Part shown: positions 1 through 64,000 of the stretch, piece after piece
Position numbering within the stretch: position 1 is the stretch's first letter
Layout: every line of letters starts with the position of its first letter
NCBI GenBank assembly: GCA_900454475.1
Contig: UGSS01000002.1
Span: 2,532,674 to 2,596,673, forward strand
Direction: 5' to 3'
Origin: [Pasteurella] mairii
GTDB taxonomy: Bacteria > Pseudomonadota > Gammaproteobacteria > Enterobacterales > Pasteurellaceae
DNA length: 64,000 nt
Translations under genes and position numbers: made by a program
Notes under the pieces: model-generated
The model's database searches: none
What the model was told of the DNA's origin: nothing
The model's input: only the letters and a program-made list of their open reading frames with translations

Positions 1-326
<326 letters not shown>

Positions 327-343
327 TCGTAGAGGAATAGCAA

Positions 344-1051
344 ATGGGTCAAAAAGTACATCCACATGGTATTCGCCTAGGTATTGTTAAGCCTTGGAGC
401 TCTACTTGGTTCGCGAATACACAAGATTTCGCTGATAATTTAGAGGGCGATTTCAAAGTACGTAAATTCTTAAATAAAGAATTGGCGAATGCTTCCGTGT
501 CACGCATCACTATTGAGCGTCCGGCAAAAAGTATTCGTGTCACAATTCACACAGCTCGTCCAGGTATCGTTATCGGTAAAAAAGGCGAAGATGTTGAAAA
601 ATTACGTAACGCAGTAGCAAATATTGCAGGCGTTCCGGCTCAAATCAACATTGCTGAAGTGAAAAAACCTGAATTAGATGCAAAATTAGTTGCAGATAGT
701 ATCGCTTCTCAATTAGAGCGTCGTGTTATGTTCCGTCGTGCGATGAAACGCGCGGTACAAAATGCAATGCGCTTAGGTGCTAAAGGTATCAAAGTTGAAG
801 TAAGCGGTCGTTTAGGTGGTGCAGAGATTGCACGTTCTGAGTGGTATCGTGAAGGTCGTGTACCTCTACATACATTACGTGCGGACATCGATTATAACAC
901 TGCTGAAGCTCATACTACTTACGGCGTTATCGGCGTTAAAGTATGGATCTTCAAAGGTGAAATTCTTGGTGGAATGGCTGCAATTGCACAACAACCGGAA
1001 CAACAACCTGCCGCGCCTAAAAAGGCACCACGCGGTAAAGGTCGTAAATAA
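344..1051 (+). CDS. rpsC: 30S ribosomal protein S3
   Basis: S3 sits at the mRNA entry side of the small subunit and has helicase activity with S4 and S5. The 235-residue product starts M-G-Q-K-V-H-P and carries the KH-domain signature G-I-V-I-G-K-K-G-E around residues 75-85. Its length matches the enterobacterial protein (about 233). A purine-rich AGAGG lies just before the ATG. The C-terminal tail is Q/P/K-rich, as in relatives. It sits between rplV and rplP in the S10 operon with gaps of under 20 bases, so it is cotranscribed. Confidence 0.98.
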
Positions 1052-1064
1052 GGAGAATTGTTAA

Positions 1065-1474
<410 letters not shown>

Positions 1475-1475
<1 letters not shown>

Positions 1476-1666
1476 TGAAAGCTCAAGAACTACGTACAAA
1501 AACTGTTGAAGAGCTGAATGCTGAATTGGTTAACTTGTTAGGTGAGCAATTCAAATTGCGTATGCAAGCAGCCACCGGTCAGCTTCAACAAACCCATCAG
1601 TTAAAACAAGTGCGTCGCAGTATTGCACAAGTGAAAACTGTATTAACCGAGAAGGCGGGTGAGTAA
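1475..1666 (+). CDS. rpmC: 50S ribosomal protein L29
   Basis: L29 is a small helical protein near the exit tunnel, where it contacts trigger factor and SRP. The 63-residue product begins M-K-A-Q-E-L-R and contains the family motif G-E-Q-F-K-L-R-M-Q near residues 23-31. Both ends overlap neighbouring genes by one base (TAATG with rplP upstream and with rpsQ downstream), which is typical of coupled ribosomal genes. Confidence 0.97.
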
Positions 1667-1920
1667 TGACTGATAAAATTCGTACCGTGCAAGGTAAAGT
1701 TGTTAGTGACAAAATGGATAAATCTTTTGTTGTTGCTATTGAACGTAAGGTTAAACACCCACTTTATGGTAAGTTTATCCGTCGTACAACTAAATTACAT
1801 GTACACGATGAAAACAACGAAGCGAAATTAGGTGATGTTGTTGAAATTAGAGAGTGTCGTCCACTTTCTAAAACTAAATCTCACACTTTAGTTCGCGTTG
1901 TTGAAAAAGCAGTAGCTTAA
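1666..1920 (+). CDS. rpsQ: 30S ribosomal protein S17
   Basis: S17 is a primary 16S rRNA-binding protein with an OB fold. The 84-residue product starts M-T-D-K-I-R-T and carries the signature [16 protein letters not shown] near residues 56-71. It is the last gene of the S10 operon here. An intrinsic terminator follows within 20 bases, and the spc operon genes (rplN and onward) that commonly follow in relatives are absent. Confidence 0.98.
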
Positions 1921-1939
1921 TCAACAGATTAATCTAATA

Positions 1940-1975
1940 AAAACCCCTAGTATTGTTACTAGGGGTTTTGTTTTG
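1940..1975. terminator. Intrinsic terminator closing the S10 operon
   Basis: A perfect 13-bp stem (1940-1952 pairing with 1957-1969, core CCCCTAGTA/TACTAGGGG) with a 4-base loop is followed by T-rich sequence. The A-run before and T-run after let it work in both directions, so it may also stop transcription from the minus-strand gene at 2072-2761. Confidence 0.9.
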
Positions 1976-2071
1976 GAGATGATATTTTCTCTTTTTCGGT
2001 TTGATGTTTATTCTCGATTTCTTAAGCGAAAATGCGGTTATTTTTGCATGATTTTTGTGTCAGAAAACGGT

Positions 2072-2761
2072 TTATTTTTCCCGATCGTCCACGCCAATCA
2101 GCAGATATTCTCCGTTTTCATTACAAAGGCTGCGGAAACCGACGTTGGTAACTTTAAACGGGGTTTTGTCGCAGAGTGGGAGATAGTCAAAATTATCATG
2201 GTGGTGACCGTGAAATACATGACTGACGCCCATTTTCACTGCCAATGAATTGATAATTTGGAAACCAGATGGATGTGGTTTTGGGGCTTCATGACAGATT
2301 AAAATATCGGCTTTTTGTTGTTCAAGACATTCGATATCTGATGGAAAAATTGATGTGCGATGTCTTAAGGGGATGCCACCGCGCCAGATTTTTTCTTGTG
2401 AACAATATTGACAATAGTGGATGGGATCCAAAAATAAGGGTTTATTCGGCGGCATCCAAATTTGTCCTCGAAAAACGCCGCCAAGTCCGGCAATGCGCTT
2501 GCCTTGAATTTCCACTACGCGACTGTGTAAATTGCGTGTTCTCCATTCCGACCCCCACAAGGATTCAAAAGCAGCGGTGGTTTTACTGTCGTGGTTACCA
2601 TGAATAAACCAGAGATCACAATATTTTGCTAAATTATCTAGTTCATCGGTATTGGTGAGTTGTAAATCGCCAAGTATGATCAGTGCCAAATCCTTCTGAT
2701 TTTTAACAAAGGGATAGAGGTGCGTGTAACTTCCATGCGGGTCACCTGCAAACAAAATCAT
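2072..2761 (-). CDS. Calcineurin-like metallophosphoesterase
   Basis: This is a predicted metal-dependent phosphoesterase of 229 residues. The metal-binding motifs appear in family order: G-D-P-H-G near residue 6, I-L-G-D-L near 30, G-N-H-D near 55, C-H-E-A-P near 160 and the paired-histidine block H-G-H-H-H near 190. The substrate is unknown. It starts 8 bases after the nadR stop on the same strand, so the two genes probably form an operon. The link to NAD metabolism is suggestive only. A nucleotide or cyclic-nucleotide substrate would suit the context but is not shown. Confidence 0.8.
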   Translation of the reverse strand: MILFAGDPHGSYTHLYPFVKNQKDLALIILGDLQLTNTDELDNLAKYCDLWFIHGNHDSKTTAAFESLWGSEWRTRNLHSRVVEIQGKRIAGLGGVFRGQIWMPPNKPLFLDPIHYCQYCSQEKIWRGGIPLRHRTSIFPSDIECLEQQKADILICHEAPKPHPSGFQIINSLAVKMGVSHVFHGHHHDNFDYLPLCDKTPFKVTNVGFRSLCNENGEYLLIGVDDREK

Positions 2762-2769
2762 GCTTTATT

Positions 2770-4373
<1,604 letters not shown>

Positions 4374-4461
4374 AAAAACCTCATATTTCCTTTACATTTT
4401 TATGATTTCTCTATTGTAGTCAATCTTATTATAAATAAAAACATTTTTTCTTCTCTGTAGA

Positions 4462-4489
4462 TTACAAGACCGGAAGTTTTCGCTATAAT
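4462..4489 (+). promoter_or_regulatory. Predicted sigma-70 promoter of ribB
   Basis: A perfect -10 hexamer TATAAT (4484-4489) is preceded after 16 bases by TTACAA, a plausible -35. It lies directly upstream of the FMN riboswitch. Confidence 0.6.
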
Positions 4490-4499
4490 AACGGGAAAT

Positions 4500-4632
4500 T
4501 CTCAGGGCAGGGTGTAATTCCCTACCGGTGGTAAGTCAAATGATAAGCCCACGAGCGTTTACCTTAATGGTAAAGTCAGCAGATTTGGTGTAAATCCAAA
4601 GCCGACAGTGATAGTCTGGATGAAAGAGAATA
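4500..4632 (+). ncRNA. FMN riboswitch (RFN element) upstream of ribB
   Basis: The conserved blocks of the FMN aptamer are present in order: CAGGGTG..AATTCCCTACCGG, AAGCCCACGAGCG, TCAGCAGATTTGGTG..AATCCAAAGCCGACAGT and AGTCTGGATGAAAGAG. FMN binding would lower ribB expression. A short terminator-like hairpin follows, suggesting transcriptional control. Confidence 0.95.
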
Positions 4633-4634
4633 AA

Positions 4635-4668
4635 CAAGTCTTGTTTGCGAGACTTGCACTTTTTATTT
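4635..4668 (+). terminator. Riboswitch expression-platform terminator
   Basis: CAAGTCT (4635-4641) pairs with AGACTTG (4650-4656) and is followed by a T-rich run at 4659-4668. It lies between the FMN aptamer and ribB, as expected for a terminator used when FMN is bound. Confidence 0.75.
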
Positions 4669-4758
4669 TGCTGTTAACTTCATTTCTTAACGGAGAAATA
4701 AAATTTCTCATCGCCCTGATTCTGGTATCTGTCATTAATTTTATATAAGGATTTTACT

Positions 4759-5403
4759 ATGAATCAGTCAGTATTAGCGCCTTTCGGCAATTCAGAACAA
4801 CGGGTTAAAAATGCACTTGAAGCCTTCAAACAAGGAAATGGCATTTTAGTGTTGGATGATGAAGATCGCGAAAACGAAGGGGATCTTATTTTTCCGGCAG
4901 AAACGATTACGCCGGAACAAATGGCAATGTTAATCCGTTATGGTAGCGGGATTGTATGTCTTTGTATTACAGATGAGTTATGTAAGCAATTGGATTTACC
5001 GCCCATGGTGCAGGATAATACCAGCACTAATAAAACCGCATTTACCGTGACTATTGAGGCGGCAAAAGGTGTGACTACCGGCGTTTCTGCGTCTGATCGC
5101 GTGACCACTATTCGTGCCGCTATTGCGGATAGCGCGAAACCGGAGGATTTACATAGACCGGGACACGTATTTCCATTAAGAGCACAAACTGAAGGCGTTC
5201 TTGTTCGTCGCGGTCATACCGAAGCATCTATCGATCTTGCCCGCCTCGCTGGCTACAAACCTGCAGGCGTTATTTGTGAAATTACTAACGACAATGGCTC
5301 CATGGCACGTGCTCCGGAAATCGTTGCGTTTGCCCAAAAATTTGGCTATCCCGTTGTTACTATCGAAGATTTAGTGGCATATCGTTTGAAATATTCGGTT
5401 TGA
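4759..5403 (+). CDS. ribB: 3,4-dihydroxy-2-butanone 4-phosphate synthase
   Basis: RibB converts ribulose 5-phosphate to 3,4-dihydroxy-2-butanone 4-phosphate and formate, supplying the four-carbon unit of riboflavin. The 214-residue product has the acidic metal/substrate motif [11 protein letters not shown] near residues 33-43. It also has the R-x-G-H-T-E-A motif near residues 150-158. The length matches monofunctional RibB, with no GTP cyclohydrolase II domain fused. The start has AAGGA upstream. Expression is expected to be controlled by the FMN riboswitch at 4500-4632. Confidence 0.97.
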
Positions 5404-5442
5404 TTTTTTACTCAGCCTTACGTTAAGTCGCGAGAATAATTA

Positions 5443-5485
5443 AAATGTCCGTATCTGAATTGGTTTTTATCAGATACGGATGTTT
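5443..5485. terminator. Bidirectional terminator between convergent ribB and araA
   Basis: An 11-bp perfect stem (5448-5458 with 5470-5480, core TCCGTATCTGA/TCAGATACGGA) is extended by A-T pairs on both sides. It sits between the ribB stop and the araA stop, so it can serve both. Confidence 0.8.
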
Positions 5486-5491
5486 GTTGGC

Positions 5492-6979
5492 TTATTTATA
5501 AGCCATTTCATTCCAACGTAATTGGTTTTTGAAATCGCTTAATTTGGTTTCTGCATGAATATGTAAAAATTCAATATCTAGGTATTCGGCGAACATCTGT
5601 AGCATTTCGGCGTCAATATCCAAGCTAAACACACTGTGATGTGCACCGCCGGCAAGTACCCAAGCCTGTGTGCCGATATCAAAATTTGGCTTTAATTTCC
5701 AAAAGGCGTGGCCTACGGGTAATTTAGGCATAGCTTGTGGTTTTTCTACCGCTTCTAAATCAGCAACGATCATTCTAAATCGATTTCCCATATCGACAAT
5801 TGTGGTATTAATAGCGTTGCCACATTTTGAGCTGAAAATCAGGCGAGTAGGATCTTCTTTTCCTCCAATACCAAGTGGTTGAATATCAAGTAACGGTTTA
5901 TCTTCGGCAATTGAGGGACAAACTTCTAACATATGTGCGCCTAGCACTAATTCGTTTTGTTCATCTAGATTGTAGGTGTAGTCTTCCATAAAAGAAGTTC
6001 CTTTTGTTAGACCATAACTCATTACTTTCAATGCTCGGACTAAGGCGGCGGTTTTCCAATCACCTTCTGCACCAAAACCATAACCTTGTTGCATCAAACG
6101 CTGTACAGCTAACCCCGGCAATTGCTTTAATCCATTAAGATTTTCAAAGGTATCGGTGAAGGCATGAAAACCGCCTTCTTCTAAAAAAGTTTTTAAACCG
6201 AGTTCAATCTTGGCACTGTCTAAAAGTGCGGTACGTTTTTCGCCATTTTCTTTAAGACAATCGACTAATTGATAGCTTTTTTCATATTCTGCGACCAATT
6301 GTTGTGCATCTTGTTCGGATACTTGATTGATGTATTCTGCTAATTGATAAACACCATATCCGTTGACACTGTAGCCAAATTTAATTTGTGCTTCAACTTT
6401 ATCGCCTTCAGTAACAGCGACTTCACGCATATTGTCACCAAATCGCGCAATTTTTAAGTGTTTTTGATCGTAAATAGCCGTGCTTACGCGCATCCAACGA
6501 TCCAGTTTTTGTCTTACGCTTTCACTTTGCCAATGTCCTACTAGGATAGTTTTAGGTTTACGTAGCCTTGCGGTAAGAAAACCGAATTCACGATCACCGT
6601 GGGCAGTTTGGTGTAAGTTCATGTAATTCATATCAATTTCATTCCAAGGAATTGTTGGATAAAATTGCGTATGGAATTGTAAGAGAGGTTTGGTTAATTG
6701 TGATAAGCCGGCAATCCACATTTTTGCTGGTGAAAAAGTATGCATCCAAGCCATTATACCGATACAAACATCCGTATTATTGGCAGCTTGGCATAAACGT
6801 AAAATATCATCTGGTGTTGTTGCTAATTCTTTTAATTTTATTTGTACAAAAGGGCGTTGTTGGTTTAGATATTGCGTGACTTGTTGTGCATGTTGTTGGA
6901 CTTGTTTTAGCGCTTCCTCTCCATAGAGATGTTGGCTACCAACCACGAACCACACTTCTAATTTTTTGATAAACTCCAT
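5492..6979 (-). CDS. araA: L-arabinose isomerase
   Basis: AraA converts L-arabinose to L-ribulose in the cytoplasm, the first step of arabinose catabolism. The 495-residue product matches the usual length (about 500). It starts with V-W-F-V-V-G-S-Q-H-L-Y-G and contains W-M-H-T-F-S-P-A-K-M-W near residues 94-104. Conserved H-M-L-E-V-C-P-S lies near residue 350. It is the last gene of the araB-araA pair, 38 bases after the kinase gene. The operon should be activated by AraC through the operator at 8672-8709. No araD (ribulose-phosphate epimerase) follows. Confidence 0.97.
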   Translation of the reverse strand: MEFIKKLEVWFVVGSQHLYGEEALKQVQQHAQQVTQYLNQQRPFVQIKLKELATTPDDILRLCQAANNTDVCIGIMAWMHTFSPAKMWIAGLSQLTKPLLQFHTQFYPTIPWNEIDMNYMNLHQTAHGDREFGFLTARLRKPKTILVGHWQSESVRQKLDRWMRVSTAIYDQKHLKIARFGDNMREVAVTEGDKVEAQIKFGYSVNGYGVYQLAEYINQVSEQDAQQLVAEYEKSYQLVDCLKENGEKRTALLDSAKIELGLKTFLEEGGFHAFTDTFENLNGLKQLPGLAVQRLMQQGYGFGAEGDWKTAALVRALKVMSYGLTKGTSFMEDYTYNLDEQNELVLGAHMLEVCPSIAEDKPLLDIQPLGIGGKEDPTRLIFSSKCGNAINTTIVDMGNRFRMIVADLEAVEKPQAMPKLPVGHAFWKLKPNFDIGTQAWVLAGGAHHSVFSLDIDAEMLQMFAEYLDIEFLHIHAETKLSDFKNQLRWNEMAYK

Positions 6980-7017
6980 TGTCTCATTCCTTCTTTTAAT
7001 TAAAATATCATGATTTC

Positions 7018-8607
7018 CTACCGCACTTTTATTGCTGCTTGTACAACATGTAGTCCATTTTGGTAGTGCTGCATAAATGTTTTATATCCTTTCACCATTT
7101 CTTGTACTGGATAAACGGTAGTGACTTCGGCATTCTGGAAAATATGCTGATCTAAATATTGTTCCAATGACAAATCGTTGGCTTTATGGAGATAACTTGC
7201 GAGCAATGCAATTCCCCAAGCGCCTCCTTCTGTTGCTGTTTCCATGGTTGTTATTGGAATATTTAAAGCAGATGCTAAAATTTTTGAGGCGACATTTTGT
7301 GTTTTAAAAATGCCTCCATGCGCCAAGATTTGTGTGATTTCGACTTTTTCTTGTTGAGTCAGAATGTCCATACCCAATTTCATTGCACCAAAGGCACTAT
7401 ACAATAGTGAACGTATAAGATTGGCGAGGTTGAAAGCACTGTGTGTTGGGTGAATAAGCAACGGACAACCACTAGATAAACCAAGGCTATGTTCACCAGA
7501 ATAAAATCCGTAAGATAGTACTTGTCCACAATCATCATCCCCTTCAAGGGCTTTGCCAAATAGGGTTTCATAAAGTTGTGTAGGGGTGTGCGAAATGTTA
7601 AACGCTGTTAAACATTCGCCAAAAATTTTCACCCATGCATTAATATCGGTGGTGCAATTATTCGCGTGTGCCATAGCAACAGTTTTTCCTGCTGGTGTGG
7701 TCACCATATCTAAATTTTCATAAACTTGTGAGAGATTTTTTTCCAATACAATCATAGCAAAAGCTGAAGTACCGGCAGAAATATTACCAGTTCTGGCTTT
7801 GATACTGTTAGTGGCTATCATTCCAGTTCCAGCATCACCTTCCGGAGGACAAAGCGGGCAGCCTGCTTGAAGATTGCCGCTTGGATCGATTAATCTCGCG
7901 CCTTTTTCAGTTAAGTAACCAGCATTTTCTCCAGCACGTAATACTTTAGGTAAAATATTAGCGATTTTCCATGGATATTGCTTTTTGGCAATTAATTGAT
8001 CAAATTTTTGTAGCATGGATTGATCATAATCACAACTTTGTGAATTGATTGGAAACATACCAGAGGCATCGCCAATTCCTAGTACTTTTTGATCGGTCAA
8101 ACACCAATGTATGTAGCCGGATAATGTTGTGAGGTAGTTAATTTGAGGAAGATGTTCTTCTTCGTTTAAAATGGCTTGGTAAAGATGTGCGATACTCCAG
8201 CGTTGAGGAATATTATGCTGAAAAAGAGCGGTCAATTTTTTGGCAGAATTTTCAGTAATATTATTACGCCAAGTCCGAAATGGGACGAGTAGTTTTTTAT
8301 CGCAGTCAAAAGGCATATACCCGTGCATCATGGCACTAATTCCAATTGCGCTGACTTTTGTGATGGATGTATGATATTTCTGTTGCACGGATTGTGCTAA
8401 ATTTCGATACGCTTCCTGTAAACCCCGCCAAATATCCTCTTCGGAGTAAGTCCAAATTTCATCCACTAATTGATTTTCCCAATCAAACCCACCTGTGGCT
8501 AGAATTGTTCCATTTTTATCAATTAAGACCGCTTTAATCCTGGTTGAGCCAAATTCTATGCCGATGGCAGTTTGTATATTAGCAATTTGTTGTAAGGTAA
8601 AATTCAT
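7018..8607 (-). CDS. araB: FGGY-family sugar kinase, probable L-ribulokinase
   Basis: By context this should phosphorylate the L-ribulose made by AraA. The 529-residue product has the FGGY actin-like ATPase fold. The phosphate-1 motif I-G-I-E-F-G-S-T-R-I-K lies near residues 16-26. A second-domain glycine-rich ATP site appears as H-G-G-I-F-K-T-Q-N around residue 440. It differs in sequence from the 566-residue E. coli AraB as I remember it, and resembles a second ribulokinase/xylulokinase-like lineage, so the exact substrate is inferred from position between araC and araA. An AraC operator pair and a likely promoter lie just upstream. Confidence 0.75.
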   Translation of the reverse strand: MNFTLQQIANIQTAIGIEFGSTRIKAVLIDKNGTILATGGFDWENQLVDEIWTYSEEDIWRGLQEAYRNLAQSVQQKYHTSITKVSAIGISAMMHGYMPFDCDKKLLVPFRTWRNNITENSAKKLTALFQHNIPQRWSIAHLYQAILNEEEHLPQINYLTTLSGYIHWCLTDQKVLGIGDASGMFPINSQSCDYDQSMLQKFDQLIAKKQYPWKIANILPKVLRAGENAGYLTEKGARLIDPSGNLQAGCPLCPPEGDAGTGMIATNSIKARTGNISAGTSAFAMIVLEKNLSQVYENLDMVTTPAGKTVAMAHANNCTTDINAWVKIFGECLTAFNISHTPTQLYETLFGKALEGDDDCGQVLSYGFYSGEHSLGLSSGCPLLIHPTHSAFNLANLIRSLLYSAFGAMKLGMDILTQQEKVEITQILAHGGIFKTQNVASKILASALNIPITTMETATEGGAWGIALLASYLHKANDLSLEQYLDQHIFQNAEVTTVYPVQEMVKGYKTFMQHYQNGLHVVQAAIKVR

Positions 8608-8671
8608 ACTTTTCTCCTATGAGACTTTCAGAATAGTGATGTTAATAGTAATCCTGATTCTTTCGGGATGT

Positions 8672-8709
8672 TAGAGGATAAAATGCTATAAATATGGATA
8701 AAATAGCTA
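8672..8709 (-). promoter_or_regulatory. AraC operator (I1-I2 type) of araBA
   Basis: Read on the minus strand, TAGCTATTTTATCCATA (8709-8693) is followed by TAGCATTTTATCCTCTA (8688-8672). The two TAGC starts are exactly 21 bases apart, as in E. coli araI1-I2, and face araB. A partial CRP site with TGTGA lies at 8722-8737, upstream of I1 as in E. coli araBAD. Confidence 0.8.
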
Positions 8710-8799
8710 CCTTATAATTCTTGTGATGGTTATCCTGTTTTTACTATGATCGAAAAAGGTAAATTCTTTAAAAATGAAATTTTAATTGAATAAAATCAA

Positions 8800-8816
8800 C
8801 CAGATATATTATCTGG
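8800..8816 (-). terminator. Short hairpin at the araC 3' end
   Basis: CCAGATA (8800-8806) can pair with TATCTGG (8810-8816). On the minus strand it is followed by TTGATTTTATT. It overlaps the araC stop and could weakly separate araC from araBA. Confidence 0.4.
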
Positions 8817-9663
8817 AATTACGATATTTTGAAGGGCTTAACCCCGTGTGGCGCTTGAATAAACGAGAAAAATATAATTGGTCATCATAACCTAGTTGTC
8901 TCGCTATATAGTAAATCGGGGCATTTGAGGTATGTAGTAAATGTTGCGCTTTTATCATACGTTGTTCTTCACGCCATTTAATAATACTTGTTCCCATTTG
9001 TTGGCTAAATAAATGCGCAAGCCTTGAAGATGACATATGAATGTGATTCGCAATTTCGATGATACTATAGTTTTTATTTAAATTATCCGTAATATAATGG
9101 CATGTTGCAAGAATACGATGATCAATCATGGTTTGCTTATTTGATGGATCAAGTCTAAAACATTTGATAAGTAGTTGTTCTAATAAGCACATTGACATAT
9201 CTTCTGATAATAAATCATCAGAATTATATTCTTTCTCTATTTGTTGAAATAAACTAAGAATATTTTGATAGATTTCTTCATTAGGAATACGTAAACGTCC
9301 GACATGATTAATGGTATTCGTCCATGCTAACCAATTAAACCACAATCCACGCGGACGAAAGTAAATCCATTGATGGTGCCAGCTTTCACTGTCTTTTGCC
9401 CGATGGTAGTAGTGTGCTGCGTTTGGTGGGAAGAGTAAAAGATCTCCTACATTGCAATCAAATGCATTTTTATCATGAAATATACGACCTTTTCCTTTAA
9501 TCGTGAGATTAATAATATACCCTTTCATGCCATTTGGACGCTTAATGATAAAGTCAAGCTGTTTATCTTTTTCAATTGGAGTACATCCAGCGACTAAATA
9601 AGCATCAAAATTGTAACCAGGAAGTAGCGGATTGGGTTGTTTATTAATCTCACTTCTAGACAT
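8809..9663 (-). CDS. araC: Arabinose-responsive regulator AraC
   Basis: This is an AraC orthologue by sequence. The N-terminal cupin has P-L-L-P-G-Y and G-C-T-P-I-E, then G-D-L-L-L-F-P-P, H-H-Q-W-I-Y-F-R-P-R. The C-terminal part has two helix-turn-helix motifs (residues about 190-280) ending in the family signature D-D-Q-L-Y-F-S-R-L-F-K near residue 260. The 284-residue length is close to the 292 of E. coli. The ATG at 9663 is preferred over an upstream TTG three bases earlier. The start lies 8 bases after the araH stop, so araC can be read with araFGH. This differs from E. coli, where araC diverges from araBAD. Confidence 0.95.
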   Translation of the reverse strand: MSRSEINKQPNPLLPGYNFDAYLVAGCTPIEKDKQLDFIIKRPNGMKGYIINLTIKGKGRIFHDKNAFDCNVGDLLLFPPNAAHYYHRAKDSESWHHQWIYFRPRGLWFNWLAWTNTINHVGRLRIPNEEIYQNILSLFQQIEKEYNSDDLLSEDMSMCLLEQLLIKCFRLDPSNKQTMIDHRILATCHYITDNLNKNYSIIEIANHIHMSSSRLAHLFSQQMGTSIIKWREEQRMIKAQHLLHTSNAPIYYIARQLGYDDQLYFSRLFKRHTGLSPSKYRNSR

Positions 9664-9671
9664 CAAAAAAC

Positions 9672-10646
9672 CTATGCTTTAATAATTTTTTGTTTATATT
9701 TATCAAAAATAACAGCAATAAGCAAAATTAATCCTCTTACGACATATTGTGCAAACGGTGAAATGTTTAATAAATTCATCGCATTTTCAATCGTACCAAG
9801 AATTAGTACCCCAGCAATGATAAAAGATATTTTTGCCACACCACCATTTAATGATACACCTCCCAGTACACAAGCTGAAATTGCTACTAATTCAAATCCA
9901 ATTGATGTCATTGGTTGACCGCTGGTCATTCTCGCTGCAAGAATAATACCGGCTAATGCTGAGATTATGCCTGAAATAATGAATATGATTAATTTAGTTC
10001 TATCAACATTAATCCCCGCTAGGCGAGATGCTTCCTCGTTTCCCCCGATTGCCAACGTATTTCGTCCGTAAGTTGTGCGACTGAGCAAAAATCCAAAAAT
10101 ACCGATACAGATAATTGTAAATAAAATTGGCAAAGGAATACCTAAAAAAGTTTGATAACCTAAGTCAAAGAATGCTTCTGTTGTGATCCCTACTGCTTTA
10201 CCATCAGAAATGATATAGCCGAGTCCGCGCGCAATTTGCATACTGGCTAATGTGGTGATAAGAGAATTAATTTTGAGTTTAGCTATTACAAAACCATTGA
10301 TTAAACCGATTAACGCACCTAATGATAATCCAGCAGTAATACCAAGAAAAATGCTTTGCGTGGAATTTAAGACGACTGCTGTAACGACGCCAGCACAAGC
10401 AATGACAGATGCAACTGAAAGATCGATTTCACCAGCAGCTAGGCAGAATAGCATTCCACAAGCGACCATCCCGCTCATAGAAATAGAGAGCCCTAATCCT
10501 TTCATATTAATGACCGTTGCAAAATTAGGAATAAAAATGCAAGAGCTAATAAAAATAACAAAGAAAATTAGCAGCATGCCATAAGAGTTCCAAATTTTAG
10601 TTAATGGACTTCCTGTGTTTTTTTGAGTTAAATTTGTCGCATTCAT
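9672..10646 (-). CDS. araH: L-arabinose ABC transporter permease AraH
   Basis: AraH is the membrane channel of the high-affinity arabinose importer (RbsC/XylH family). The 324-residue product is almost entirely hydrophobic, with about ten membrane segments, and has the family block A-I-G-G-N-E-E-A-S-R-L-A-G-I near residues 197-210. Family architecture and the araG-araH-araC gene order support the call. It begins 15 bases after araG. The C-terminus V-I-F-D-K-Y-K-Q-K is basic, as expected for a cytoplasmic end. Confidence 0.94.
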   Translation of the reverse strand: MNATNLTQKNTGSPLTKIWNSYGMLLIFFVIFISSCIFIPNFATVINMKGLGLSISMSGMVACGMLFCLAAGEIDLSVASVIACAGVVTAVVLNSTQSIFLGITAGLSLGALIGLINGFVIAKLKINSLITTLASMQIARGLGYIISDGKAVGITTEAFFDLGYQTFLGIPLPILFTIICIGIFGFLLSRTTYGRNTLAIGGNEEASRLAGINVDRTKLIIFIISGIISALAGIILAARMTSGQPMTSIGFELVAISACVLGGVSLNGGVAKISFIIAGVLILGTIENAMNLLNISPFAQYVVRGLILLIAVIFDKYKQKIIKA

Positions 10647-10661
10647 ATTATATCTCCTTAA

Positions 10662-12164
10662 TTAAGCTGCTTTAGATTCAATCATCGCCAGTTTTAGAAT
10701 TCGTTCTTCCGTCGCATCAGCTCGAACGACTTCTCCTGTAATTTGTTGGTTGCGCATTACCATAACACGATCTGATAGCCCGATGACTTCTGGTAAATCA
10801 CTGGAGACGACAATAATGGCGATTTTTTCTTCTGCTAATTTAGAAATCAGATCGTAAATTTCAGATTTTGCCCCGATATCAATCCCTCGCGTAGGTTCGT
10901 CAAGTAATAACACTTTAATATCTTCGGATAGCCATCGTCCCAGAATGGCTTTTTGTTGGTTACCTCCAGATAAATTAACGATAAATTGTTCAATAGATGG
11001 TGTTTTAACATTCATTTGCGTGCGTTGTTTTTCTGCATTTTCTTTTTCCCATTTGTCATTGATAATGAATTTAAGGAAGTTGTGCGAACGTCTTGCGCTA
11101 ATATTAATATTTTCACCAACGGTTGCTGTTGGGATAATACCTTCTTTTTTCCTATCTTCTGGACAAAGGACGATACCGGCTTCGATAGCTTGTTTTGGAG
11201 AAGTAATTTTTTGTGGGATGCCATCTAATTCAATAGTTCCATTTGTCATCGGGTCAGCACCAAAAATAATTTTTAGCAGTTCAGAACGTCCAGCACCAAC
11301 TAAACCAAATAAGCCGAGAATTTCTCCTGCTTTTACCTCTAAGTTAAAATTACCTTTTAATTTTGTGCCGGAAAGTGCGGTGATTTTTAGGCGCGTTTTT
11401 TCAAATGCGCGAGGGCGATAATGATAAATATCACCTAAATTCCGACCGACCATGCTTTGAACGAGAATATCATTATTGATTTTACTTAAATCTGAAAAAG
11501 TTTCGATAAACTGTCCGTCTTTCAGTACAGTGATGGCATCGCTAATTTGAAAAATTTCTTCCATACGATGTGATACATAGAGAATAACTTTCCCTTCAAC
11601 TTTCAACTCATTGATGACGTTAAAGAGTTTTTCAATTTCGGGCACGGATAAACTACTGGTTGGTTCGTCGAATGCAATAATTTTAGCGCCACGACTCAAT
11701 GCTTTGGCAATTTCAATCATTTGCCATTGGCCAATGGATAACTCTTTTAATGGCGTCGTTGGAGCAATATTGAGTTCTAATTTGTCTAAATATTGCTGTG
11801 TTCTTGCGAGTAGGGCGGTTTGATTTACGATGCCGAAAGCATTTGGCAGTTGTCCTAAACAGAGATTTTCTGCAACAGTCATTTCAGGAACGATATTTAA
11901 TTCTTGGTAGATAATGGCAATACCGGATAAGAGGGCTTCTTTGGTGTTTTTAAACGTGAGTGTTCTACCTCCAATATGTAATTTTCCTTCAGTAGGTAAA
12001 TAGTTTCCGCTTAAAATTTTTAATAAAGTGGATTTCCCAGCACCATTTTCGCCCATAAGTGCATGAATTTGACCTTCATAACACTTAAATGAAATGTTTT
12101 GTAATGCTTTAACGCCGGGAAACGTTTTACTGATGTTATCAAATTCTAAATAAGGAACGTGCAT
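10662..12164 (-). CDS. araG: L-arabinose ABC transporter ATP-binding protein AraG
   Basis: AraG powers arabinose import with two fused ATPase halves (500 residues). The first half has Walker A G-E-N-G-A-G-K-S near residue 38, a signature L-S-I-G-Q-W-Q near 142 and Walker B I-I-A-F-D-E-P-T near 163. The second half has a degenerate Walker A G-L-V-G-A-G-R-S near 290, the signature L-S-G-G-N-Q-Q near 397 and Walker B L-L-L-D-E-P-T near 418. This asymmetric pattern is standard for monosaccharide importers. It lies between araF and araH. A 74-base gap after araF contains short inverted repeats that may stabilise the araF message. Confidence 0.95.
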
Positions 12165-12238
12165 ACAAATTCTCCTTTACGAACCGAGCAAAGCTACCGG
12201 CCAGCTTGATAGCTCAACCAACAGCTGGATTTGAAATA

Positions 12239-13090
12239 TTACAATCCTTTTTTAGCAAGTTCTTCTTTAAAGTTGTCTCGTTTTAGGAAAACAACATCTT
12301 GAACAGCAATAAATTTTTCTGGTTTAACACCGTATTTAATCCATTTGTACAACATTTCTGTACTACGATAACCATGTATATCTGGGCTAGGTAATAGAGA
12401 GCCTAGGAAACCGGTTGGATTTGGTTTAGAAAGTTCATTTACTGCATCAACGCCATTTATCCCGATACCAACAACATTTGCTGGTTTAAAACCTTGGCCT
12501 TCGGTTGCCCTTACCCCTCCTAGCACTGTGTTATCATTCATGCCAACGATAAGCCAGTTTTTTACTTCTGGGTGCTGTACTAGCATAGAATTTGCGGCAT
12601 CAAGGGCACCGGGAATATCATTACTTTTTGTTGGCGATTTATAAATTTGCTTTTCTGGAAATCCGGCTTTAATTAATGCTGAAATAGAACCTTCAGTCCG
12701 TCTTCGGGCGGTATCAAGCTCATCTACGGCGATTACTTTTAGATCATATGCACGTGCTTTTGCTATAATTGCGGGGCCAAGTCTGGGATCCGGAGCACAA
12801 ATCACAAATCCTTTGGCACCACTTGCAGCTAAATTATCAATAGCATTTAATGTCTTTTCTCCATCAGGAATGGCCATTTTAATAATTTCAACATCACCTA
12901 AATTTTTGGCTGCTTTATCTGCAAATGCCCATTCAGTTTGAAACCAAGGTTCTTCAGGTTGTTTGACGAGATAGCCTAATTTAATTATTTCAGATGAGCT
13001 GGAATATACTGGAGTAGTGGTTAACCCAGCCACAAGACAAGCCGATACTGTAAGAGCTGATTCGATAAATGTTCTTCTGCTTAATTTCAT
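12239..13090 (-). CDS. araF: Arabinose-binding protein AraF with a large internal deletion
   Basis: This is the periplasmic L-arabinose receptor of AraFGH. From the ATG at 13090 (preceded by a GGGGG run) it has 283 residues, while E. coli AraF has 329. The signal region contains S-R-R-T-F-I, a twin-arginine-like motif. The mature part follows E. coli AraF closely (K-Q-P-E-E-P-W-F-Q-T-E-W, then S-N-D-I-P-G-A near the middle). At V-I-A-V-D, though, it jumps directly to E-L-D-T-A-R-R-R. By comparison with E. coli AraF from memory, about 54 residues (mature positions 90-143) are missing, including the second ligand aspartate and part of the hinge region. The junction is at about 12721. The reading frame stays open, so a product could be made but may not bind arabinose. 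Confidence 0.85.
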   Translation of the reverse strand: MKLSRRTFIESALTVSACLVAGLTTTPVYSSSSEIIKLGYLVKQPEEPWFQTEWAFADKAAKNLGDVEIIKMAIPDGEKTLNAIDNLAASGAKGFVICAPDPRLGPAIIAKARAYDLKVIAVDELDTARRRTEGSISALIKAGFPEKQIYKSPTKSNDIPGALDAANSMLVQHPEVKNWLIVGMNDNTVLGGVRATEGQGFKPANVVGIGINGVDAVNELSKPNPTGFLGSLLPSPDIHGYRSTEMLYKWIKYGVKPEKFIAVQDVVFLKRDNFKEELAKKGL

Positions 13091-13205
13091 ATTTACGCCC
13101 CCTGGGTTTTTATTAATATTTAACTCAATCAATAAGATAAGTTATTGAAAGAGGTAATTCACTTATTTGGCAAGAGCCATCTTAAAGAGTTTGCAAATAA
13201 AAAAA

Positions 13206-13221
13206 TTCGATCTGGATCACA
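13206..13221 (-). promoter_or_regulatory. CRP-like site upstream of araFGH
   Basis: TTCGA-N6-TCACA on the plus strand (TGTGA-N6-TCGAA on the minus strand) matches the CRP consensus with one perfect half. It lies about 116 bases upstream of the araF start, between the AraC operator and araF. Confidence 0.6.
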
Positions 13222-13232
13222 TTATAAATTTA

Positions 13233-13270
13233 TAGCATAAAAATCCATATATTTAGCTAATCAGTACTAT
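13233..13270 (+). promoter_or_regulatory. AraC operator (I1-I2 type) of araFGH, inverted relative to araF
   Basis: TAGCATAAAAATCCATA (13233-13249) is almost identical to the E. coli araI1 half-site. A second TAGC at 13254 lies exactly 21 bases on. Unlike the araBA operator, this pair reads on the plus strand, pointing away from araF, with the CRP-like site closer to the gene. Confidence 0.75.
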
Positions 13271-13390
13271 TAATGACAAGAAGAAATGTGATTTTAGATA
13301 ATAAAAATTACCACTCCTTTTCACCCAATACCGATAAGGGCTTTTTAATAGTAGGATGATTAATGAAGAACGAATTCAATTAAAACTAAA

Positions 13391-13435
13391 AGGACTGAGT
13401 TCGACTGGGTTCAATATAATGTCGAAAACAGTCCT
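13391..13435. repeat. Imperfect inverted repeat, possible IS end remnant
   Basis: AGGACTGAGTTCGAC (13391-13405) is inversely repeated as GTCGAAAACAGTCCT (13421-13435) with two mismatches. Together with the following text to about 13469 it looks like the end of another insertion sequence (perhaps IS1016-like) cut by the IS256-family element, but this is not proven. No transposase remains. Confidence 0.35.
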
Positions 13436-13469
13436 TTGAATGATTGTCTAACTTTTAGGGGCAGCGCAC

Positions 13470-14527
13470 GAGCCTATCCCAAATTCTGTGTAAACACCCA
13501 TTTCAACTTAACGGTGATCGTTTAGACGATCACCAAAATCAATCATAAATCGATTCATTGCCTGTTTCCAGTTTTGAATCGGTAGCATCCATTTTTTTGA
13601 CACTTCTTTCATCGCCAGCCATATCACTTTAAACACCGAATCATCTGTTGGAAACACATTGCGTTTTTTGATGACTCGGCGGATAACGCTGTTTAACGAT
13701 TCCACCGCATTGGTGGTATAAATCGCTTTGCGGATATCCGGAGGATAGCCAAAAAAGGTGGCGATATTTGCCCAATTTTCTTCCCAGCCTCTTACCACAA
13801 GCGGGTATTTTTCCTGCCATTTTTGCGAAAGTGCGGTCAGATTTTTTCGCGCTTGCGCCTCAGTTGGGGCTTGATAAGCCTGCTTCAAATCTGCCGTGAC
13901 CGCTTTGTAATCTTTCCACGAGACATACTTCAAGCTGTTCCGCACAAAATGCACAATACAAAGCTGAATCTTCGTTTGAGGATAAACCGCATCAAGCGGT
14001 CGATTTTGCCATTCCAGCACACGTTTTTTAACGGAATCCGTCACACGAGAAATGAGGCTGGTAGACACATCAGCATTATAGCGTTCTTTGGATATCTCAA
14101 CGATTTCTTGATTACTTAACCCTTTGGCATATAAGGCAATAATCTGCTCATCCATCCCCGTAATGCGAGTTTGGTTTTTCTTGATAAGTTGTGGTTCAAA
14201 GGTGCCATCACGGTCACGAGGGGTATCGATTTCTATCTCACTTTCATCACAAATCACGGTTTTGGACGTATAGCCATTAGTGCATTTTTGCCTTTTCGGG
14301 GCTGATGCTTTTCATAGCCAAGATGGTCAGTGAGTTCGCCATTTAGAGTAGCTTCAACCGTGATTTTTTTAAGCATGCGTGAAAACTGATTAAGGTCTTC
14401 CAGTGTTTTGAGGGGTTGGGCAAATTCTGCTGCCAAGGCGTGGAGTGGTTTTTCGTTCATAATAAAGTACCTGCGTCTGATATATTATCTCAGAAACAGG
14501 TATTTACACAATTTGGGGGATAAGCTC
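13470..14527 (-). mobile_element. Degenerate IS256-family insertion sequence
   Basis: Terminal inverted repeats can be aligned. The left end at 13470-13505 starts GAGCCTATCCC, then AAATTCTGTGTAAACACC. The right end, read inwards from 14527, starts GAGCTTATCCCCC, then AAATTGTGTAAATACC. They enclose a broken IS256-type transposase gene. At about 1.06 kb the element is shorter than the usual 1.3 kb, matching the internal loss in the transposase. I could not see an 8-9 bp target duplication at the outer edges. Confidence 0.8.
13508..14460 (-). pseudogene. IS256-family (mutator-type) transposase, frameshifted and internally deleted
   Basis: The N-terminal part starts at 14460 (M-N-E-K-P-L-H-A-L-A) and runs to about residue 60. 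A one-base loss near 14275-14285 then shifts the frame, since N-G-Y-T-S-K-T-V reads in the next frame. The rest (14257-13508) has R-P-L-D-A-V-Y-P joined straight to Q-T-K-I-Q-L-C-I-V-H. In intact relatives about 80 residues lie between these motifs, including the first two catalytic aspartates of the DDE triad. The similar V-Y-P/V-F-P-Q text at both edges suggests deletion at a short repeat. The downstream A-V-E-S-L-N-S block with the catalytic glutamate is intact. The enzyme must be inactive. Confidence 0.88.
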
Positions 14528-14567
14528 TAGTGTAGAGGATCAGATATATTCCTCTACATTTCTATAG

Positions 14568-15403
14568 TTAAAGTCCGGCTTTTATTCTGCTATTGGCAAG
14601 CTCAAATGCCTTTTTACATTTCTCTATAAATTCAAAGATCTCTGCTTTATTTTGATGTTGAGAATAGTAATAACGCAAAGCTTTAGAACAAATAAAAAAT
14701 TCTTTAAGTTGGGATATGATGTTTTCATTTTTTAGTTGATCATTATTCCACTTATCATCATTATCAAATTGAGTTATGAACTTTTTTATTAAGTTACTTT
14801 TAGTGTAAAGTTTTTTCTCTTGAGATTTTTCTAATTTTTAAAAGTGATGATCATATTCTGGTAATATTTTTAAGTTATTGTATCTTAAATAAATAGGTTG
14901 AGTTTCATATTTGGATAAAATTATATTAAATAATTTAAGCATGTGATCAGATAATAATTTTTTTTAAATAAATTGAGTGATATGATCTTTGCAATAGATT
15001 GTAATATTTTATGATAGTAGCTTATTTGACTAAATAGATCTGCTTTTAATTTTTCATTGGTTTGATAGATGAACCTCTAGGTTGTATTGGCTCGATAATA
15101 TAAATTAACTTGTCGTATCTCTGGATGCTTCTTTTGAAGATTTAGGATTGCTTTATTTTTTGATGATATAGTAAATCCAATTTCTTTAAAAACTTCATTT
15201 GGTTCTATAATGAAGTAATTACTAAATTCTGAGAAGAAATTACTATTGGCGTGTTTATATTTTTTTCCAAATATTGTTGAAATGAGTGAGCATAAATTAG
15301 ATTTACCCGTCTTATTCGTGGCAGAAAAGACGTTAATTTTCTTTCCTAACGGAATAAATTTTATTTGTTGAATATTTCATATAAATCTCTTTAAACGAAG
15401 CAT
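14568..15403 (-). pseudogene. Decayed AAA-type ATPase gene
   Basis: Read on the minus strand from ATG at 15403, the text begins M-L-R-L-K-R-F-I. After a TGA it continues through I-N-V-F-S-A-T-N-K-T-G-K-S-N-L, a P-loop like those of RecF/OLD/SMC-type ATPases. A TAG follows Y-R-A-N-T-T, a frameshift lies near 14910-14930, and another TAA follows Y-D-H-H-F. The frame then runs to the TAA at 14568-14570. The remaining protein is lysine- and asparagine-rich and the DNA is more AT-rich than its neighbours, which suggests transfer. Such ATPases often belong to phage-defence or mobile modules. No partner gene is seen, and the function is lost. Confidence 0.7.
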
Positions 15404-15569
15404 GCTATAATGCTCAAAATTTAATCTAAAAATAGTGTTCTTTTCAATAGGGCTATCATTAATTTTTAATAAAAATAAATTGCTAAATTTTATGATTCCC
15501 TCTTGTACTCCCTAAATTTGCATTATGATCAGTAGCTCATTTACCCTGATTATTTTCTCGAAACTTACC

Positions 15570-15898
15570 ATGAGCAAACTAGAATTTAATGATACTGTTA
15601 TTATTACTGACCGCAATATTGAAACGGGTTTGAGCGCTTATTTAACCAGCTATTTTCCGTTTTCGCGAAAAAGTTGAATGAAAGATAATTTCAGGTTTTA
15701 TTTCTCATTAGACAATAGCAAAGTATAACTATTTTATCATATTGAAAATAAAGCACTTAATGTGCATACTTGGGTTGGATTGTTGAGAAAGTTAAGCAAC
15801 TGGAGCGTGCGAAATTTAACGGATTTATGGTGAATAACTTGTCAAATTCGGATAAAATGGCGCCCGTGTTCATCGTGCTTGGCGCAAAAGTGCGGTGA
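15570..15898 (+). pseudogene. Broken small gene of unknown function
   Basis: From the ATG at 15570 a 35-codon frame (M-S-K-L-E-F-N-D-T-V-I-I-T) ends at TGA 15675. The same frame then continues with meaningful-looking text, is stopped again by TAA, and shifts frame near 15780. It continues as V-E-K-V-K-Q-L-E-R-A-K-F-N-G-F-M to a TGA at 15896. Its last codons are part of a USS. It looks like a roughly 110-codon gene with two stops and one frameshift. I do not recognise the family. It directly precedes uppP. Confidence 0.5.
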
Positions 15899-15924
15899 TT
15901 TTTTTCATTGTTTTGAGGAACACT

Positions 15925-16728
15925 ATGTCTGAATTATTAATTGCTGCAATCTTAGGGATTGTGGAAGGATTAACCGAATTTTTACCGGTTTCATCGACCG
16001 GTCATATGATTATCGTCGGTCATTTATTGGGTTTTGAAGGGGAAAAAGCAGCAACCTTTGAAGTGATTATCCAGTTGGGGTCGATTCTTGCAGTTGTCGT
16101 GATGTTCTGGCGTAAATTATTTGGTTTAATCGGCATCCATTTTGGGCAAAAACCAGATTATTCTCAACCGCACTTAAAGCTGGCACATATTTTGTTGGGG
16201 ATGATTCCTGCTGTGGTACTTGGACTGATTTTTCATAAAAATATCAAATCCTTATTTAGCCCTGAAATGGTGATGTATTCGCTAGTCATCGGCGGGATTT
16301 TATTAATTATTGCCGAAAAAATGCGCCCAAAAGTGACCGCACACAGTGTTGATCAGATGACATATAAACAAGCCTTTAGTATCGGTTTATTTCAATGTTT
16401 AGCTTTGTGGCCGGGCTTTTCCCGCTCCGGCGCGACGATTTCTGGCGGGTTACTGATGGGCGTTGGGCGCCAAGCGGCAGCAGAATATTCCTTTATGTTA
16501 GCGGTGCCAATGATGTTGGGCGCGACTATATTGGATTTGTATAAAAGTTTAAGTTTTTTAACGCTGTCTGATTTACCGATGTTTGCGGTAGGATTTGTGA
16601 CCGCATTTATTGTGGCATTAATTGCAATTAAAACGTTCTTAAATCTTATCAAACGAATTTCGTTTATTCCGTTTGCGATTTACCGTTTTATCGTCGCGAT
16701 TGCAGTTTATTTTGTGTTTATTCACTAA
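15925..16728 (+). CDS. uppP: Undecaprenyl-diphosphate phosphatase
   Basis: UppP (BacA) recycles undecaprenyl pyrophosphate to the monophosphate carrier for peptidoglycan and O-antigen synthesis, acting at the inner membrane. The 267-residue product has the motif [14 protein letters not shown] near residues 17-30 and the P-G-x-S-R-S-G loop near residue 170, both part of the active site. The start at 15925 is preceded by GAGG; a frame start 30 bases upstream lacks a binding site and would add nonconserved residues. Several membrane helices are evident. Two terminators follow. Confidence 0.96.
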
Positions 16729-16745
16729 GTTAATGCAATCAACAA

Positions 16746-16775
16746 AAAAGTGCGGTTAAAAATGACCGCACTTTT
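16746..16775. terminator. USS-pair terminator after uppP
   Basis: AAAAGTGCGGT (16746-16756) pairs with ACCGCACTTTT (16765-16775) around an 8-base loop. It consists of two inverted uptake signal sequences, a common terminator form in this family. Confidence 0.85.
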
Positions 16776-16797
16776 GCTCATGTTAACAAAGAGAAAT

Positions 16798-16834
16798 AAA
16801 AAACCTTAAAATCTCCATGGTTTTAAGGTTTTTT
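16798..16834. terminator. Bidirectional terminator between uppP and hpaC
   Basis: A 14-bp perfect stem (16798-16811 with 16821-16834, core CCTTAAAA/TTTTAAGG) has A6 before and T6 after, so it can stop convergent transcription from both sides. Confidence 0.88.
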
Positions 16835-16856
16835 ATATGTTGAAAATAGAGCCGAA

Positions 16857-17345
16857 TTAGACGGAGTGAAACGCACGGTTAAAATAAACCAAGCCCTTTC
16901 CATCTTGTACATTGATATGATCAAGTTCTACTAAAAATAATGAATGTGTACCGACATTACGAATGTCCACAATTTTGCCTTTTAAATTGGCGATCGCATT
17001 TTTAAGTGCCGGAAGTGCATGAGCTTCATCCGCATTATGCCAAATATCCCAAGTAAAACGTTCTTCCATGCTGCTTCCCATAAAACCGGCGAAATGCTTT
17101 GCCAATTCATCTTGTTCAGCGGTTAAAATATTGACACATAGCTGTTTGTTTTGTTGGAAAACTGCATTCATTTCACTATTTTTGTTGATACAAACTGCCA
17201 GGGTTGGTGGTGAATCAGTGACGGAACAAACTGCGGTAGCGGTAATTCCGCATTTCCCAGCCGCGCCGTCGGTAGTAATAATATTAACCGCCGCAGCTAA
17301 TTTTGCCATCGCATTGCGAAATTCTTGTTGTACCGGAGTGAGCAT
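16857..17345 (-). CDS. hpaC: 4-hydroxyphenylacetate 3-monooxygenase, flavin reductase component
   Basis: HpaC reduces FAD with NADH and passes it to HpaB. From ATG 17345 (preceded by AAGGAGAAAATC) the protein has 162 residues, close to the enterobacterial enzyme (170). It has the flavin reductase-like fold with the blocks G-x-T-A-T-A-V-C-S-V-T-D-S-P-P near residues 35-49, N-K-N-S near 57-60 and a conserved C-terminal L-V-Y-F-N-R-A-F-H. A 9-bp inverted repeat and a USS lie in the 98-base gap after hpaB, which may tune the amount of reductase relative to oxygenase. Upstream methionine options lack a binding site. Confidence 0.93.
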   Translation of the reverse strand: MLTPVQQEFRNAMAKLAAAVNIITTDGAAGKCGITATAVCSVTDSPPTLAVCINKNSEMNAVFQQNKQLCVNILTAEQDELAKHFAGFMGSSMEERFTWDIWHNADEAHALPALKNAIANLKGKIVDIRNVGTHSLFLVELDHINVQDGKGLVYFNRAFHSV

Positions 17346-17379
17346 GATTTTCTCCTTCGTATAAAATAGTTTAGTAAAT

Positions 17380-17425
17380 GGTCTGTTTATTGCATCAAAT
17401 TGCAAAATTAGCACAAAACAGACCG
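17380..17425. repeat. Inverted repeat in the hpaB-hpaC gap
   Basis: GGTCTGTTT (17380-17388) is perfectly repeated in inverse as AAACAGACC (17417-17425) across a 28-base loop. The right arm overlaps a USS. It could form an intercistronic hairpin in the hpaBC message; function unknown. Confidence 0.5.
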
Positions 17426-17443
17426 CACTTTTGCATTAAAATG

Positions 17444-19045
17444 TTATAATTTACTGATATTATTGAGATTTCCTAGGATGTTGATATCTTGAGAATCTGT
17501 TAAATGAGGGACGTTCCATCCGTTTTCATCATAATCAGACAAACATTGATCAACTAAATCAAAACATTTTTGTAAGGTGCCGTTAGCGGTTGATTGCCCT
17601 AAAACTTGTAAGCGAACTTCCTCTTGGCTGCCAGCATAGTTAATTTCGTACAATTCATGACGACCACCAAATTCTGTACCGATTGCATCCCAAAGTAATT
17701 TTAGGATTTTAATCCGTTGACGATATTCAATGTTATTTGAACCGCGTACGTATTTTTGTAGGTACTGATCAATCTCAGAGTTATTAAAATCGCGAATATG
17801 GGATGGCAAATAAATTAAACCACTGGTCACTGTTTGTTCGACAATTTTTTTAATCGTATGGTAAGCCATTGGTGCCATGACTCGATATGTTTGGATGGCT
17901 TGCTGATTTGGCATTTGGCAACCGTTTTTCCATTGATAAGAGGAACCATGCATGGCGTCCGTTAATGTCCAAAAGAGGTTGCGATACGCCATTACTTCCC
18001 CCATTTGCGCCGCTACCCCACGGAATTCAATTACCCCGGTACATTGTAGAGCTTTGTGGAGTAAACCGGTTAAGAAATCTAATTTTACCGCTAAGCGGGT
18101 ACAGGCTTGCATCGGGAATAGGCTGGCAAAACCGGCATATTGAGCCCAAGTGCGGCAACGATCTAAATCTTTATAAATTAAGATATTTTCTTTTGGAATA
18201 AATACTTTATCCAAAACCAAAATAGCATCGTTTTCATCAAAGCGCGTTGAAAGTGGGAAGTCAAATGGTGAACCTGTCGCACCGGCAGCAAGCTCATAAG
18301 AATGGCGGCAAATCAGTTTTACACCTTCTGCATCCATTGGCGCAATAAACATCAAAGCAAAATTATTATCGTTACCGATGATTTGTGCGGAACCAAAACC
18401 AATAAAATTATAGTGGGTGAGTGCTGAATTGGTGGCAACGACCTTTGCACCACTCACAATAATACCATCTTCCAATTCTTCTTCAATTTTGACGTAAATA
18501 TCTTTGACTTGGTCGATTGGTTTGTTGCGATCAATCGGTGGATTAACGATAGCATGATTGAAATATAAACAGGCTTCTTGAATACGTTTGTACCAAGCTT
18601 TGGCGTTGTCCGCATAATCACCGTAAAACTCACTATTGGCACCTAAAGAAGCGCCAAAAGCAGCTTTGTAATCGGGGGTTCTGCCCATCCAACCGTAGCT
18701 AAATCTTGACCAATCGGCAATGGCATCACGTTGTGCTTTTAATTCTTCAGCATTGCGGGCGTAGCGGAAAAATTTATGTGTGTAACCGCCATTACCGGTA
18801 TCGGTTTCCCAACAAAGTTGATCTTTGGTTTCAGGATCGTGTAGCGCGTCATATAACTTAGCAACGGATGCTGCTGCATTACGGAATGCAGGATGTGTTG
18901 TGACATCTTCGACTAATTCGCCATAAATATAGACTTTGCGTCCGTCTCTTAAACTGGCAAGGTATTCTTCTCCAGTAAAAGGGCGGTTAGTTTCTTTTCT
19001 AAAATCATCTGGACGTTGGTGAGTTTTTCGAGTTGCTTGTGTCAT
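17444..19045 (-). CDS. hpaB: 4-hydroxyphenylacetate 3-monooxygenase, oxygenase component
   Basis: HpaB hydroxylates 4-hydroxyphenylacetate to 3,4-dihydroxyphenylacetate using reduced FAD from HpaC. The 533-residue product (family about 520) has the acyl-CoA dehydrogenase-like fold. It shows the N-terminal R-P-F-T-G-E-E-Y-L-A-S-L-R-D-G-R, then V-N-P-P-I-D-R near residue 168 and the C-terminal G-T-E-F-G-G-R-H-E-L-Y near residue 460. The ATG at 19045 has AAAGGAG upstream. It is transcribed away from hpaA, from a promoter that carries the conserved hpa element at 19146-19181. Confidence 0.96.
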   Translation of the reverse strand: MTQATRKTHQRPDDFRKETNRPFTGEEYLASLRDGRKVYIYGELVEDVTTHPAFRNAAASVAKLYDALHDPETKDQLCWETDTGNGGYTHKFFRYARNAEELKAQRDAIADWSRFSYGWMGRTPDYKAAFGASLGANSEFYGDYADNAKAWYKRIQEACLYFNHAIVNPPIDRNKPIDQVKDIYVKIEEELEDGIIVSGAKVVATNSALTHYNFIGFGSAQIIGNDNNFALMFIAPMDAEGVKLICRHSYELAAGATGSPFDFPLSTRFDENDAILVLDKVFIPKENILIYKDLDRCRTWAQYAGFASLFPMQACTRLAVKLDFLTGLLHKALQCTGVIEFRGVAAQMGEVMAYRNLFWTLTDAMHGSSYQWKNGCQMPNQQAIQTYRVMAPMAYHTIKKIVEQTVTSGLIYLPSHIRDFNNSEIDQYLQKYVRGSNNIEYRQRIKILKLLWDAIGTEFGGRHELYEINYAGSQEEVRLQVLGQSTANGTLQKCFDLVDQCLSDYDENGWNVPHLTDSQDINILGNLNNISKL

Positions 19046-19119
19046 AAGATAGCTCCTTTGTTTATCCTAAATAAGATAATGAAAATAATTGGAGGAGAAA
19101 TTCCTCGAGAAAGTGTTTT

Positions 19120-19181
19120 ATTTATAAAGGAGTTTTTTTTATGACAAAATGCAATTTTCAGGCGAAAAATTGTACTTTTTC
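19120..19181 (-). promoter_or_regulatory. hpaBC promoter with putative HpaA operator
   Basis: Read on the minus strand, GAAAAAGTACAATTTTTC and then GAAAATTGCATTTT form a 36-bp block (19181-19146). After 14 bases comes TCCTTTATAAAT (19131-19120), a probable -10. The same block, spacing and -10 occur at the TRAP promoter (20218-20279) with 32 of 36 identical bases. AraC-family operators are usually such paired direct half-sites overlapping -35. Confidence 0.7.
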
Positions 19182-19208
19182 GTTGCAACCGAAGATTTGT
19201 TAAATTTT

Positions 19209-19224
19209 TGTGATCAAGATCTCT
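19209..19224. promoter_or_regulatory. CRP-like site in the hpaB-hpaA divergent region
   Basis: TGTGA-TCAAGA-TCTCT has one perfect CRP half-site. It sits between the divergent hpaB and hpaA starts. Two further TGTAC copies lie at 19229 and 19242 and echo the TGTAC core of the hpa element. Confidence 0.4.
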
Positions 19225-19301
19225 ATTTTGTACTCTGCTGATGTACAGCAAAAATTTCTTATTTTAGGATCCGATAAATAAGGCATAAATGGGGAAGGTG
19301 T

Positions 19302-20195
19302 ATGAATTGCGATATGACAACCGTAAGTAATGTCAACATTGAAGAAACCTATGGTCCAGCAGATGAAAATTCTATTGTGCATTATGAAACCTTTGATAAT
19401 TTAGCAAAATTTTATGGGCGAATTTCACCGGTACATTTTCATGATCGCTTTTATCAGATTCATTATTTAACTGTTGGTGAGATTTTTTTGCAGTTGGATG
19501 GGCAAGAACACTACCTGAAAGCCCCTTGTTTTATTTTTACGCCACCGTCTATTCCACATGGTTTTTATTCTGATGAGCATACGCACGGTTACGTTCTTAC
19601 TATTCCACAGGAGTTTATTTGGCAGCTTTTAACATCGTTGAAACGAGATATTAATTATTTTTATCCATTTTGTGTGGAACTGTCGCCAGAATATCAAGAG
19701 GATGATGAAAGTATTTGTTTATTCGAAAATTTTTTTACGATTTTGGCAAAAGAATATGCCAAAGTGAGTGCGGAAAAACCGAGCGCAATGCGTCTGTATG
19801 CTAAAATCATTTTGTTAGAAGTGTATCGGTTATCTAAAACGCATCAGATCCAATATGTGCCGAGTAGTCATGAACTTAGGTTATTTAACCAATTTAATTT
19901 ATTGGTGGAAGATAATTATAAAAATAACTGGAAAATCAAAGATTATTTGGACAAATTGTGTATTAGTGAAAGTCGTTTAAATTCATTGTGTCAACGTTTT
20001 TCTTCAGTTTCTCCTAAGCGCTTGGTAATTGAGCGATTATTACAAGAAGCGAAACGCAAATTGCGTTTTACTCAAGACTCTGTACATGAAATTGCCTATC
20101 AACTCGGGTTTAAGGATCCTGCTTATTTTTCCCGTTTTTTCCAAAAAGAGACGTCGTTTTCGCCAAAACAATTTCGCGATCAAGATCACATATAA
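19302..20195 (+). CDS. hpaA: AraC-family regulator of 4-hydroxyphenylacetate genes
   Basis: This is a probable activator of hpa genes in response to 4-hydroxyphenylacetate. The 297-residue product has an N-terminal cupin-like sensor (H-F-H-D-R-F-Y-Q-I-H, then F-T-P-P-S-I-P-H-G-F) and a C-terminal double helix-turn-helix. The C-terminal domain shows A-Y-Q-L-G-F-K-D-P-A-Y-F-S-R-F-F and ends S-F-S-P-K-Q-F-R. It lies between the divergent hpaBC operon and the long plus-strand operon, as in enterobacterial hpa clusters. The start could also be the ATG at 19314. Two copies of a shared element flank the gene and are its likely targets. Confidence 0.88.
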   Translation: MNCDMTTVSNVNIEETYGPADENSIVHYETFDNLAKFYGRISPVHFHDRFYQIHYLTVGEIFLQLDGQEHYLKAPCFIFTPPSIPHGFYSDEHTHGYVLTIPQEFIWQLLTSLKRDINYFYPFCVELSPEYQEDDESICLFENFFTILAKEYAKVSAEKPSAMRLYAKIILLEVYRLSKTHQIQYVPSSHELRLFNQFNLLVEDNYKNNWKIKDYLDKLCISESRLNSLCQRFSSVSPKRLVIERLLQEAKRKLRFTQDSVHEIAYQLGFKDPAYFSRFFQKETSFSPKQFRDQDHI

Positions 20196-20217
20196 TTAAT
20201 AATCTTTTCTGATTATA

Positions 20218-20279
20218 GAAAAAGTACAATTTTTCACAGGAAAAGTGCATTTTCATACCTCGTTATATCCTTTATAAAT
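20218..20279 (+). promoter_or_regulatory. TRAP-hpaGEDFHI promoter with putative HpaA operator
   Basis: GAAAAAGTACAATTTTTC then GAAAAGTGCATTTT (36-bp block 20218-20253) is followed after 14 bases by TCCTTTATAAAT (20268-20279). It matches the hpaB promoter in sequence, spacing and orientation relative to the gene served. Confidence 0.7.
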
Positions 20280-20380
20280 TTAACAAAAATATAACATTTG
20301 TATTAATGGTTTTGTGTGTGTTGTAAAACCGGTGATGCAAGTCCTCTATCAAGTATGCATTTCAACGAAGGAGATTGATT

Positions 20381-21412
20381 ATGAAATCAACAAAACTTTT
20401 AGTATCCGCATTGACTCTTGCACTATCAACTTCCGTTATGGCAAATGACAAAGTGATATTAAAAATCGGTCATTTTTTACCCGCACTTTCCACAATGCAT
20501 AGTCAAGTCATCGAACCTTGGTGTAAGGATTTAAACACGCAATCACAAGGTCTAATTGAATGTCAATTTTATCCTTCTAATCAATTGGGTGGCACGCCGG
20601 CACAGCTGATTGATCAAGTGCGTAATGGTGTTGCGGATATTGTCTGGACTGCACCGGGCTATACTAGCGGTCGATTTAAAATTATTGAAGGATTAGAAAA
20701 TCCTCTTCTTTTTCCAAATGCAGATGTGGGGAACAAGGTTGCTTGGGAATATTTTGAAAAATATGCCAAAGATACTGAATTTAAACCGTTCAAAATGCTT
20801 GCCTTACATACAGATGGCGGTGTGACCTTTCATTCAAATAAACCAATTACGCAAGTTGATGATCTGAAAGGATTAAAATTGCGAACGCCGACTCGTTTAG
20901 CCTCCCAAATTATACAAGCTTTGGGTGGTTCAGCAATTGCTATTCCGCCAGCACAAGTGGCAGAAAGTGTTTCAAAAGGCGTTGTTGATGGCGCGATGGG
21001 GGCTTGGGAGGTGGTGCCGCCGTCCAAATTGGATGAGGTGACAAAATATCATGTAATGCCTAGTGCGGGAGAACCATTTCCGACTGTAACGGTGTTGATG
21101 CTAGTGATGAATCAACAAAAATATAATCGTTTACCTGAAGATCTTAAACAGATTATTGATCGTAACTCCGGCTCGGTTTTAGGTGAGCGTATTGCTGCGG
21201 CATGGAAAATTGCAGAGGACGATGCACGTAAACGTGTACTGGATAATAACGGAGTAATTAGTGAATTTGGGCCTGAACAAACAGAAAAAATGCGTCAGTT
21301 GACCAAAACTATTAATCAAAACTGGACGATGGAAATGAGTAAATTAGGTAAAGATGGTCAAGCAATGTTGGAGGATTTACAACAAATGGTTAGAAGTTCC
21401 AGCCAACCATAA
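20381..21412 (+). CDS. TRAP transporter substrate-binding protein (DctP family)
   Basis: This is the periplasmic receptor of a tripartite ATP-independent transporter. The 343-residue product starts at ATG 20381 with AAGGAG seven bases before. It has a signal peptide ending near V-M-A at residue 21, and the family blocks G-L-K-L-R-T-P-T and a conserved arginine that normally binds a carboxylate. It heads the plus-strand hpa operon, so the ligand is probably 4-hydroxyphenylacetate or a related aromatic acid rather than a C4-dicarboxylate. That is inference from position and the shared promoter element. Confidence 0.85.
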   Translation: MKSTKLLVSALTLALSTSVMANDKVILKIGHFLPALSTMHSQVIEPWCKDLNTQSQGLIECQFYPSNQLGGTPAQLIDQVRNGVADIVWTAPGYTSGRFKIIEGLENPLLFPNADVGNKVAWEYFEKYAKDTEFKPFKMLALHTDGGVTFHSNKPITQVDDLKGLKLRTPTRLASQIIQALGGSAIAIPPAQVAESVSKGVVDGAMGAWEVVPPSKLDEVTKYHVMPSAGEPFPTVTVLMLVMNQQKYNRLPEDLKQIIDRNSGSVLGERIAAAWKIAEDDARKRVLDNNGVISEFGPEQTEKMRQLTKTINQNWTMEMSKLGKDGQAMLEDLQQMVRSSSQP

Positions 21413-21435
21413 GCTATGTTTGAGAGGAGAAATAT

Positions 21436-21963
21436 ATGACTGAATCCATACAAGGTATTGTAATTCCGCCGAAAGTTTCTCGTACTACTTTAGGGATGAT
21501 ACTGTTTCATGTGAGTAAATCCATGGCGATGATTGGAGGATTACTGTTTATTCTATTAATCGTTATGTCATGTTATTCCTTGATTGAACGTAAATTTGGT
21601 GGAACAGGTGTGATTGGTGATATTGAGATGATGCAAATGGGATGTGCGGTTGCTTCTTCATTATTTCTACCATTTTGTACCTTAATGGCAGAACACTTGA
21701 AAGTTGATTTTTTTACGTTGAAATTGCCGGCATATTGGCGGAATAAACTAGATGCCTTAGCAGATTTTGCCTTGTTATTTGTGGCGATACTTTTGGTTTG
21801 GCGTATTGGTTTACAAACCTTAGATATGTATGAATATGGAGAAGTAAGTACGTTACTTTCATGGCCGACATGGATTCCTAATTTATTAATATTGCCCGGT
21901 TTTTTAGTCATGGGATGCTGTTCTCTTTATTACTGCATTATCAATTTAACGGCGAGGAATTAA
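21436..21963 (+). CDS. TRAP transporter small permease (DctQ family)
   Basis: This is the small membrane subunit that works with the large permease in sodium-driven uptake. The 175-residue product has four hydrophobic segments. It has the typical block G-D-I-E-M-M-Q-M-G-C-A-V-A in the second segment and A-E-H-L-K-V-D after it. A GAGGAG binding site precedes the start. It lies between the receptor and DctM genes, with 2 bases between its stop and the dctM start. Confidence 0.88.
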   Translation: MTESIQGIVIPPKVSRTTLGMILFHVSKSMAMIGGLLFILLIVMSCYSLIERKFGGTGVIGDIEMMQMGCAVASSLFLPFCTLMAEHLKVDFFTLKLPAYWRNKLDALADFALLFVAILLVWRIGLQTLDMYEYGEVSTLLSWPTWIPNLLILPGFLVMGCCSLYYCIINLTARN

Positions 21964-21965
21964 AA

Positions 21966-23294
21966 ATGATGACTGGTTTAGAGATGGGGATTACCGGATT
22001 TTTTATCTTACTCACCTTATTATTACTTCGCATTCATATTGGTATCGCTATGTTTTTGGCTGCGGCAGGTTTGTATGCCTATTTAGGGCAGGGGGATTTA
22101 AATAATTTGATGTACACCCTTAATGGTTTGGCTTATGCCCGGTTATCAAATTATGATTTAGCTGTAGTACCTTTATTTATTCTTATGGGGCAATTTGCAT
22201 CAAATGGTGGTTTATCAAAATCGCTTTTCCAAGCGGCAAGTAGTTTTATTGGTCATTGGCGTGGCGGTTTGGCAATGGCAGCGACGGGAAGTTGTGCCGC
22301 GTTTGGTGCTATTTGTGGTTCGTCGTTGGCGACTGCGGCAACCATGGGGCAGGTTGCCATTCCAGAACTGAAAAAGCACCATTATTCAGGCAAATTAAGT
22401 ACAGCAACTTTGGCGGCAGGAGGAACTCTAGGCATTCTTATTCCTCCTTCGGTACCACTGATTATTTATGCGGTTTTAACTCAAGAATCGATCGGTAAGT
22501 TATTTGTTGCCGCGATTATTCCAGGCATGATTGCCTTATTGGGCTATATCATCGTGATTAAAATTTTGGTGACATTACGTCCTGAAGTCGGTCCGACGTC
22601 AGAAAAAGTCCCATTTATACAAGCATTAAAATCACAGATTAAAGTGTTGCCTATTTTTATCGTGTTTTTAGTGGTCATTATCAGTATTTACGGTGGTTGG
22701 GCAAATCCGACGGAATCTGCCTCCATTGGTGCGGCTGCTTGTGGCATTATTGCTTGGCTTTCTGGTGATCTGAAATGGAATGGGGTGGTTAATAGCATTT
22801 TGCAAACCGCTATTTCTAGCGCCATGATTTTTATGGTATTGATTGGGGCAGATTTATTAAATTCAGCATTAGCACTGACTCAAATGCCAAGTCAATTGGC
22901 AGATTGGGTAGTATCACAACAATTTGCCCCTTTATTTGTCTTGTTCTGCATCATTCTTATTTACTTAGTCCTTGGTTGTGTCATGGATTCTCTCGCCATG
23001 ATTTTACTAACGATTCCAATTTTTTATCCAATTATTCTCGGCTTAGATTTTTGGGGAATGTCGGCACAAGATAAAACGATTTGGTTTGGCATAGTTTCGT
23101 TAATGGTGGTTGAAATCGGATTGATTACTCCGCCGGTAGGGATGAACTTATTTATTATCAATAAAATGGATAAAGATACTCCACTACTTTCAACTTCTAA
23201 ATGGGTATTACCTTTTATTGCTTCAGACTTAATTCGTATTGCATTAGTGGCTGGGATACCAACAATTACGCTGGGATTGGTTCATTTACTTTAA
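21966..23294 (+). CDS. TRAP transporter large permease (DctM family)
   Basis: This is the channel-forming subunit of the TRAP system, 442 residues from ATG 21966 (GAGG upstream; an ATG at 21969 is equally possible). It is strongly hydrophobic with a dozen or so segments. It carries the family blocks G-Q-F-A-S-N-G-G-L-S near residue 74 and L-I-P-P-S-V-P-L-I-I-Y near residue 158. Near the C-terminus is G-L-I-T-P-P-V-G-M-N-L-F. It is followed after 20 bases by hpaG1. Confidence 0.9.
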   Translation: MMTGLEMGITGFFILLTLLLLRIHIGIAMFLAAAGLYAYLGQGDLNNLMYTLNGLAYARLSNYDLAVVPLFILMGQFASNGGLSKSLFQAASSFIGHWRGGLAMAATGSCAAFGAICGSSLATAATMGQVAIPELKKHHYSGKLSTATLAAGGTLGILIPPSVPLIIYAVLTQESIGKLFVAAIIPGMIALLGYIIVIKILVTLRPEVGPTSEKVPFIQALKSQIKVLPIFIVFLVVIISIYGGWANPTESASIGAAACGIIAWLSGDLKWNGVVNSILQTAISSAMIFMVLIGADLLNSALALTQMPSQLADWVVSQQFAPLFVLFCIILIYLVLGCVMDSLAMILLTIPIFYPIILGLDFWGMSAQDKTIWFGIVSLMVVEIGLITPPVGMNLFIINKMDKDTPLLSTSKWVLPFIASDLIRIALVAGIPTITLGLVHLL

Positions 23295-23314
23295 TCATGA
23301 GAATGGAGAAACGT

Positions 23315-23983
23315 ATGTCTGCTTCGTTAGCTAAACAAATTACACAATTGACGGAATTCAAACCCACCGTTTTTGTGATTGCTTTAAATGCCGAAAATTT
23401 ATTGGCTCAACATAAATCAACCTTTGAACAGGCACCGTATAAATCATTACCAATGACACCGGTAATTTATGTTTTACCCGAGGCGACACATAATCATAGC
23501 GGGTCAATGGTAACCGTACCGACGGATAAAACGACATTACGGGTAGAACCGCATTTAGGTGTGGTATTTAATGCACCAGTCTGTCGTGTCACAGTGGAAA
23601 ATGCCATGTCTTGTGTCGCGGGATATATTCCGGTAGCACTTTATTCATTGCCTCATGATAGTTATTACCGACCGGATATTGAAGGTCGCTGCCAAGAAAG
23701 TTTTTGTGTTTTAGGGCAACAAGTCAATCGTCTGGCAGTAGCTTCTCCGGAGGCGGTTAGAGTTGAGGTCAGTGTGAATCGACAGGTAAGCAAATGTTAT
23801 ACGCAGCCGAAAATGCAACGATCTATTGCTGAATTAATAAGTTTTCTGAGTCAATTTATTCCGTTTAAGCGGGGGGATATTTTATTAACCGGTACGGATT
23901 CTAATCCAATTTTAGTAGAAAGAGGTGACAATGTAGAAGTTTCATTTGTTGGGTTAGGATCGTTATCTAATCAGATTAATTGA
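23315..23983 (+). CDS. hpaG1: HpaG N-terminal-type protein (COHED decarboxylase subunit)
   Basis: This is a fumarylacetoacetate hydrolase-fold enzyme expected to decarboxylate 5-oxo-pent-3-ene-1,2,5-tricarboxylate (OPET) in the homoprotocatechuate path. The 222-residue product resembles the first half of the bifunctional E. coli HpaG. The C-terminal block R-G-D-I-L-L-T-G-T-D and a central C-V-A-G-Y-I-P-V are typical. The start at 23315 has GGAG six bases before; longer frames begin inside dctM. In E. coli the two halves are fused in one protein, while here they are separate adjacent genes. Confidence 0.82.
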   Translation: MSASLAKQITQLTEFKPTVFVIALNAENLLAQHKSTFEQAPYKSLPMTPVIYVLPEATHNHSGSMVTVPTDKTTLRVEPHLGVVFNAPVCRVTVENAMSCVAGYIPVALYSLPHDSYYRPDIEGRCQESFCVLGQQVNRLAVASPEAVRVEVSVNRQVSKCYTQPKMQRSIAELISFLSQFIPFKRGDILLTGTDSNPILVERGDNVEVSFVGLGSLSNQIN

Positions 23984-23993
23984 GGATATGAAC

Positions 23994-24758
23994 ATGAGTA
24001 AATATGCCAAAGTAATGTTCCAAAACCAAGTTCATAGTGTAGAGGTTTTGCCTAATGGATTATTAACCGAGCAACAACAATTACTTCCTTACGAAAGTGT
24101 TATCTGGTTGCCTCCCTCTAATGGAATGATGTATGCCTTGGGATTGAACTATGCAGACCATGCGACAGAGTTGGAATTTAAGCCGCCAGAAAAGCCACTA
24201 GTCTTTATCAAAACACATCATACCTATACGGGACATAAGCAAACAACTTGGCGTCCGGATAATGTGGAATATATGCATTATGAATGTGAATTAGTGGTAG
24301 TCATTGGTAAAACAGCTAAAAAAGTGCGGCGAGAAAATGCCATGGATTATGTAGCGGGTTATACGCTTTGTAATGATTATGCCATTCGTGATTATTTAGA
24401 AAATTATTATCGCCCTAATTTGCGTGTGAAAAATCGTATAGGTACTACGCCATTGGGACCTTGGATTGTGGATAAAGACGATGTGCCGGATCCGATGAAT
24501 TTACATCTAAAAACTTATGTAAATGGTGAATTATGCCAAGCAGGAAATACCCGCGATATGATTTTTGATATTAGTTATTTAATTGAATATCTCTCTCATA
24601 TTACGACATTACAACCAGGAGATATGATTGCGACTGGAACGCCGAAAGGATTAGCGGATGTTAAAGCGGGGGATTGTGTTGAGATCGAAATTGAACATAT
24701 TGGGAAATTAACCAATTATATTGTTAACGAGCAAACGTTTTTTAGCAGTATGAATTAA
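23994..24758 (+). CDS. hpaG2: HpaG C-terminal-type protein (HHDD isomerase)
   Basis: This protein is expected to isomerise 2-hydroxyhepta-2,4-diene-1,7-dioate to the 2-oxo form used by HpaH. The 254-residue product has the FAH-fold blocks A-L-G-L-N-Y-A-D-H-A near residue 44, H-Y-E-C-E-L-V-V-V-I-G (metal ligands) near 91 and I-A-T-G-T-P-K-G-L near the end. The ATG at 23994 is 8 bases after GAGG; one at 23988 would be too close to it. It follows hpaG1 by ten bases. Confidence 0.86.
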   Translation: MSKYAKVMFQNQVHSVEVLPNGLLTEQQQLLPYESVIWLPPSNGMMYALGLNYADHATELEFKPPEKPLVFIKTHHTYTGHKQTTWRPDNVEYMHYECELVVVIGKTAKKVRRENAMDYVAGYTLCNDYAIRDYLENYYRPNLRVKNRIGTTPLGPWIVDKDDVPDPMNLHLKTYVNGELCQAGNTRDMIFDISYLIEYLSHITTLQPGDMIATGTPKGLADVKAGDCVEIEIEHIGKLTNYIVNEQTFFSSMN

Positions 24759-24776
24759 TTTTATAGGGAGACGATT

Positions 24777-26243
24777 ATGAATATCATTAAACATTGGATC
24801 AACGGTAAAGAGGTGAGTAGTGAGCAAACCTTTGAAAACTTAAATCCAGCAACTGGGGAAGTCATTTGTCAGGTTGCCTCCGGTGGTGAGGCTGAAATTA
24901 ATGCCGCAGTTAAAGCTGCAAAAGATGCTTTTCCTAAATGGTCAAAAACGCCAGCAAAAGAACGAGCGCGTTTGATGCGAAAACTCGGAGAGCTTATTGA
25001 TAAAAATGTTCCTCAATTAGCTGAACTGGAAACGCTGGATACAGGTTTGCCGATTCATCAGACAAAAAATGTATTGATCCCTCGAGCATCACATAATTTT
25101 GAATTTTTCGCGGAAGTTTGTACTCGAATGAACGGTCATAGCTACCCAGTTGATGACAAAATGCTTAATTATACGCTTTATCAGCCGGTTGGCGTTTGCG
25201 GGTTAGTTTCTCCTTGGAATGTCCCATTCATGACTGCAACATGGAAAACTGCCCCTTGTTTAGCATTGGGAAATACTGCGGTACTGAAAATGTCTGAATT
25301 ATCTCCGTTAACAGCCAATGAATTAGGGCGATTAGTGTTGGAGGCGGGAATTCCAGAGGGCGTTTTTAATGTTGTGCAAGGTTATGGTTCAACTGCCGGT
25401 CATGCGTTAGTAACACATGATGATGTAAGAGCGGTCTCTTTTACGGGAGGAACTGCGACAGGTAAACATATCCTTAAAAATGCAGGTTTGAAAAAATATT
25501 CTATGGAACTTGGTGGTAAATCTCCGGTATTAATTTTTGATGATGCGGACTTGGAACGTGCATTAGATTCAGCATTGTTTGCGATTTTCTCGTTAAACGG
25601 TGAACGTTGTACTGCCGGCTCGCGAGTTTTTATCCAAGAAACGGTATATGACGAATTTGTTAAACAATTTGCAGCGCGGGCGAAGCGTTTGCTGGTAGGT
25701 GATCCACAAGATTTTAATACACAAGTAGGTTCCATGATTACCCGTCAACATTATGACAAAGTGACAGGTTATATTCGTATTGGAATTGAAGAAGGCGCTA
25801 ATTTATTAGCTGGTGGTTTAGAGCGTCCGCAAAACTTACCGTCACATTTACAAAAAGGCAATTTTATTCAACCGACAGTTTTTGCAGATGTTGATAATCG
25901 GATGCGTATTGCGCAAGAGGAAATTTTTGGACCGGTCGTTTGTTTGATGAAATTTAAAGATGAGGCAGAAGCTTTACGTTTGGCGAATGATGTGGAATAT
26001 GGTTTAGCTTCCTATATTTGGACCAAAGATATTGCAAAAGCATTGCGTTTATCTAATGGAATTGAATCCGGTATGGTGTTTGTAAATAGTCAAAATGTTC
26101 GCGATTTAAGACAACCATTTGGTGGCATAAAAGCCTCCGGTATTGGGCGAGAAGGGGGGGAATACAGTTATGAAGTATTTGCTGAAATTAAAAATGTTTG
26201 CATCTCAATGCATGATCACCACATTCCACGCTGGGGCTGTTGA
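24777..26243 (+). CDS. hpaE: 5-carboxymethyl-2-hydroxymuconate semialdehyde dehydrogenase
   Basis: HpaE oxidises the ring-cleavage semialdehyde with NAD. The 488-residue product is a full-length aldehyde dehydrogenase. It has the Rossmann-type S-F-T-G-G-T-A-T-G-K near residues 222-231 and the catalytic glutamate in M-E-L-G-G-K-S-P near 246. The catalytic cysteine lies in N-G-E-R-C-T-A-G-S near 280. It is set between hpaG2 and hpaD in the order seen in enterobacterial clusters. Near its 3' end the DNA contains a run of seven G. Confidence 0.94.
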   Translation: MNIIKHWINGKEVSSEQTFENLNPATGEVICQVASGGEAEINAAVKAAKDAFPKWSKTPAKERARLMRKLGELIDKNVPQLAELETLDTGLPIHQTKNVLIPRASHNFEFFAEVCTRMNGHSYPVDDKMLNYTLYQPVGVCGLVSPWNVPFMTATWKTAPCLALGNTAVLKMSELSPLTANELGRLVLEAGIPEGVFNVVQGYGSTAGHALVTHDDVRAVSFTGGTATGKHILKNAGLKKYSMELGGKSPVLIFDDADLERALDSALFAIFSLNGERCTAGSRVFIQETVYDEFVKQFAARAKRLLVGDPQDFNTQVGSMITRQHYDKVTGYIRIGIEEGANLLAGGLERPQNLPSHLQKGNFIQPTVFADVDNRMRIAQEEIFGPVVCLMKFKDEAEALRLANDVEYGLASYIWTKDIAKALRLSNGIESGMVFVNSQNVRDLRQPFGGIKASGIGREGGEYSYEVFAEIKNVCISMHDHHIPRWGC

Positions 26244-26262
26244 GTGAAATAGGAGAAACAGA

Positions 26263-27117
26263 ATGGGTAAACTTGCTTTAGCTGCTAAAATTACACACGT
26301 GCCATCCATGTATCTATCTGAATTACCAGGAAAAAATTATGGATGCCGCGCTTCTGCTATCGAGGGTCATAAAGAGATTAGCCGACGTTGTCGAGAGGCT
26401 GGTGTTGATACAATCATTGTTTTTGATACACATTGGTTGGTGAATAGTGCATATCATATTAATTGCTGCGATTATTTTGAAGGTGTTTATACCAGCAATG
26501 AACTACCACATTTTATTCGCGATCTTAGATTTGATTATGATGGCAATCCGGCATTGGGCCATCTCATTGTCGATAAAGCTATTGCTAAAGGCGTACGTGC
26601 GCAAGCACATGAAATCCAAAGCCTTAAATTAGAATATGGGACAATTGTACCGATGCGTTATATGAATGAGGATAAAGTTTTTAAAGTTATTTCAATTTCT
26701 GCATTTTGTACTTCCCATTCGTTTGATGATAGCCGAAAACTCGGAGAAGCGGTACTTGAAGCGATTAAGGAATATGAGGGTACGGTTGCTGTTTTAGCTA
26801 GCGGATCACTATCTCATTATTTCATTCCGGATAATTTGGCAAAAGACGGGATGAATCGTTATACCCGTGAATTTGAACATCAAGTGGATTTGCACGTTGT
26901 TGATATGTGGAAAAAAGGTAATTTCAAAGATTTTTGTACGATGTTGCCGGAATATGCTGAATTTTGTCGTGGTGAGGGGGGGATGCACGATACGGTGATG
27001 CTACTGGGAATGTTGGGTTGGGATCGTTATGATAAGTCGGTTGAAGTATTAACAGATCTTTTTCCAAGTTCTGGAACGGGACAAATTAATGCGGTATTTC
27101 CTGTAGATCACATATAA
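26263..27117 (+). CDS. hpaD: 3,4-dihydroxyphenylacetate 2,3-dioxygenase
   Basis: HpaD opens the ring of homoprotocatechuate by extradiol (meta) cleavage. The 284-residue product belongs to the LigB-type, iron-dependent class. It shows the N-terminal A-K-I-T-H-V-P-S-M metal-ligand block and F-D-T-H-W near residue 53. In the middle is A-S-G-S-L-S-H-Y-F, and G-E-G-G-M-H-D-T lies near the end. The length matches E. coli HpaD. An AGGAG precedes the start. It is followed by an 80-base gap with an unusual run of eleven G. Confidence 0.94.
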   Translation: MGKLALAAKITHVPSMYLSELPGKNYGCRASAIEGHKEISRRCREAGVDTIIVFDTHWLVNSAYHINCCDYFEGVYTSNELPHFIRDLRFDYDGNPALGHLIVDKAIAKGVRAQAHEIQSLKLEYGTIVPMRYMNEDKVFKVISISAFCTSHSFDDSRKLGEAVLEAIKEYEGTVAVLASGSLSHYFIPDNLAKDGMNRYTREFEHQVDLHVVDMWKKGNFKDFCTMLPEYAEFCRGEGGMHDTVMLLGMLGWDRYDKSVEVLTDLFPSSGTGQINAVFPVDHI

Positions 27118-27151
27118 GTCAGTATTGATTATCTCCCTTAGCTTGTTGTTC

Positions 27152-27162
27152 GGGGGGGGGGG
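27152..27162. repeat. G11 homopolymer between hpaD and hpaF
   Basis: Eleven consecutive G lie 35 bases before the hpaF ATG, in an otherwise AT-rich gap. Poly-G tracts of this length are prone to slipped-strand changes. It is intergenic, so it could only alter expression or message structure, not reading frame. Confidence 0.85.
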
Positions 27163-27197
27163 AAATCTAAAGGTTTATTTTTATATTCGGAGGAATT

Positions 27198-27578
27198 ATG
27201 CCTCATTTTATTGTTGAAGCGACAGATAACTTAAAAAAATCGTTTGATTTTCAACCGCTCTTTGCCGAGATACATGAATATCTTGCCTCAACCGGTGTAT
27301 TTCCGCTAGGTGGAATACGTAGTCGTGTACATTGGGTGGATGTTTATCGTATGGCAGATGGAAAAGAAGATGATGCGTTTATTCATATTACATTAAAAAT
27401 TGGGGCGGGGCGTTCAGTTGAATGTTTAAAACCTATTGGCGAGCAGGTTTTTAAGCGATTAACGGATTTTTTCGCTCCATTATTTGCAGAACGTTATTTT
27501 GCATTGTCATTTGAAATTTGTGAAATTCATGAGGTATTAAATTTCAAAAAAAATAATGTACATCTTCGCTTTAAATAA
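27198..27578 (+). CDS. hpaF: 5-carboxymethyl-2-hydroxymuconate delta-isomerase
   Basis: HpaF isomerises 5-carboxymethyl-2-hydroxymuconate. It is a small tautomerase-superfamily enzyme with a catalytic N-terminal proline, here M-P-H-F-I-V-E. The 126-residue product contains V-H-W-V-D-V-Y-R-M-A near residue 43 and F-I-H-I-T-L-K-I-G near residue 60. The length matches E. coli HpaF. A GGAGG lies just before the ATG. It sits between hpaD and hpaH. Confidence 0.93.
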   Translation: MPHFIVEATDNLKKSFDFQPLFAEIHEYLASTGVFPLGGIRSRVHWVDVYRMADGKEDDAFIHITLKIGAGRSVECLKPIGEQVFKRLTDFFAPLFAERYFALSFEICEIHEVLNFKKNNVHLRFK

Positions 27579-27610
27579 CCTATTCATTCAAAATTTATGG
27601 AGAATAATTC

Positions 27611-28414
27611 ATGTTATCTCGAGAAACAATTCAACAAGCGGCAGCACAATTAAATCAAGCAGAAAAAACACGTACGCAAATTAGCCAGTTTTCGTTAGCT
27701 TATCCAGAAATAACTATCGAAGATGCTTATGAAATTCAAAAGGCTTGGGTAGAAATGAAAATTGCCGAAGGACGAACATTGAAAGGGCATAAGATCGGAT
27801 TGACATCAAAAGCAATGCAAAATAGCTCGCAAATTGATGAACCGGATTATGGTATGTTATTAGACGATATGTTTTTTGAAGAAAATGATGCTATTCCTTT
27901 TGATCGTTTTATTGTTCCGCGGGTTGAAGTAGAACTTGCCTTTATTTTAAAGAAATCATTGAGTGGACCCAATTGTACTATCTTTGATGTGATTGATGCG
28001 ACGGATTATGTTATCCCAGCCTTGGAAATTATTGATGCGCGCATTGAACAATTTGATCGTATCACTAAAGTACCGCGTCGTGTGTTTGATACAATTTCCG
28101 ACAATGCCGCTAATGCTGGAGTTGTTTTGGGCGGTAGGGCGATTAAGCCGATGGATGTTGATCTACGTCGAGTCTCGGCAGTCCTTTATCGTAATGGTGT
28201 GGTTGAAGAATCCGGCGTTTCAGCGGCAGTTTTAAATAATCCGATTAAAGGTGTGGCTTGGTTGGCGAATAAATTATATCCCTATGGTGTGACCTTAAAG
28301 GCGGGGGAAATCATTTTAGGTGGTTCTTTTACGCGTCCTGTTGCTGCGGCACGAGGAGATACGTTTCACGTGGATTATCATGAATTAGGCAGTATTTCCA
28401 TGCAATTTGTGTAG
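27611..28414 (+). CDS. hpaH: 2-oxo-hept-4-ene-1,7-dioate hydratase
   Basis: HpaH adds water to 2-oxo-hept-4-ene-1,7-dioate, giving the substrate of the HpaI aldolase. The 267-residue product has the MhpD/FAH-like fold, with K-G-H-K-I-G-L-T-S near residue 57 and P-R-V-E-V-E-L-A-F near residue 104. Near the C-terminus is [10 protein letters not shown]. The length equals E. coli HpaH. It lies 8 bases before hpaI. Confidence 0.94.
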
Positions 28415-28422
28415 GTGACATT

Positions 28423-29223
28423 ATGCAAAATACCTTTAAACAAGCATTAAAAGAGAAGCGAGCGCAAATTGGATTATGGGTTGGGTTAGCAGATGGTTAT
28501 GCTTGTGAATTAGCTGCTAATGCCGGTTTTAATTGGTTATTATTAGATGCCGAACACGCGCCGAATGATTTACGTAGTTTGTTACATCAATTACAGACAA
28601 CAGCAGCTTATCCAGTGACGCCAATTATTCGTCCGGTGATTGGAGAAACTCATTTGATTAAACAAATGTTAGATATTGGTGTACAAACATTACTCATTCC
28701 AATGGTTGAAACAGCAGAACAAGCTCGCCAATTAGTACAAGCAATTCATTACCCTCCGAGAGGTATGCGAGGCGTAGGGAGCGCTTTAGCGAGAGCTTCC
28801 CGTTGGAATAATATTCCCAATTATTTGCATCAGGCTGATGAAGAAATTTGTTTATTGGTTCAAGTGGAAAATAAAGTTGGACTGGAGAATTTAGCAGAAA
28901 TTGTTGATGTCGAGGGGGTTGATGGCGTATTTATCGGTCCTGCCGATTTGAGTGCCTCGTTAGGGCATTTAGGTAATCCGTCGCATCCTGATGTACAGCA
29001 AGCCATTGAAGATGCAATTAAAACGATTACGCGAGCGGGTAAAGCCGCAGGGATTTTGTATGCGGATGAGCGAATGGCGAAACATTATTTAGCACAGGGG
29101 TGTACGTTTGTTGCAGTTGGTGTGGATACTTCATTATTGATGCAGTCGTTAAAAAATTTAGCACAAAAATTTAAAGGTCATTCTACAGACGCAATGAACA
29201 TGAATTCGTCTCAAGTTTACTAA
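28423..29223 (+). CDS. hpaI: 4-hydroxy-2-oxo-heptane-1,7-dioate aldolase
   Basis: HpaI cleaves its substrate to pyruvate and succinate semialdehyde. It is a class II, metal-dependent aldolase of the HpcH/HpaI family (266 residues). It shows L-L-D-A-E-H-A-P near residue 41, with the acidic metal ligand in V-Q-V-E-N-K near residue 146. The loop G-P-A-D-L-S lies near residue 171. It is followed 10 bases later by the dehydrogenase gene that would use its semialdehyde product. Confidence 0.94.
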
Positions 29224-29233
29224 AGGAGTAAAT

Positions 29234-30685
29234 ATGCATTATTTCCCGCTTCTTAAAACGCAAGCTTATATTAACGGACAATATGTGGATGCAGAAGATC
29301 AGAAAACGTTTCCCGTTATCAATCCGGCTACTTTAGAAGAAATTTGTCGAGTATCGGATCTTGGGGTAAAGGAGACTGAACAAGCGATTTTATCCGCGAA
29401 GAGCGCGCAACCATTATGGGCAAAAGTCTTGCCTAAAGAACGTGCGAATATTTTACGTCGTTGGTTTGACTTGATCATACAAAATCAAGAAGAGTTGGCG
29501 CAACTGCTAAGTTTGGAACAAGGCAAACCGATTGCAGAAAGTCGAGGGGAAATTGCCTATGGCGCCAGTTTTATTGAATGGTTTGCTGAAGAGGCAAAAC
29601 GGATCTGTGGTGACCTACTATCTCCGGATAAAGCTCATCATCGTTTAATGGTGATCAAGCAACCGATAGGTGTGGTTGCGGCGATTACACCTTGGAATTT
29701 CCCTAATGCAATGATTACCCGTAAAGCGGCACCAGCATTAGCTGCTGGTTGTACTATCGTTATCAAGCCGGCAGCAGAAACTCCTCTTTCAGCATTGGCG
29801 TTAGCTGAATTGGCGCATCAAGCAGGATTGCCGAAAGGAGTGTTGAACGTGGTAACCAGTACTGACGCGATTGGGGTGGGCAAAGTATTAACGGAGCATC
29901 CGATAGTTCGCAAGGTAACCTTTACCGGTTCGACAAGAGTTGGAAAAATCTTGATGCAACAAGCTGCAAGTACAGTAAAAAAATTAGCCTTGGAGTTGGG
30001 CGGGAATGCGCCGGCTATTGTATTCGATGATGCGTCTCTTGATGATGCGGTAGAGGGGGTGTTTGCTTCGAAATTCCGCAACAGCGGACAGACTTGTGTT
30101 TGTACTAATCGTATTTATGTTCAATCCGGTATTTATGCACAATTTATCGAAAAATTCACCGAGAAAGTTCGTGAAGTAAAATTGGGGGCTGCTAATGAAC
30201 CCAATGTTACCATGGGACCATTAATTAGTTCGGCTGCTGTTACTAAAATTCAGCAACATATCCAAGATGCACGACAAAAAGGGGCAAAATTGGTGTTAGG
30301 AGGTGAGGTGAGTGAATTAGGTGGCACCTTTTTCCAACCTACGATTTTGTGTGATGTGACACAATCAATGCAAGTCTCTCGTGATGAAGCTTTTGCGCCA
30401 CTAGCGCCTATTTTTAAATTTGAAACTGAAGAAGAAGTGATTCAAATGGCGAACGAGACTGAATTTGGTTTGGCATCTTATCTTTTTACCCAGGATATTA
30501 GTCGCATTTGGCGTGTTTCTGAAGCCTTGGAATATGGCATGGTTGGTATTAATGAGGGTTTGATTAGTAACGAAATTGCGCCATTTGGTGGTATTAAAGA
30601 ATCTGGATTAGGGCGAGAGGGTTCAAAATATGGCATAGAAGAATTTTTGGAATTAAAATATCTTTGCTTAAAAATTACGGGCTAA
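29234..30685 (+). CDS. gabD: NAD(P)-dependent succinate-semialdehyde dehydrogenase
   Basis: This enzyme oxidises succinate semialdehyde to succinate, closing the 4-hydroxyphenylacetate route into the citric acid cycle. The 483-residue product is a standard aldehyde dehydrogenase. It shows T-P-W-N-F-P near residue 151, F-T-G-S-T-R-V-G-K near 229, the catalytic glutamate in L-E-L-G-G-N-A-P near 252 and the catalytic cysteine in N-S-G-Q-T-C-V near 286. The order and tight spacing after hpaI indicate a pathway role here rather than GABA metabolism. No clear terminator follows. Confidence 0.92.
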   Translation: MHYFPLLKTQAYINGQYVDAEDQKTFPVINPATLEEICRVSDLGVKETEQAILSAKSAQPLWAKVLPKERANILRRWFDLIIQNQEELAQLLSLEQGKPIAESRGEIAYGASFIEWFAEEAKRICGDLLSPDKAHHRLMVIKQPIGVVAAITPWNFPNAMITRKAAPALAAGCTIVIKPAAETPLSALALAELAHQAGLPKGVLNVVTSTDAIGVGKVLTEHPIVRKVTFTGSTRVGKILMQQAASTVKKLALELGGNAPAIVFDDASLDDAVEGVFASKFRNSGQTCVCTNRIYVQSGIYAQFIEKFTEKVREVKLGAANEPNVTMGPLISSAAVTKIQQHIQDARQKGAKLVLGGEVSELGGTFFQPTILCDVTQSMQVSRDEAFAPLAPIFKFETEEEVIQMANETEFGLASYLFTQDISRIWRVSEALEYGMVGINEGLISNEIAPFGGIKESGLGREGSKYGIEEFLELKYLCLKITG

Positions 30686-30748
30686 TTTTGCTAAATATAC
30701 CTGTTTTCTAACTGTTTCTGGAAGCCGGAATGGCGATAGCAGCACATT

Positions 30749-31492
30749 TTATTGAGAAAAATGCGCTTTTTTAATCTGATAAATTTCTCTTTTTTCTCGA
30801 TCAATTTCTGCCTGAATGGAAAATGCACGCATTAAATTTTCTGGTGTTAATACGTATTCCGTTGCGCCATGGGCGATGATTTTCCCTTTGTCTAACAGGA
30901 TAATTTCATCACAAAACCGGTAAGCGAGGGAAAGGTGGTGGATGGCGACAATACAGGTTTGTTGTGGCGTAATGGATTTGAGTTGTTCCATAATGTCAAT
31001 TTGATAGTAAGGATCAAGCGGCGCGATAGGTTCATCTGCCAGTAACAACGGTGTGTTTTTGATGCAACAACGTGCCAATTGTACGCGGGCTTTTTCGCCA
31101 CCAGAGAGCTGTTGAAAAGGCTTTTTCAGTAGATGAGTAATTGAAAACTGCGTAGAAATTGACCGCACTTTTTGTTGTTCTTCTGCTGTTTTTAATGGAT
31201 AAGGTAAGCCTAAGGCAATCACATCATAAACGGATAAATCCCAGTAAATTGGTGTATTTTGTGCCAAATAAGCCAGTTGCTCGCTGCGTTGTTTGGCGCT
31301 CATGTGGGATAAGCGCTTATCCGCTAGCCAGATTTTCCCTTCGTTTAGCGGCAGAATGCCGGCGATGCTTTTCAGCAAGGTCGATTTTCCCGCTCCGTTA
31401 GCGCCCATAATACCGATTAATTTGCCTTGCGGGATTTGGCAATTGAGGTGGGACAACCCGTAGGCGAGGGTGACGTTTTCCAATTTAATCAT
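30749..31492 (-). CDS. ABC transporter ATP-binding protein (BtuD/FecE type)
   Basis: This is the ATPase of an iron-chelate, haem or cobalamin importer. The 247-residue product shows Walker A G-A-N-G-A-G-K-S near residue 30, the signature L-S-G-G-E-K-A near 121 and Walker B L-L-L-A-D-E-P near 143. Its start overlaps the permease reading frame by 8 bases, so they are coupled. The substrate cannot be told from this subunit. With the permease gene frameshifted, it may have no partner in this strain. Confidence 0.88.
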   Translation of the reverse strand: MIKLENVTLAYGLSHLNCQIPQGKLIGIMGANGAGKSTLLKSIAGILPLNEGKIWLADKRLSHMSAKQRSEQLAYLAQNTPIYWDLSVYDVIALGLPYPLKTAEEQQKVRSISTQFSITHLLKKPFQQLSGGEKARVQLARCCIKNTPLLLADEPIAPLDPYYQIDIMEQLKSITPQQTCIVAIHHLSLAYRFCDEIILLDKGKIIAHGATEYVLTPENLMRAFSIQAEIDREKREIYQIKKAHFSQ

Positions 31493-32461
31493 TTGCCATT
31501 CTCCGTTGCTGCGTGAGTAAAATCCAAATTAAAAATGGCGCGCCGATAATGGAGGTGAGTGTGCCGATATAAATATGAGAAAAAAAGGGTAGATGCAAAA
31601 TGCATAGATCTGATATCAAAAGCAACAGCGCGCCGATCAGGGCGCTAGTTAAATACAGTTGTGATGGGCGTTTTTTCAAGATAATGCGTGCTAAGTGCGG
31701 GGCGATTAAACCGATAAATCCGATAGTACCGGTTTGCGGAATGGTTGCGCCAACCAATAAGGCGACGCCGAAAGTGGTGATAAAAAACTGCGTTTGGGAT
31801 CCATGCCCATGGTGGCGGCAGTTTCTTCGCCAAAGGTTAATACATCCAGATAGCGTCGTTGTTGATAAAGGCAAAATAAACCGACTAAAGCAATGGGGAA
31901 GGAAATGAATAGGGTGTCTAATTTAGCCCAAGCAAGCGAACCTTGCAGCCAGCGATAAAGCTCCGCTAGCGCCCAAGGGCTTTCGGCGTTAGAGAGTAAT
32001 AAAGCAATCGCTGAACCCAACAACATATTGATTGCAACGCCACTTAAAATCATCATGGTGGCACCGCGATTTCTCGCTATCCAGTAAACCAACAGAAAGC
32101 TGAATAACGTACCTAAGACGCCGGCAATTAAGAGTAACGAAAAGGGTACGGAAAAATAATACAGCATAAATACGCTAGCGGTTGTTGCACCATTCGCGCT
32201 GCCGAGTAAGCCCGGGCTTGCCAGTGGATTTTGGAAAATCCCTTGCATGGCATTGCCGGCTATCGCTAAACTGGCGCCGGTGAAGACTGCTAACAAAATG
32301 CGTGGCAGACGAATATCCCACAATACTAGCGGGCGCATATCGGTTAGCACGCCCTCGGCATTTTTTAAGGCGGAAAACTGATGCAGATCGTACCAACTGG
32401 CGAGGCTCATGGTTGCCAACAAAAGGAGTAAAAGTGCGGTGTTAAATGGCGTTATTTTCAT
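31485..32461 (-). pseudogene. ABC transporter permease (BtuC/FecCD family), frameshifted
   Basis: The protein runs in one frame from M-K-I-T-P-F at 32461 to M-G-M-D-P-K near 31793. After one missing base, family-like sequence continues in another frame (T-Q-F-F-I-T-T-F-G-V, then G-L-I-A-P-H-L-A-R) to a stop at 31485. Repairing the shift gives about 325 residues, normal for the family, with the conserved G-A-N-G-A-T and G-L-I-A-P-H blocks. The shift falls at a short A run (CCCAAACG), where a lost A is plausible. It is either a true mutation or a sequencing error. Confidence 0.85.
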
Positions 32462-32505
32462 TTGATATTCTAATTTTTATTATCTAAAAGCTGCCCTATA
32501 GTGTA

Positions 32506-33306
32506 CTACTTATCTCGCTTGAGTTGCTGATAAATCTTTTCGGCGGCTTGCCAGATACCATGATCAAAACAATAGGTATATTTTAACGGAATAGTTGCAG
32601 TTTGTTGATTTTTAAATAAATTTTGTAGCAAAGGATGATGGAATAACTCCGCTTGTTGGCTGTAGCCTTGTTTATCGGTTAAGGAAATTAACCAATTGGG
32701 TTGGCTTAATAAGATTTTTTCTAAGGAAAAGTTTTGCGTGGTCAGGGACGTTTTTAATGGGGCTAAGCCTAAAAGCTGCAACAACGTTTGATAATTTGGC
32801 AAATCACTTTCCACGATGCCAGTATCCGCTAAAATTAAAGTGTCAGTTACTATTTGATTTAATTGAAAATTTTTCGATTTCAACTGTGCAACCAGTTGTT
32901 CGGCTTCGTCACGGTTATCGGTGAGTTGCCCTAGTTGCAAAATCAGATCAAACAGCTGTTCTGCGGTTTGGGGACTGTCGTTAATCGGCAGTATTTTCAC
33001 CTTAAGCTGCGCTAACGCGGTAACCAATTGCGGATAAAAGCGCTCGTTAATGAGAATTGTTTTGTCTAAATAAGGCAATAATTGACTTAATTGCGGTTCA
33101 AGCGTCGGTTTATCTTGATTAATTTTATCCAACATCATCAAGGGATTTGTTGAGTAAGGCGACATCGCCGCAATTTGCTCTGGGCGTGCGATTTCCATCA
33201 GCAGGCGATCGCTGCACAGGGTCAGCGAAACAAATTGTTCTGTGTTTGCCTCAACGGTTGCAGAAAACAGCCAAAGTGCGGTCAAAAATGGGAAAGTTTT
33301 TTTCAT
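32506..33306 (-). CDS. Periplasmic binding protein of a BtuF/FecB-type importer
   Basis: This is the predicted receptor that delivers the ligand to the neighbouring permease. From ATG 33306 it has 266 residues with a signal peptide (K-K-T-F-P-F, hydrophobic core, A-T-V-E-A cut). The mature part starts with the family motif F-V-S-L-T-L-C-S-D-R-L-L and continues with I-A-A-M-S-P-Y-S. It has the class III helical-backbone layout. It is encoded between the permease and the TonB-dependent receptor. The ligand is unknown. Confidence 0.82.
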   Translation of the reverse strand: MKKTFPFLTALWLFSATVEANTEQFVSLTLCSDRLLMEIARPEQIAAMSPYSTNPLMMLDKINQDKPTLEPQLSQLLPYLDKTILINERFYPQLVTALAQLKVKILPINDSPQTAEQLFDLILQLGQLTDNRDEAEQLVAQLKSKNFQLNQIVTDTLILADTGIVESDLPNYQTLLQLLGLAPLKTSLTTQNFSLEKILLSQPNWLISLTDKQGYSQQAELFHHPLLQNLFKNQQTATIPLKYTYCFDHGIWQAAEKIYQQLKRDK

Positions 33307-33348
33307 CTTAAAATTAAACGGTGAGCAAATGTCCACCGTTTTGCTAGG

Positions 33349-35313
33349 TTAGAAGCTGCCTTTTAAGCCGGCGTAAATATTGCGACCGTCTTGCCCATAG
33401 CCAAGGACATTTTCGTATTTTTTATCAAAGAGATTATTTAAGTTGACATAAACATTGAGGTTTTCCGTCACTTGATAATTCGCCCCTAAATTGACTAAAG
33501 TATAGGATGGCATTTTCGCGCGATATGATGTCCAAGTTGCTTCATCGTAATAAGTATCGGTGCGTTTGCCAACATAGGAAATATTGATATTAGATCCTAG
33601 TTTTTCGGTGATTTGGTAAGCGAGACCGGCATTCGCCATATGTTTTGGGCGACGTAGCAAATCTTGGTTTTGGCTATCGCGACTATTGGTGTAAGTATAA
33701 TTGGCATAAGCTGTGAGATTATGGGTTAATTGACCGTTATAAGCGATTTCCACGCCTTTAATTTTGGTTTTCCCATCCAGATTAATTGCTTGTGTCCAAG
33801 TGGCATTTGTTGAAATGAAATTTTCGACATTCCGTACAAAATAAGTAATATCTAGGCTGTGCTTTTTGTCTGTGGATTCCATTAACAAACCAAGATCGCC
33901 ACCAATACTTTTTTCCGGTTTCAAATTTGGGTTTCCGATAAAATTCCCAAAGTAGCCAAAGTATTCAATAAACGTTGGATTTTGAATTGCTTTACCGAAA
34001 CTGGCGTGAGTACGGAAATTTTGCGATAAACGATAAGCGCCCGCAATTCGACCTGTCCACGCATTTTCATATTGCGAATTATCAATGTAACGCCCACCAA
34101 TGGATAAACTATGATCATTTTCGCTAAATAAACGATATTCCAATGCGACACTTTTCTCGATGAGTTTTTTCTCATCAGAATAATTATTGGCATCATAGTT
34201 TGATTTTTCATAATTCGCTAAGAGACTGAGCGCTTGAGTGAGCGAACCTTCACGATCAAAATTAATATCTAATTGATAATTCGCATTGAGGCGTTTTGCA
34301 TCATTGGCGCGTTTCATATTTTCAAATTGACGAGCTTCATAGTTGAAGCCGTAAGCGAAAGTGTCAATATCTGTCTTTAAATGGCTTAAACTAAATTGTT
34401 GTTTAAAGCGCTCTTTTGTATTGCCGAGATAGCCACTTAATTTAAATAATGTGTTACGCGTTCGCGTATGATCATCATAAGCAGTTTCTGCTCGACCATA
34501 TGCGGTATCGTCAAAATGTACTGTTTTGCTGGTGTGTGAAGCTAATAACTCAAGCCCTTTTTGTTCATCAGCATAGCCAAAACGGGCTGAAACGTTATCA
34601 CTATGGAATTTATCTCGCTCAGTGGCACCGCCCGTGACAATCTCTTTTGTCCCATCTGATGAGGTATAGCGGAATTGATCTTCACTAAACGCGGAAATTC
34701 CACGAGTACGGTGGCTATCTCCATGGAGAGAATAATAAAATCCGTTGTTATAACCTGAAAGTGTCATAGAACTATCGTAAGTACCATGGGAACCCGTACC
34801 TAAGTCAAAATCGACATTAAATGGCTTATCTTTATAAAGCCCGCTTTTGGTTGTAATGTAAATGACACCGCCTAATGCATTGCTTCCCCAAAGTGCAGAT
34901 TGTTCGCCACGCAATATTTCAATTCGATCAATATTACTTAAACTTAACCCACCAAAATCAAAGCCATCCCCATTAATTGGATTTGCTCTCACGCCATCAA
35001 TAATGACGGTAGTATGATTGGAATCGGCGCCACGTAGAAACAAACTGGTTACCGAACCTCGTCCACCATTTGCTCCCATTGCCACACCCGGTACGGTTTT
35101 CAAAACATCACTCACATAAGTGGCATTGCGCGTGGCAAACTCTTTTTCAGTTAACACCGTCACAGAAGAGGCGGTTTGATCCTGATTTACCGGCGTTGCA
35201 TAAGCGGAATAGACATTAATCGCGGACAGATTTTCCGCCGCAGAATCAGTTTGCGCGAGGATAAATGGAGATGTCGTCAGAAAAATTGTGGTGGAAATAA
35301 GATTTTTTTTCAT
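33349..35313 (-). CDS. TonB-dependent outer membrane receptor (BtuB-like)
   Basis: This is a 654-residue outer membrane receptor. A signal peptide (about 20 residues) is followed by a TonB-box-like S-A-I-N-V-Y-S and a plug domain with L-F-L-R-G-A-D-S near residue 91. The plug ends with R-I-E-I-L-R-G-E-Q-S-A-L-W-G-S-N-A-L-G-G near residues 131-150. A beta-barrel follows, ending N-L-F-D-K-K-Y-E and a terminal phenylalanine. Its plug resembles BtuB (cobalamin), but no cobalamin riboswitch lies upstream, so an iron or haem ligand is also possible. It is the first gene of the importer cluster. Confidence 0.85.
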   Translation of the reverse strand: MKKNLISTTIFLTTSPFILAQTDSAAENLSAINVYSAYATPVNQDQTASSVTVLTEKEFATRNATYVSDVLKTVPGVAMGANGGRGSVTSLFLRGADSNHTTVIIDGVRANPINGDGFDFGGLSLSNIDRIEILRGEQSALWGSNALGGVIYITTKSGLYKDKPFNVDFDLGTGSHGTYDSSMTLSGYNNGFYYSLHGDSHRTRGISAFSEDQFRYTSSDGTKEIVTGGATERDKFHSDNVSARFGYADEQKGLELLASHTSKTVHFDDTAYGRAETAYDDHTRTRNTLFKLSGYLGNTKERFKQQFSLSHLKTDIDTFAYGFNYEARQFENMKRANDAKRLNANYQLDINFDREGSLTQALSLLANYEKSNYDANNYSDEKKLIEKSVALEYRLFSENDHSLSIGGRYIDNSQYENAWTGRIAGAYRLSQNFRTHASFGKAIQNPTFIEYFGYFGNFIGNPNLKPEKSIGGDLGLLMESTDKKHSLDITYFVRNVENFISTNATWTQAINLDGKTKIKGVEIAYNGQLTHNLTAYANYTYTNSRDSQNQDLLRRPKHMANAGLAYQITEKLGSNINISYVGKRTDTYYDEATWTSYRAKMPSYTLVNLGANYQVTENLNVYVNLNNLFDKKYENVLGYGQDGRNIYAGLKGSF

Positions 35314-35442
35314 ATTTGTTGTGTTCCTAGATGAAAAGTGCGGTCGATATTATACACAAAAATCTAAGCGCACAAAGCGAGTTACGAATTGAACAACAAA
35401 TAAGATCGTGAAAAAATTTTTATTTTACATGAATAAAATTCA

Positions 35443-35496
35443 TAAAAAAAAGTGCGGTGACTTTTTAAAACATTTTAAAAATCCACCGCACTTTTA
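35443..35496. terminator. USS-pair terminator after groEL
   Basis: AAAGTGCGGTG near 35450-35459 and CACCGCACTTT near 35484-35494 form the base of a long hairpin. An inner TTTTTAAAA/TTTTAAAAA stem extends it. On the minus strand it is followed by T residues, so it ends groESL transcription. Confidence 0.85.
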
Positions 35497-35519
35497 AGCG
35501 CGTTGAGCAGTTAGGCGAA

Positions 35520-37169
<1,650 letters not shown>

Positions 37170-37257
37170 TTATTCCTTTGTTTCTGTAGGGACACACTGT
37201 GGCGTCCGTGATTAAATTTATATGATATTGATAGACACACGCGGTGTGTGTCTATGA

Positions 37258-37548
37258 TTATTCTACGATTGCTAAAATATCGTTTTCAGAGATGATCAAG
37301 ACTTCTTCACCGTCAATTTTCTCTGATTTTACACCGTAACTTTCGTTGAAAATAACGGTATCGCCCACTTTAACATCCAATGGTTGTACGCTTCCGTTGT
37401 CTAAAATGCGACCTTTACCGACCGCTAATACTTTGGCGCGAGTAGATTTTGTGGCTGCCGAACCGGTTAAAACGATACCGCCGGCGGATTTGGTTTCAAC
37501 TTCTTCACGTTTAATAATCACACGATCGTGTAATGGACGAATATTCAT
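37258..37548 (-). CDS. groS: 10 kDa co-chaperonin GroES
   Basis: GroES is the heptameric lid of GroEL. From ATG 37548 (AAGGAAATTAAA before it) the protein has 96 residues and begins [10 protein letters not shown]. It contains the mobile loop G-G-I-V-L-T-G near residues 23-29. A frame extending to 37587 is not the real start. A sigma-32 promoter lies 45-72 bases upstream. Confidence 0.98.
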
Positions 37549-37592
37549 TTTAATTTCCTTCTTAAAGTTAAAATTATCGAAAAGCAAAATCT

Positions 37593-37620
37593 ATATGGGG
37601 GACATTTTTTGCCTTTCAAG
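37593..37620 (-). promoter_or_regulatory. Sigma-32 heat-shock promoter of groESL
   Basis: On the minus strand CTTGAAA (37620-37614) is followed after 13 bases by CCCCATAT (37600-37593), a near-perfect match to the RpoH consensus. No CIRCE element is seen. Confidence 0.88.
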
Positions 37621-37634
37621 GGAAAAAAGTAAAA

Positions 37635-38120
37635 TTATTTAACTCTTTTATCTTCATCAACTTGGCGTTCAAATTCCGCTTCAAATATCTCGCTGTCTTG
37701 CGATTGGTTGGTGTGGTTGGAATAAAAAGTGCGGTCAGTTTTAAAGAAGAATTTGGAACGAAATGCACCAGTTTTTTTGCTGACAACACGTTGTACTAGT
37801 CCGCTACCGACTGGGCTTAATAATAACAACGCTAAAATGTCGGTAAGAAAGCCGGGGATAAAAAATAAAATGCCGGCGAAGATCCAGCAACCGGATTTCA
37901 GCAAGGAGGCGGTTGGTAATTCGCCTTGTGCTAATTGTTGACGCACGTTAAACAAGGTGTACCAGCCGCGGGTACGAATTAAAAATAAGCCGAACAGGGA
38001 GGATAAAACCAGCAATAAAATCACGCTGATGATGCCCAATGTGGATCCGATCCATACGATAATGGACAGTTCGGCATAAATAAAAGTAAAGGCGATTAAG
38101 CACAAAATCAGTAGCGGCAT
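37635..38120 (-). CDS. fxsA: FxsA family inner membrane protein
   Basis: FxsA is a small membrane protein known in E. coli for affecting phage T7 exclusion by the F plasmid; its cell role is otherwise unclear. The 161-residue product has three or four hydrophobic segments and the conserved G-x-x-L-I-R-T-R-G block near residue 45. The segment F-F-I-P-G-F-L-T-D lies near residue 86, and the tail is charged. It sits between divergent aspA and downstream groES, the same neighbourhood as in E. coli. Confidence 0.9.
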   Translation of the reverse strand: MPLLILCLIAFTFIYAELSIIVWIGSTLGIISVILLLVLSSLFGLFLIRTRGWYTLFNVRQQLAQGELPTASLLKSGCWIFAGILFFIPGFLTDILALLLLSPVGSGLVQRVVSKKTGAFRSKFFFKTDRTFYSNHTNQSQDSEIFEAEFERQVDEDKRVK

Positions 38121-38244
38121 GGGTTATTCCTATTTCAATAAGACTGTTGTTCGTTATGGGGGATTATTTCTAAATTTCAAGGGATTTAGCCCTAAAAAAA
38201 CTAATGAATAGCATAAAATTAAAGTCGATGAGCGACCTTGAAAA

Positions 38245-38260
38245 TATGATCGGGATCACG
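38245..38260 (+). promoter_or_regulatory. CRP/FNR-like site upstream of aspA
   Basis: TATGA-TCGGGA-TCACG fits the CRP consensus at eight of ten half-site bases, and its core ATGAT-CGGG-ATCAC also resembles an FNR box. It lies 69-84 bases before the aspA start. E. coli aspA is known to respond to both regulators. Confidence 0.55.
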
Positions 38261-38328
38261 TTTTTTGCTTAGTCACTTGCCTATAATGTCACCCACTGCA
38301 AATTTATTCATTTAGTGAAAGGAGATAT

Positions 38329-39747
38329 ATGATGACAACAAGAAAAGAAGTGGATTTACTGGGCGAACGCGAAGTGCCAGCGGAGGCTTATTGGGGAATT
38401 CACACATTAAGAGCGGTGGAAAATTTTAATATTTCTAATGTCACTATTTCAGACGTTCCCGAATTTGTACGCGGTATGGTGATGGTGAAAAAAGCGACCG
38501 CCCTAGCCAATGGGGAATTAGGCGCAATTCCGGAAGATATTGCTAATGCGATCGTTAAAGCCTGTGATGCGATTTTGGTGGATGGTAAATGCATGGATCA
38601 ATTCCCATCTGATGTGTATCAAGGTGGCGCGGGAACCTCTGTGAACATGAACACCAACGAAGTGGTGGCAAACTTAGCATTAGAAATTTTAGGACATAAA
38701 AAAGGTGAATATCAATATTTAGATCCGATGGATCATGTTAACGCCAGCCAATCTACGAATGATGCTTATCCAACCGGTTTTCGGATTGCGGTGTATAACA
38801 GTATTATGAAATTGGTGAGCAAGGTACTTTATTTACAACAAGGATTTGAAAATAAAGCGAAAGAATTTGCTCATGTGTTAAAAATGGGACGAACCCAATT
38901 GCAAGATGCGGTACCAATGACCGTTGGGCAAGAATTTAAAGCCTTCTCTGTGTTGTTAGATGAAGAAGTCCGCAATTTGACTCGTACCGCAGAATTATTG
39001 CTTGAAGTGAATTTAGGGGCAACTGCGATCGGTACCGGTTTAAATACACCGAAAGGGTATACTGAGTTAGTAGTAAAACATTTGGCTGAGGTATCGGGAT
39101 TACCTTGTGTGAATGCGGAAAATTTAATTGAAGCAACATCCGATTGCGGTGCTTATGTGATGATGCACGGTGCGTTAAAACGAACTGCGGTAAAATTATC
39201 TAAAGTGTGTAACGACTTACGTTTACTTTCTTCCGGTCCGCGTGCGGGGTTGAATGAAATTAACTTGCCGGAATTGCAAGCGGGTTCATCCATTATGCCA
39301 GCGAAAGTCAACCCGGTCGTGCCGGAAGTGGTAAACCAAGTTTGTTTTAAAGTAATTGGTAATGATACTACTATTACGTTTGCTTCTGAAGCGGGTCAAT
39401 TGCAATTGAACGTCATGGAGCCGGTGATTGGTCAAGCAATGTTTGAAAGTATTGATATTTTGACTAATGCTTGCGTGAACTTACGCGATAAATGTATCGA
39501 CGGTATCACGGTTAACAAAGAAATTTGTGAAAATTATGTGTTTAACTCTATCGGTATTGTGACGTACCTTAATCCATTTATTGGTCACCACAACGGTGAT
39601 ATTGTAGGTAAAATTTGTGCAACCACAGGGCGCAGTGTACGTGAAGTCGTGTTAGAGAGAGGATTACTCACTGAAGCGGAATTAGACGATATTCTTTCCG
39701 CTGAAAATCTAATGAATCCGACTTATAAAGCAAAATTGAAAAAATAA
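38329..39747 (+). CDS. aspA: Aspartate ammonia-lyase
   Basis: AspA interconverts aspartate with fumarate and ammonia, feeding fumarate respiration. The 472-residue product belongs to the fumarase/aspartase superfamily. It shows the mobile signature loop [11 protein letters not shown] near residues 323-333 and the earlier [10 protein letters not shown] near residue 105. The length is close to E. coli AspA (478). AAAGGAG lies before the ATG. It diverges from fxsA and ends at an intrinsic terminator. Confidence 0.97.
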
Positions 39748-39769
39748 TTGAATATTTACCCTATTCTCT

Positions 39770-39796
39770 AAGAGCCGAAATTTTCGGCTCTTTTTA
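39770..39796 (+). terminator. Intrinsic terminator after aspA
   Basis: AAGAGCCGAAA is followed at once by its inverse TTTCGGCTCTT and a T run, just after the aspA stop. Confidence 0.88.
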
Positions 39797-39907
39797 CGCC
39801 TGAAAATGTAGCAGCCTTCTTTAAGGATACCACTTTATAGGTATATTCAGTATACAGTATAAATTTTCCTATCAGCATTTAACTTTTTGAAAAGTTTAGG
39901 ATTTAAT

Positions 39908-39984
39908 TACCTCTTTAGAGTTATTTTTGTATAGTAAAATAATACTTTTTAAGATAGTTCAATCAAAATATTGATCGGGCGCAA
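39908..39984 (+). promoter_or_regulatory. NarP- and FNR-like sites upstream of nrfA
   Basis: TACCTCTTTAGAGTTA (39908-39923) is two NarL/NarP heptamers in the 7-2-7 inverted layout used by NarP. TTGAT-CGGG-CGCAA (39971-39984) has one perfect FNR half. A TG-extended -10 candidate (TATTGT, 40025-40030) lies at class I distance. The rest of the 387-base aspA-nrfA gap is AT-rich without other visible features. Confidence 0.5.
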
Positions 39985-40134
39985 TAAATTATCAAATTTT
40001 TAAGAAAAACACGTTTTCCTCTGCTATTGTTAACATGAAATTCATCTATTTTTGTTGTGGGAATAAATAAAATGTTTTTATGTAGCACAACAAGATAATT
40101 AAGCATGTTAGTTTCTTGATTTGGAGTGATTATT

Positions 40135-41631
40135 GTGAACATTTTGAAAAAAACGCTATCTTCTCTTTGTGTGGTCGGCGCTATCGTGGCATTTTCGCAT
40201 AATGCCTTGGCAGAGAATGGCGAAATAAAAGTGGAAGGGCTCGAAAAAGCCCCTACCTTGGAACAGTTGGCTAAATCTACTGATGTCAAGATTGAATCGG
40301 TAAATGAAAAGTTTGCAACGCGGTATGCAAGCCAATATAACAGCTGGAAAGCCACATCAGAATCTACAGAAATTGTGCCGGCAATTGAGGTTAATCCTCG
40401 CCTTATCGTCTTATGGGCGGGTTATGCTTTCTCAAAAGAGTATAACAAACCGCGCGGTCACTTTTATGCGATTACTGATGTGCGTAATATTTTGCGTACT
40501 GGCGCACCAATGGATGAAAATTCCGGTCCGCAACCGATGGCATGTTGGACTTGTAAAGGTCCGGATGTGCCACGTTTGATGGCAGAATGGGGTGAGCAAG
40601 GCTATTTCGATGGTAAATGGGCGAAGGGCGGTTCTGAAATTGTTAACCCAATTGGTTGCGCCGACTGTCACGATACGACCTCTAAAGAGTTTGCAGAAGG
40701 GAAGCCGGCGTTACGCATTGCGCGTCCAAACAGTTTACGTGCCTTGGAAGCCTTGGGCAAAAAATTCAGTACCTTGGATAAAACCGATCAACGTGCGGCG
40801 ATTTGTGCCAACTGTCACGTAGAATACTATTTCGATAAAAACGTCACTAACAACGTGGTATTCCCATGGTATAACGGAGTTGATGTGAATGATATGGAAA
40901 AATACTACGACGATATCGAATTTAAAGACTGGGTACACGCCCTTTCGAAAGCGCCAATGTTAAAAGCACAACACCCAGACTATGAAACTTGGATGTTGGG
41001 CGTACATGGTAAAAACGGGGTAACTTGTATTGATTGTCATATGCCGAAAGTACAAGGTGCGGATGGTAAAGTTTATACCGATCACAAAATTGGTAATCCG
41101 TTTGATGCCTTTGAAAGCACTTGTGCAAATTGTCATGATCAAAGTAAAGAAAAATTACAAGGTATTGTGGAATCCCGTAAACATGACATCAAAGAAGTGA
41201 TGACCCAACTTGAAGATCAGGTGGTGAAAGCGCACTTTGAAGCCAAAGCTGCGTGGGATGCCGGCGCTACTGAAGAAGAAATGAAAGACGCGTTAAAAGC
41301 TATCCGTCATGCGCAATGGCGTTGGGATTATTCTGCTGCCGGTCACGGTGGTCATATCCATGCGCCAGATGTGATCTTAAAAGTGATTGCCAGCGGTTTG
41401 GATCGCGCCGCGGATGCACGTGCGAAATTGGCAGTGATTTTAACCAAACACGGTGTGAAAACGCCACTTCAGTACCCAGATATCTCTAGCGCAGAAAAAG
41501 CGTGGAAAGTGATTGGCGTGGATATTGAAAAAGAACGTGCGGATAAACAAAAATTCCTCAAAGAAATTGTGCCTCAATGGGAAAAAGAAGCAAAAGAAAA
41601 AGGCTTAATTTTGGATGCTCCGGCAAAATAG
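40135..41631 (+). CDS. nrfA: Cytochrome c552 nitrite reductase (ammonia-forming)
   Basis: NrfA reduces nitrite to ammonium in the periplasm with six electrons. The GTG start at 40135 has GGAG eight bases upstream and gives 498 residues with a signal peptide ending near A-L-A. It has the special catalytic haem motif C-W-T-C-K near residues 138-142 and four normal C-x-x-C-H motifs (C-A-D-C-H, C-A-N-C-H, C-I-D-C-H, C-A-N-C-H), so five haems in all. The conserved K-x-Q-H-P follows in A-Q-H-P-D. It is the first gene of nrfABCD and likely induced by nitrite without oxygen. Confidence 0.97.
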
Positions 41632-41641
41632 AGAAAAAATG

Positions 41642-41669
41642 ACCGCACTTTTAATGGATAAAGTGCGGT
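41642..41669 (+). terminator. USS-pair hairpin between nrfA and nrfB
   Basis: ACCGCACTT (41642-41650) and AAGTGCGGT (41661-41669) form an inverted pair in the 69-base nrfA-nrfB gap. With only a weak T run, it may act as a partial terminator or protect the nrfA message, giving more NrfA than NrfBCD. Confidence 0.5.
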
Positions 41670-41700
41670 TGATTTGAGCAACAAATTTGAGGGAAGAAAA

Positions 41701-42339
41701 ATGAATGTGGTACTAAAAACAACAGCAAAATTGACCGCACTGGTAGGGCTGCTTATGTTGTCACTGCCGAGTTTGGCAAATGACAAAGTCGCTGCGACAG
41801 AAAGTCTGTCACCGCTCACTTATGAGCCGACCTTAGAAAACCAGCGGGATCCGAATCAGTATTGTGCCAGCTGCCATAAATTTGACAGCAATGGCGAGCA
41901 ATCCGGTGGCGAATTCCATTTTGGTAAATTCCATGGTCAACATTTACAGGAAAAAAATCCGAATAATGGCGAGGCCATTACTTGTGTCAGTTGCCATGGC
42001 AATATCTCGGAAGATCACCGTCGTGGCGCGAAAGATGTAATGCGCTTCCAAAGCGATATTTTTGGCGATAAAAAACCAATGTTCACGGTAGAAGAACAAA
42101 ACCAAGTGTGTTTTGCTTGCCATCAACCGAAAAAATTGCAAGAAAAACTCTGGGCGCATGATGTACACGCGATGAAATTGCCGTGCGCAAGTTGCCATAC
42201 CCTGCACCCAGAAAGTGATGCAATGCAAGGGATTAAACCGAAAGAGCAAGTAAAACTTTGCGTAGATTGTCACGGTGAGCAGCAAAAACGTTTAGAATCT
42301 GGATTGCCTGCCACACCGGCATTAAAACAAAAGGATTGA
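41701..42339 (+). CDS. nrfB: Cytochrome c-type pentahaem electron donor NrfB
   Basis: NrfB carries electrons from NrfCD to NrfA in the periplasm. From ATG 41701 the protein has 212 residues with a signal peptide ending near S-L-A. It has five C-x-x-C-H haem motifs (C-A-S-C-H, C-V-S-C-H, C-F-A-C-H, C-A-S-C-H, C-V-D-C-H). A GAGGGAAG site precedes the ATG. It lies between nrfA and nrfC; its stop lies 2 bases before the nrfC ATG. Confidence 0.96.
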   Translation: MNVVLKTTAKLTALVGLLMLSLPSLANDKVAATESLSPLTYEPTLENQRDPNQYCASCHKFDSNGEQSGGEFHFGKFHGQHLQEKNPNNGEAITCVSCHGNISEDHRRGAKDVMRFQSDIFGDKKPMFTVEEQNQVCFACHQPKKLQEKLWAHDVHAMKLPCASCHTLHPESDAMQGIKPKEQVKLCVDCHGEQQKRLESGLPATPALKQKD

Positions 42340-42341
42340 CT

Positions 42342-43022
42342 ATGACAGCTTGTACACGCCGAAATTTTGTTTCGGGCATGGGGGCGTTGATCCTGATGAC
42401 CGGAACCTCAGCTAATGTCGTCGCGCAAAGTGCAGCGGAGAAAAAAACGATTCGTTATGCCATGTTGCATGATGAAAGCACTTGTATCGGTTGTACCGCT
42501 TGTATGGAGGCTTGTCGTGAAGCCAATCAAGTGCCGGAAGGTGTCTCTCGTTTAGAGATTATTCGTAGCCAACCCTATGGCGAATTTCCGAATGCACAGT
42601 ACGAGTTTTTCCGCCATTCTTGTCAACATTGTACGAATGCGCCTTGTGTTAGTGTCTGCCCAACTGGAGCGTCTTATATTGATGTATCCACGGGGATTGT
42701 GGATGTGCATAAAGATCTTTGTGTCGGATGTCAATATTGTATCGCGGTATGCCCTTATCGTGTGCGTTTTATTCACCCTATCCATAAAACTGCCGATAAG
42801 TGCAATTTTTGCCGCGATACCCACTTGGCAAAAGGCAAACAGCCGGCTTGTGTTGAGTCCTGCCCGACACACGCCTTAACCTTTGGCGATACTAACGATC
42901 CGCAAAGTGCGATTTCCTTGAAATTAAAACAGGTACAAACCTATCGCACCAAAGTGGAATTGGGGACGGATCCGAATTTATACCATGTTCCTGCAACCAA
43001 ACAGGGGGAGATTAGACGATGA
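42342..43022 (+). CDS. nrfC: Iron-sulfur protein NrfC
   Basis: NrfC is the periplasmic iron-sulfur subunit that passes electrons from NrfD to NrfB. The 226-residue product has a twin-arginine signal (C-T-R-R-N-F-V-S-G) and four cysteine clusters of the dmsB/hybA type. They begin with C-I-G-C-T-A-C-M-E-A-C and end with C-x-x-C-P-T-H-A. The ATG at 42342 is preceded by AAGGA. The stop overlaps the nrfD start (ATGA). Confidence 0.96.
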   Translation: MTACTRRNFVSGMGALILMTGTSANVVAQSAAEKKTIRYAMLHDESTCIGCTACMEACREANQVPEGVSRLEIIRSQPYGEFPNAQYEFFRHSCQHCTNAPCVSVCPTGASYIDVSTGIVDVHKDLCVGCQYCIAVCPYRVRFIHPIHKTADKCNFCRDTHLAKGKQPACVESCPTHALTFGDTNDPQSAISLKLKQVQTYRTKVELGTDPNLYHVPATKQGEIRR

Positions 43023-43981
43023 ACAGCCCATTTCACTTTCCTTCTTTGGTTTGGGATCATACCATTGCGATCTATCTCTTTTTATTAGGGATTTCCGCCG
43101 GTGCAACAATGTTGTCAGTGATCTTAAAACGTAGCGGTTTAGCTGGAGAAGATCCGTCACAAAACAATTTCTTACGTTGTAATGCGTGGCTGGCGCCAAT
43201 TAGCATTATGATTGGTTTGCTATTGTTGATTTTCCACTTGGCACGCCCTTGGACGTTTTGGTTTTTGATGTTTAATTACAGCCATACTTCCATTATGTCC
43301 GTTGGGGTGATGTTGTTCCAAGTGTACATGGTCTTTTTGATCCTGTGGTTGGCGATTATTTTTAGAACTATCGTATTAAGCTATGTGAAACGTTTTGTAC
43401 CAAAATTGGAAAATTTCGTGGCAAAATGTATCGATATTGCAACGAAGTTTACAAATTTAATCGAAATTATCACCTTGCTTTGCAGTATTGCTTTAGGCGC
43501 TTATACCGGTTTCCTATTATCCGCCTTGATCAGCTATCCAATGTTGAATAATCCAGTGTTGCCGATTTTGTTCTTGGCGTCCGGAACTTCCTCAGGTATT
43601 GCGGCGTTGATTGTGTGCGCCTTGTTATTTACCAAAGAAAGTACCCACTCAACATCTATGGCATTTTTGCATAAATTTGAGTTTCCGGTGGTGTTGGCGG
43701 AAGCCTTTTTGTTGTTTGCCTTTTTCTTCGGTTTATACCTTGGTGGCGGACAAAAAACGGTTGCTTTTGAGACCGCACTTTTAGGCGGCTTCTGGGCGAG
43801 TGTGTTCTGGATTGGCGTCGTCGGTATTGGCATTGTATTACCGTTATTACTCAACGCCTTTGCCAACGAGCAGCTAAAACACAAAAAAGGCTTTATGTTA
43901 CTGGTTGCTACATTAACCTTAATCGGGGTATTCTGTTTGCGTTATTTCGTGCTTTACGCCGGACAAATGACCCTTGCCTAA
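43019..43981 (+). CDS. nrfD: Menaquinol-oxidising membrane subunit NrfD
   Basis: NrfD is the inner membrane subunit that takes electrons from menaquinol for nitrite reduction. The 320-residue product has about eight membrane segments and the N-terminal motif V-W-D-H-T-I-A-I-Y-L-F. It overlaps nrfC by four bases. An intrinsic terminator follows before nrfE, so nrfABCD forms one unit. Confidence 0.94.
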   Translation: MNSPFHFPSLVWDHTIAIYLFLLGISAGATMLSVILKRSGLAGEDPSQNNFLRCNAWLAPISIMIGLLLLIFHLARPWTFWFLMFNYSHTSIMSVGVMLFQVYMVFLILWLAIIFRTIVLSYVKRFVPKLENFVAKCIDIATKFTNLIEIITLLCSIALGAYTGFLLSALISYPMLNNPVLPILFLASGTSSGIAALIVCALLFTKESTHSTSMAFLHKFEFPVVLAEAFLLFAFFFGLYLGGGQKTVAFETALLGGFWASVFWIGVVGIGIVLPLLLNAFANEQLKHKKGFMLLVATLTLIGVFCLRYFVLYAGQMTLA

Positions 43982-44017
43982 TTGCCATGTGAGCAATAAT
44001 TTTATGTTAAAATAAAC

Positions 44018-44051
44018 AGGTGGGCGTAGTGATACGCCTGCCTTATTTTTA
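44018..44051 (+). terminator. Intrinsic terminator between nrfD and nrfE
   Basis: An 11-bp stem with GGCGTA/TACGCC at its top (loop GTGA 44029-44032) is followed by a T-rich tail. It partly separates nrfABCD from the haem-lyase genes. Confidence 0.75.
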
Positions 44052-44071
44052 TCTACAGAAAAGGAATAGCA

Positions 44072-45976
44072 ATGATCCCTGAGCTTGGTTTTATAGCCCT
44101 TATTTTTGCTTTTGTCAGCAGTGGCGTATTAGCGCTGATTCCGCATTGGGCGATTTATCGACGCCAGCAGGGATGGATGCGATTGACTTGGAATTTGAGC
44201 TATGTATTTGGGCTGTTTACCACGATTTCCATTATCTGCCTTGCTTATGCTTTTGCAGTAGATGATTTTTCTGTGGCGTATGTAGCGCACCATTCCAATT
44301 CTCAACTGCCGATCTTTTTTAAAATCGCCGCCACTTGGGGCGGACATGAAGGTTCCATGTTGTTTTGGCTGTTTGCCTTGAGCATTTGGGTGATGGCGTT
44401 TGCGTATTTTAGCCCTAAAATCGACCCCGTTATTGCGGCGCGTACCTTAGGGATTTTAGGCGCTATCTGTTTCGGTTTTTGCTTATTTATTCTGTTTTTC
44501 TCCAATCCTTTTGAGCGACAATTTCCTATCATCACCGAAGGGCGCGATTTAAACCCCATGTTGCAAGATGTCGGCTTAATTTTTCATCCGCCGCTCTTGT
44601 ATTTGGGCTATGTCGGATTTGCGGTGAATTTTGCTTTAACCATGGCAGCATTATTCAGCGGTTATTTTGACGCGGCTATCGCGCGCTGGATGCGTCGTTG
44701 GGTACTTGGCTCATGGCTTTTTTTAACCCTCGGTATCATGCTAGGATCTTGGTGGGCATATTATGAATTAGGCTGGGGCGGCTGGTGGTTCTGGGATCCG
44801 GTGGAAAACGCCTCTTTGCTACCTTGGTTATTGGGATTGGCTTTATTGCACAGTCTTTTCGTCAGCGAACAGCGCGGCATTTACTATTACTGGACCATTT
44901 TATTTTCCCTGTTCACGTTCGCTTTTAGCTTGCTCGGTACGTTTATCGTGCGTTCCGGCGTATTAACTTCCGTTCACGCTTTCGCTATGGACAGCGAACG
45001 CGGCATTGCGCTGTTGGTCTTATTTTTCTTACTCATGGTCAGCGCGTTAACCTTATTCGCCTTCAAGGTCAATATTCAATCAAGTGCGGTGCGTTTTTCG
45101 TTAATTTCTAAAGAAACGCTGATGCTACTTGCCAATGTCTTATTTACCGTCGCCACCGTTAGCGTTTTCGTCGGAACCTTTTATCCGATGTTGTTTAGCC
45201 TGCTCGGTTGGGGATCCATTTCCGTCGGCGCGCCTTATTTTAATCGTATTTTTCTGCCACTGGTGGCGTTGGCATTATTGGCAATGTGGTGGGTATTTTC
45301 GGCAAAATGGCAAAAAATCAAGCACACTTTATGGCTAAAACGCACGATCTTGCTTTTGCCCGCTTTGGCTTTAAGCTATGTGTTAATTGATTTACAACGC
45401 CAACAAAACCCCATTTTACCCTTTAACGCCATGGCGTTTGTGTTTGTCGCGCTTTCCTTTTGGTTGATTTTCACCATGTTGTGCATTGATTGGCGCAAGA
45501 TGAATTTACGTTATTTGGGCATGATCGTCGCGCATTGTGGCGTTGCAGTGACGGTGATTGGCGCGGTGATGTCGAGTTATTATGGCAGCGAAATCGGCGT
45601 GCGTTTAGCGCCAAATCAAAGCCAAACCTTAAACGGATATGAATTTCGCTATTTAGGTTTTAAACATGAAATTGGCGCCAATTATACTGCCGAAAAAGCC
45701 CATTTTGAGATTTATAAAAATCAGCAAAAAGTGACCGCACTTTATCCCGAACGCCGCTATTATGACGTGCGTACCATGAATATGTCGGAAGTAGGCATCC
45801 ATTGGGGCTGGCTGGGCGATATTTATATTGTGATGGGCGACAAATTAAGCAGCGGCGAATTTGCGTTTAGATTGCATTACAAACCTTTCGTGCGCTGGCT
45901 TTGGTTGGGCGGTATTATGATGGCATTGGGCGCGCTTTTGGCGGCATTTGGCTTAAAACAACGGAAAAACACATGA
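44072..45976 (+). CDS. nrfE: Haem lyase subunit NrfE (CcmF family)
   Basis: NrfE belongs to the CcmF family of cytochrome c synthetases and, with NrfF and NrfG, attaches haem to the C-W-T-C-K motif of NrfA. The 634-residue product has about 14 membrane segments and the tryptophan-rich haem-handling block W-G-G-W-W-F-W-D-P-V-E-N near residues 228-239. Conserved histidines flank it. Its end overlaps the next gene by four bases. It could also serve general cytochrome c maturation if no separate ccmF exists. Confidence 0.9.
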   Translation: MIPELGFIALIFAFVSSGVLALIPHWAIYRRQQGWMRLTWNLSYVFGLFTTISIICLAYAFAVDDFSVAYVAHHSNSQLPIFFKIAATWGGHEGSMLFWLFALSIWVMAFAYFSPKIDPVIAARTLGILGAICFGFCLFILFFSNPFERQFPIITEGRDLNPMLQDVGLIFHPPLLYLGYVGFAVNFALTMAALFSGYFDAAIARWMRRWVLGSWLFLTLGIMLGSWWAYYELGWGGWWFWDPVENASLLPWLLGLALLHSLFVSEQRGIYYYWTILFSLFTFAFSLLGTFIVRSGVLTSVHAFAMDSERGIALLVLFFLLMVSALTLFAFKVNIQSSAVRFSLISKETLMLLANVLFTVATVSVFVGTFYPMLFSLLGWGSISVGAPYFNRIFLPLVALALLAMWWVFSAKWQKIKHTLWLKRTILLLPALALSYVLIDLQRQQNPILPFNAMAFVFVALSFWLIFTMLCIDWRKMNLRYLGMIVAHCGVAVTVIGAVMSSYYGSEIGVRLAPNQSQTLNGYEFRYLGFKHEIGANYTAEKAHFEIYKNQQKVTALYPERRYYDVRTMNMSEVGIHWGWLGDIYIVMGDKLSSGEFAFRLHYKPFVRWLWLGGIMMALGALLAAFGLKQRKNT

Positions 45977-46503
45977 AAAGATCACGCTTAGTTTTTTTAC
46001 CCTTAGCCGGGATAATTTTAGTTTGTATCGCGTTATTATTCGGTTTGCGCCAAGATCCAAAACAAATCGCCTCGGCGCTGATTGGCAAACCGGTACCGGA
46101 ATTTTACCAAGCAGATTTATTGGATTCTGCGCGTACGTTGAGCAACAAAGATTTGCCGAAAACCCCATTTTTGATCAACGTGTGGGGCAGTTGGTGCGAA
46201 TATTGCAAGCGGGAACATCCATTTTTGATGCAATTAGCCGCGCAAAATGTCAGCATTGTTGGGCTGAATTATCGTGATAAAGTGCAAAATGCGCTGGAAA
46301 TGTTGCACAAAACCGGCAATCCCTTTAGTTTGGTGATCAATGACGGAAAAGGCGAATTCGCCCTGAAATTAGGCGTGGACGGTGCGCCGGAAACCTACTT
46401 AGTGGATCAACATGGTGTCATTCAATATCGTTATGTCGGCGAGCTGAATGAAACCGTATGGCAACAAGAATTTCTTCCTAAAATCAAAGAATTAACTCCA
46501 TGA
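45973..46503 (+). CDS. Thiol:disulfide interchange protein (DsbE/CcmG type)
   Basis: This is a membrane-anchored periplasmic thioredoxin that reduces apocytochrome cysteines before haem attachment. From ATG 45973 it has 176 residues, with an N-terminal anchor and the active site W-C-E-Y-C near residues 75-79 in V-W-G-S-W-C-E-Y-C-K. The block G-A-P-E-T-Y-L-V-D also fits the family. It overlaps nrfE and nrfF by four bases each, so it is part of the nrfE-F-G unit. Confidence 0.9.
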   Translation: MKRSRLVFLPLAGIILVCIALLFGLRQDPKQIASALIGKPVPEFYQADLLDSARTLSNKDLPKTPFLINVWGSWCEYCKREHPFLMQLAAQNVSIVGLNYRDKVQNALEMLHKTGNPFSLVINDGKGEFALKLGVDGAPETYLVDQHGVIQYRYVGELNETVWQQEFLPKIKELTP

Positions 46504-46961
46504 AAAAGATTATTTTTAGCTTGATTTTTTTCGCCTTGAGCGCGCAAGCAGAGATGGTAGATACCTTTCAATTTCACAATGACGCCGATCGCCTACGCGC
46601 GGTGGAATTGGCGAAATCCTTGCGCTGCCCGCAATGTCAAAATCAAAATTTGGTGGAATCCAATTCGCCGATTGCCTACGATTTGCGCCTTAAAGTGTAT
46701 AACATGGTCAACGACGGAAAAAGTAACGACGAGATCGTGCGCCACATGACCGATCGTTTTGGCAATTTTGTCCGCTACAATCCGCCTTTTGATTGGTCCA
46801 CCGCTACCTTGTGGTTGTTACCGATCTTATTATTTGCTGCCGCCGCTATCGGCATTTGGCAATACAGCCAAGGGCGTAGTCGTCATCGCGTTGCGCCCTT
46901 AAGTACGCAACAACAGCAACAATTGGCAAGCCTACTGGCGACAAAGGAAGAGAAAAAATGA
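46500..46961 (+). CDS. nrfF: Haem lyase subunit NrfF (CcmH N-terminal type)
   Basis: NrfF is a small CcmH-like thiol protein with the redox motif R-C-P-Q-C-Q-N-Q-N near residues 42-50. It has a signal peptide and one C-terminal membrane segment (153 residues). It presents the apocytochrome to NrfE. It overlaps its neighbours at both ends by four bases. Confidence 0.92.
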   Translation: MKKIIFSLIFFALSAQAEMVDTFQFHNDADRLRAVELAKSLRCPQCQNQNLVESNSPIAYDLRLKVYNMVNDGKSNDEIVRHMTDRFGNFVRYNPPFDWSTATLWLLPILLFAAAAIGIWQYSQGRSRHRVAPLSTQQQQQLASLLATKEEKK

Positions 46962-47800
46962 ATGTATTATTGGCTGGCGTGGTCATTTTTATTGTTTTAA
47001 TTTTGCTTTTGTTATGGTTGCCAGTGGCAAGATCGATTAAGCCACAACATAATTATCGCCAACAACAAAATATCGCGCTTTATCAGCAGCAAATGGCGCA
47101 GCAACCGAGCCACGAACTGGCGACAGAATTAAGCCAACGTTTGTTGCAAGATGAAAAATACTTGGAAAATCAACCGCACTTTTCCTTTGCCCAAGATCAA
47201 AGTGCGGTCAGTTTTGGCGTGAAAATTGCTTTGGCAAGCGTGCTGATTGGCATTCCGCTCATCTGGTATGTGGCGCTGCCGCGGTATAGCGACGTAGTGC
47301 AAGGCGAACAGGAGTATTTGGAGCAAAAACAAAAAGCGATGATGGCAAATTTAAGCGGCGATAATCAGGAATATATTGAAAAAATTCAACAACAATTGCG
47401 CCAAGATCCGAATGATGCCAAGTTGTGGTTGCTCTTGGGGCAGGTGTATATGCAAGCGAATGAATGGGACAGCGCGTTGATAAGTTTTTCCAATGCGGAA
47501 AAATTGGAAGGATCGAAAGCCAATATTTTAGGTTTGGCGGCAAGCGCGTTGTATTATCAAGCCGGCGAGCGTATCACGCCGAAAGTCAGCCAATTGCTAG
47601 ATATTATTTTGCAGCAAGATCCGCAGGAAATCTCCGCTTTGTCTTTATTGGCAGCAGAAGCGTATAAGCAACAAGATTATGCGCGAGCTTTGAGCCTGTG
47701 GCAAAACATCTTGGACAGCGGAAAATCGCAAGTGGATCGTCGCATGATTATTCAGCGCATGAAAAGTATAGAAATGTTACAATCGCCCATTTCCCCTTAA
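46958..47800 (+). CDS. nrfG: Haem lyase accessory protein NrfG (CcmI-like, TPR)
   Basis: NrfG binds the C-terminus of the NrfA apoprotein through TPR repeats. The 280-residue product has two N-terminal membrane segments and several TPR units beginning near residue 145 (A-K-L-W-L-L-L-G-Q-V-Y). Two membrane segments make it more CcmI-like than E. coli NrfG. It is the last gene of the nrfE unit, 24 bases before the HI0933-like gene. Confidence 0.88.
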   Translation: MNVLLAGVVIFIVLILLLLWLPVARSIKPQHNYRQQQNIALYQQQMAQQPSHELATELSQRLLQDEKYLENQPHFSFAQDQSAVSFGVKIALASVLIGIPLIWYVALPRYSDVVQGEQEYLEQKQKAMMANLSGDNQEYIEKIQQQLRQDPNDAKLWLLLGQVYMQANEWDSALISFSNAEKLEGSKANILGLAASALYYQAGERITPKVSQLLDIILQQDPQEISALSLLAAEAYKQQDYARALSLWQNILDSGKSQVDRRMIIQRMKSIEMLQSPISP

Positions 47801-47824
47801 TTTCATGGCAAGGAAATCTATATC

Positions 47825-49039
47825 ATGACCAATTTTTCGCAAGTGATCATCATTGGCGCCGGCGCGGCGGGCTTGTTTTGTGCCGGTGAAATAGCAAAAG
47901 CCGGTATGCAAGTGACGATTTTGGATAATGGCAAAAAAGTGGGGCGCAAAATTTTGATGTCCGGCGGCGGTTTTTGTAACTTCACCAATTTAGACGTCGG
48001 TCCCCAGCATTATTTGTCGCAAAATCCCCATTTTGTGAAATCCGCATTGGCACGTTTTAATCAATGGGATTTTATCGCCCGCGTGGCAGAACGCGGCATT
48101 GCTTACCATGAAAAAGAACTGGGGCAATTATTTTGTGACAAAGGTGCGGAAGAGATTGTCGCCATGTTAGCGGACAGTTGCGCGCAATATCAGGTGAATA
48201 TCCAATTGCGTCAGCAAATTGAACGAGTGGAATTGGTTGCTGATCATGCCTCGGCGCGCTTTGCGCTAAAAGCGAATGGCGTGCAATGGCATTGCCACAG
48301 TTTAGTGATCGCCAGTGGTGGCTTGTCCATGGCGGGTTTGGGGGCAACGCCTTTTGGTTATCAAGTGGCGCAGCAATTCGGGTAAAATGTGATTGCACCG
48401 CGCGCGTCGTTAGTGCCTTTTACGTGGCGCGAAAAAGACAAATTTTATACCGCACTTTCCGGCGTCGCTTTGCCAGTTAGCGTGAAAGCGAAGTGTGGTC
48501 AAATTTTTAGCAATAATTTATTGTTCACTCATCGCGGTATTTCCGGACCGGCAATCTTGCAAATTTCTAATTATTGGCAGCCGAATGAAGCATTGGAAAT
48601 AGATTGTCTGCCGAATATGAATATGCTGGAATTTATGCAAAACTTGCGCACAACCTCGCCGAAATTACGTCTAAAAACCGCATTGTCGCGCATTTTGCCA
48701 AGTCGTTTATTGGAGCTTTGGATGGAACAGGGGCTGCTACAAGATGATGCCTTAGCGCAACTTTCCAACGCTCAATTGGCGGCATTGGATCTGCAAATTC
48801 ATCATTGGCAAATCACGCCGAACGGAACCGAGGGATATCGTACCGCCGAGGTGACCATGGGGGGCGTGGATACGCAAGAAATTTCCTCTAAAACCATGGA
48901 GGCGCAACGAGTTAGCGGATTGTATTTTATCGGCGAAGTGCTGGATGTGACCGGTTGGTTGGGCGGGTACAATTTCCAATGGGCTTGGAGTTCCGCTTAT
49001 GCTTGCGCGCAAGCCATTTGCGCAAAACTTGAGGGATAA
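47825..49039 (+). pseudogene. HI0933/YhiN-family FAD-binding protein gene with in-frame stop
   Basis: This is a predicted flavoprotein of the HI0933 family, about 404 residues if read through. The N-terminus has I-I-G-A-G-A-A-G-L-F-C-A (dinucleotide-binding loop) and G-R-K-I-L-M-S-G-G-G-F-C-N-F-T. A TAA at 48383-48385 interrupts it after V-A-Q-Q-F-G, but the same frame goes on with N-V-I-A-P-R-A-S-L-V-P-F-T to the natural end G-Y-N-F-Q-W-A-W-S-S. One substitution would restore it. In H. influenzae the homologue also sits beside the nrf haem-lyase genes. The function of the family is uncertain. Confidence 0.88.
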
Positions 49040-49122
49040 ACTAAGATTTAACACAATTCAATGCTTGGTTAATAATTTGCTATTCATACAAAAAATACCG
49101 TTGATCATCCCTTATTGATGGA

Positions 49123-49364
49123 ATGGAGGTAGGCGATAAGGCGACGGAATAAAACGACATTAACTATCAAGAATGGAAATTAGCGAAATGGATTAATGCG
49201 TTGGGAGCGACTTCAAATAAAATAAGTTTAACCAACGCCCAAGGCGCAAAAACAGTGTATTATTTGATCTGGCTTATCTTATCCCTCAAAACGTTAGACA
49301 GCATTTCGCTGTTCAGCTGTTTATTTTTATAGCCGGCGCGATGACGGATGTTTTCATTCGCTAA
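49123..49364 (+). pseudogene. Possible decayed gene between the HI0933-like gene and nudC
   Basis: M-E-V-G-D-K-A-T-E, a TAA, then N-D-I-N-Y-Q-E-W-K-L-A-K-W read in one frame from 49123. A different frame then gives L-F-D-L-A-Y-L-I-P-Q-N to TAA at 49362. This looks like a small gene with one stop and one frameshift. I do not recognise it, and chance cannot be excluded. The rest of 49040-49383 shows nothing else. Confidence 0.35.
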
Positions 49365-49383
49365 ATCATGAAATTCTCTTTAT

Positions 49384-49420
49384 AATAACCGCACTTATGA
49401 TTAAAGTGCGGTTATTTTTT
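49384..49420 (+). terminator. USS-pair terminator upstream of nudC
   Basis: AATAACCGCACTT (49384-49396) and AAGTGCGGTTATT (49404-49416) form a 13-bp stem followed by T6. It probably ends transcription from the region before nudC, so nudC would need a promoter within or after it. Confidence 0.8.
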
Positions 49421-49439
49421 GCTTAATTTTAGAAAAATG

Positions 49440-50240
49440 ATGAAAATAATTCAACCTCATGACAATGGATTTTGGTTGTTGACGCAAGGATCGGCGATTT
49501 ATTTACAACAAGAGACCTTGCCGCAAGGTCGCGCCGAGGAGCTGGCGTTGCAAGGTAAATTAGGCATGGTGATCGGCGAGTTAGAACAGCAGCCTTTGTG
49601 GTTGGTGCAAGAAGAGGCGGATGATGCGGTGCGAGAGTACGTTTCTTTACGTACGCAGCTTTTTTTGCCGGAGCGAACCTTTAATTTACTGGCACGCGGA
49701 GTGGAATTAAATCATTTTTTTAATACCCACCGTTTTTGTGGCAAATGTGGGCATCAAACTCGTATTGCCGAAGATGAATGGGCGGTGCAATGCCAAAATG
49801 CTGCCTGTGGTTATCGCACTTATCCAGTAATTTGCCCGTCGATTATTGTGGCAGTGCGGCGCGGAAAGGACATTTTATTGGCGAATCATTGGCGTCATAA
49901 AGGTGGCATTTATACCACGCTGGCGGGATTTGTTGAGGTGGGGGAAACTTTTGAGCAAACGGTGATGCGCGAGGTGTTTGAAGAAACCGGCATTCACGTC
50001 AAAAATATTCGTTATTTCGGTAGCCAACCTTGGGCATTTCCGAATTCGCAGATGGTGGGATTTTTGGCAGATTATGATAGCGGCGAAATTCAGCTGCAAG
50101 AGGCAGAGATTTATGATGCCAAATGGTTTCGTTATGATGAACCGCTGCCAGAGTTGCCGCCACCGGGAACCATTGCGTTAAAATTAATTCAGGCGACGTT
50201 GGCGTTGTGTGCTGATGAAGATCGCCAAATCCAAGCATAA
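49440..50240 (+). CDS. nudC: NAD+ diphosphatase / NAD-capped RNA hydrolase NudC
   Basis: NudC cleaves NADH/NAD and removes NAD caps from RNA. The 266-residue product has the zinc ribbon C-G-K-C-G-H..C-x4-C-G-Y and the Nudix box G-x5-E-x7-R-E-V-F-E-E-T-G near residues 165-187. The NudC signature S-Q-P-W-A-F-P-N-S-Q-M follows. The ATG at 49440 fits H. influenzae (M-K-I); another ATG is three bases upstream. No strong ribosome binding site is visible and the terminator T run is only 20 bases away. In Haemophilus-type NAD salvage, such an enzyme links to NadR, also in this window. Confidence 0.93.
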   Translation: MKIIQPHDNGFWLLTQGSAIYLQQETLPQGRAEELALQGKLGMVIGELEQQPLWLVQEEADDAVREYVSLRTQLFLPERTFNLLARGVELNHFFNTHRFCGKCGHQTRIAEDEWAVQCQNAACGYRTYPVICPSIIVAVRRGKDILLANHWRHKGGIYTTLAGFVEVGETFEQTVMREVFEETGIHVKNIRYFGSQPWAFPNSQMVGFLADYDSGEIQLQEAEIYDAKWFRYDEPLPELPPPGTIALKLIQATLALCADEDRQIQA

Positions 50241-50264
50241 TTGAGTAATGACTAAGGAAATATA

Positions 50265-51329
50265 ATGAGTATGTTAAAAAACGATCGCTATTTACGGGCA
50301 TTATTGCGCCAGCCGGTGGACATGACGCCGGTGTGGATGATGCGCCAAGCGGGGCGTTATTTGCCGGAGTATAAAGCAACGCGCGTGCAAGCAGGCGATT
50401 TTATGTCGTTGTGTCGCAATGCAGATTTGGCTTGTGAGGTGACATTACAACCCTTGCGCCGCTATGCGCTTGATGCGGCAATTTTATTTTCCGATATTTT
50501 AACCATTCCGGATGCAATGGGATTGGGGCTAAGTTTTGGCGCCGGTGAAGGTCCGCGATTTGAACGCGTGATTGATAGCCAAAGTGCGGTGGATAATTTA
50601 CCCATTCCAGATCCCGAGCAAGAATTGCAGTATGTGATGAATGCGGTGCGAACCATCCGTCGCGAGCTGAAAGGTGAGGTGCCGCTGATTGGTTTTTCCG
50701 GCAGTCCTTGGACCTTGGCAACCTATATGGTGGAGGGCGGAAGCAGTAAAGTTTTTACGAAAATTAAGAAAATGTTATATGCCGAACCTAGACTATTGCA
50801 CCAATTGTTAGATAAATTAACGGAGTCCGTTATTTTGTATTTAAATGCACAAATTAAAGCGGGGGCGCAGGCAGTGATGGTGTTTGACACTTGGGGCGGT
50901 GTGTTGGGGCATCGTGAATATCTTGATTTTTCCTTGCAATATATGCACAAAATTGTTGATGGCTTAATTCGGGAAAATGATGGTCGTCGCGTGCCGGTGA
51001 CGTTGTTTACTAAAGGCGGTGGCTTGTGGTTGGAAGCCATGGCGGATACGGGCTGTGATGCGCTTGGGCTGGATTGGACCGTGAATTTAGCCGAGGCGAA
51101 AGCGCGCGTTGGGCATAAGGTGGCGTTGCAAGGTAATATGGATCCGTCCGTGTTATATGCGTCACCATTGCGTATTGAGCAGGAAGTCAAACAAATTTTG
51201 GCAGATTTTGGACAGGGCAGTGGACATGTGTTTAATTTGGGGCATGGGATCCATCAAGATGTACCGGAAAGCAGTCCGCACGTTTTTGTGGACGCTATTC
51301 ATCAATATTCTCAATTTTATCATAAATAA
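50265..51329 (+). CDS. hemE: Uroporphyrinogen decarboxylase
   Basis: HemE converts uroporphyrinogen III to coproporphyrinogen III in haem synthesis. The 354-residue product has both family signatures: [15 protein letters not shown] near residues 22-36 and [13 protein letters not shown] near residue 145. The length matches E. coli HemE. Its presence supports at least late haem synthesis, relevant to the multihaem nrf system. It is 24 bases after nudC and 14 bases before the yjaG-like gene, the same order as in E. coli (nudC-hemE-...-yjaG-hupA). Confidence 0.97.
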
Positions 51330-51343
51330 GAGCGGTGTTTTTT

Positions 51344-51937
51344 ATGCGAAATCCAATTCATAAACGCTTGGGGAATTTACAATCTTGGCAACATTTGACC
51401 TTTATGGCATGCTTGTGCGAAAGGATGTATCCGAATTTTGTAATGTTTTGTCAGGTAACGGAGCAAAATCCACAAGCGGTGAAAACCTACCATAATATTT
51501 TAAATTTGGTGTGGGAGCAGTTGACGGTTAAAGGCGCGAAGATTAATTTTGAAAATCAGTTGGAAAAACTGGAAGCTATCATTCCGGATGTGAATGATTA
51601 CGAGTTTTTCGGCGTGTTGCCGGCAATTGATGCTTGCGAGGGGCTGGCGGAGTTAGTGCATGGTATTATCGCCGGTTCAACACTGGAACAAGCGGTGAAA
51701 TTAAGTCGTTTGTCCTTGCAAACTGTGACAACGGTGCTGGAAATGCAAAAGGGTGAGGAACTTTCGGAACAAGCGCTTAAAGAGACGGAAGAAATTCAGC
51801 AGGAATTGGATATTCAATGGCAGATTTATCGCGCACTAAAAGATTGTGAAGAGCGGGATACTGCCTTGATTTTAGGGCTGAAAAATGAGTTGCGACAGGA
51901 GCAAATCTCAAATATCGGGATAGAAATTGAGCAATAA
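51344..51937 (+). CDS. yjaG: YjaG family protein (DUF416)
   Basis: This is a conserved protein of unknown function. From ATG 51344 it has 197 residues, begins M-R-N-P-I-H-K-R-L and contains C-E-R-M-Y-P-N-F near residue 25. The block E-F-F-G-V-L-P-A-I-D-A-C lies near residues 85-96. These are family features. It lies between hemE and hupA, as in E. coli. A GTG nine bases upstream is a less likely start. No strong ribosome binding site is visible. Confidence 0.88.
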   Translation: MRNPIHKRLGNLQSWQHLTFMACLCERMYPNFVMFCQVTEQNPQAVKTYHNILNLVWEQLTVKGAKINFENQLEKLEAIIPDVNDYEFFGVLPAIDACEGLAELVHGIIAGSTLEQAVKLSRLSLQTVTTVLEMQKGEELSEQALKETEEIQQELDIQWQIYRALKDCEERDTALILGLKNELRQEQISNIGIEIEQ

Positions 51938-52005
51938 TGTGATTTTGCTAGCAATTTTCGCATATATTGCTTTGATTTATTGGTAACTTAGATTATGCTG
52001 GCATT

Positions 52006-52019
52006 ACTGTAATTACAGT
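52006..52019. promoter_or_regulatory. Palindrome upstream of hupA
   Basis: ACTGTAATTACAGT is a perfect 14-base palindrome 73 bases before the hupA start. A possible sigma-70 promoter (TTGATT near 51973, TATGCT near 51995) lies just upstream. It could be an operator; the regulator is unknown. Confidence 0.35.
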
Positions 52020-52091
52020 GATTATAGGTTATCGGGTACAATCGACCCATGTAATATCAGATCTAATAGAAATTATAGAAGGTACTAATTT

Positions 52092-52364
52092 ATGAACAAA
52101 ACAGATTTAATTGATGCAATTGCAAGTGCAGCGGAGTTAAACAAGAAACAAGCTAAAGCGGCGCTGGAAGCAACATTAGATGCAATTACAGAAAGTTTGA
52201 AAGCGGGCGATCAGGTACAATTAATCGGCTTTGGCACATTCAAAGTAAATTCGCGTAAAGAACGTACCGGACGCAATCCGCAAACCGGTGCTGAAATTAA
52301 AATTGCGGCGTCTAAAGTGCCAGCCTTTGTTGCAGGTAAAGCATTAAAAGATTCTGTAAAATAA
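52092..52364 (+). CDS. hupA: DNA-binding protein HU
   Basis: HU is a nucleoid protein that bends and compacts DNA. The 90-residue product begins [10 protein letters not shown] and has the family signature [18 protein letters not shown] near residues 46-63. It is closer to the HU-alpha type by position after yjaG. AGAAGG precedes the ATG and an intrinsic terminator follows. Confidence 0.96.
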
Positions 52365-52400
52365 TCAGAACGTCATACCAAAACGAGTAACTGTATAGCG

Positions 52401-52430
52401 AAAACCAAGTTGGATAAACTTGGTTTTTTG
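52401..52430 (+). terminator. Intrinsic terminator after hupA
   Basis: AAAACCAAGTT (52401-52411) pairs with AACTTGGTTTT (52417-52427) around a 5-base loop, followed by T residues. Confidence 0.88.
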
Positions 52431-52439
52431 TTTCCTGTC

Positions 52440-53007
52440 AGTTAACAATTTAAGCAATATTGTGCTCTTAAAAGATAACTACCAGTATCGATTTGTGCAT
52501 TAAAAGTTATAAAATCTTATCGTACAAGCTCGTAAACCTAGAGAAATCAGGTTTCCGCATCAAACATGTTCAATACCATATTTTTACTAAATTTACGTAT
52601 CCGTTACATAAAAAATTGAATATTTTTGAGCGTCATTAATAAACCTAATTGGGGATTTTTTATAAAAAACGTAGTAATTACACGAGTGCTAACAGCGTCT
52701 GTAGCAACTTCTGCTAACACAATTACGTTTATAAATAGGACGGTCGTTAAAATGGGAGCATGATGTAGGTAACGCTTTATCAGCTCTTGTCGCTTGGCGA
52801 AAGAAATATAACAAAGTTTAAAGAATTAACGATTAGCTTTTGGTGAAGGATAAAGCGTAATTTGATGTATTGTAAACAGGAATAGGGTAAAAATACCTGT
52901 TTCGAGGATAAATCAAAACAGGTATTAGCAGAGGGATAGCGTTGGATGAGGAGAATTCCATGTGTAGGAAAATCTCAATCATTCGCGATAAAGTAGATGA
53001 ATGTTGT
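52440..53007 (+). other. Gene-poor stretch between hupA and deaD with possible coding remnants
   Basis: No intact gene is seen. A short plus-strand frame reads N-V-V-I-T-R-V-L-T-A-S-V-A-T-S-A-N-T up to TGA near 52763. A second, in another frame, reads D-V-G-N-A-L-S-A-L-V-A-W-R-K-K-Y-N-K-V to TAA near 52820. They may be pieces of one decayed gene. An imperfect hairpin (AAACAGG near 52874, CCTGTTT near 52896) may end deaD transcription on the minus strand. Confidence 0.3.
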
Positions 53008-54819
53008 TTATTTTCTGCGTTCGCGGCGTTCTCTTGGCGTACGTTCGCTAAAAGTGCGGTCCCTTTTTTCTTTAAATTTACGCTCTGGTTTGCCAAAACG
53101 GTTTTCGCTGTTGCTTCTGCCTTTGCGTTTACCACTGTCACGATCATAACCACGTTCATGACCATGGGCTTCGCCGACAAAGGTCATACGCATTTGTTTG
53201 TTTAAAATACGCGTTTTGCCAAAGACTTGTAATAATTCTTTCGGCATTCCTTGTGGAAGTTCGATTGTGGAGTAGTCATCATATAGTTTTATGTGACCAA
53301 TATAGCGACTATTAATATCGCCTTCATTCGCGATAGCACCGACAATATGGCGTACTTCTACACCATCTGCACGTCCAACTTCAACGCGGTATAAATCCAT
53401 CGGTTGTGGATTTCCGTAGCCACGACGTTCTGCCGAACGGGAATTTTCACGACGCTCACGGCGATCGCTGCGTTCTCCGCGACGGCGTTTTTCGATAACT
53501 GGATCCGGAGGTAAAATCAGTTTTTGTTTACCTTGCAATAGCATTAACATGGCTGCTGCAATGTCTTCTTGATCTTGATCGGCGGTAAACAAGTCTTCTA
53601 ACAAGCCGCGGTAGATATCAAGATCATGATGTTCTAGCTGTTTGGTAATTTTTGCCACAAATTTTTTGCGACGACAGGCTTGCAACGCTTCATGGTTCGG
53701 TACTTCGACTTCTTCAATCGGTTTTTTCATTAAGCGTTCAATATTGCCAAGCAGACGACGTTCTTTCGGTTCCACGAAAAGAATCGCACGTCCGGCGCGT
53801 CCGGCACGTCCAGTACGACCGATACGATGGACATAGCTTTCTGCATCAAGTGGAATATCATAGTTAAATACCAAGCTGATACGTTCTACGTCCAAACCGC
53901 GTGCGGCAACGTCGGTAGCAACTAAAATATCCAAACTTCCATTACGTAAACGATCAAGGGTTTGTTCGCGTAATTGTTGGGTCATATCGCCATTTAAAGC
54001 TGCGGCACGGAAACCATGTTTTTCCAATAATTCAGTAATATCTAGGGTACCGGTTTTGGTGCGGGTGAAAATAATTGCCGCATCAAAATCTTCTACTTCA
54101 AGGAAACGCAAAAGCGCCTCATTTTTACGAAAACCATGAACATACCAGCAACTTTGCGTAATATCCGGTGCAGTTTGCTGATTAGATTGAATTTTAACCT
54201 CTTGCGGATCTTGCATAAAGCGTTTAGTTATGCGACGAATTGGCTCTGGCATTGTCGCCGAGAATAGGGCAGTTTGGTGATTTTCCGGCAATTCCGCCAT
54301 CACGGTTTCAACATCCTCAATAAAGCCCATGCGTAACATTTCATCGGCTTCATCCAATACGATAGATTGTAATTCGGATAAATCCAAGGTACCGCGACGG
54401 ATATGATCTAAAATACGACCAGGTGTACCAACCACGACTTGTGCGCCTTGTTTTAATGCGCGCAATTGAATGTCGTAACGTTGACCGCCATATAAAGTGA
54501 CAATACGCATTCCTTTGGCATGTTTTACAAATTGTTCGCAAGCATCAGCTACTTGAATGGCAAGTTCACGGGTTGGTGCCATCACTAACATTTGCGGATA
54601 TTTTTTATCAGTGTCAATTTGTGCTAATAACGGGAGAGAGAACGCCGCGGTTTTTCCGCTACCGGTTTGCGCCATACCTAGTACGTCGCGCCCGTTTAAT
54701 AAATGTGGAATACAAGCCTGTTGAATTGGTGATGGGGTCACAAAGCCCATTTCGGAAACAGCAGTAAGAATAAATTCAGGCAAGCCTAAATCATGGAAAG
54801 TAGTTTGAATTTCAGTCAT
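53008..54819 (-). CDS. deaD: ATP-dependent RNA helicase DeaD (CsdA)
   Basis: This is a cold-shock DEAD-box helicase that remodels structured RNA in ribosome assembly and mRNA decay. The 603-residue product shows the Q motif, Walker A A-Q-T-G-S-G-K-T near residue 55 and D-E-A-D near residue 156. The segment [12 protein letters not shown] lies near residue 330, followed by a DbpA-type RNA-binding domain (about 470-545). The tail is rich in arginine and glycine. It lies downstream of pnp and nlpI on the same strand, as in E. coli. Confidence 0.96.
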
Positions 54820-54952
54820 TAAAAAATACTCGAATGTAAAAAAGGAAAGTTCAATAAGGCTCCTTTCAGATAATTATAAATTGTTGCTTACAAGGATAAT
54901 CCCTAATTCGTTTCACAACACCTGAGACAAAAAACCGGAAAGATTAAATGTC

Positions 54953-55855
54953 TTATTCTGCTTGATTGCGTTTCAATTGATTCAATTCAAGCAATGCAAA
55001 ACGATACTCAACAAAGTTATACACCTGATTTGCTATGGCAAGTTTAAATAGCGTTTCCGCCTCGTCAACTTGACCCATATTGAGTTTTTGTTTTGCCAGA
55101 TAGAAGTAAGTTTCAGTCAAAATCTCCGCGTGTTGCGGTGATGTCGAATCAACAAAACGCTGTGCTTTCTTTTGTAATTCTTCGACTGTTAATTTACCTA
55201 AATAATATTGGACAATATTTGTGCCCCAGTAGTCTGCGGAAAGTTCTGTTGCACGTGTTGCTAGATTTTGTTGCGCTTCATTTGGTTTCAATCTCAGCTC
55301 ATTTAAATATAGCCATAAGACACGATAAGGATCAGATTTATCTGCTTGATAAAACTTCAGAAAATCCTCTTCCGCTAGATTATAACGTCCCACATAATAG
55401 AAATCCAAACCTCGGTTGAGGTAAGTATATTCATAGTTGGGATCCAATTCCAACACCGCATTGAATGCATCCAATGCACTATCATAGTCCTCATCTAATA
55501 GCAGATAAAGTCCAAGATAATTATACACTGCCGCCATTTTAGGTTGGAGTGCGAGTGCTTGAGTAAAATCATAGCGAGCTAATCCCCATAAACCGAGGCT
55601 GTCATATAAAACACCGCGTTCGAAATGCAGTGCCGCCCGCTCATTATTACTCATCTGCCCCACGAGCAATACTTGGCTTATACGAACAATCATGACTTCT
55701 TGTTCAAAGTGAATATTTGGATTTTGTTCTGCCAATACAAGCTTATTTCTGGTTCCTAAGCTTGAGCTAGTACTAATACAACCGCTCAAAAATAGAACAA
55801 TCCAAAAACTCGGCAAGAATTGAATGAATTTTAACAACTGGGGAAGTTGTAACAT
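54953..55855 (-). CDS. nlpI: Lipoprotein NlpI
   Basis: NlpI is a TPR outer membrane lipoprotein that in E. coli scaffolds peptidoglycan hydrolases and the protease Prc. The 300-residue product has a lipobox L-F-L-S-G-C in its first 30 residues and four or more TPR units (for example A-A-V-Y-N-Y-L-G-L-Y-L near residue 109). The length is near E. coli NlpI (294). The ATG at 55855 is preferred over a GTG three bases earlier. It sits between pnp and deaD, the conserved order. Confidence 0.94.
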   Translation of the reverse strand: MLQLPQLLKFIQFLPSFWIVLFLSGCISTSSSLGTRNKLVLAEQNPNIHFEQEVMIVRISQVLLVGQMSNNERAALHFERGVLYDSLGLWGLARYDFTQALALQPKMAAVYNYLGLYLLLDEDYDSALDAFNAVLELDPNYEYTYLNRGLDFYYVGRYNLAEEDFLKFYQADKSDPYRVLWLYLNELRLKPNEAQQNLATRATELSADYWGTNIVQYYLGKLTVEELQKKAQRFVDSTSPQHAEILTETYFYLAKQKLNMGQVDEAETLFKLAIANQVYNFVEYRFALLELNQLKRNQAE

Positions 55856-55983
55856 CACGGATAAGCCTTATAGCACAGATATTGCTTTGTTTTTCATAGT
55901 ATTACGACAACACTATCGTACTATGATATGAAATTATCACCGAATGATACCGAACTAAGTGCCCGGCATCATTCAGTTAAACT

Positions 55984-58128
55984 TTAAATTTCTTCTTGTT
56001 CCACGTTAGAGGCGACAGGTGGTTGTGCTTCCATTGTTTTAGCAACAAGATCTTTCATGGTTAAACGAATACGTCCTTGACGATCAATTTCGACAACTTT
56101 TACTGTCACTTCTTGACCGACACTTAAGTAATCGCTTACTTTCTCAACACGTTCTTCTGCAATTTGAGAAATATGCACTAAGCCTTCTTTGTTGCCGACT
56201 AACGTTACGAAGGCGCCGAAATCTGCTAAACGAGACACTTTACCCTTATAAGTCGCGCCAGCTTCAACTTCAGCAGTAATGTCTTCGATACGTGCCATGA
56301 CTTCTTTAACCGCACTGTTGTCAACTGCCGCAATTTTAACCGTACCGTCATCATCAATATCAATAGAAGTCCCGGTTTCTTCGGTTAATGCGCGAATTAC
56401 CGCGCCACCTTTACCGATCACATCTTTGATTTTCTTCGGATCAATTTTCATGGTATGGATACGCGGTGCAAATTCAGAAATACTTTCACGTGGCGCAGAA
56501 ATCGCTTGCTCCATTACGCCTAAAATATGCATACGTGCGCTTTTCGCTTGATTTAACGCAATTTGCATAATTTCGGCAGTAATGCCTTCGATTTTAATAT
56601 CCATTTGTAACGCAGTGACCCCTTCGCGTGTACCGGCGACTTTGAAGTCCATATCGCCAAGGTGGTCTTCGTCACCTAAAATATCAGAAAGTACCACGAA
56701 TTTGTCTTCTTCTTTCACCAAGCCCATCGCAATACCTGCAACAGCGGCTTTAATCGGTACACCCGCATCCATTAACGCAAGGGAAGCGCCACATACGGAT
56801 GCCATGGAAGAAGAACCGTTAGATTCTGTGATTTCAGACACGACACGAACCACATACGGGAATTCGGTAAGTGTTGGCATTACTGCTGCCACACCGCGTT
56901 TTGCTAGACGACCGTGACCGATTTCACGACGTTTTGGCGAACCAATCATTCCCGTTTCCCCGACAGAATATGGAGGGAAGTTATAGTGGAATAAGAAATG
57001 ATCGGTTTTTTCGCCAGTCAATTCATCAATAATTTGCGCATCACGTTCAGTCCCTAACGTAGCGACTGCCAAAGCTTGTGTTTCACCGCGAGTGAAAATG
57101 GCAGAACCATGAGTACGCGGTAACACGCCGGTACAAATATCTAATGCACGAACAGTATCTACTGTACGACCATCAATACGCGGTTCACCATTTAAAATAC
57201 GACCGCGCACGATTTGACTTTCAAGTGCGGTGAAAATATCAACAATTTTTCCTTCGCTGATTTCTTCGCCTTCCGCTGCTTCTGCGGTGATTTGTGCAAT
57301 CACATCCGCTTTGATGCTATCAATTTGCTCATAGCGCGCTTGTTTTTCTGTAATACGGTAAGCATCACCCAAACGTGCTTCAGCAATGGCTTTTACTTTA
57401 TCGATTAACGCAGTATTTGGTTGTGGAGCAACCCAATCCCAACGCGGTTTTCCGGCTTCGGCGGCAAATTCTTTGATTGCTTCTACAACCACTTGTTGTT
57501 GCTGATGACCGAAGACCACAGCGGCTAACATTTGTTCTTCAGTTAAAATATCCGCTTCGGATTCGACCATTAATACTGCTTTATCGGTACCCGCAACCAC
57601 TAAATCCAAACGACTTTGTTTTTGTTCGTTAATGGTTGGGTTTAACACGAATTGATCGTTGATAAAACCGACACGTGCTGCTCCGATTGGACCGTTGAAT
57701 GGAACGCCGGAAAGGGAAAGTGCAGCGGAAGCCCCGATCATTGCAACTAAATCTGGGCTGATTTGAGGGTTAACGGACACCACAGTAGCAACCACTTGAA
57801 TCTCGTTAAAGAAACCTTCTGGGAATAACGGACGAATTGGGCGGTCGATTAAACGTGCGATTAAAGTTTCGCCTTCAGATGGGCGTCCTTCACGTTTAAA
57901 AAATCCACCTGGAATACGACCTGCTGCGTAAGTACGTTCTTGATAATTAACGGTTAATGGAAAGAAGTCTTGCCCTTCTTTCACCTCTTTTTTTGCCACA
58001 ACGCTGACAAATACTGTCGTATCGTCCATGCTCGCCATTACCGCGGCGGTGGCTTGACGTGCAATTGCACCGGTTTCTAATGTTACGGTATGTTGACCGT
58101 ATTTAAACTGTTTAACAATTGGATTCAC
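55984..58128 (-). CDS. pnp: Polyribonucleotide nucleotidyltransferase (PNPase)
   Basis: PNPase degrades RNA from the 3' end with phosphate and is part of the degradosome. From the GTG at 58128 (AAAGGA before it), giving [12 protein letters not shown], the protein has 714 residues. Two RNase PH domains come first, then a KH domain (K-D-V-I-G-K-G-G near residue 555) and an S1 domain ([17 protein letters not shown]). A longer frame to a TTG at 58149 is less likely. The region after the stop can form a hairpin (55944-55974) before nlpI. Confidence 0.96.
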
Positions 58129-58620
58129 AATGTTTTTCCTTTTTATCAAATAAAACTATCGGCGAGATTATCGCCTTAACTTGTGCATTTTCCTAATTGC
58201 GACTAGCGAAAATAATCTCCTAACTTACCACTTTTAGGAATTATAAGTCGGTCGTTATAAAATTATTTTTGATAGCCGCACGCCAACAGGAAAAAACAAG
58301 CCACAGCATTATACAGGTCTTTTGGGTTTATGGGTAATATTTTGTGCGCTTTTACTAAATGTTTATATTTTGTTTAAAAATTATTTTTTAAATTATTTAA
58401 AAAATGAATTAAAAATACACATTTTATTTAAGTATTTTTGCTGCAAAAACTTAAAACTATGTTTAAGAAGAAACGATGTTACAATAATTAATAAAAAATA
58501 AATAAAGGTATCATTGTTAACTTATCAAAAAATATCTTTTCACTAAAAATATCTTTATCTGTAACAACTGCTTAATATAATTAAGACTCATTGTATCTAA
58601 TGATAAGGAAATGAATAAAA
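58129..58620. other. AT-rich divergent region between pnp and the DoxX gene
   Basis: No gene is seen. The pnp side holds a short hairpin (GGCGA 58161-58165 with TCGCC 58171-58175) and imperfect inverted repeats around 58190-58245 that may form the structured pnp leader. The rest is very AT-rich and should carry both promoters. rpsO, which precedes pnp in E. coli, is absent. Confidence 0.4.
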
Positions 58621-59046
58621 ATGAATGCTCTCCTTCAAAAATTCAATCAATTTGTAGATCATCCCGATCTTGCCAAACTTGTTCTTCGAGTGTTTTTTGG
58701 TGGTATGTTCTTGTTATACGGTATTGCCAATGCGACAAATGAGAGAAGTTTTGGATTTATTGTTTCTCTAATGGAAAAAGCAAGCTTTCCTGGTTTTTTT
58801 GCTTATGGGGTCTATTTAGGTCAAATTCTGGCGCCAATTCTCATCATTATCGGTTTATTTACTCGTATCTCTGCCTTTGTTGCATTGATGACTTGTGTGA
58901 TGATTATTGGTTTAGCTCACGCTCACGAAATTTTCAGTTTAAATAAATTTGGTGGTTGGGCAATTGAATCTCCCGCAGATTTCTTATTTGCTTACTTAGC
59001 GATTATGTTATGGGGTTCCGGAAAATACGCGGTCAAAGCGGATTAG
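58621..59046 (+). CDS. DoxX family membrane protein
   Basis: This is a small inner membrane protein of the DoxX family (141 residues), with four hydrophobic segments and the N-terminal block L-V-L-R-V-F-F-G-G-M-F-L-L-Y-G near residues 21-35. Family members are linked to redox stress in some bacteria, but the function here is unknown. AAGGAA precedes the ATG. It stands alone, diverging from pnp and converging on hslU with a shared terminator. Confidence 0.85.
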   Translation: MNALLQKFNQFVDHPDLAKLVLRVFFGGMFLLYGIANATNERSFGFIVSLMEKASFPGFFAYGVYLGQILAPILIIIGLFTRISAFVALMTCVMIIGLAHAHEIFSLNKFGGWAIESPADFLFAYLAIMLWGSGKYAVKAD

Positions 59047-59078
59047 ATTAAATTCTTTTCAAAAGTTGCTCTAGCAAC

Positions 59079-59118
59079 AAAGAGCGGTCTGAAAATAAAA
59101 TATTTTTGACCGCTCTTT
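59079..59118. terminator. Bidirectional terminator between the DoxX gene and hslU
   Basis: AAAGAGCGGTC (near 59080-59090) pairs with GACCGCTCTTT (59108-59118), with A/T-rich tails on both sides. The loop is about 17 bases. Confidence 0.8.
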
Positions 59119-59152
59119 TATTTAAACCAATAATGCTTCAATTAGGGCATCT

Positions 59153-60484
59153 TTATAAGATAAAACGACTTAAATCTTCGTTTTCCACTACATCGCCTAA
59201 TGCATCCACAACAAAGGCTTCATCAATGTTAACCGTTTGTCCACTCATATCGCTGGCGTTAAATGAAATTTTATCCATCAAACGCTCCATTACTGTATGT
59301 AAACGTCTGGCACCGATATTCTCTGTTTTTTCATTAACACGGAAAGCCGCTTCGGCAATTTTTTTGATTGCTTCTTGAGTAAAGGTAATGTTTACACCTT
59401 CGGTTGCCATTAATGCCTTGTATTGTTCTGTTAATGAAGCATTCGGCTCGGTGAGGATACGCTCAAAATCATGTGCAGTTAACGCAGATAATTCCACGCG
59501 AATGGGTAAACGACCTTGCAATTCTGGAATAAGATCCGACGGACGAGCAACTTGGAAGGCACCGGAAGCAATAAACAGAATATGATCGGTTTTGACCATT
59601 CCGTGTTTGGTATTGACAGTGGAACCTTCGACTAGCGGGAGTAAATCACGTTGCACACCTTCGCGTGATACATCCGCACCGCTGTATTCGCCTTTTTTAC
59701 AAATCTTGTCAATTTCATCAATAAAAACAATCCCATTTTGCTCGACGGAATCAATAACTTTTTGTTTTAATTCCTCTGGATTAATTAATTTTGCGGCTTC
59801 ATCTTCAATTAAGGTTTTTAGTGCATCCTTAATTTTCATTTTGCGCTTAGTCGTTTGTGAGTTAGATAAGCCTTGGAATAAGGATTGTAATTGATTGGCC
59901 ATATCCTCCATACCCGGAGGTGTCATGATTTCTACCCCCATTGGTACAGCAGTAATATCAATTTCGATTTCTTTTTCGTCTAATTGTCCTTCACGTAATT
60001 TTTTACGGAAAACTTGGCGCGTATTGCTGCTTAGATTATGCCCTTCAACTTCACCCCATTGATTTTTACTTGGTGGCAATAATACGTCTAAAATACGATC
60101 TTCTGCCGCTTCTTCAGCACGAAAACGGTTCTTTTCAATTTCTTGTTGGCGCACTAATTTCATGGCGCTATCGGTCAAATCACGAATAATAGAATCCACT
60201 TCTTTACCGACGTAGCCGACTTCGGTAAATTTTGTAGCCTCTACTTTAATAAAAGGAGCATTAGCAAGTTTTGCCAGACGACGGGCAATTTCGGTTTTCC
60301 CCACGCCAGTCGGTCCAATCATGAGAATATTTTTCGGGGTTACTTCATGGCGAAGCGGTTCTTGTAATTGCATTCTGCGCCAACGGTTACGCAAGGCGAT
60401 CGCTACTGCACGTTTGGCATCCGCTTGACCGATAATGTGTAAATCAAGTTCGGAAACAATTTCTCTTGGGGTCATTTCAGACAT
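59153..60484 (-). CDS. hslU: ATP-dependent protease ATPase subunit HslU
   Basis: HslU is the AAA+ unfoldase that feeds HslV. The 443-residue product shows Walker A G-P-T-G-V-G-K-T near residue 57, the G-Y-V-G pore motif near residue 90 and Walker B V-F-I-D-E-I-D-K near residue 255. It ends D-L-S-R-F-I-L, the C-terminal tail that inserts into HslV. It lies 55 bases after hslV on the same strand. Confidence 0.98.
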
Positions 60485-60539
60485 AATATATTCCTTTTAC
60501 ATTGTAGTGGGTGCTATGGCCTTTGCTGTAGCATCAAAT

Positions 60540-61064
60540 TTAGGGTAATTCTTCGATCGTAAAATTGGTATTGGTATAAACACAAATATCGCCAGCAATT
60601 TGTAAGGATTTTTCGACGATTTCACGGGCGGAAAGCTCGGTATTTTGTACTAATGCACGGGCAGCAGACAGAGCATAATTGCCACCGGAACCAATCGCAA
60701 GAATTTGATCGGCTTCCGGTTGAACCACATCACCGATACCCGTAATAATTAAGCTTTCTTTTTCATCCGCGACGATAAGCATAGCTTCTAATTTGCGTAA
60801 GGCGCGATCTGTTCTCCAATCTTTCGCTAATTCGACCGCACTTTTAAGCAAATGCCCTTGGTGTAATTCAAGTTTGCGTTCAAATAATTCAAATAGGGTG
60901 AATGCGTCGGCAGTACCACCGGCAAAACCTGCTAATACTTTGTTATTGTATAAGCGACGGACTTTACGTGCGTTGCCTTTCATTACAGTATTGCCGAGGG
61001 ACACTTGTCCATCACCGCCCACAACTACTTTTCCGTCGCGGCGAACACTTACGATCGTTGTCAT
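60540..61064 (-). CDS. hslV: ATP-dependent protease peptidase subunit HslV
   Basis: HslV is the proteasome-like peptidase of the HslUV complex. The 174-residue product starts M-T-T-I-V-S-V-R-R; Thr2 becomes the catalytic N-terminal nucleophile. It has [10 protein letters not shown] near residues 18-27 and G-F-A-G-G-T-A-D-A near 47-55. It is the first gene of the hslVU heat-shock operon and has a sigma-32 promoter upstream. Confidence 0.98.
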
Positions 61065-61099
61065 CTTTTTTTCCTATGTTTTATTGACACATAGAGACT

Positions 61100-61127
61100 A
61101 AGTGGGGATGAAATTGCGGCTTTCAAG
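61100..61127 (-). promoter_or_regulatory. Sigma-32 heat-shock promoter of hslVU
   Basis: On the minus strand CTTGAAA (61127-61121), 13 bases, then CCCCACTT (61107-61100) matches the RpoH consensus with the same spacing as at groES. Confidence 0.82.
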
Positions 61128-61233
61128 AGTTGATGGCAGATTTTCAAGGGGTTTTTCACGCAGGCAATTGCGCTGGCATAGCGCTGACATAAAAATAGAA
61201 AAGTGCGGTCAAAAATACCATAATTCGCTAGAT

Positions 61234-61262
61234 AAAGAAGGCATCAAATTGATGCCTTCTAA
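61234..61262 (-). terminator. Intrinsic terminator after yidC
   Basis: AGAAGGCATCAA (61236-61247) and its inverse TTGATGCCTTCT (61249-61260) form a hairpin just after the yidC stop. Confidence 0.75.
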
Positions 61263-61271
61263 AATCAGAGA

Positions 61272-62909
61272 TTATTTCTTGCGAGAATGTAAGCCTTTTT
61301 TCTCCAATCCGCGATAGATCAATTGTTGTTGAACAATCGTGATCAAGTTGGACACCAACCAATATAACACTAAGCCGGCTGGGAACCAGAGGAAGAATAC
61401 CATGAAAATTAATGGCATAAAGTTCATCACTTTTTGTTGCATTGGATCTGCCACCGGAGTTGGCGACATCTTTTGCAACAAGAACATGGAACCGCCCATC
61501 AAAATCGGCAGGATATAGTATGGATCTTGTGCTGATAAGTCTTGAATCCAACCGAAGAATGGAGCATGACGTAATTCAACCGCTTCCATAAATGTCCAGT
61601 ATAAGGCGATAAAAATCGGCATTTGGAGTAGAATTGGCAAACAGCCGCCTAACGGGTTTACTTTTTCTTCTTTATATAATTTCATCATTTCTTGGCTCAT
61701 GCGTTGGCGATCATCACCGAAACGTTCACGCATTTCTTGCATTTTCGGTTGCAACATCCGCATTTTTGCCATTGAGGTGTATTGCGCTTTGGTTAACGGA
61801 TATAAAATCGCTTTCACCACTAAGGTTACCCCAATAATCGCCAAGCCCCAGTTTTGTACTAAAGATTGAATAAGGGTCAATAATTTGAATAACGGTTTAG
61901 CAATGAACCATGCCCAGCCGTAATCTACGGTTAAATCTAAGTGGTTAGCCACTTCACCCATTTGATCTTGTAATTTAGGACCTGTCCATAATTTGCTGGT
62001 GATGGTTTGTGTGGCGCCTGCCGGAACGACAGTCACCGGTCCACGATAACCAATAGAACCGATATTGTTTGCTTTATCAGTTAAGGTATAAAGTTGATTA
62101 TCTGCATCTTGATTTGGAATCCAAGCGGAGACGAAATAATGTTGCAAAATCGCAACCCAACCAGCTTTAGTATTAACGGATAAATTAGCATTCTCCATAT
62201 CTTCAAAACTGTATTTTTTATAGTTGGTTTCAGAAGAAGAATAGGCGCCACCAGTATAAGTTGGCATTGCCATGCTGCCGGAACTTTCCACGAGAGTATG
62301 TCTTAATTGACCGTAAGGTTCAACTTCAATAGCATTCGCACTTTGGTTTTGAATTTCAAAGTTAACGTCAACATCATATTTACCGCGTTTTAACACGAAG
62401 ATTTTACGGTAAGTCACCCCGTTTTTCTCAAAGACGAAAGGAACGCTAAGCTCATCTTGCCCTTCTGCCAATTTGAAGTTATCACCGTTTACTTGATAAT
62501 CAGCGCGACCAGCAGTACTATCAATACCGTCTTTTCCGATTAAACCGCTTTGGGCGATATAAACATGTTCAGGTGTATTTTTTAACAACGCAAAAGGCGT
62601 ATTGGATTTTAATTCCGCATCATATTTTAACAACTCAGAACTAATCACATCACCGCCTAACGTATCGACTTTTAAGCGAAATACATCATTTTCAAGGGTA
62701 ATTACGCGTCCTTTGACTTGTGTATTGGTAGTAATTGCAGCAGTTGAAGAAGAACTAGCCGGAACATCAGAAGTGTTCGCAGGCGTTGTGGTTTGCGCTT
62801 GTTCAGTGGCAACTGGCTGAGGCGTGTTGTAATCCACTTGCCATTGCTGATAAACAAGAAAAGAAATAAAGAGTAGTGCTAGCACTAACAGGCTACGTCT
62901 TGAATCCAT
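61272..62909 (-). CDS. yidC: Membrane protein insertase YidC
   Basis: YidC inserts and folds inner membrane proteins, alone or with SecYEG. The 545-residue product has an N-terminal anchor, a large periplasmic domain (about 55-340) and five C-terminal membrane segments. The conserved [15 protein letters not shown] region lies near residue 400. The periplasmic linker is rich in T, S and Q. Its start overlaps the yidD stop by one base (TAATG). Confidence 0.97.
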
Positions 62910-63169
62910 TATTTTTTCTCTTTTTTGTTATTAATATTCGGCGGCACAGGATCGTATCCGCCAGCGTTCAAAGGATGACATTTTAATATACGTTTGACTG
63001 TAAGCCAACTACCTTTTGCAGCACCATGCATTTTTAATGCTTCCAGTGCATAGCAAGAACAAGTTGGCGTAAACCGACAACGAGGTCCAATGAGCGGGCT
63101 GATCACGACTTGGTAAAACCGAACTAGCCCAACTAAGATTTTTGCGCCAATCGAAGGTGTCTTTTCCAT
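62909..63169 (-). CDS. yidD: Membrane protein insertion efficiency factor YidD
   Basis: YidD is a small amphipathic protein that assists YidC. The 86-residue product has the family block [10 protein letters not shown] near residues 34-43 and G-G-Y-D-P-V-P-P near the end. It overlaps the 3' end of rnpA by 37 bases, as often seen. Confidence 0.95.
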
Positions 63170-63492
63170 AACTTATCCAAGGTTGCAAATAATGTGCGGT
63201 TATCTAACTTACCAATACCAGCTTTTGCTACGATAATAAAATCGTAAGCAGGCAGCTGATGTTGTAATGTGCGAAAACTTTCGCGACAAACGCGTTTAAT
63301 GCGGTTGCGATCGTGGGCGCGCTTTAAATGTTTTTTTGCCACAGTTAAGCCTAAGCGGGGATGCTCAAGGTCATTTTGGCGGGCAAGAATGGTGATTTCT
63401 GGACTACTCGCTCGAAGCGGATCTTGAAAAACGTATTTGAATTGAGAGGGAGTTAACAGACGTAACTCCCGAGAAAAGTTTAGCGTAATCAC
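63133..63492 (-). CDS. rnpA: Ribonuclease P protein component
   Basis: RnpA is the protein subunit of RNase P, which matures tRNA 5' ends. The 119-residue product uses a GTG start at 63492, and from there aligns with H. influenzae RnpA ([10 protein letters not shown]). The RNR motif is present as [10 protein letters not shown] near residues 59-68. It starts 15 bases after the rpmH stop and is cotranscribed with it; no clear ribosome binding site is visible, so coupling to rpmH is likely. Confidence 0.96.
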
Positions 63493-63507
63493 ACCGATAA
63501 AGGTTGA

Positions 63508-63642
63508 TTATGCAGATAAACTTTTACGACCTTTAGCGCGACGACGAGCTAAAACTTGGCGGCCGTTTTTAGTTGCCATACGCGCACGGAAACCGTGAGT
63601 ACGACTGCGTTTTAATACAGAAGGTTGAAATGTACGTTTCAT
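63508..63642 (-). CDS. rpmH: 50S ribosomal protein L34
   Basis: L34 is a 44-residue, very basic large-subunit protein. It reads [12 protein letters not shown] at the start and ends [10 protein letters not shown]. It is the first gene of the conserved rpmH-rnpA-yidD-yidC run. Confidence 0.97.
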
Positions 63643-64000
63643 AACTATAATCTACCTAAATCAAAATTGTCACATCATTGTTTTTGATTCAAGGAGGATC
63701 AAAAACACGAATATTGGAACAAGGGTTACTCAAATAAGGAACGGAATTGTAATCTGAAATTCAGCGTTCGTCAAATCAGAATACGCAAAATTGAGGAAAT
63801 AAATCTTCTTTTTCGCCTAAACCGTATAAAAGCGCTGGGAATTATACGGTTTTTACAAAAAATCTCAAGCAAGCTTTTTCGCTTTTTTTGATCCTTTTCT
63901 AAAGATCTTTGATCAACTTTATTGTAGAATTACCCGAGTTCACACCGCACTTTTTGCGGGCTCTGCTAATTTTTTGATTTTATAAACGATAAAATAACAA
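63643..64000. other. Upstream region of rpmH with hairpins
   Basis: No gene is seen. An inverted repeat (TGTTTTTGAT 63679-63688, ATCAAAAACA 63698-63707) lies in the rpmH leader. A second, stronger hairpin (AAACCGTATAA near 63820-63830, TTATACGGTTT near 63842-63852) has a T tail on the plus strand. Several GATC sites cluster at 63890-63915 and a USS lies near 63945. In many relatives dnaA lies near rpmH, but none is visible here and I see no clear DnaA boxes. Confidence 0.4.

Follow-up and report, generated by a model that had tools for sequence, protein, structure and literature searches.

The window, a stretch of 64,000 nucleotides (64 kb) from [Pasteurella] mairii, holds a gene cluster predicted to serve the catabolism of 4-hydroxyphenylacetate. 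The hydroxylase genes hpaCB are divergent from the regulator gene hpaA, and genes for a TRAP transporter and for meta-cleavage follow hpaA on its strand:

16857–17342, minus strand: hpaC, reductase component (TIGR02296, 250.6 bits, cut-off 205.95)
17444–19045, minus strand: hpaB, 4-hydroxyphenylacetate 3-monooxygenase oxygenase component (TIGR02310, 1079.5 bits, cut-off 885.2)
19302–20195, plus strand: hpaA, AraC/XylS-family activator (TIGR02297, 398.7 bits, cut-off 274.65; HTH_18, HTH_AraC and AraC_binding)
20381–23294, plus strand: TRAP transporter genes (binding protein 20381–21412, small subunit 21436–21963, large subunit 21915–23294)
23363–30685, plus strand: meta-cleavage genes hpaG1, G2, E, D, F, H and I and an aldehyde dehydrogenase gene, separated by short gaps

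The gene names given in the initial annotation hold: HpaA, HpaB, HpaC, HpaE, HpaG-N and HpaI all exceed curated NCBIfam cut-offs, and the HpaA match covers positions 2–287 of the 287-position profile. The remaining meta genes are named by their position and by matches in relatives, and we infer that the meta-cleavage genes form one operon. The TRAP binding protein scores over the cut-off of NF037995 and matches PF03480. Most of the 60 matches listed for it among solved chains bear TRAP or DctP names, and the best listed chain, 5im2, is named for an export signal only. The membrane subunits are named from position and sequence only, and the ligand of the transporter is predicted to be 4-hydroxyphenylacetate. 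The interval from hpaA to the TRAP genes (20196–20380) holds no terminator-like site, thus read-through from hpaA may also feed the TRAP-meta operon.

To the left of the cluster lies an open reading frame that resembles, by eye, a piece of a transposase (13508–14257). The sequence AAGTGCGGT, which we take to be the core of the Haemophilus-type DNA-uptake signal sequence, occurs 35 times in the window, as befits a member of the Pasteurellaceae, and not once in the 13.7 kb from hpaB to the last dehydrogenase gene (17431–31161). Two other searched genomes of the same genus have neither HpaB nor an HpaA over cut-off. The signal-free stretch and these absences from congeners are hints that the cluster arrived recently.

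Twin promoters of hpaB and the TRAP-meta operon

The initial annotation described a 36-bp block that occurs twice with 32/36 identity, each copy being followed by 14 bases and then an identical sequence. The arm listing reproduces this exactly. The hpaB-side block (19181–19146, minus strand) and the TRAP-side block (20218–20253, plus strand) are identical at 32 of the 36 positions of their arms (89%), and 3' of both, after a 14-nt gap, stands TCCTTTATAAAT (19131–19120, minus strand, and 20268–20279, plus strand). No 36-nt match between these upstream regions exceeds 32, and in 1000 dinucleotide-preserving shuffle pairs the best match averaged 21.5 and never went beyond 25. In the organism's own genome (2.61 Mb, two contigs), a pattern of the two blocks with up to three mismatches matches these two places only.

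Each block consists of two tandem 14-nt half-sites near GAAAAGTACATTTT with a period of 21 nt, i.e., two helical turns, and is thus a direct repeat. This refines the pairing of half-sites that had been proposed: the two halves are not unlike each other; a single 14-nt unit is repeated. The register of the -10 element is fixed in both promoters. It begins 28 nt past the second GT register, which would place a normally spaced -35 element over the final bases of the proximal half-site. In class II operators of the AraC/XylS family, tandem half-sites lie about two helical turns apart and the proximal one overlaps the -35 element; araI1-I2 and the XylS Pm site are direct repeats of this kind, with a period of about 21 nt and the proximal half-site over the -35 element. 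The sequence of the blocks shows this geometry, with the position of the -35 element deduced from the -10 element, and agrees with the earlier proposal of an AraC-family operator overlapping -35. The likeness to araI1-I2 and Pm is one of geometry, whereas sequence and ligand differ and the operator described here is a prediction from sequence. The predicted elements are as follows:

19206–19227, minus strand: CRP-like box of the hpaB promoter (predicted function), weighted consensus score 24 of 32, its centre 36 nt ahead of the first half-site
19167–19180, minus strand: predicted distal HpaA half-site of the hpaB promoter, in direct-repeat register, mean column conservation 0.92
19146–19159, minus strand: predicted proximal HpaA half-site of the hpaB promoter, over the expected -35 element, 21-nt period, conservation 0.90
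19121–19126, minus strand: predicted -10 element TATAAA of hpaBC, conservation 0.96, expected start near 19114
20172–20193, plus strand: CRP-like box of the TRAP-meta promoter (predicted function), 24 of 32 points, spacing equal to that of the hpaB side, within the last codons of hpaA
20219–20232, plus strand: predicted distal HpaA half-site of the TRAP promoter
20240–20253, plus strand: predicted proximal HpaA half-site of the TRAP promoter
20273–20278, plus strand: predicted -10 element TATAAA of the TRAP-meta operon, expected start near 20285

A conservation profile of eight promoters from four genera, anchored on the first half-site, gives the highest mean column conservation to the half-sites (0.92 and 0.90) and the -10 element (0.96), followed by the CRP-like box (0.73) and the spacer (0.71); elsewhere the values are 0.53–0.61. 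Over 36 nt, pairs within a genome agree at 25–31 positions, orthologues at 28–32, and unlike copies across genomes at 26–31. These differences are small, and in the sequences there is no sign that the two copies arose anew in each species. A sigma-70 scan finds no promoter-like pair in the right orientation at either site. This counts for an activator-type promoter, although as weak support because the scan as a whole found no more sites than shuffled sequences did (6 as against 6.4 expected).

The upstream boxes were scored against the TGTGA-N6-TCACA palindrome, the consensus of CRP. In all 14 family promoters, the best CRP-like box is centred 35–36 nt before the first half-site and scores between 23 and 30 of 32; the score of 24 of the organism's own two boxes corresponds to the 99th percentile of 130-mers of the window. 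Among 17 enteric promoters, the centre lies 24–25 nt before the first half-site in 11, 35–36 nt in four, and elsewhere in two, and four of the 15 well-placed boxes score 19–21, short of the 22 that marks the 95th percentile. The family boxes are thus displaced from most enteric ones by about one helical turn. With scores this modest, it is the fixed spacing that mainly argues for these predicted CRP sites. Since the TRAP-side box lies inside hpaA codons (20172–20193), selection on the protein may account for some of its conservation. The tail codons FRDQDHI-stop (20172–20195) spell the box, a possible case of dual coding; an RD(Q/R)(D/R)H tail is common to six aligned family HpaA proteins and is not seen in the aligned enteric ones.

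Distribution in the family and counterparts in enteric bacteria

Among 140 genomes of the family, HpaA exceeds its cut-off in seven, from four genera, and HpaB is found in the same seven. When one mismatch is tolerated, the block pattern finds 13 sites, each in one of these genomes, so that HpaA, HpaB, and the block coincide exactly; it matches none of the other 133 family genomes, and a reversed control pattern matches nowhere. The pattern was derived from these very sites, and it is the absences that are informative. Conservation in related clusters, which the initial annotation had set in advance as a test of the operator, was found at both promoters in all seven genomes. The order hpaCB, hpaA, TRAP genes, hpaG is identical in all six relatives whose loci were fetched. 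In a class-wide draw of 369 genomes, HpaA was found in the organism's own genome only.

One copy departs from the rule. The TRAP copy of genome G051 has a period of 19 nt, being 2 nt shorter between the half-sites, and escapes the pattern; the other 13 of the 14 promoters keep 21 nt. At the same locus (L040:7303–19898), the matches to trapM, hpaG2, and hpaE are each broken up, and decay or an assembly error is a possible cause of both the split genes and the short repeat. Gene content varies at another point of the cluster: an open reading frame that by eye resembles an MFS transporter lies between hpaF and hpaH in one relative (L035:18074–19273), and an hpaF-hpaH gap of similar size is present in L036, L037, L039, and L040 and missing from L038 and the window.

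The enteric comparison rests on 16 clusters in which hpaB lies downstream of hpaA, namely those of E. coli, Providencia, Erwinia, Pantoea, and Klebsiella and of 11 order genomes of family f18. All 16 hpaB promoters have a GAAAAGT core, a conserved stretch 21 nt further on, and the same -10 register. The fuller form of the motif is GAAAAGT(A/G)CC, the second stretch is GTC(T/C)CTTC in most, and the -10 element is TTCAAT or TTAAAT. The second enteric half-site is partly like the first. The repeat is clear in E. coli (AAAAGTACC and AAAAGTCTC) and weaker in others (AATCGTCCC, and TTCATCTC in Pantoea), and the sequence of this half-site differs between the enteric and the family groups. The last 110 alignment columns of HpaA, the helix-turn-helix part, are 47–48% identical to three enteric HpaA proteins, as compared to 27–33% for the rest of the protein.

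A half-site matrix was built from 17 enteric sites, i.e., 12 of the 18 fetched non-family matches of the order and the five named records. It includes G282, in which the gene that follows the site is not identified as hpaB, hence the hpaB counts of 16 (five named records and 11 others). Left out were G412 (no hpaB in the stretch), G370 (no hpaB beside hpaA), and four genomes of family f3, and the HpaA records of Photobacterium and Acinetobacter were kept out of the counts. In the AT-rich window, this matrix ranks the TRAP site fourth and the hpaB site outside the top five. In the 20-kb stretches of the relatives, it places both sites in the top five in L035, L036, L037, and L039, one site in L038, and the hpaB site with the proximal half of the TRAP site in L040. 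The family sites score 4.4–18.5 and the training sites 26.7–44.5. A 36-column matrix from five enteric sites was tried and rejected, as in the window the hpaB block came only fifth and the TRAP block was not among the eight places shown, probably owing to over-weighted spacer columns; the half-site matrix outdoes it and is still weak in AT-rich DNA.

Beyond these clusters the motif is patchy. Four f3 genomes have HpaA together with a complete or partial hpaB; of these, two (G398 and G425) have the exact GAAAAGT(A/G)C before hpaB, with the GAAAAGTACC core 115–120 nt upstream and, in G425, the second half 1 nt off; no exact core was found before hpaB in the other two (G141 and G449). The Acinetobacter record holds no convincing site. 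In Photobacterium (L016:11921) and G370 (L061:13090), GAAAAGTACAA occurs upstream of hpaA on the opposite strand. The Photobacterium copy is followed by a divergent open reading frame that looks, by eye, flavoprotein-like, and it may be an HpaA site at another hydroxylase.

The hpaB promoter of E. coli is reportedly activated by HpaA with 4-hydroxyphenylacetate, and HpaA serves as a biosensor input (PMC4468947). The blocks are best read as an HpaA operator because the enteric hpaB promoters, of which the E. coli one is reportedly HpaA-activated, share the core, the spacing, and the -10 register. The alternative that the blocks are operators of another regulator, be it a repressor or an AraC-type protein other than HpaA, with HpaA a mere neighbour, draws on the further AraC-type proteins that occur in the family as HpaA matches under the cut-off and on HpaA binding being a prediction. 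It is made quite improbable by the co-occurrence of block, HpaA, and HpaB in exactly the same 7 of 140 genomes and by the match to the enteric promoters, the E. coli member being reportedly HpaA-activated (PMC4468947, PMC7180172).

Control of the meta operon in the presence and absence of HpaR

In E. coli W, HpaA is reported to activate hpaBC but to leave the meta operon to repression by HpaR (PMC7180172). HpaR exceeds its cut-off in each of the 14 genomes with HpaA from three other families of the order (f16, f18, and f21), in none of the seven of the organism's own family, and in none of the four of f3, which means that it can be missing in another lineage as well. The best HpaR match in the organism's own genome reaches 37.3 bits, the cut-off being 121.2. 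At an E-value of 1e-20, HpaR was found in 0 of the 140 family genomes; no control genome matched in that search, and the search of f16, f18, and f21 serves as the positive control.

In the hpaR-hpaG gaps of the enteric clusters, the enteric matrix gives 7.4 or less in 15 of 17 cases, far from the training range of 26.7–44.5; this shows that enteric-type sites are lacking there, not that every HpaA site is, given the low scores of the family sites themselves. The gaps of Klebsiella (14.2) and G215 (13.3) contain a partial site, a GAAAAGTACC motif in a register unlike that of hpaB. At L015:4575 in Klebsiella and L062:6097 in G215, GAAAAGTACC is accompanied by a second half-site-like stretch. With the family matrix, the G215 gap scores 23.6 and the other 16 score at most 14.5. 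Judged from these matches, HpaA may act at the hpaR-hpaG region in some enteric bacteria.

The cluster shares its meta-cleavage gene set with the meta operons of E. coli and Yersinia. In contrast to those, it has no HpaR over cut-off, an activator-type site stands in its place, and TRAP genes lead the operon; an hpaX-like permease has no match in the fetched family stretches. The reported behaviour of HpaA in E. coli W (PMC7180172) raises the alternative that HpaA acts at hpaB only, the TRAP copy being a relic of promoter duplication and the operon depending on some other source of transcription, such as read-through from hpaA. The lack of a terminator-like site ahead of the TRAP genes and the altered TRAP repeat of G051 would suit such an arrangement. 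A relic should drift like its flanks, however, and the TRAP copy is conserved as well as the hpaB copy: it keeps the half-sites, the period, and the -10 element in six of the seven genomes, and its orthologues match at 28–32 of 36 positions, the same as for hpaB. It is thus very unlikely that the TRAP copy is without function in HpaA control. That the blocks are a dispersed repeat, either mobile or made of degenerate uptake signals, is hardly credible and was rejected on copy number, family absences, and the positions of AAGTGCGGT, for although AAGTGCGGT is abundant in the window and AAGTGCATT within one half-site resembles it, none of its 35 exact copies lies in either block, the conserved portion is GAAAAGTAC and not the GCGGT end, the genome has two copies of the block and the other 133 family genomes none, and enteric bacteria share the conserved part.

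A predicted HpaA switch for the whole pathway

Taken together, in the presence of 4-hydroxyphenylacetate HpaA very probably activates hpaBC as well as the TRAP-meta operon through the two blocks, as predicted class II AraC operators. We infer strongly, on sequence grounds, that the TRAP transporter and both catabolic operons would belong to a single regulon. The best reading of the arrangement is a variant of the known HpaA/P_BC switch that stands in place of HpaR control. Like P_BC of E. coli W, the promoters described here combine a regulator of the same family with the GAAAAGT core, the 21-nt spacing, the -10 register, and an upstream CRP-like box, as seen at the hpaB promoter of an E. coli record. 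They differ from it in that the TRAP-meta operon has a second, equal module of its own, the half-sites share few bases beyond the core, the CRP-like box lies about one helical turn further upstream, and hpaB is divergent from hpaA rather than downstream of it.

On this predicted HpaA switch, an HpaA dimer with its ligand, 4-hydroxyphenylacetate, would sit across both half-sites, its subunits adjacent and on a single face of the DNA, and the proximal subunit would contact RNA polymerase at the poor -35 element. cAMP-CRP would add catabolite control via the CRP-like box. In a lineage lacking HpaR, an additional hpaB-type promoter, copied to the TRAP-meta operon, would have given HpaA the role that HpaR has in E. 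coli W. As to the ligand, HpaA of Serratia reportedly binds 4-hydroxyphenylacetate by calorimetry in PMC10364317, the table of which gives 4-hydroxybenzoic acid for the same value. The literature search found neither an HpaA operator sequence nor an account of hpa regulation in Pasteurellaceae in the available texts, and earlier E. coli promoter papers, of 1997 and 2003, may print the operator.

It also appears rather probable, with less assurance than the action of HpaA at the two promoters, that in this family every step of 4-hydroxyphenylacetate use, TRAP uptake and the last meta enzymes included, left HpaR repression for control by HpaA by means of two copies of a rigid CRP-HpaA module, the second CRP box of which lies in the last codons of hpaA. 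A consensus of two half-sites, with its spacing and promoter register, can now be proposed for the HpaA operator, enteric bacteria included. The cluster would thereby be a case of regulatory rewiring, in which the pathway is the same, HpaR is absent, and HpaA is predicted to have taken over the target of HpaR via a copied promoter.
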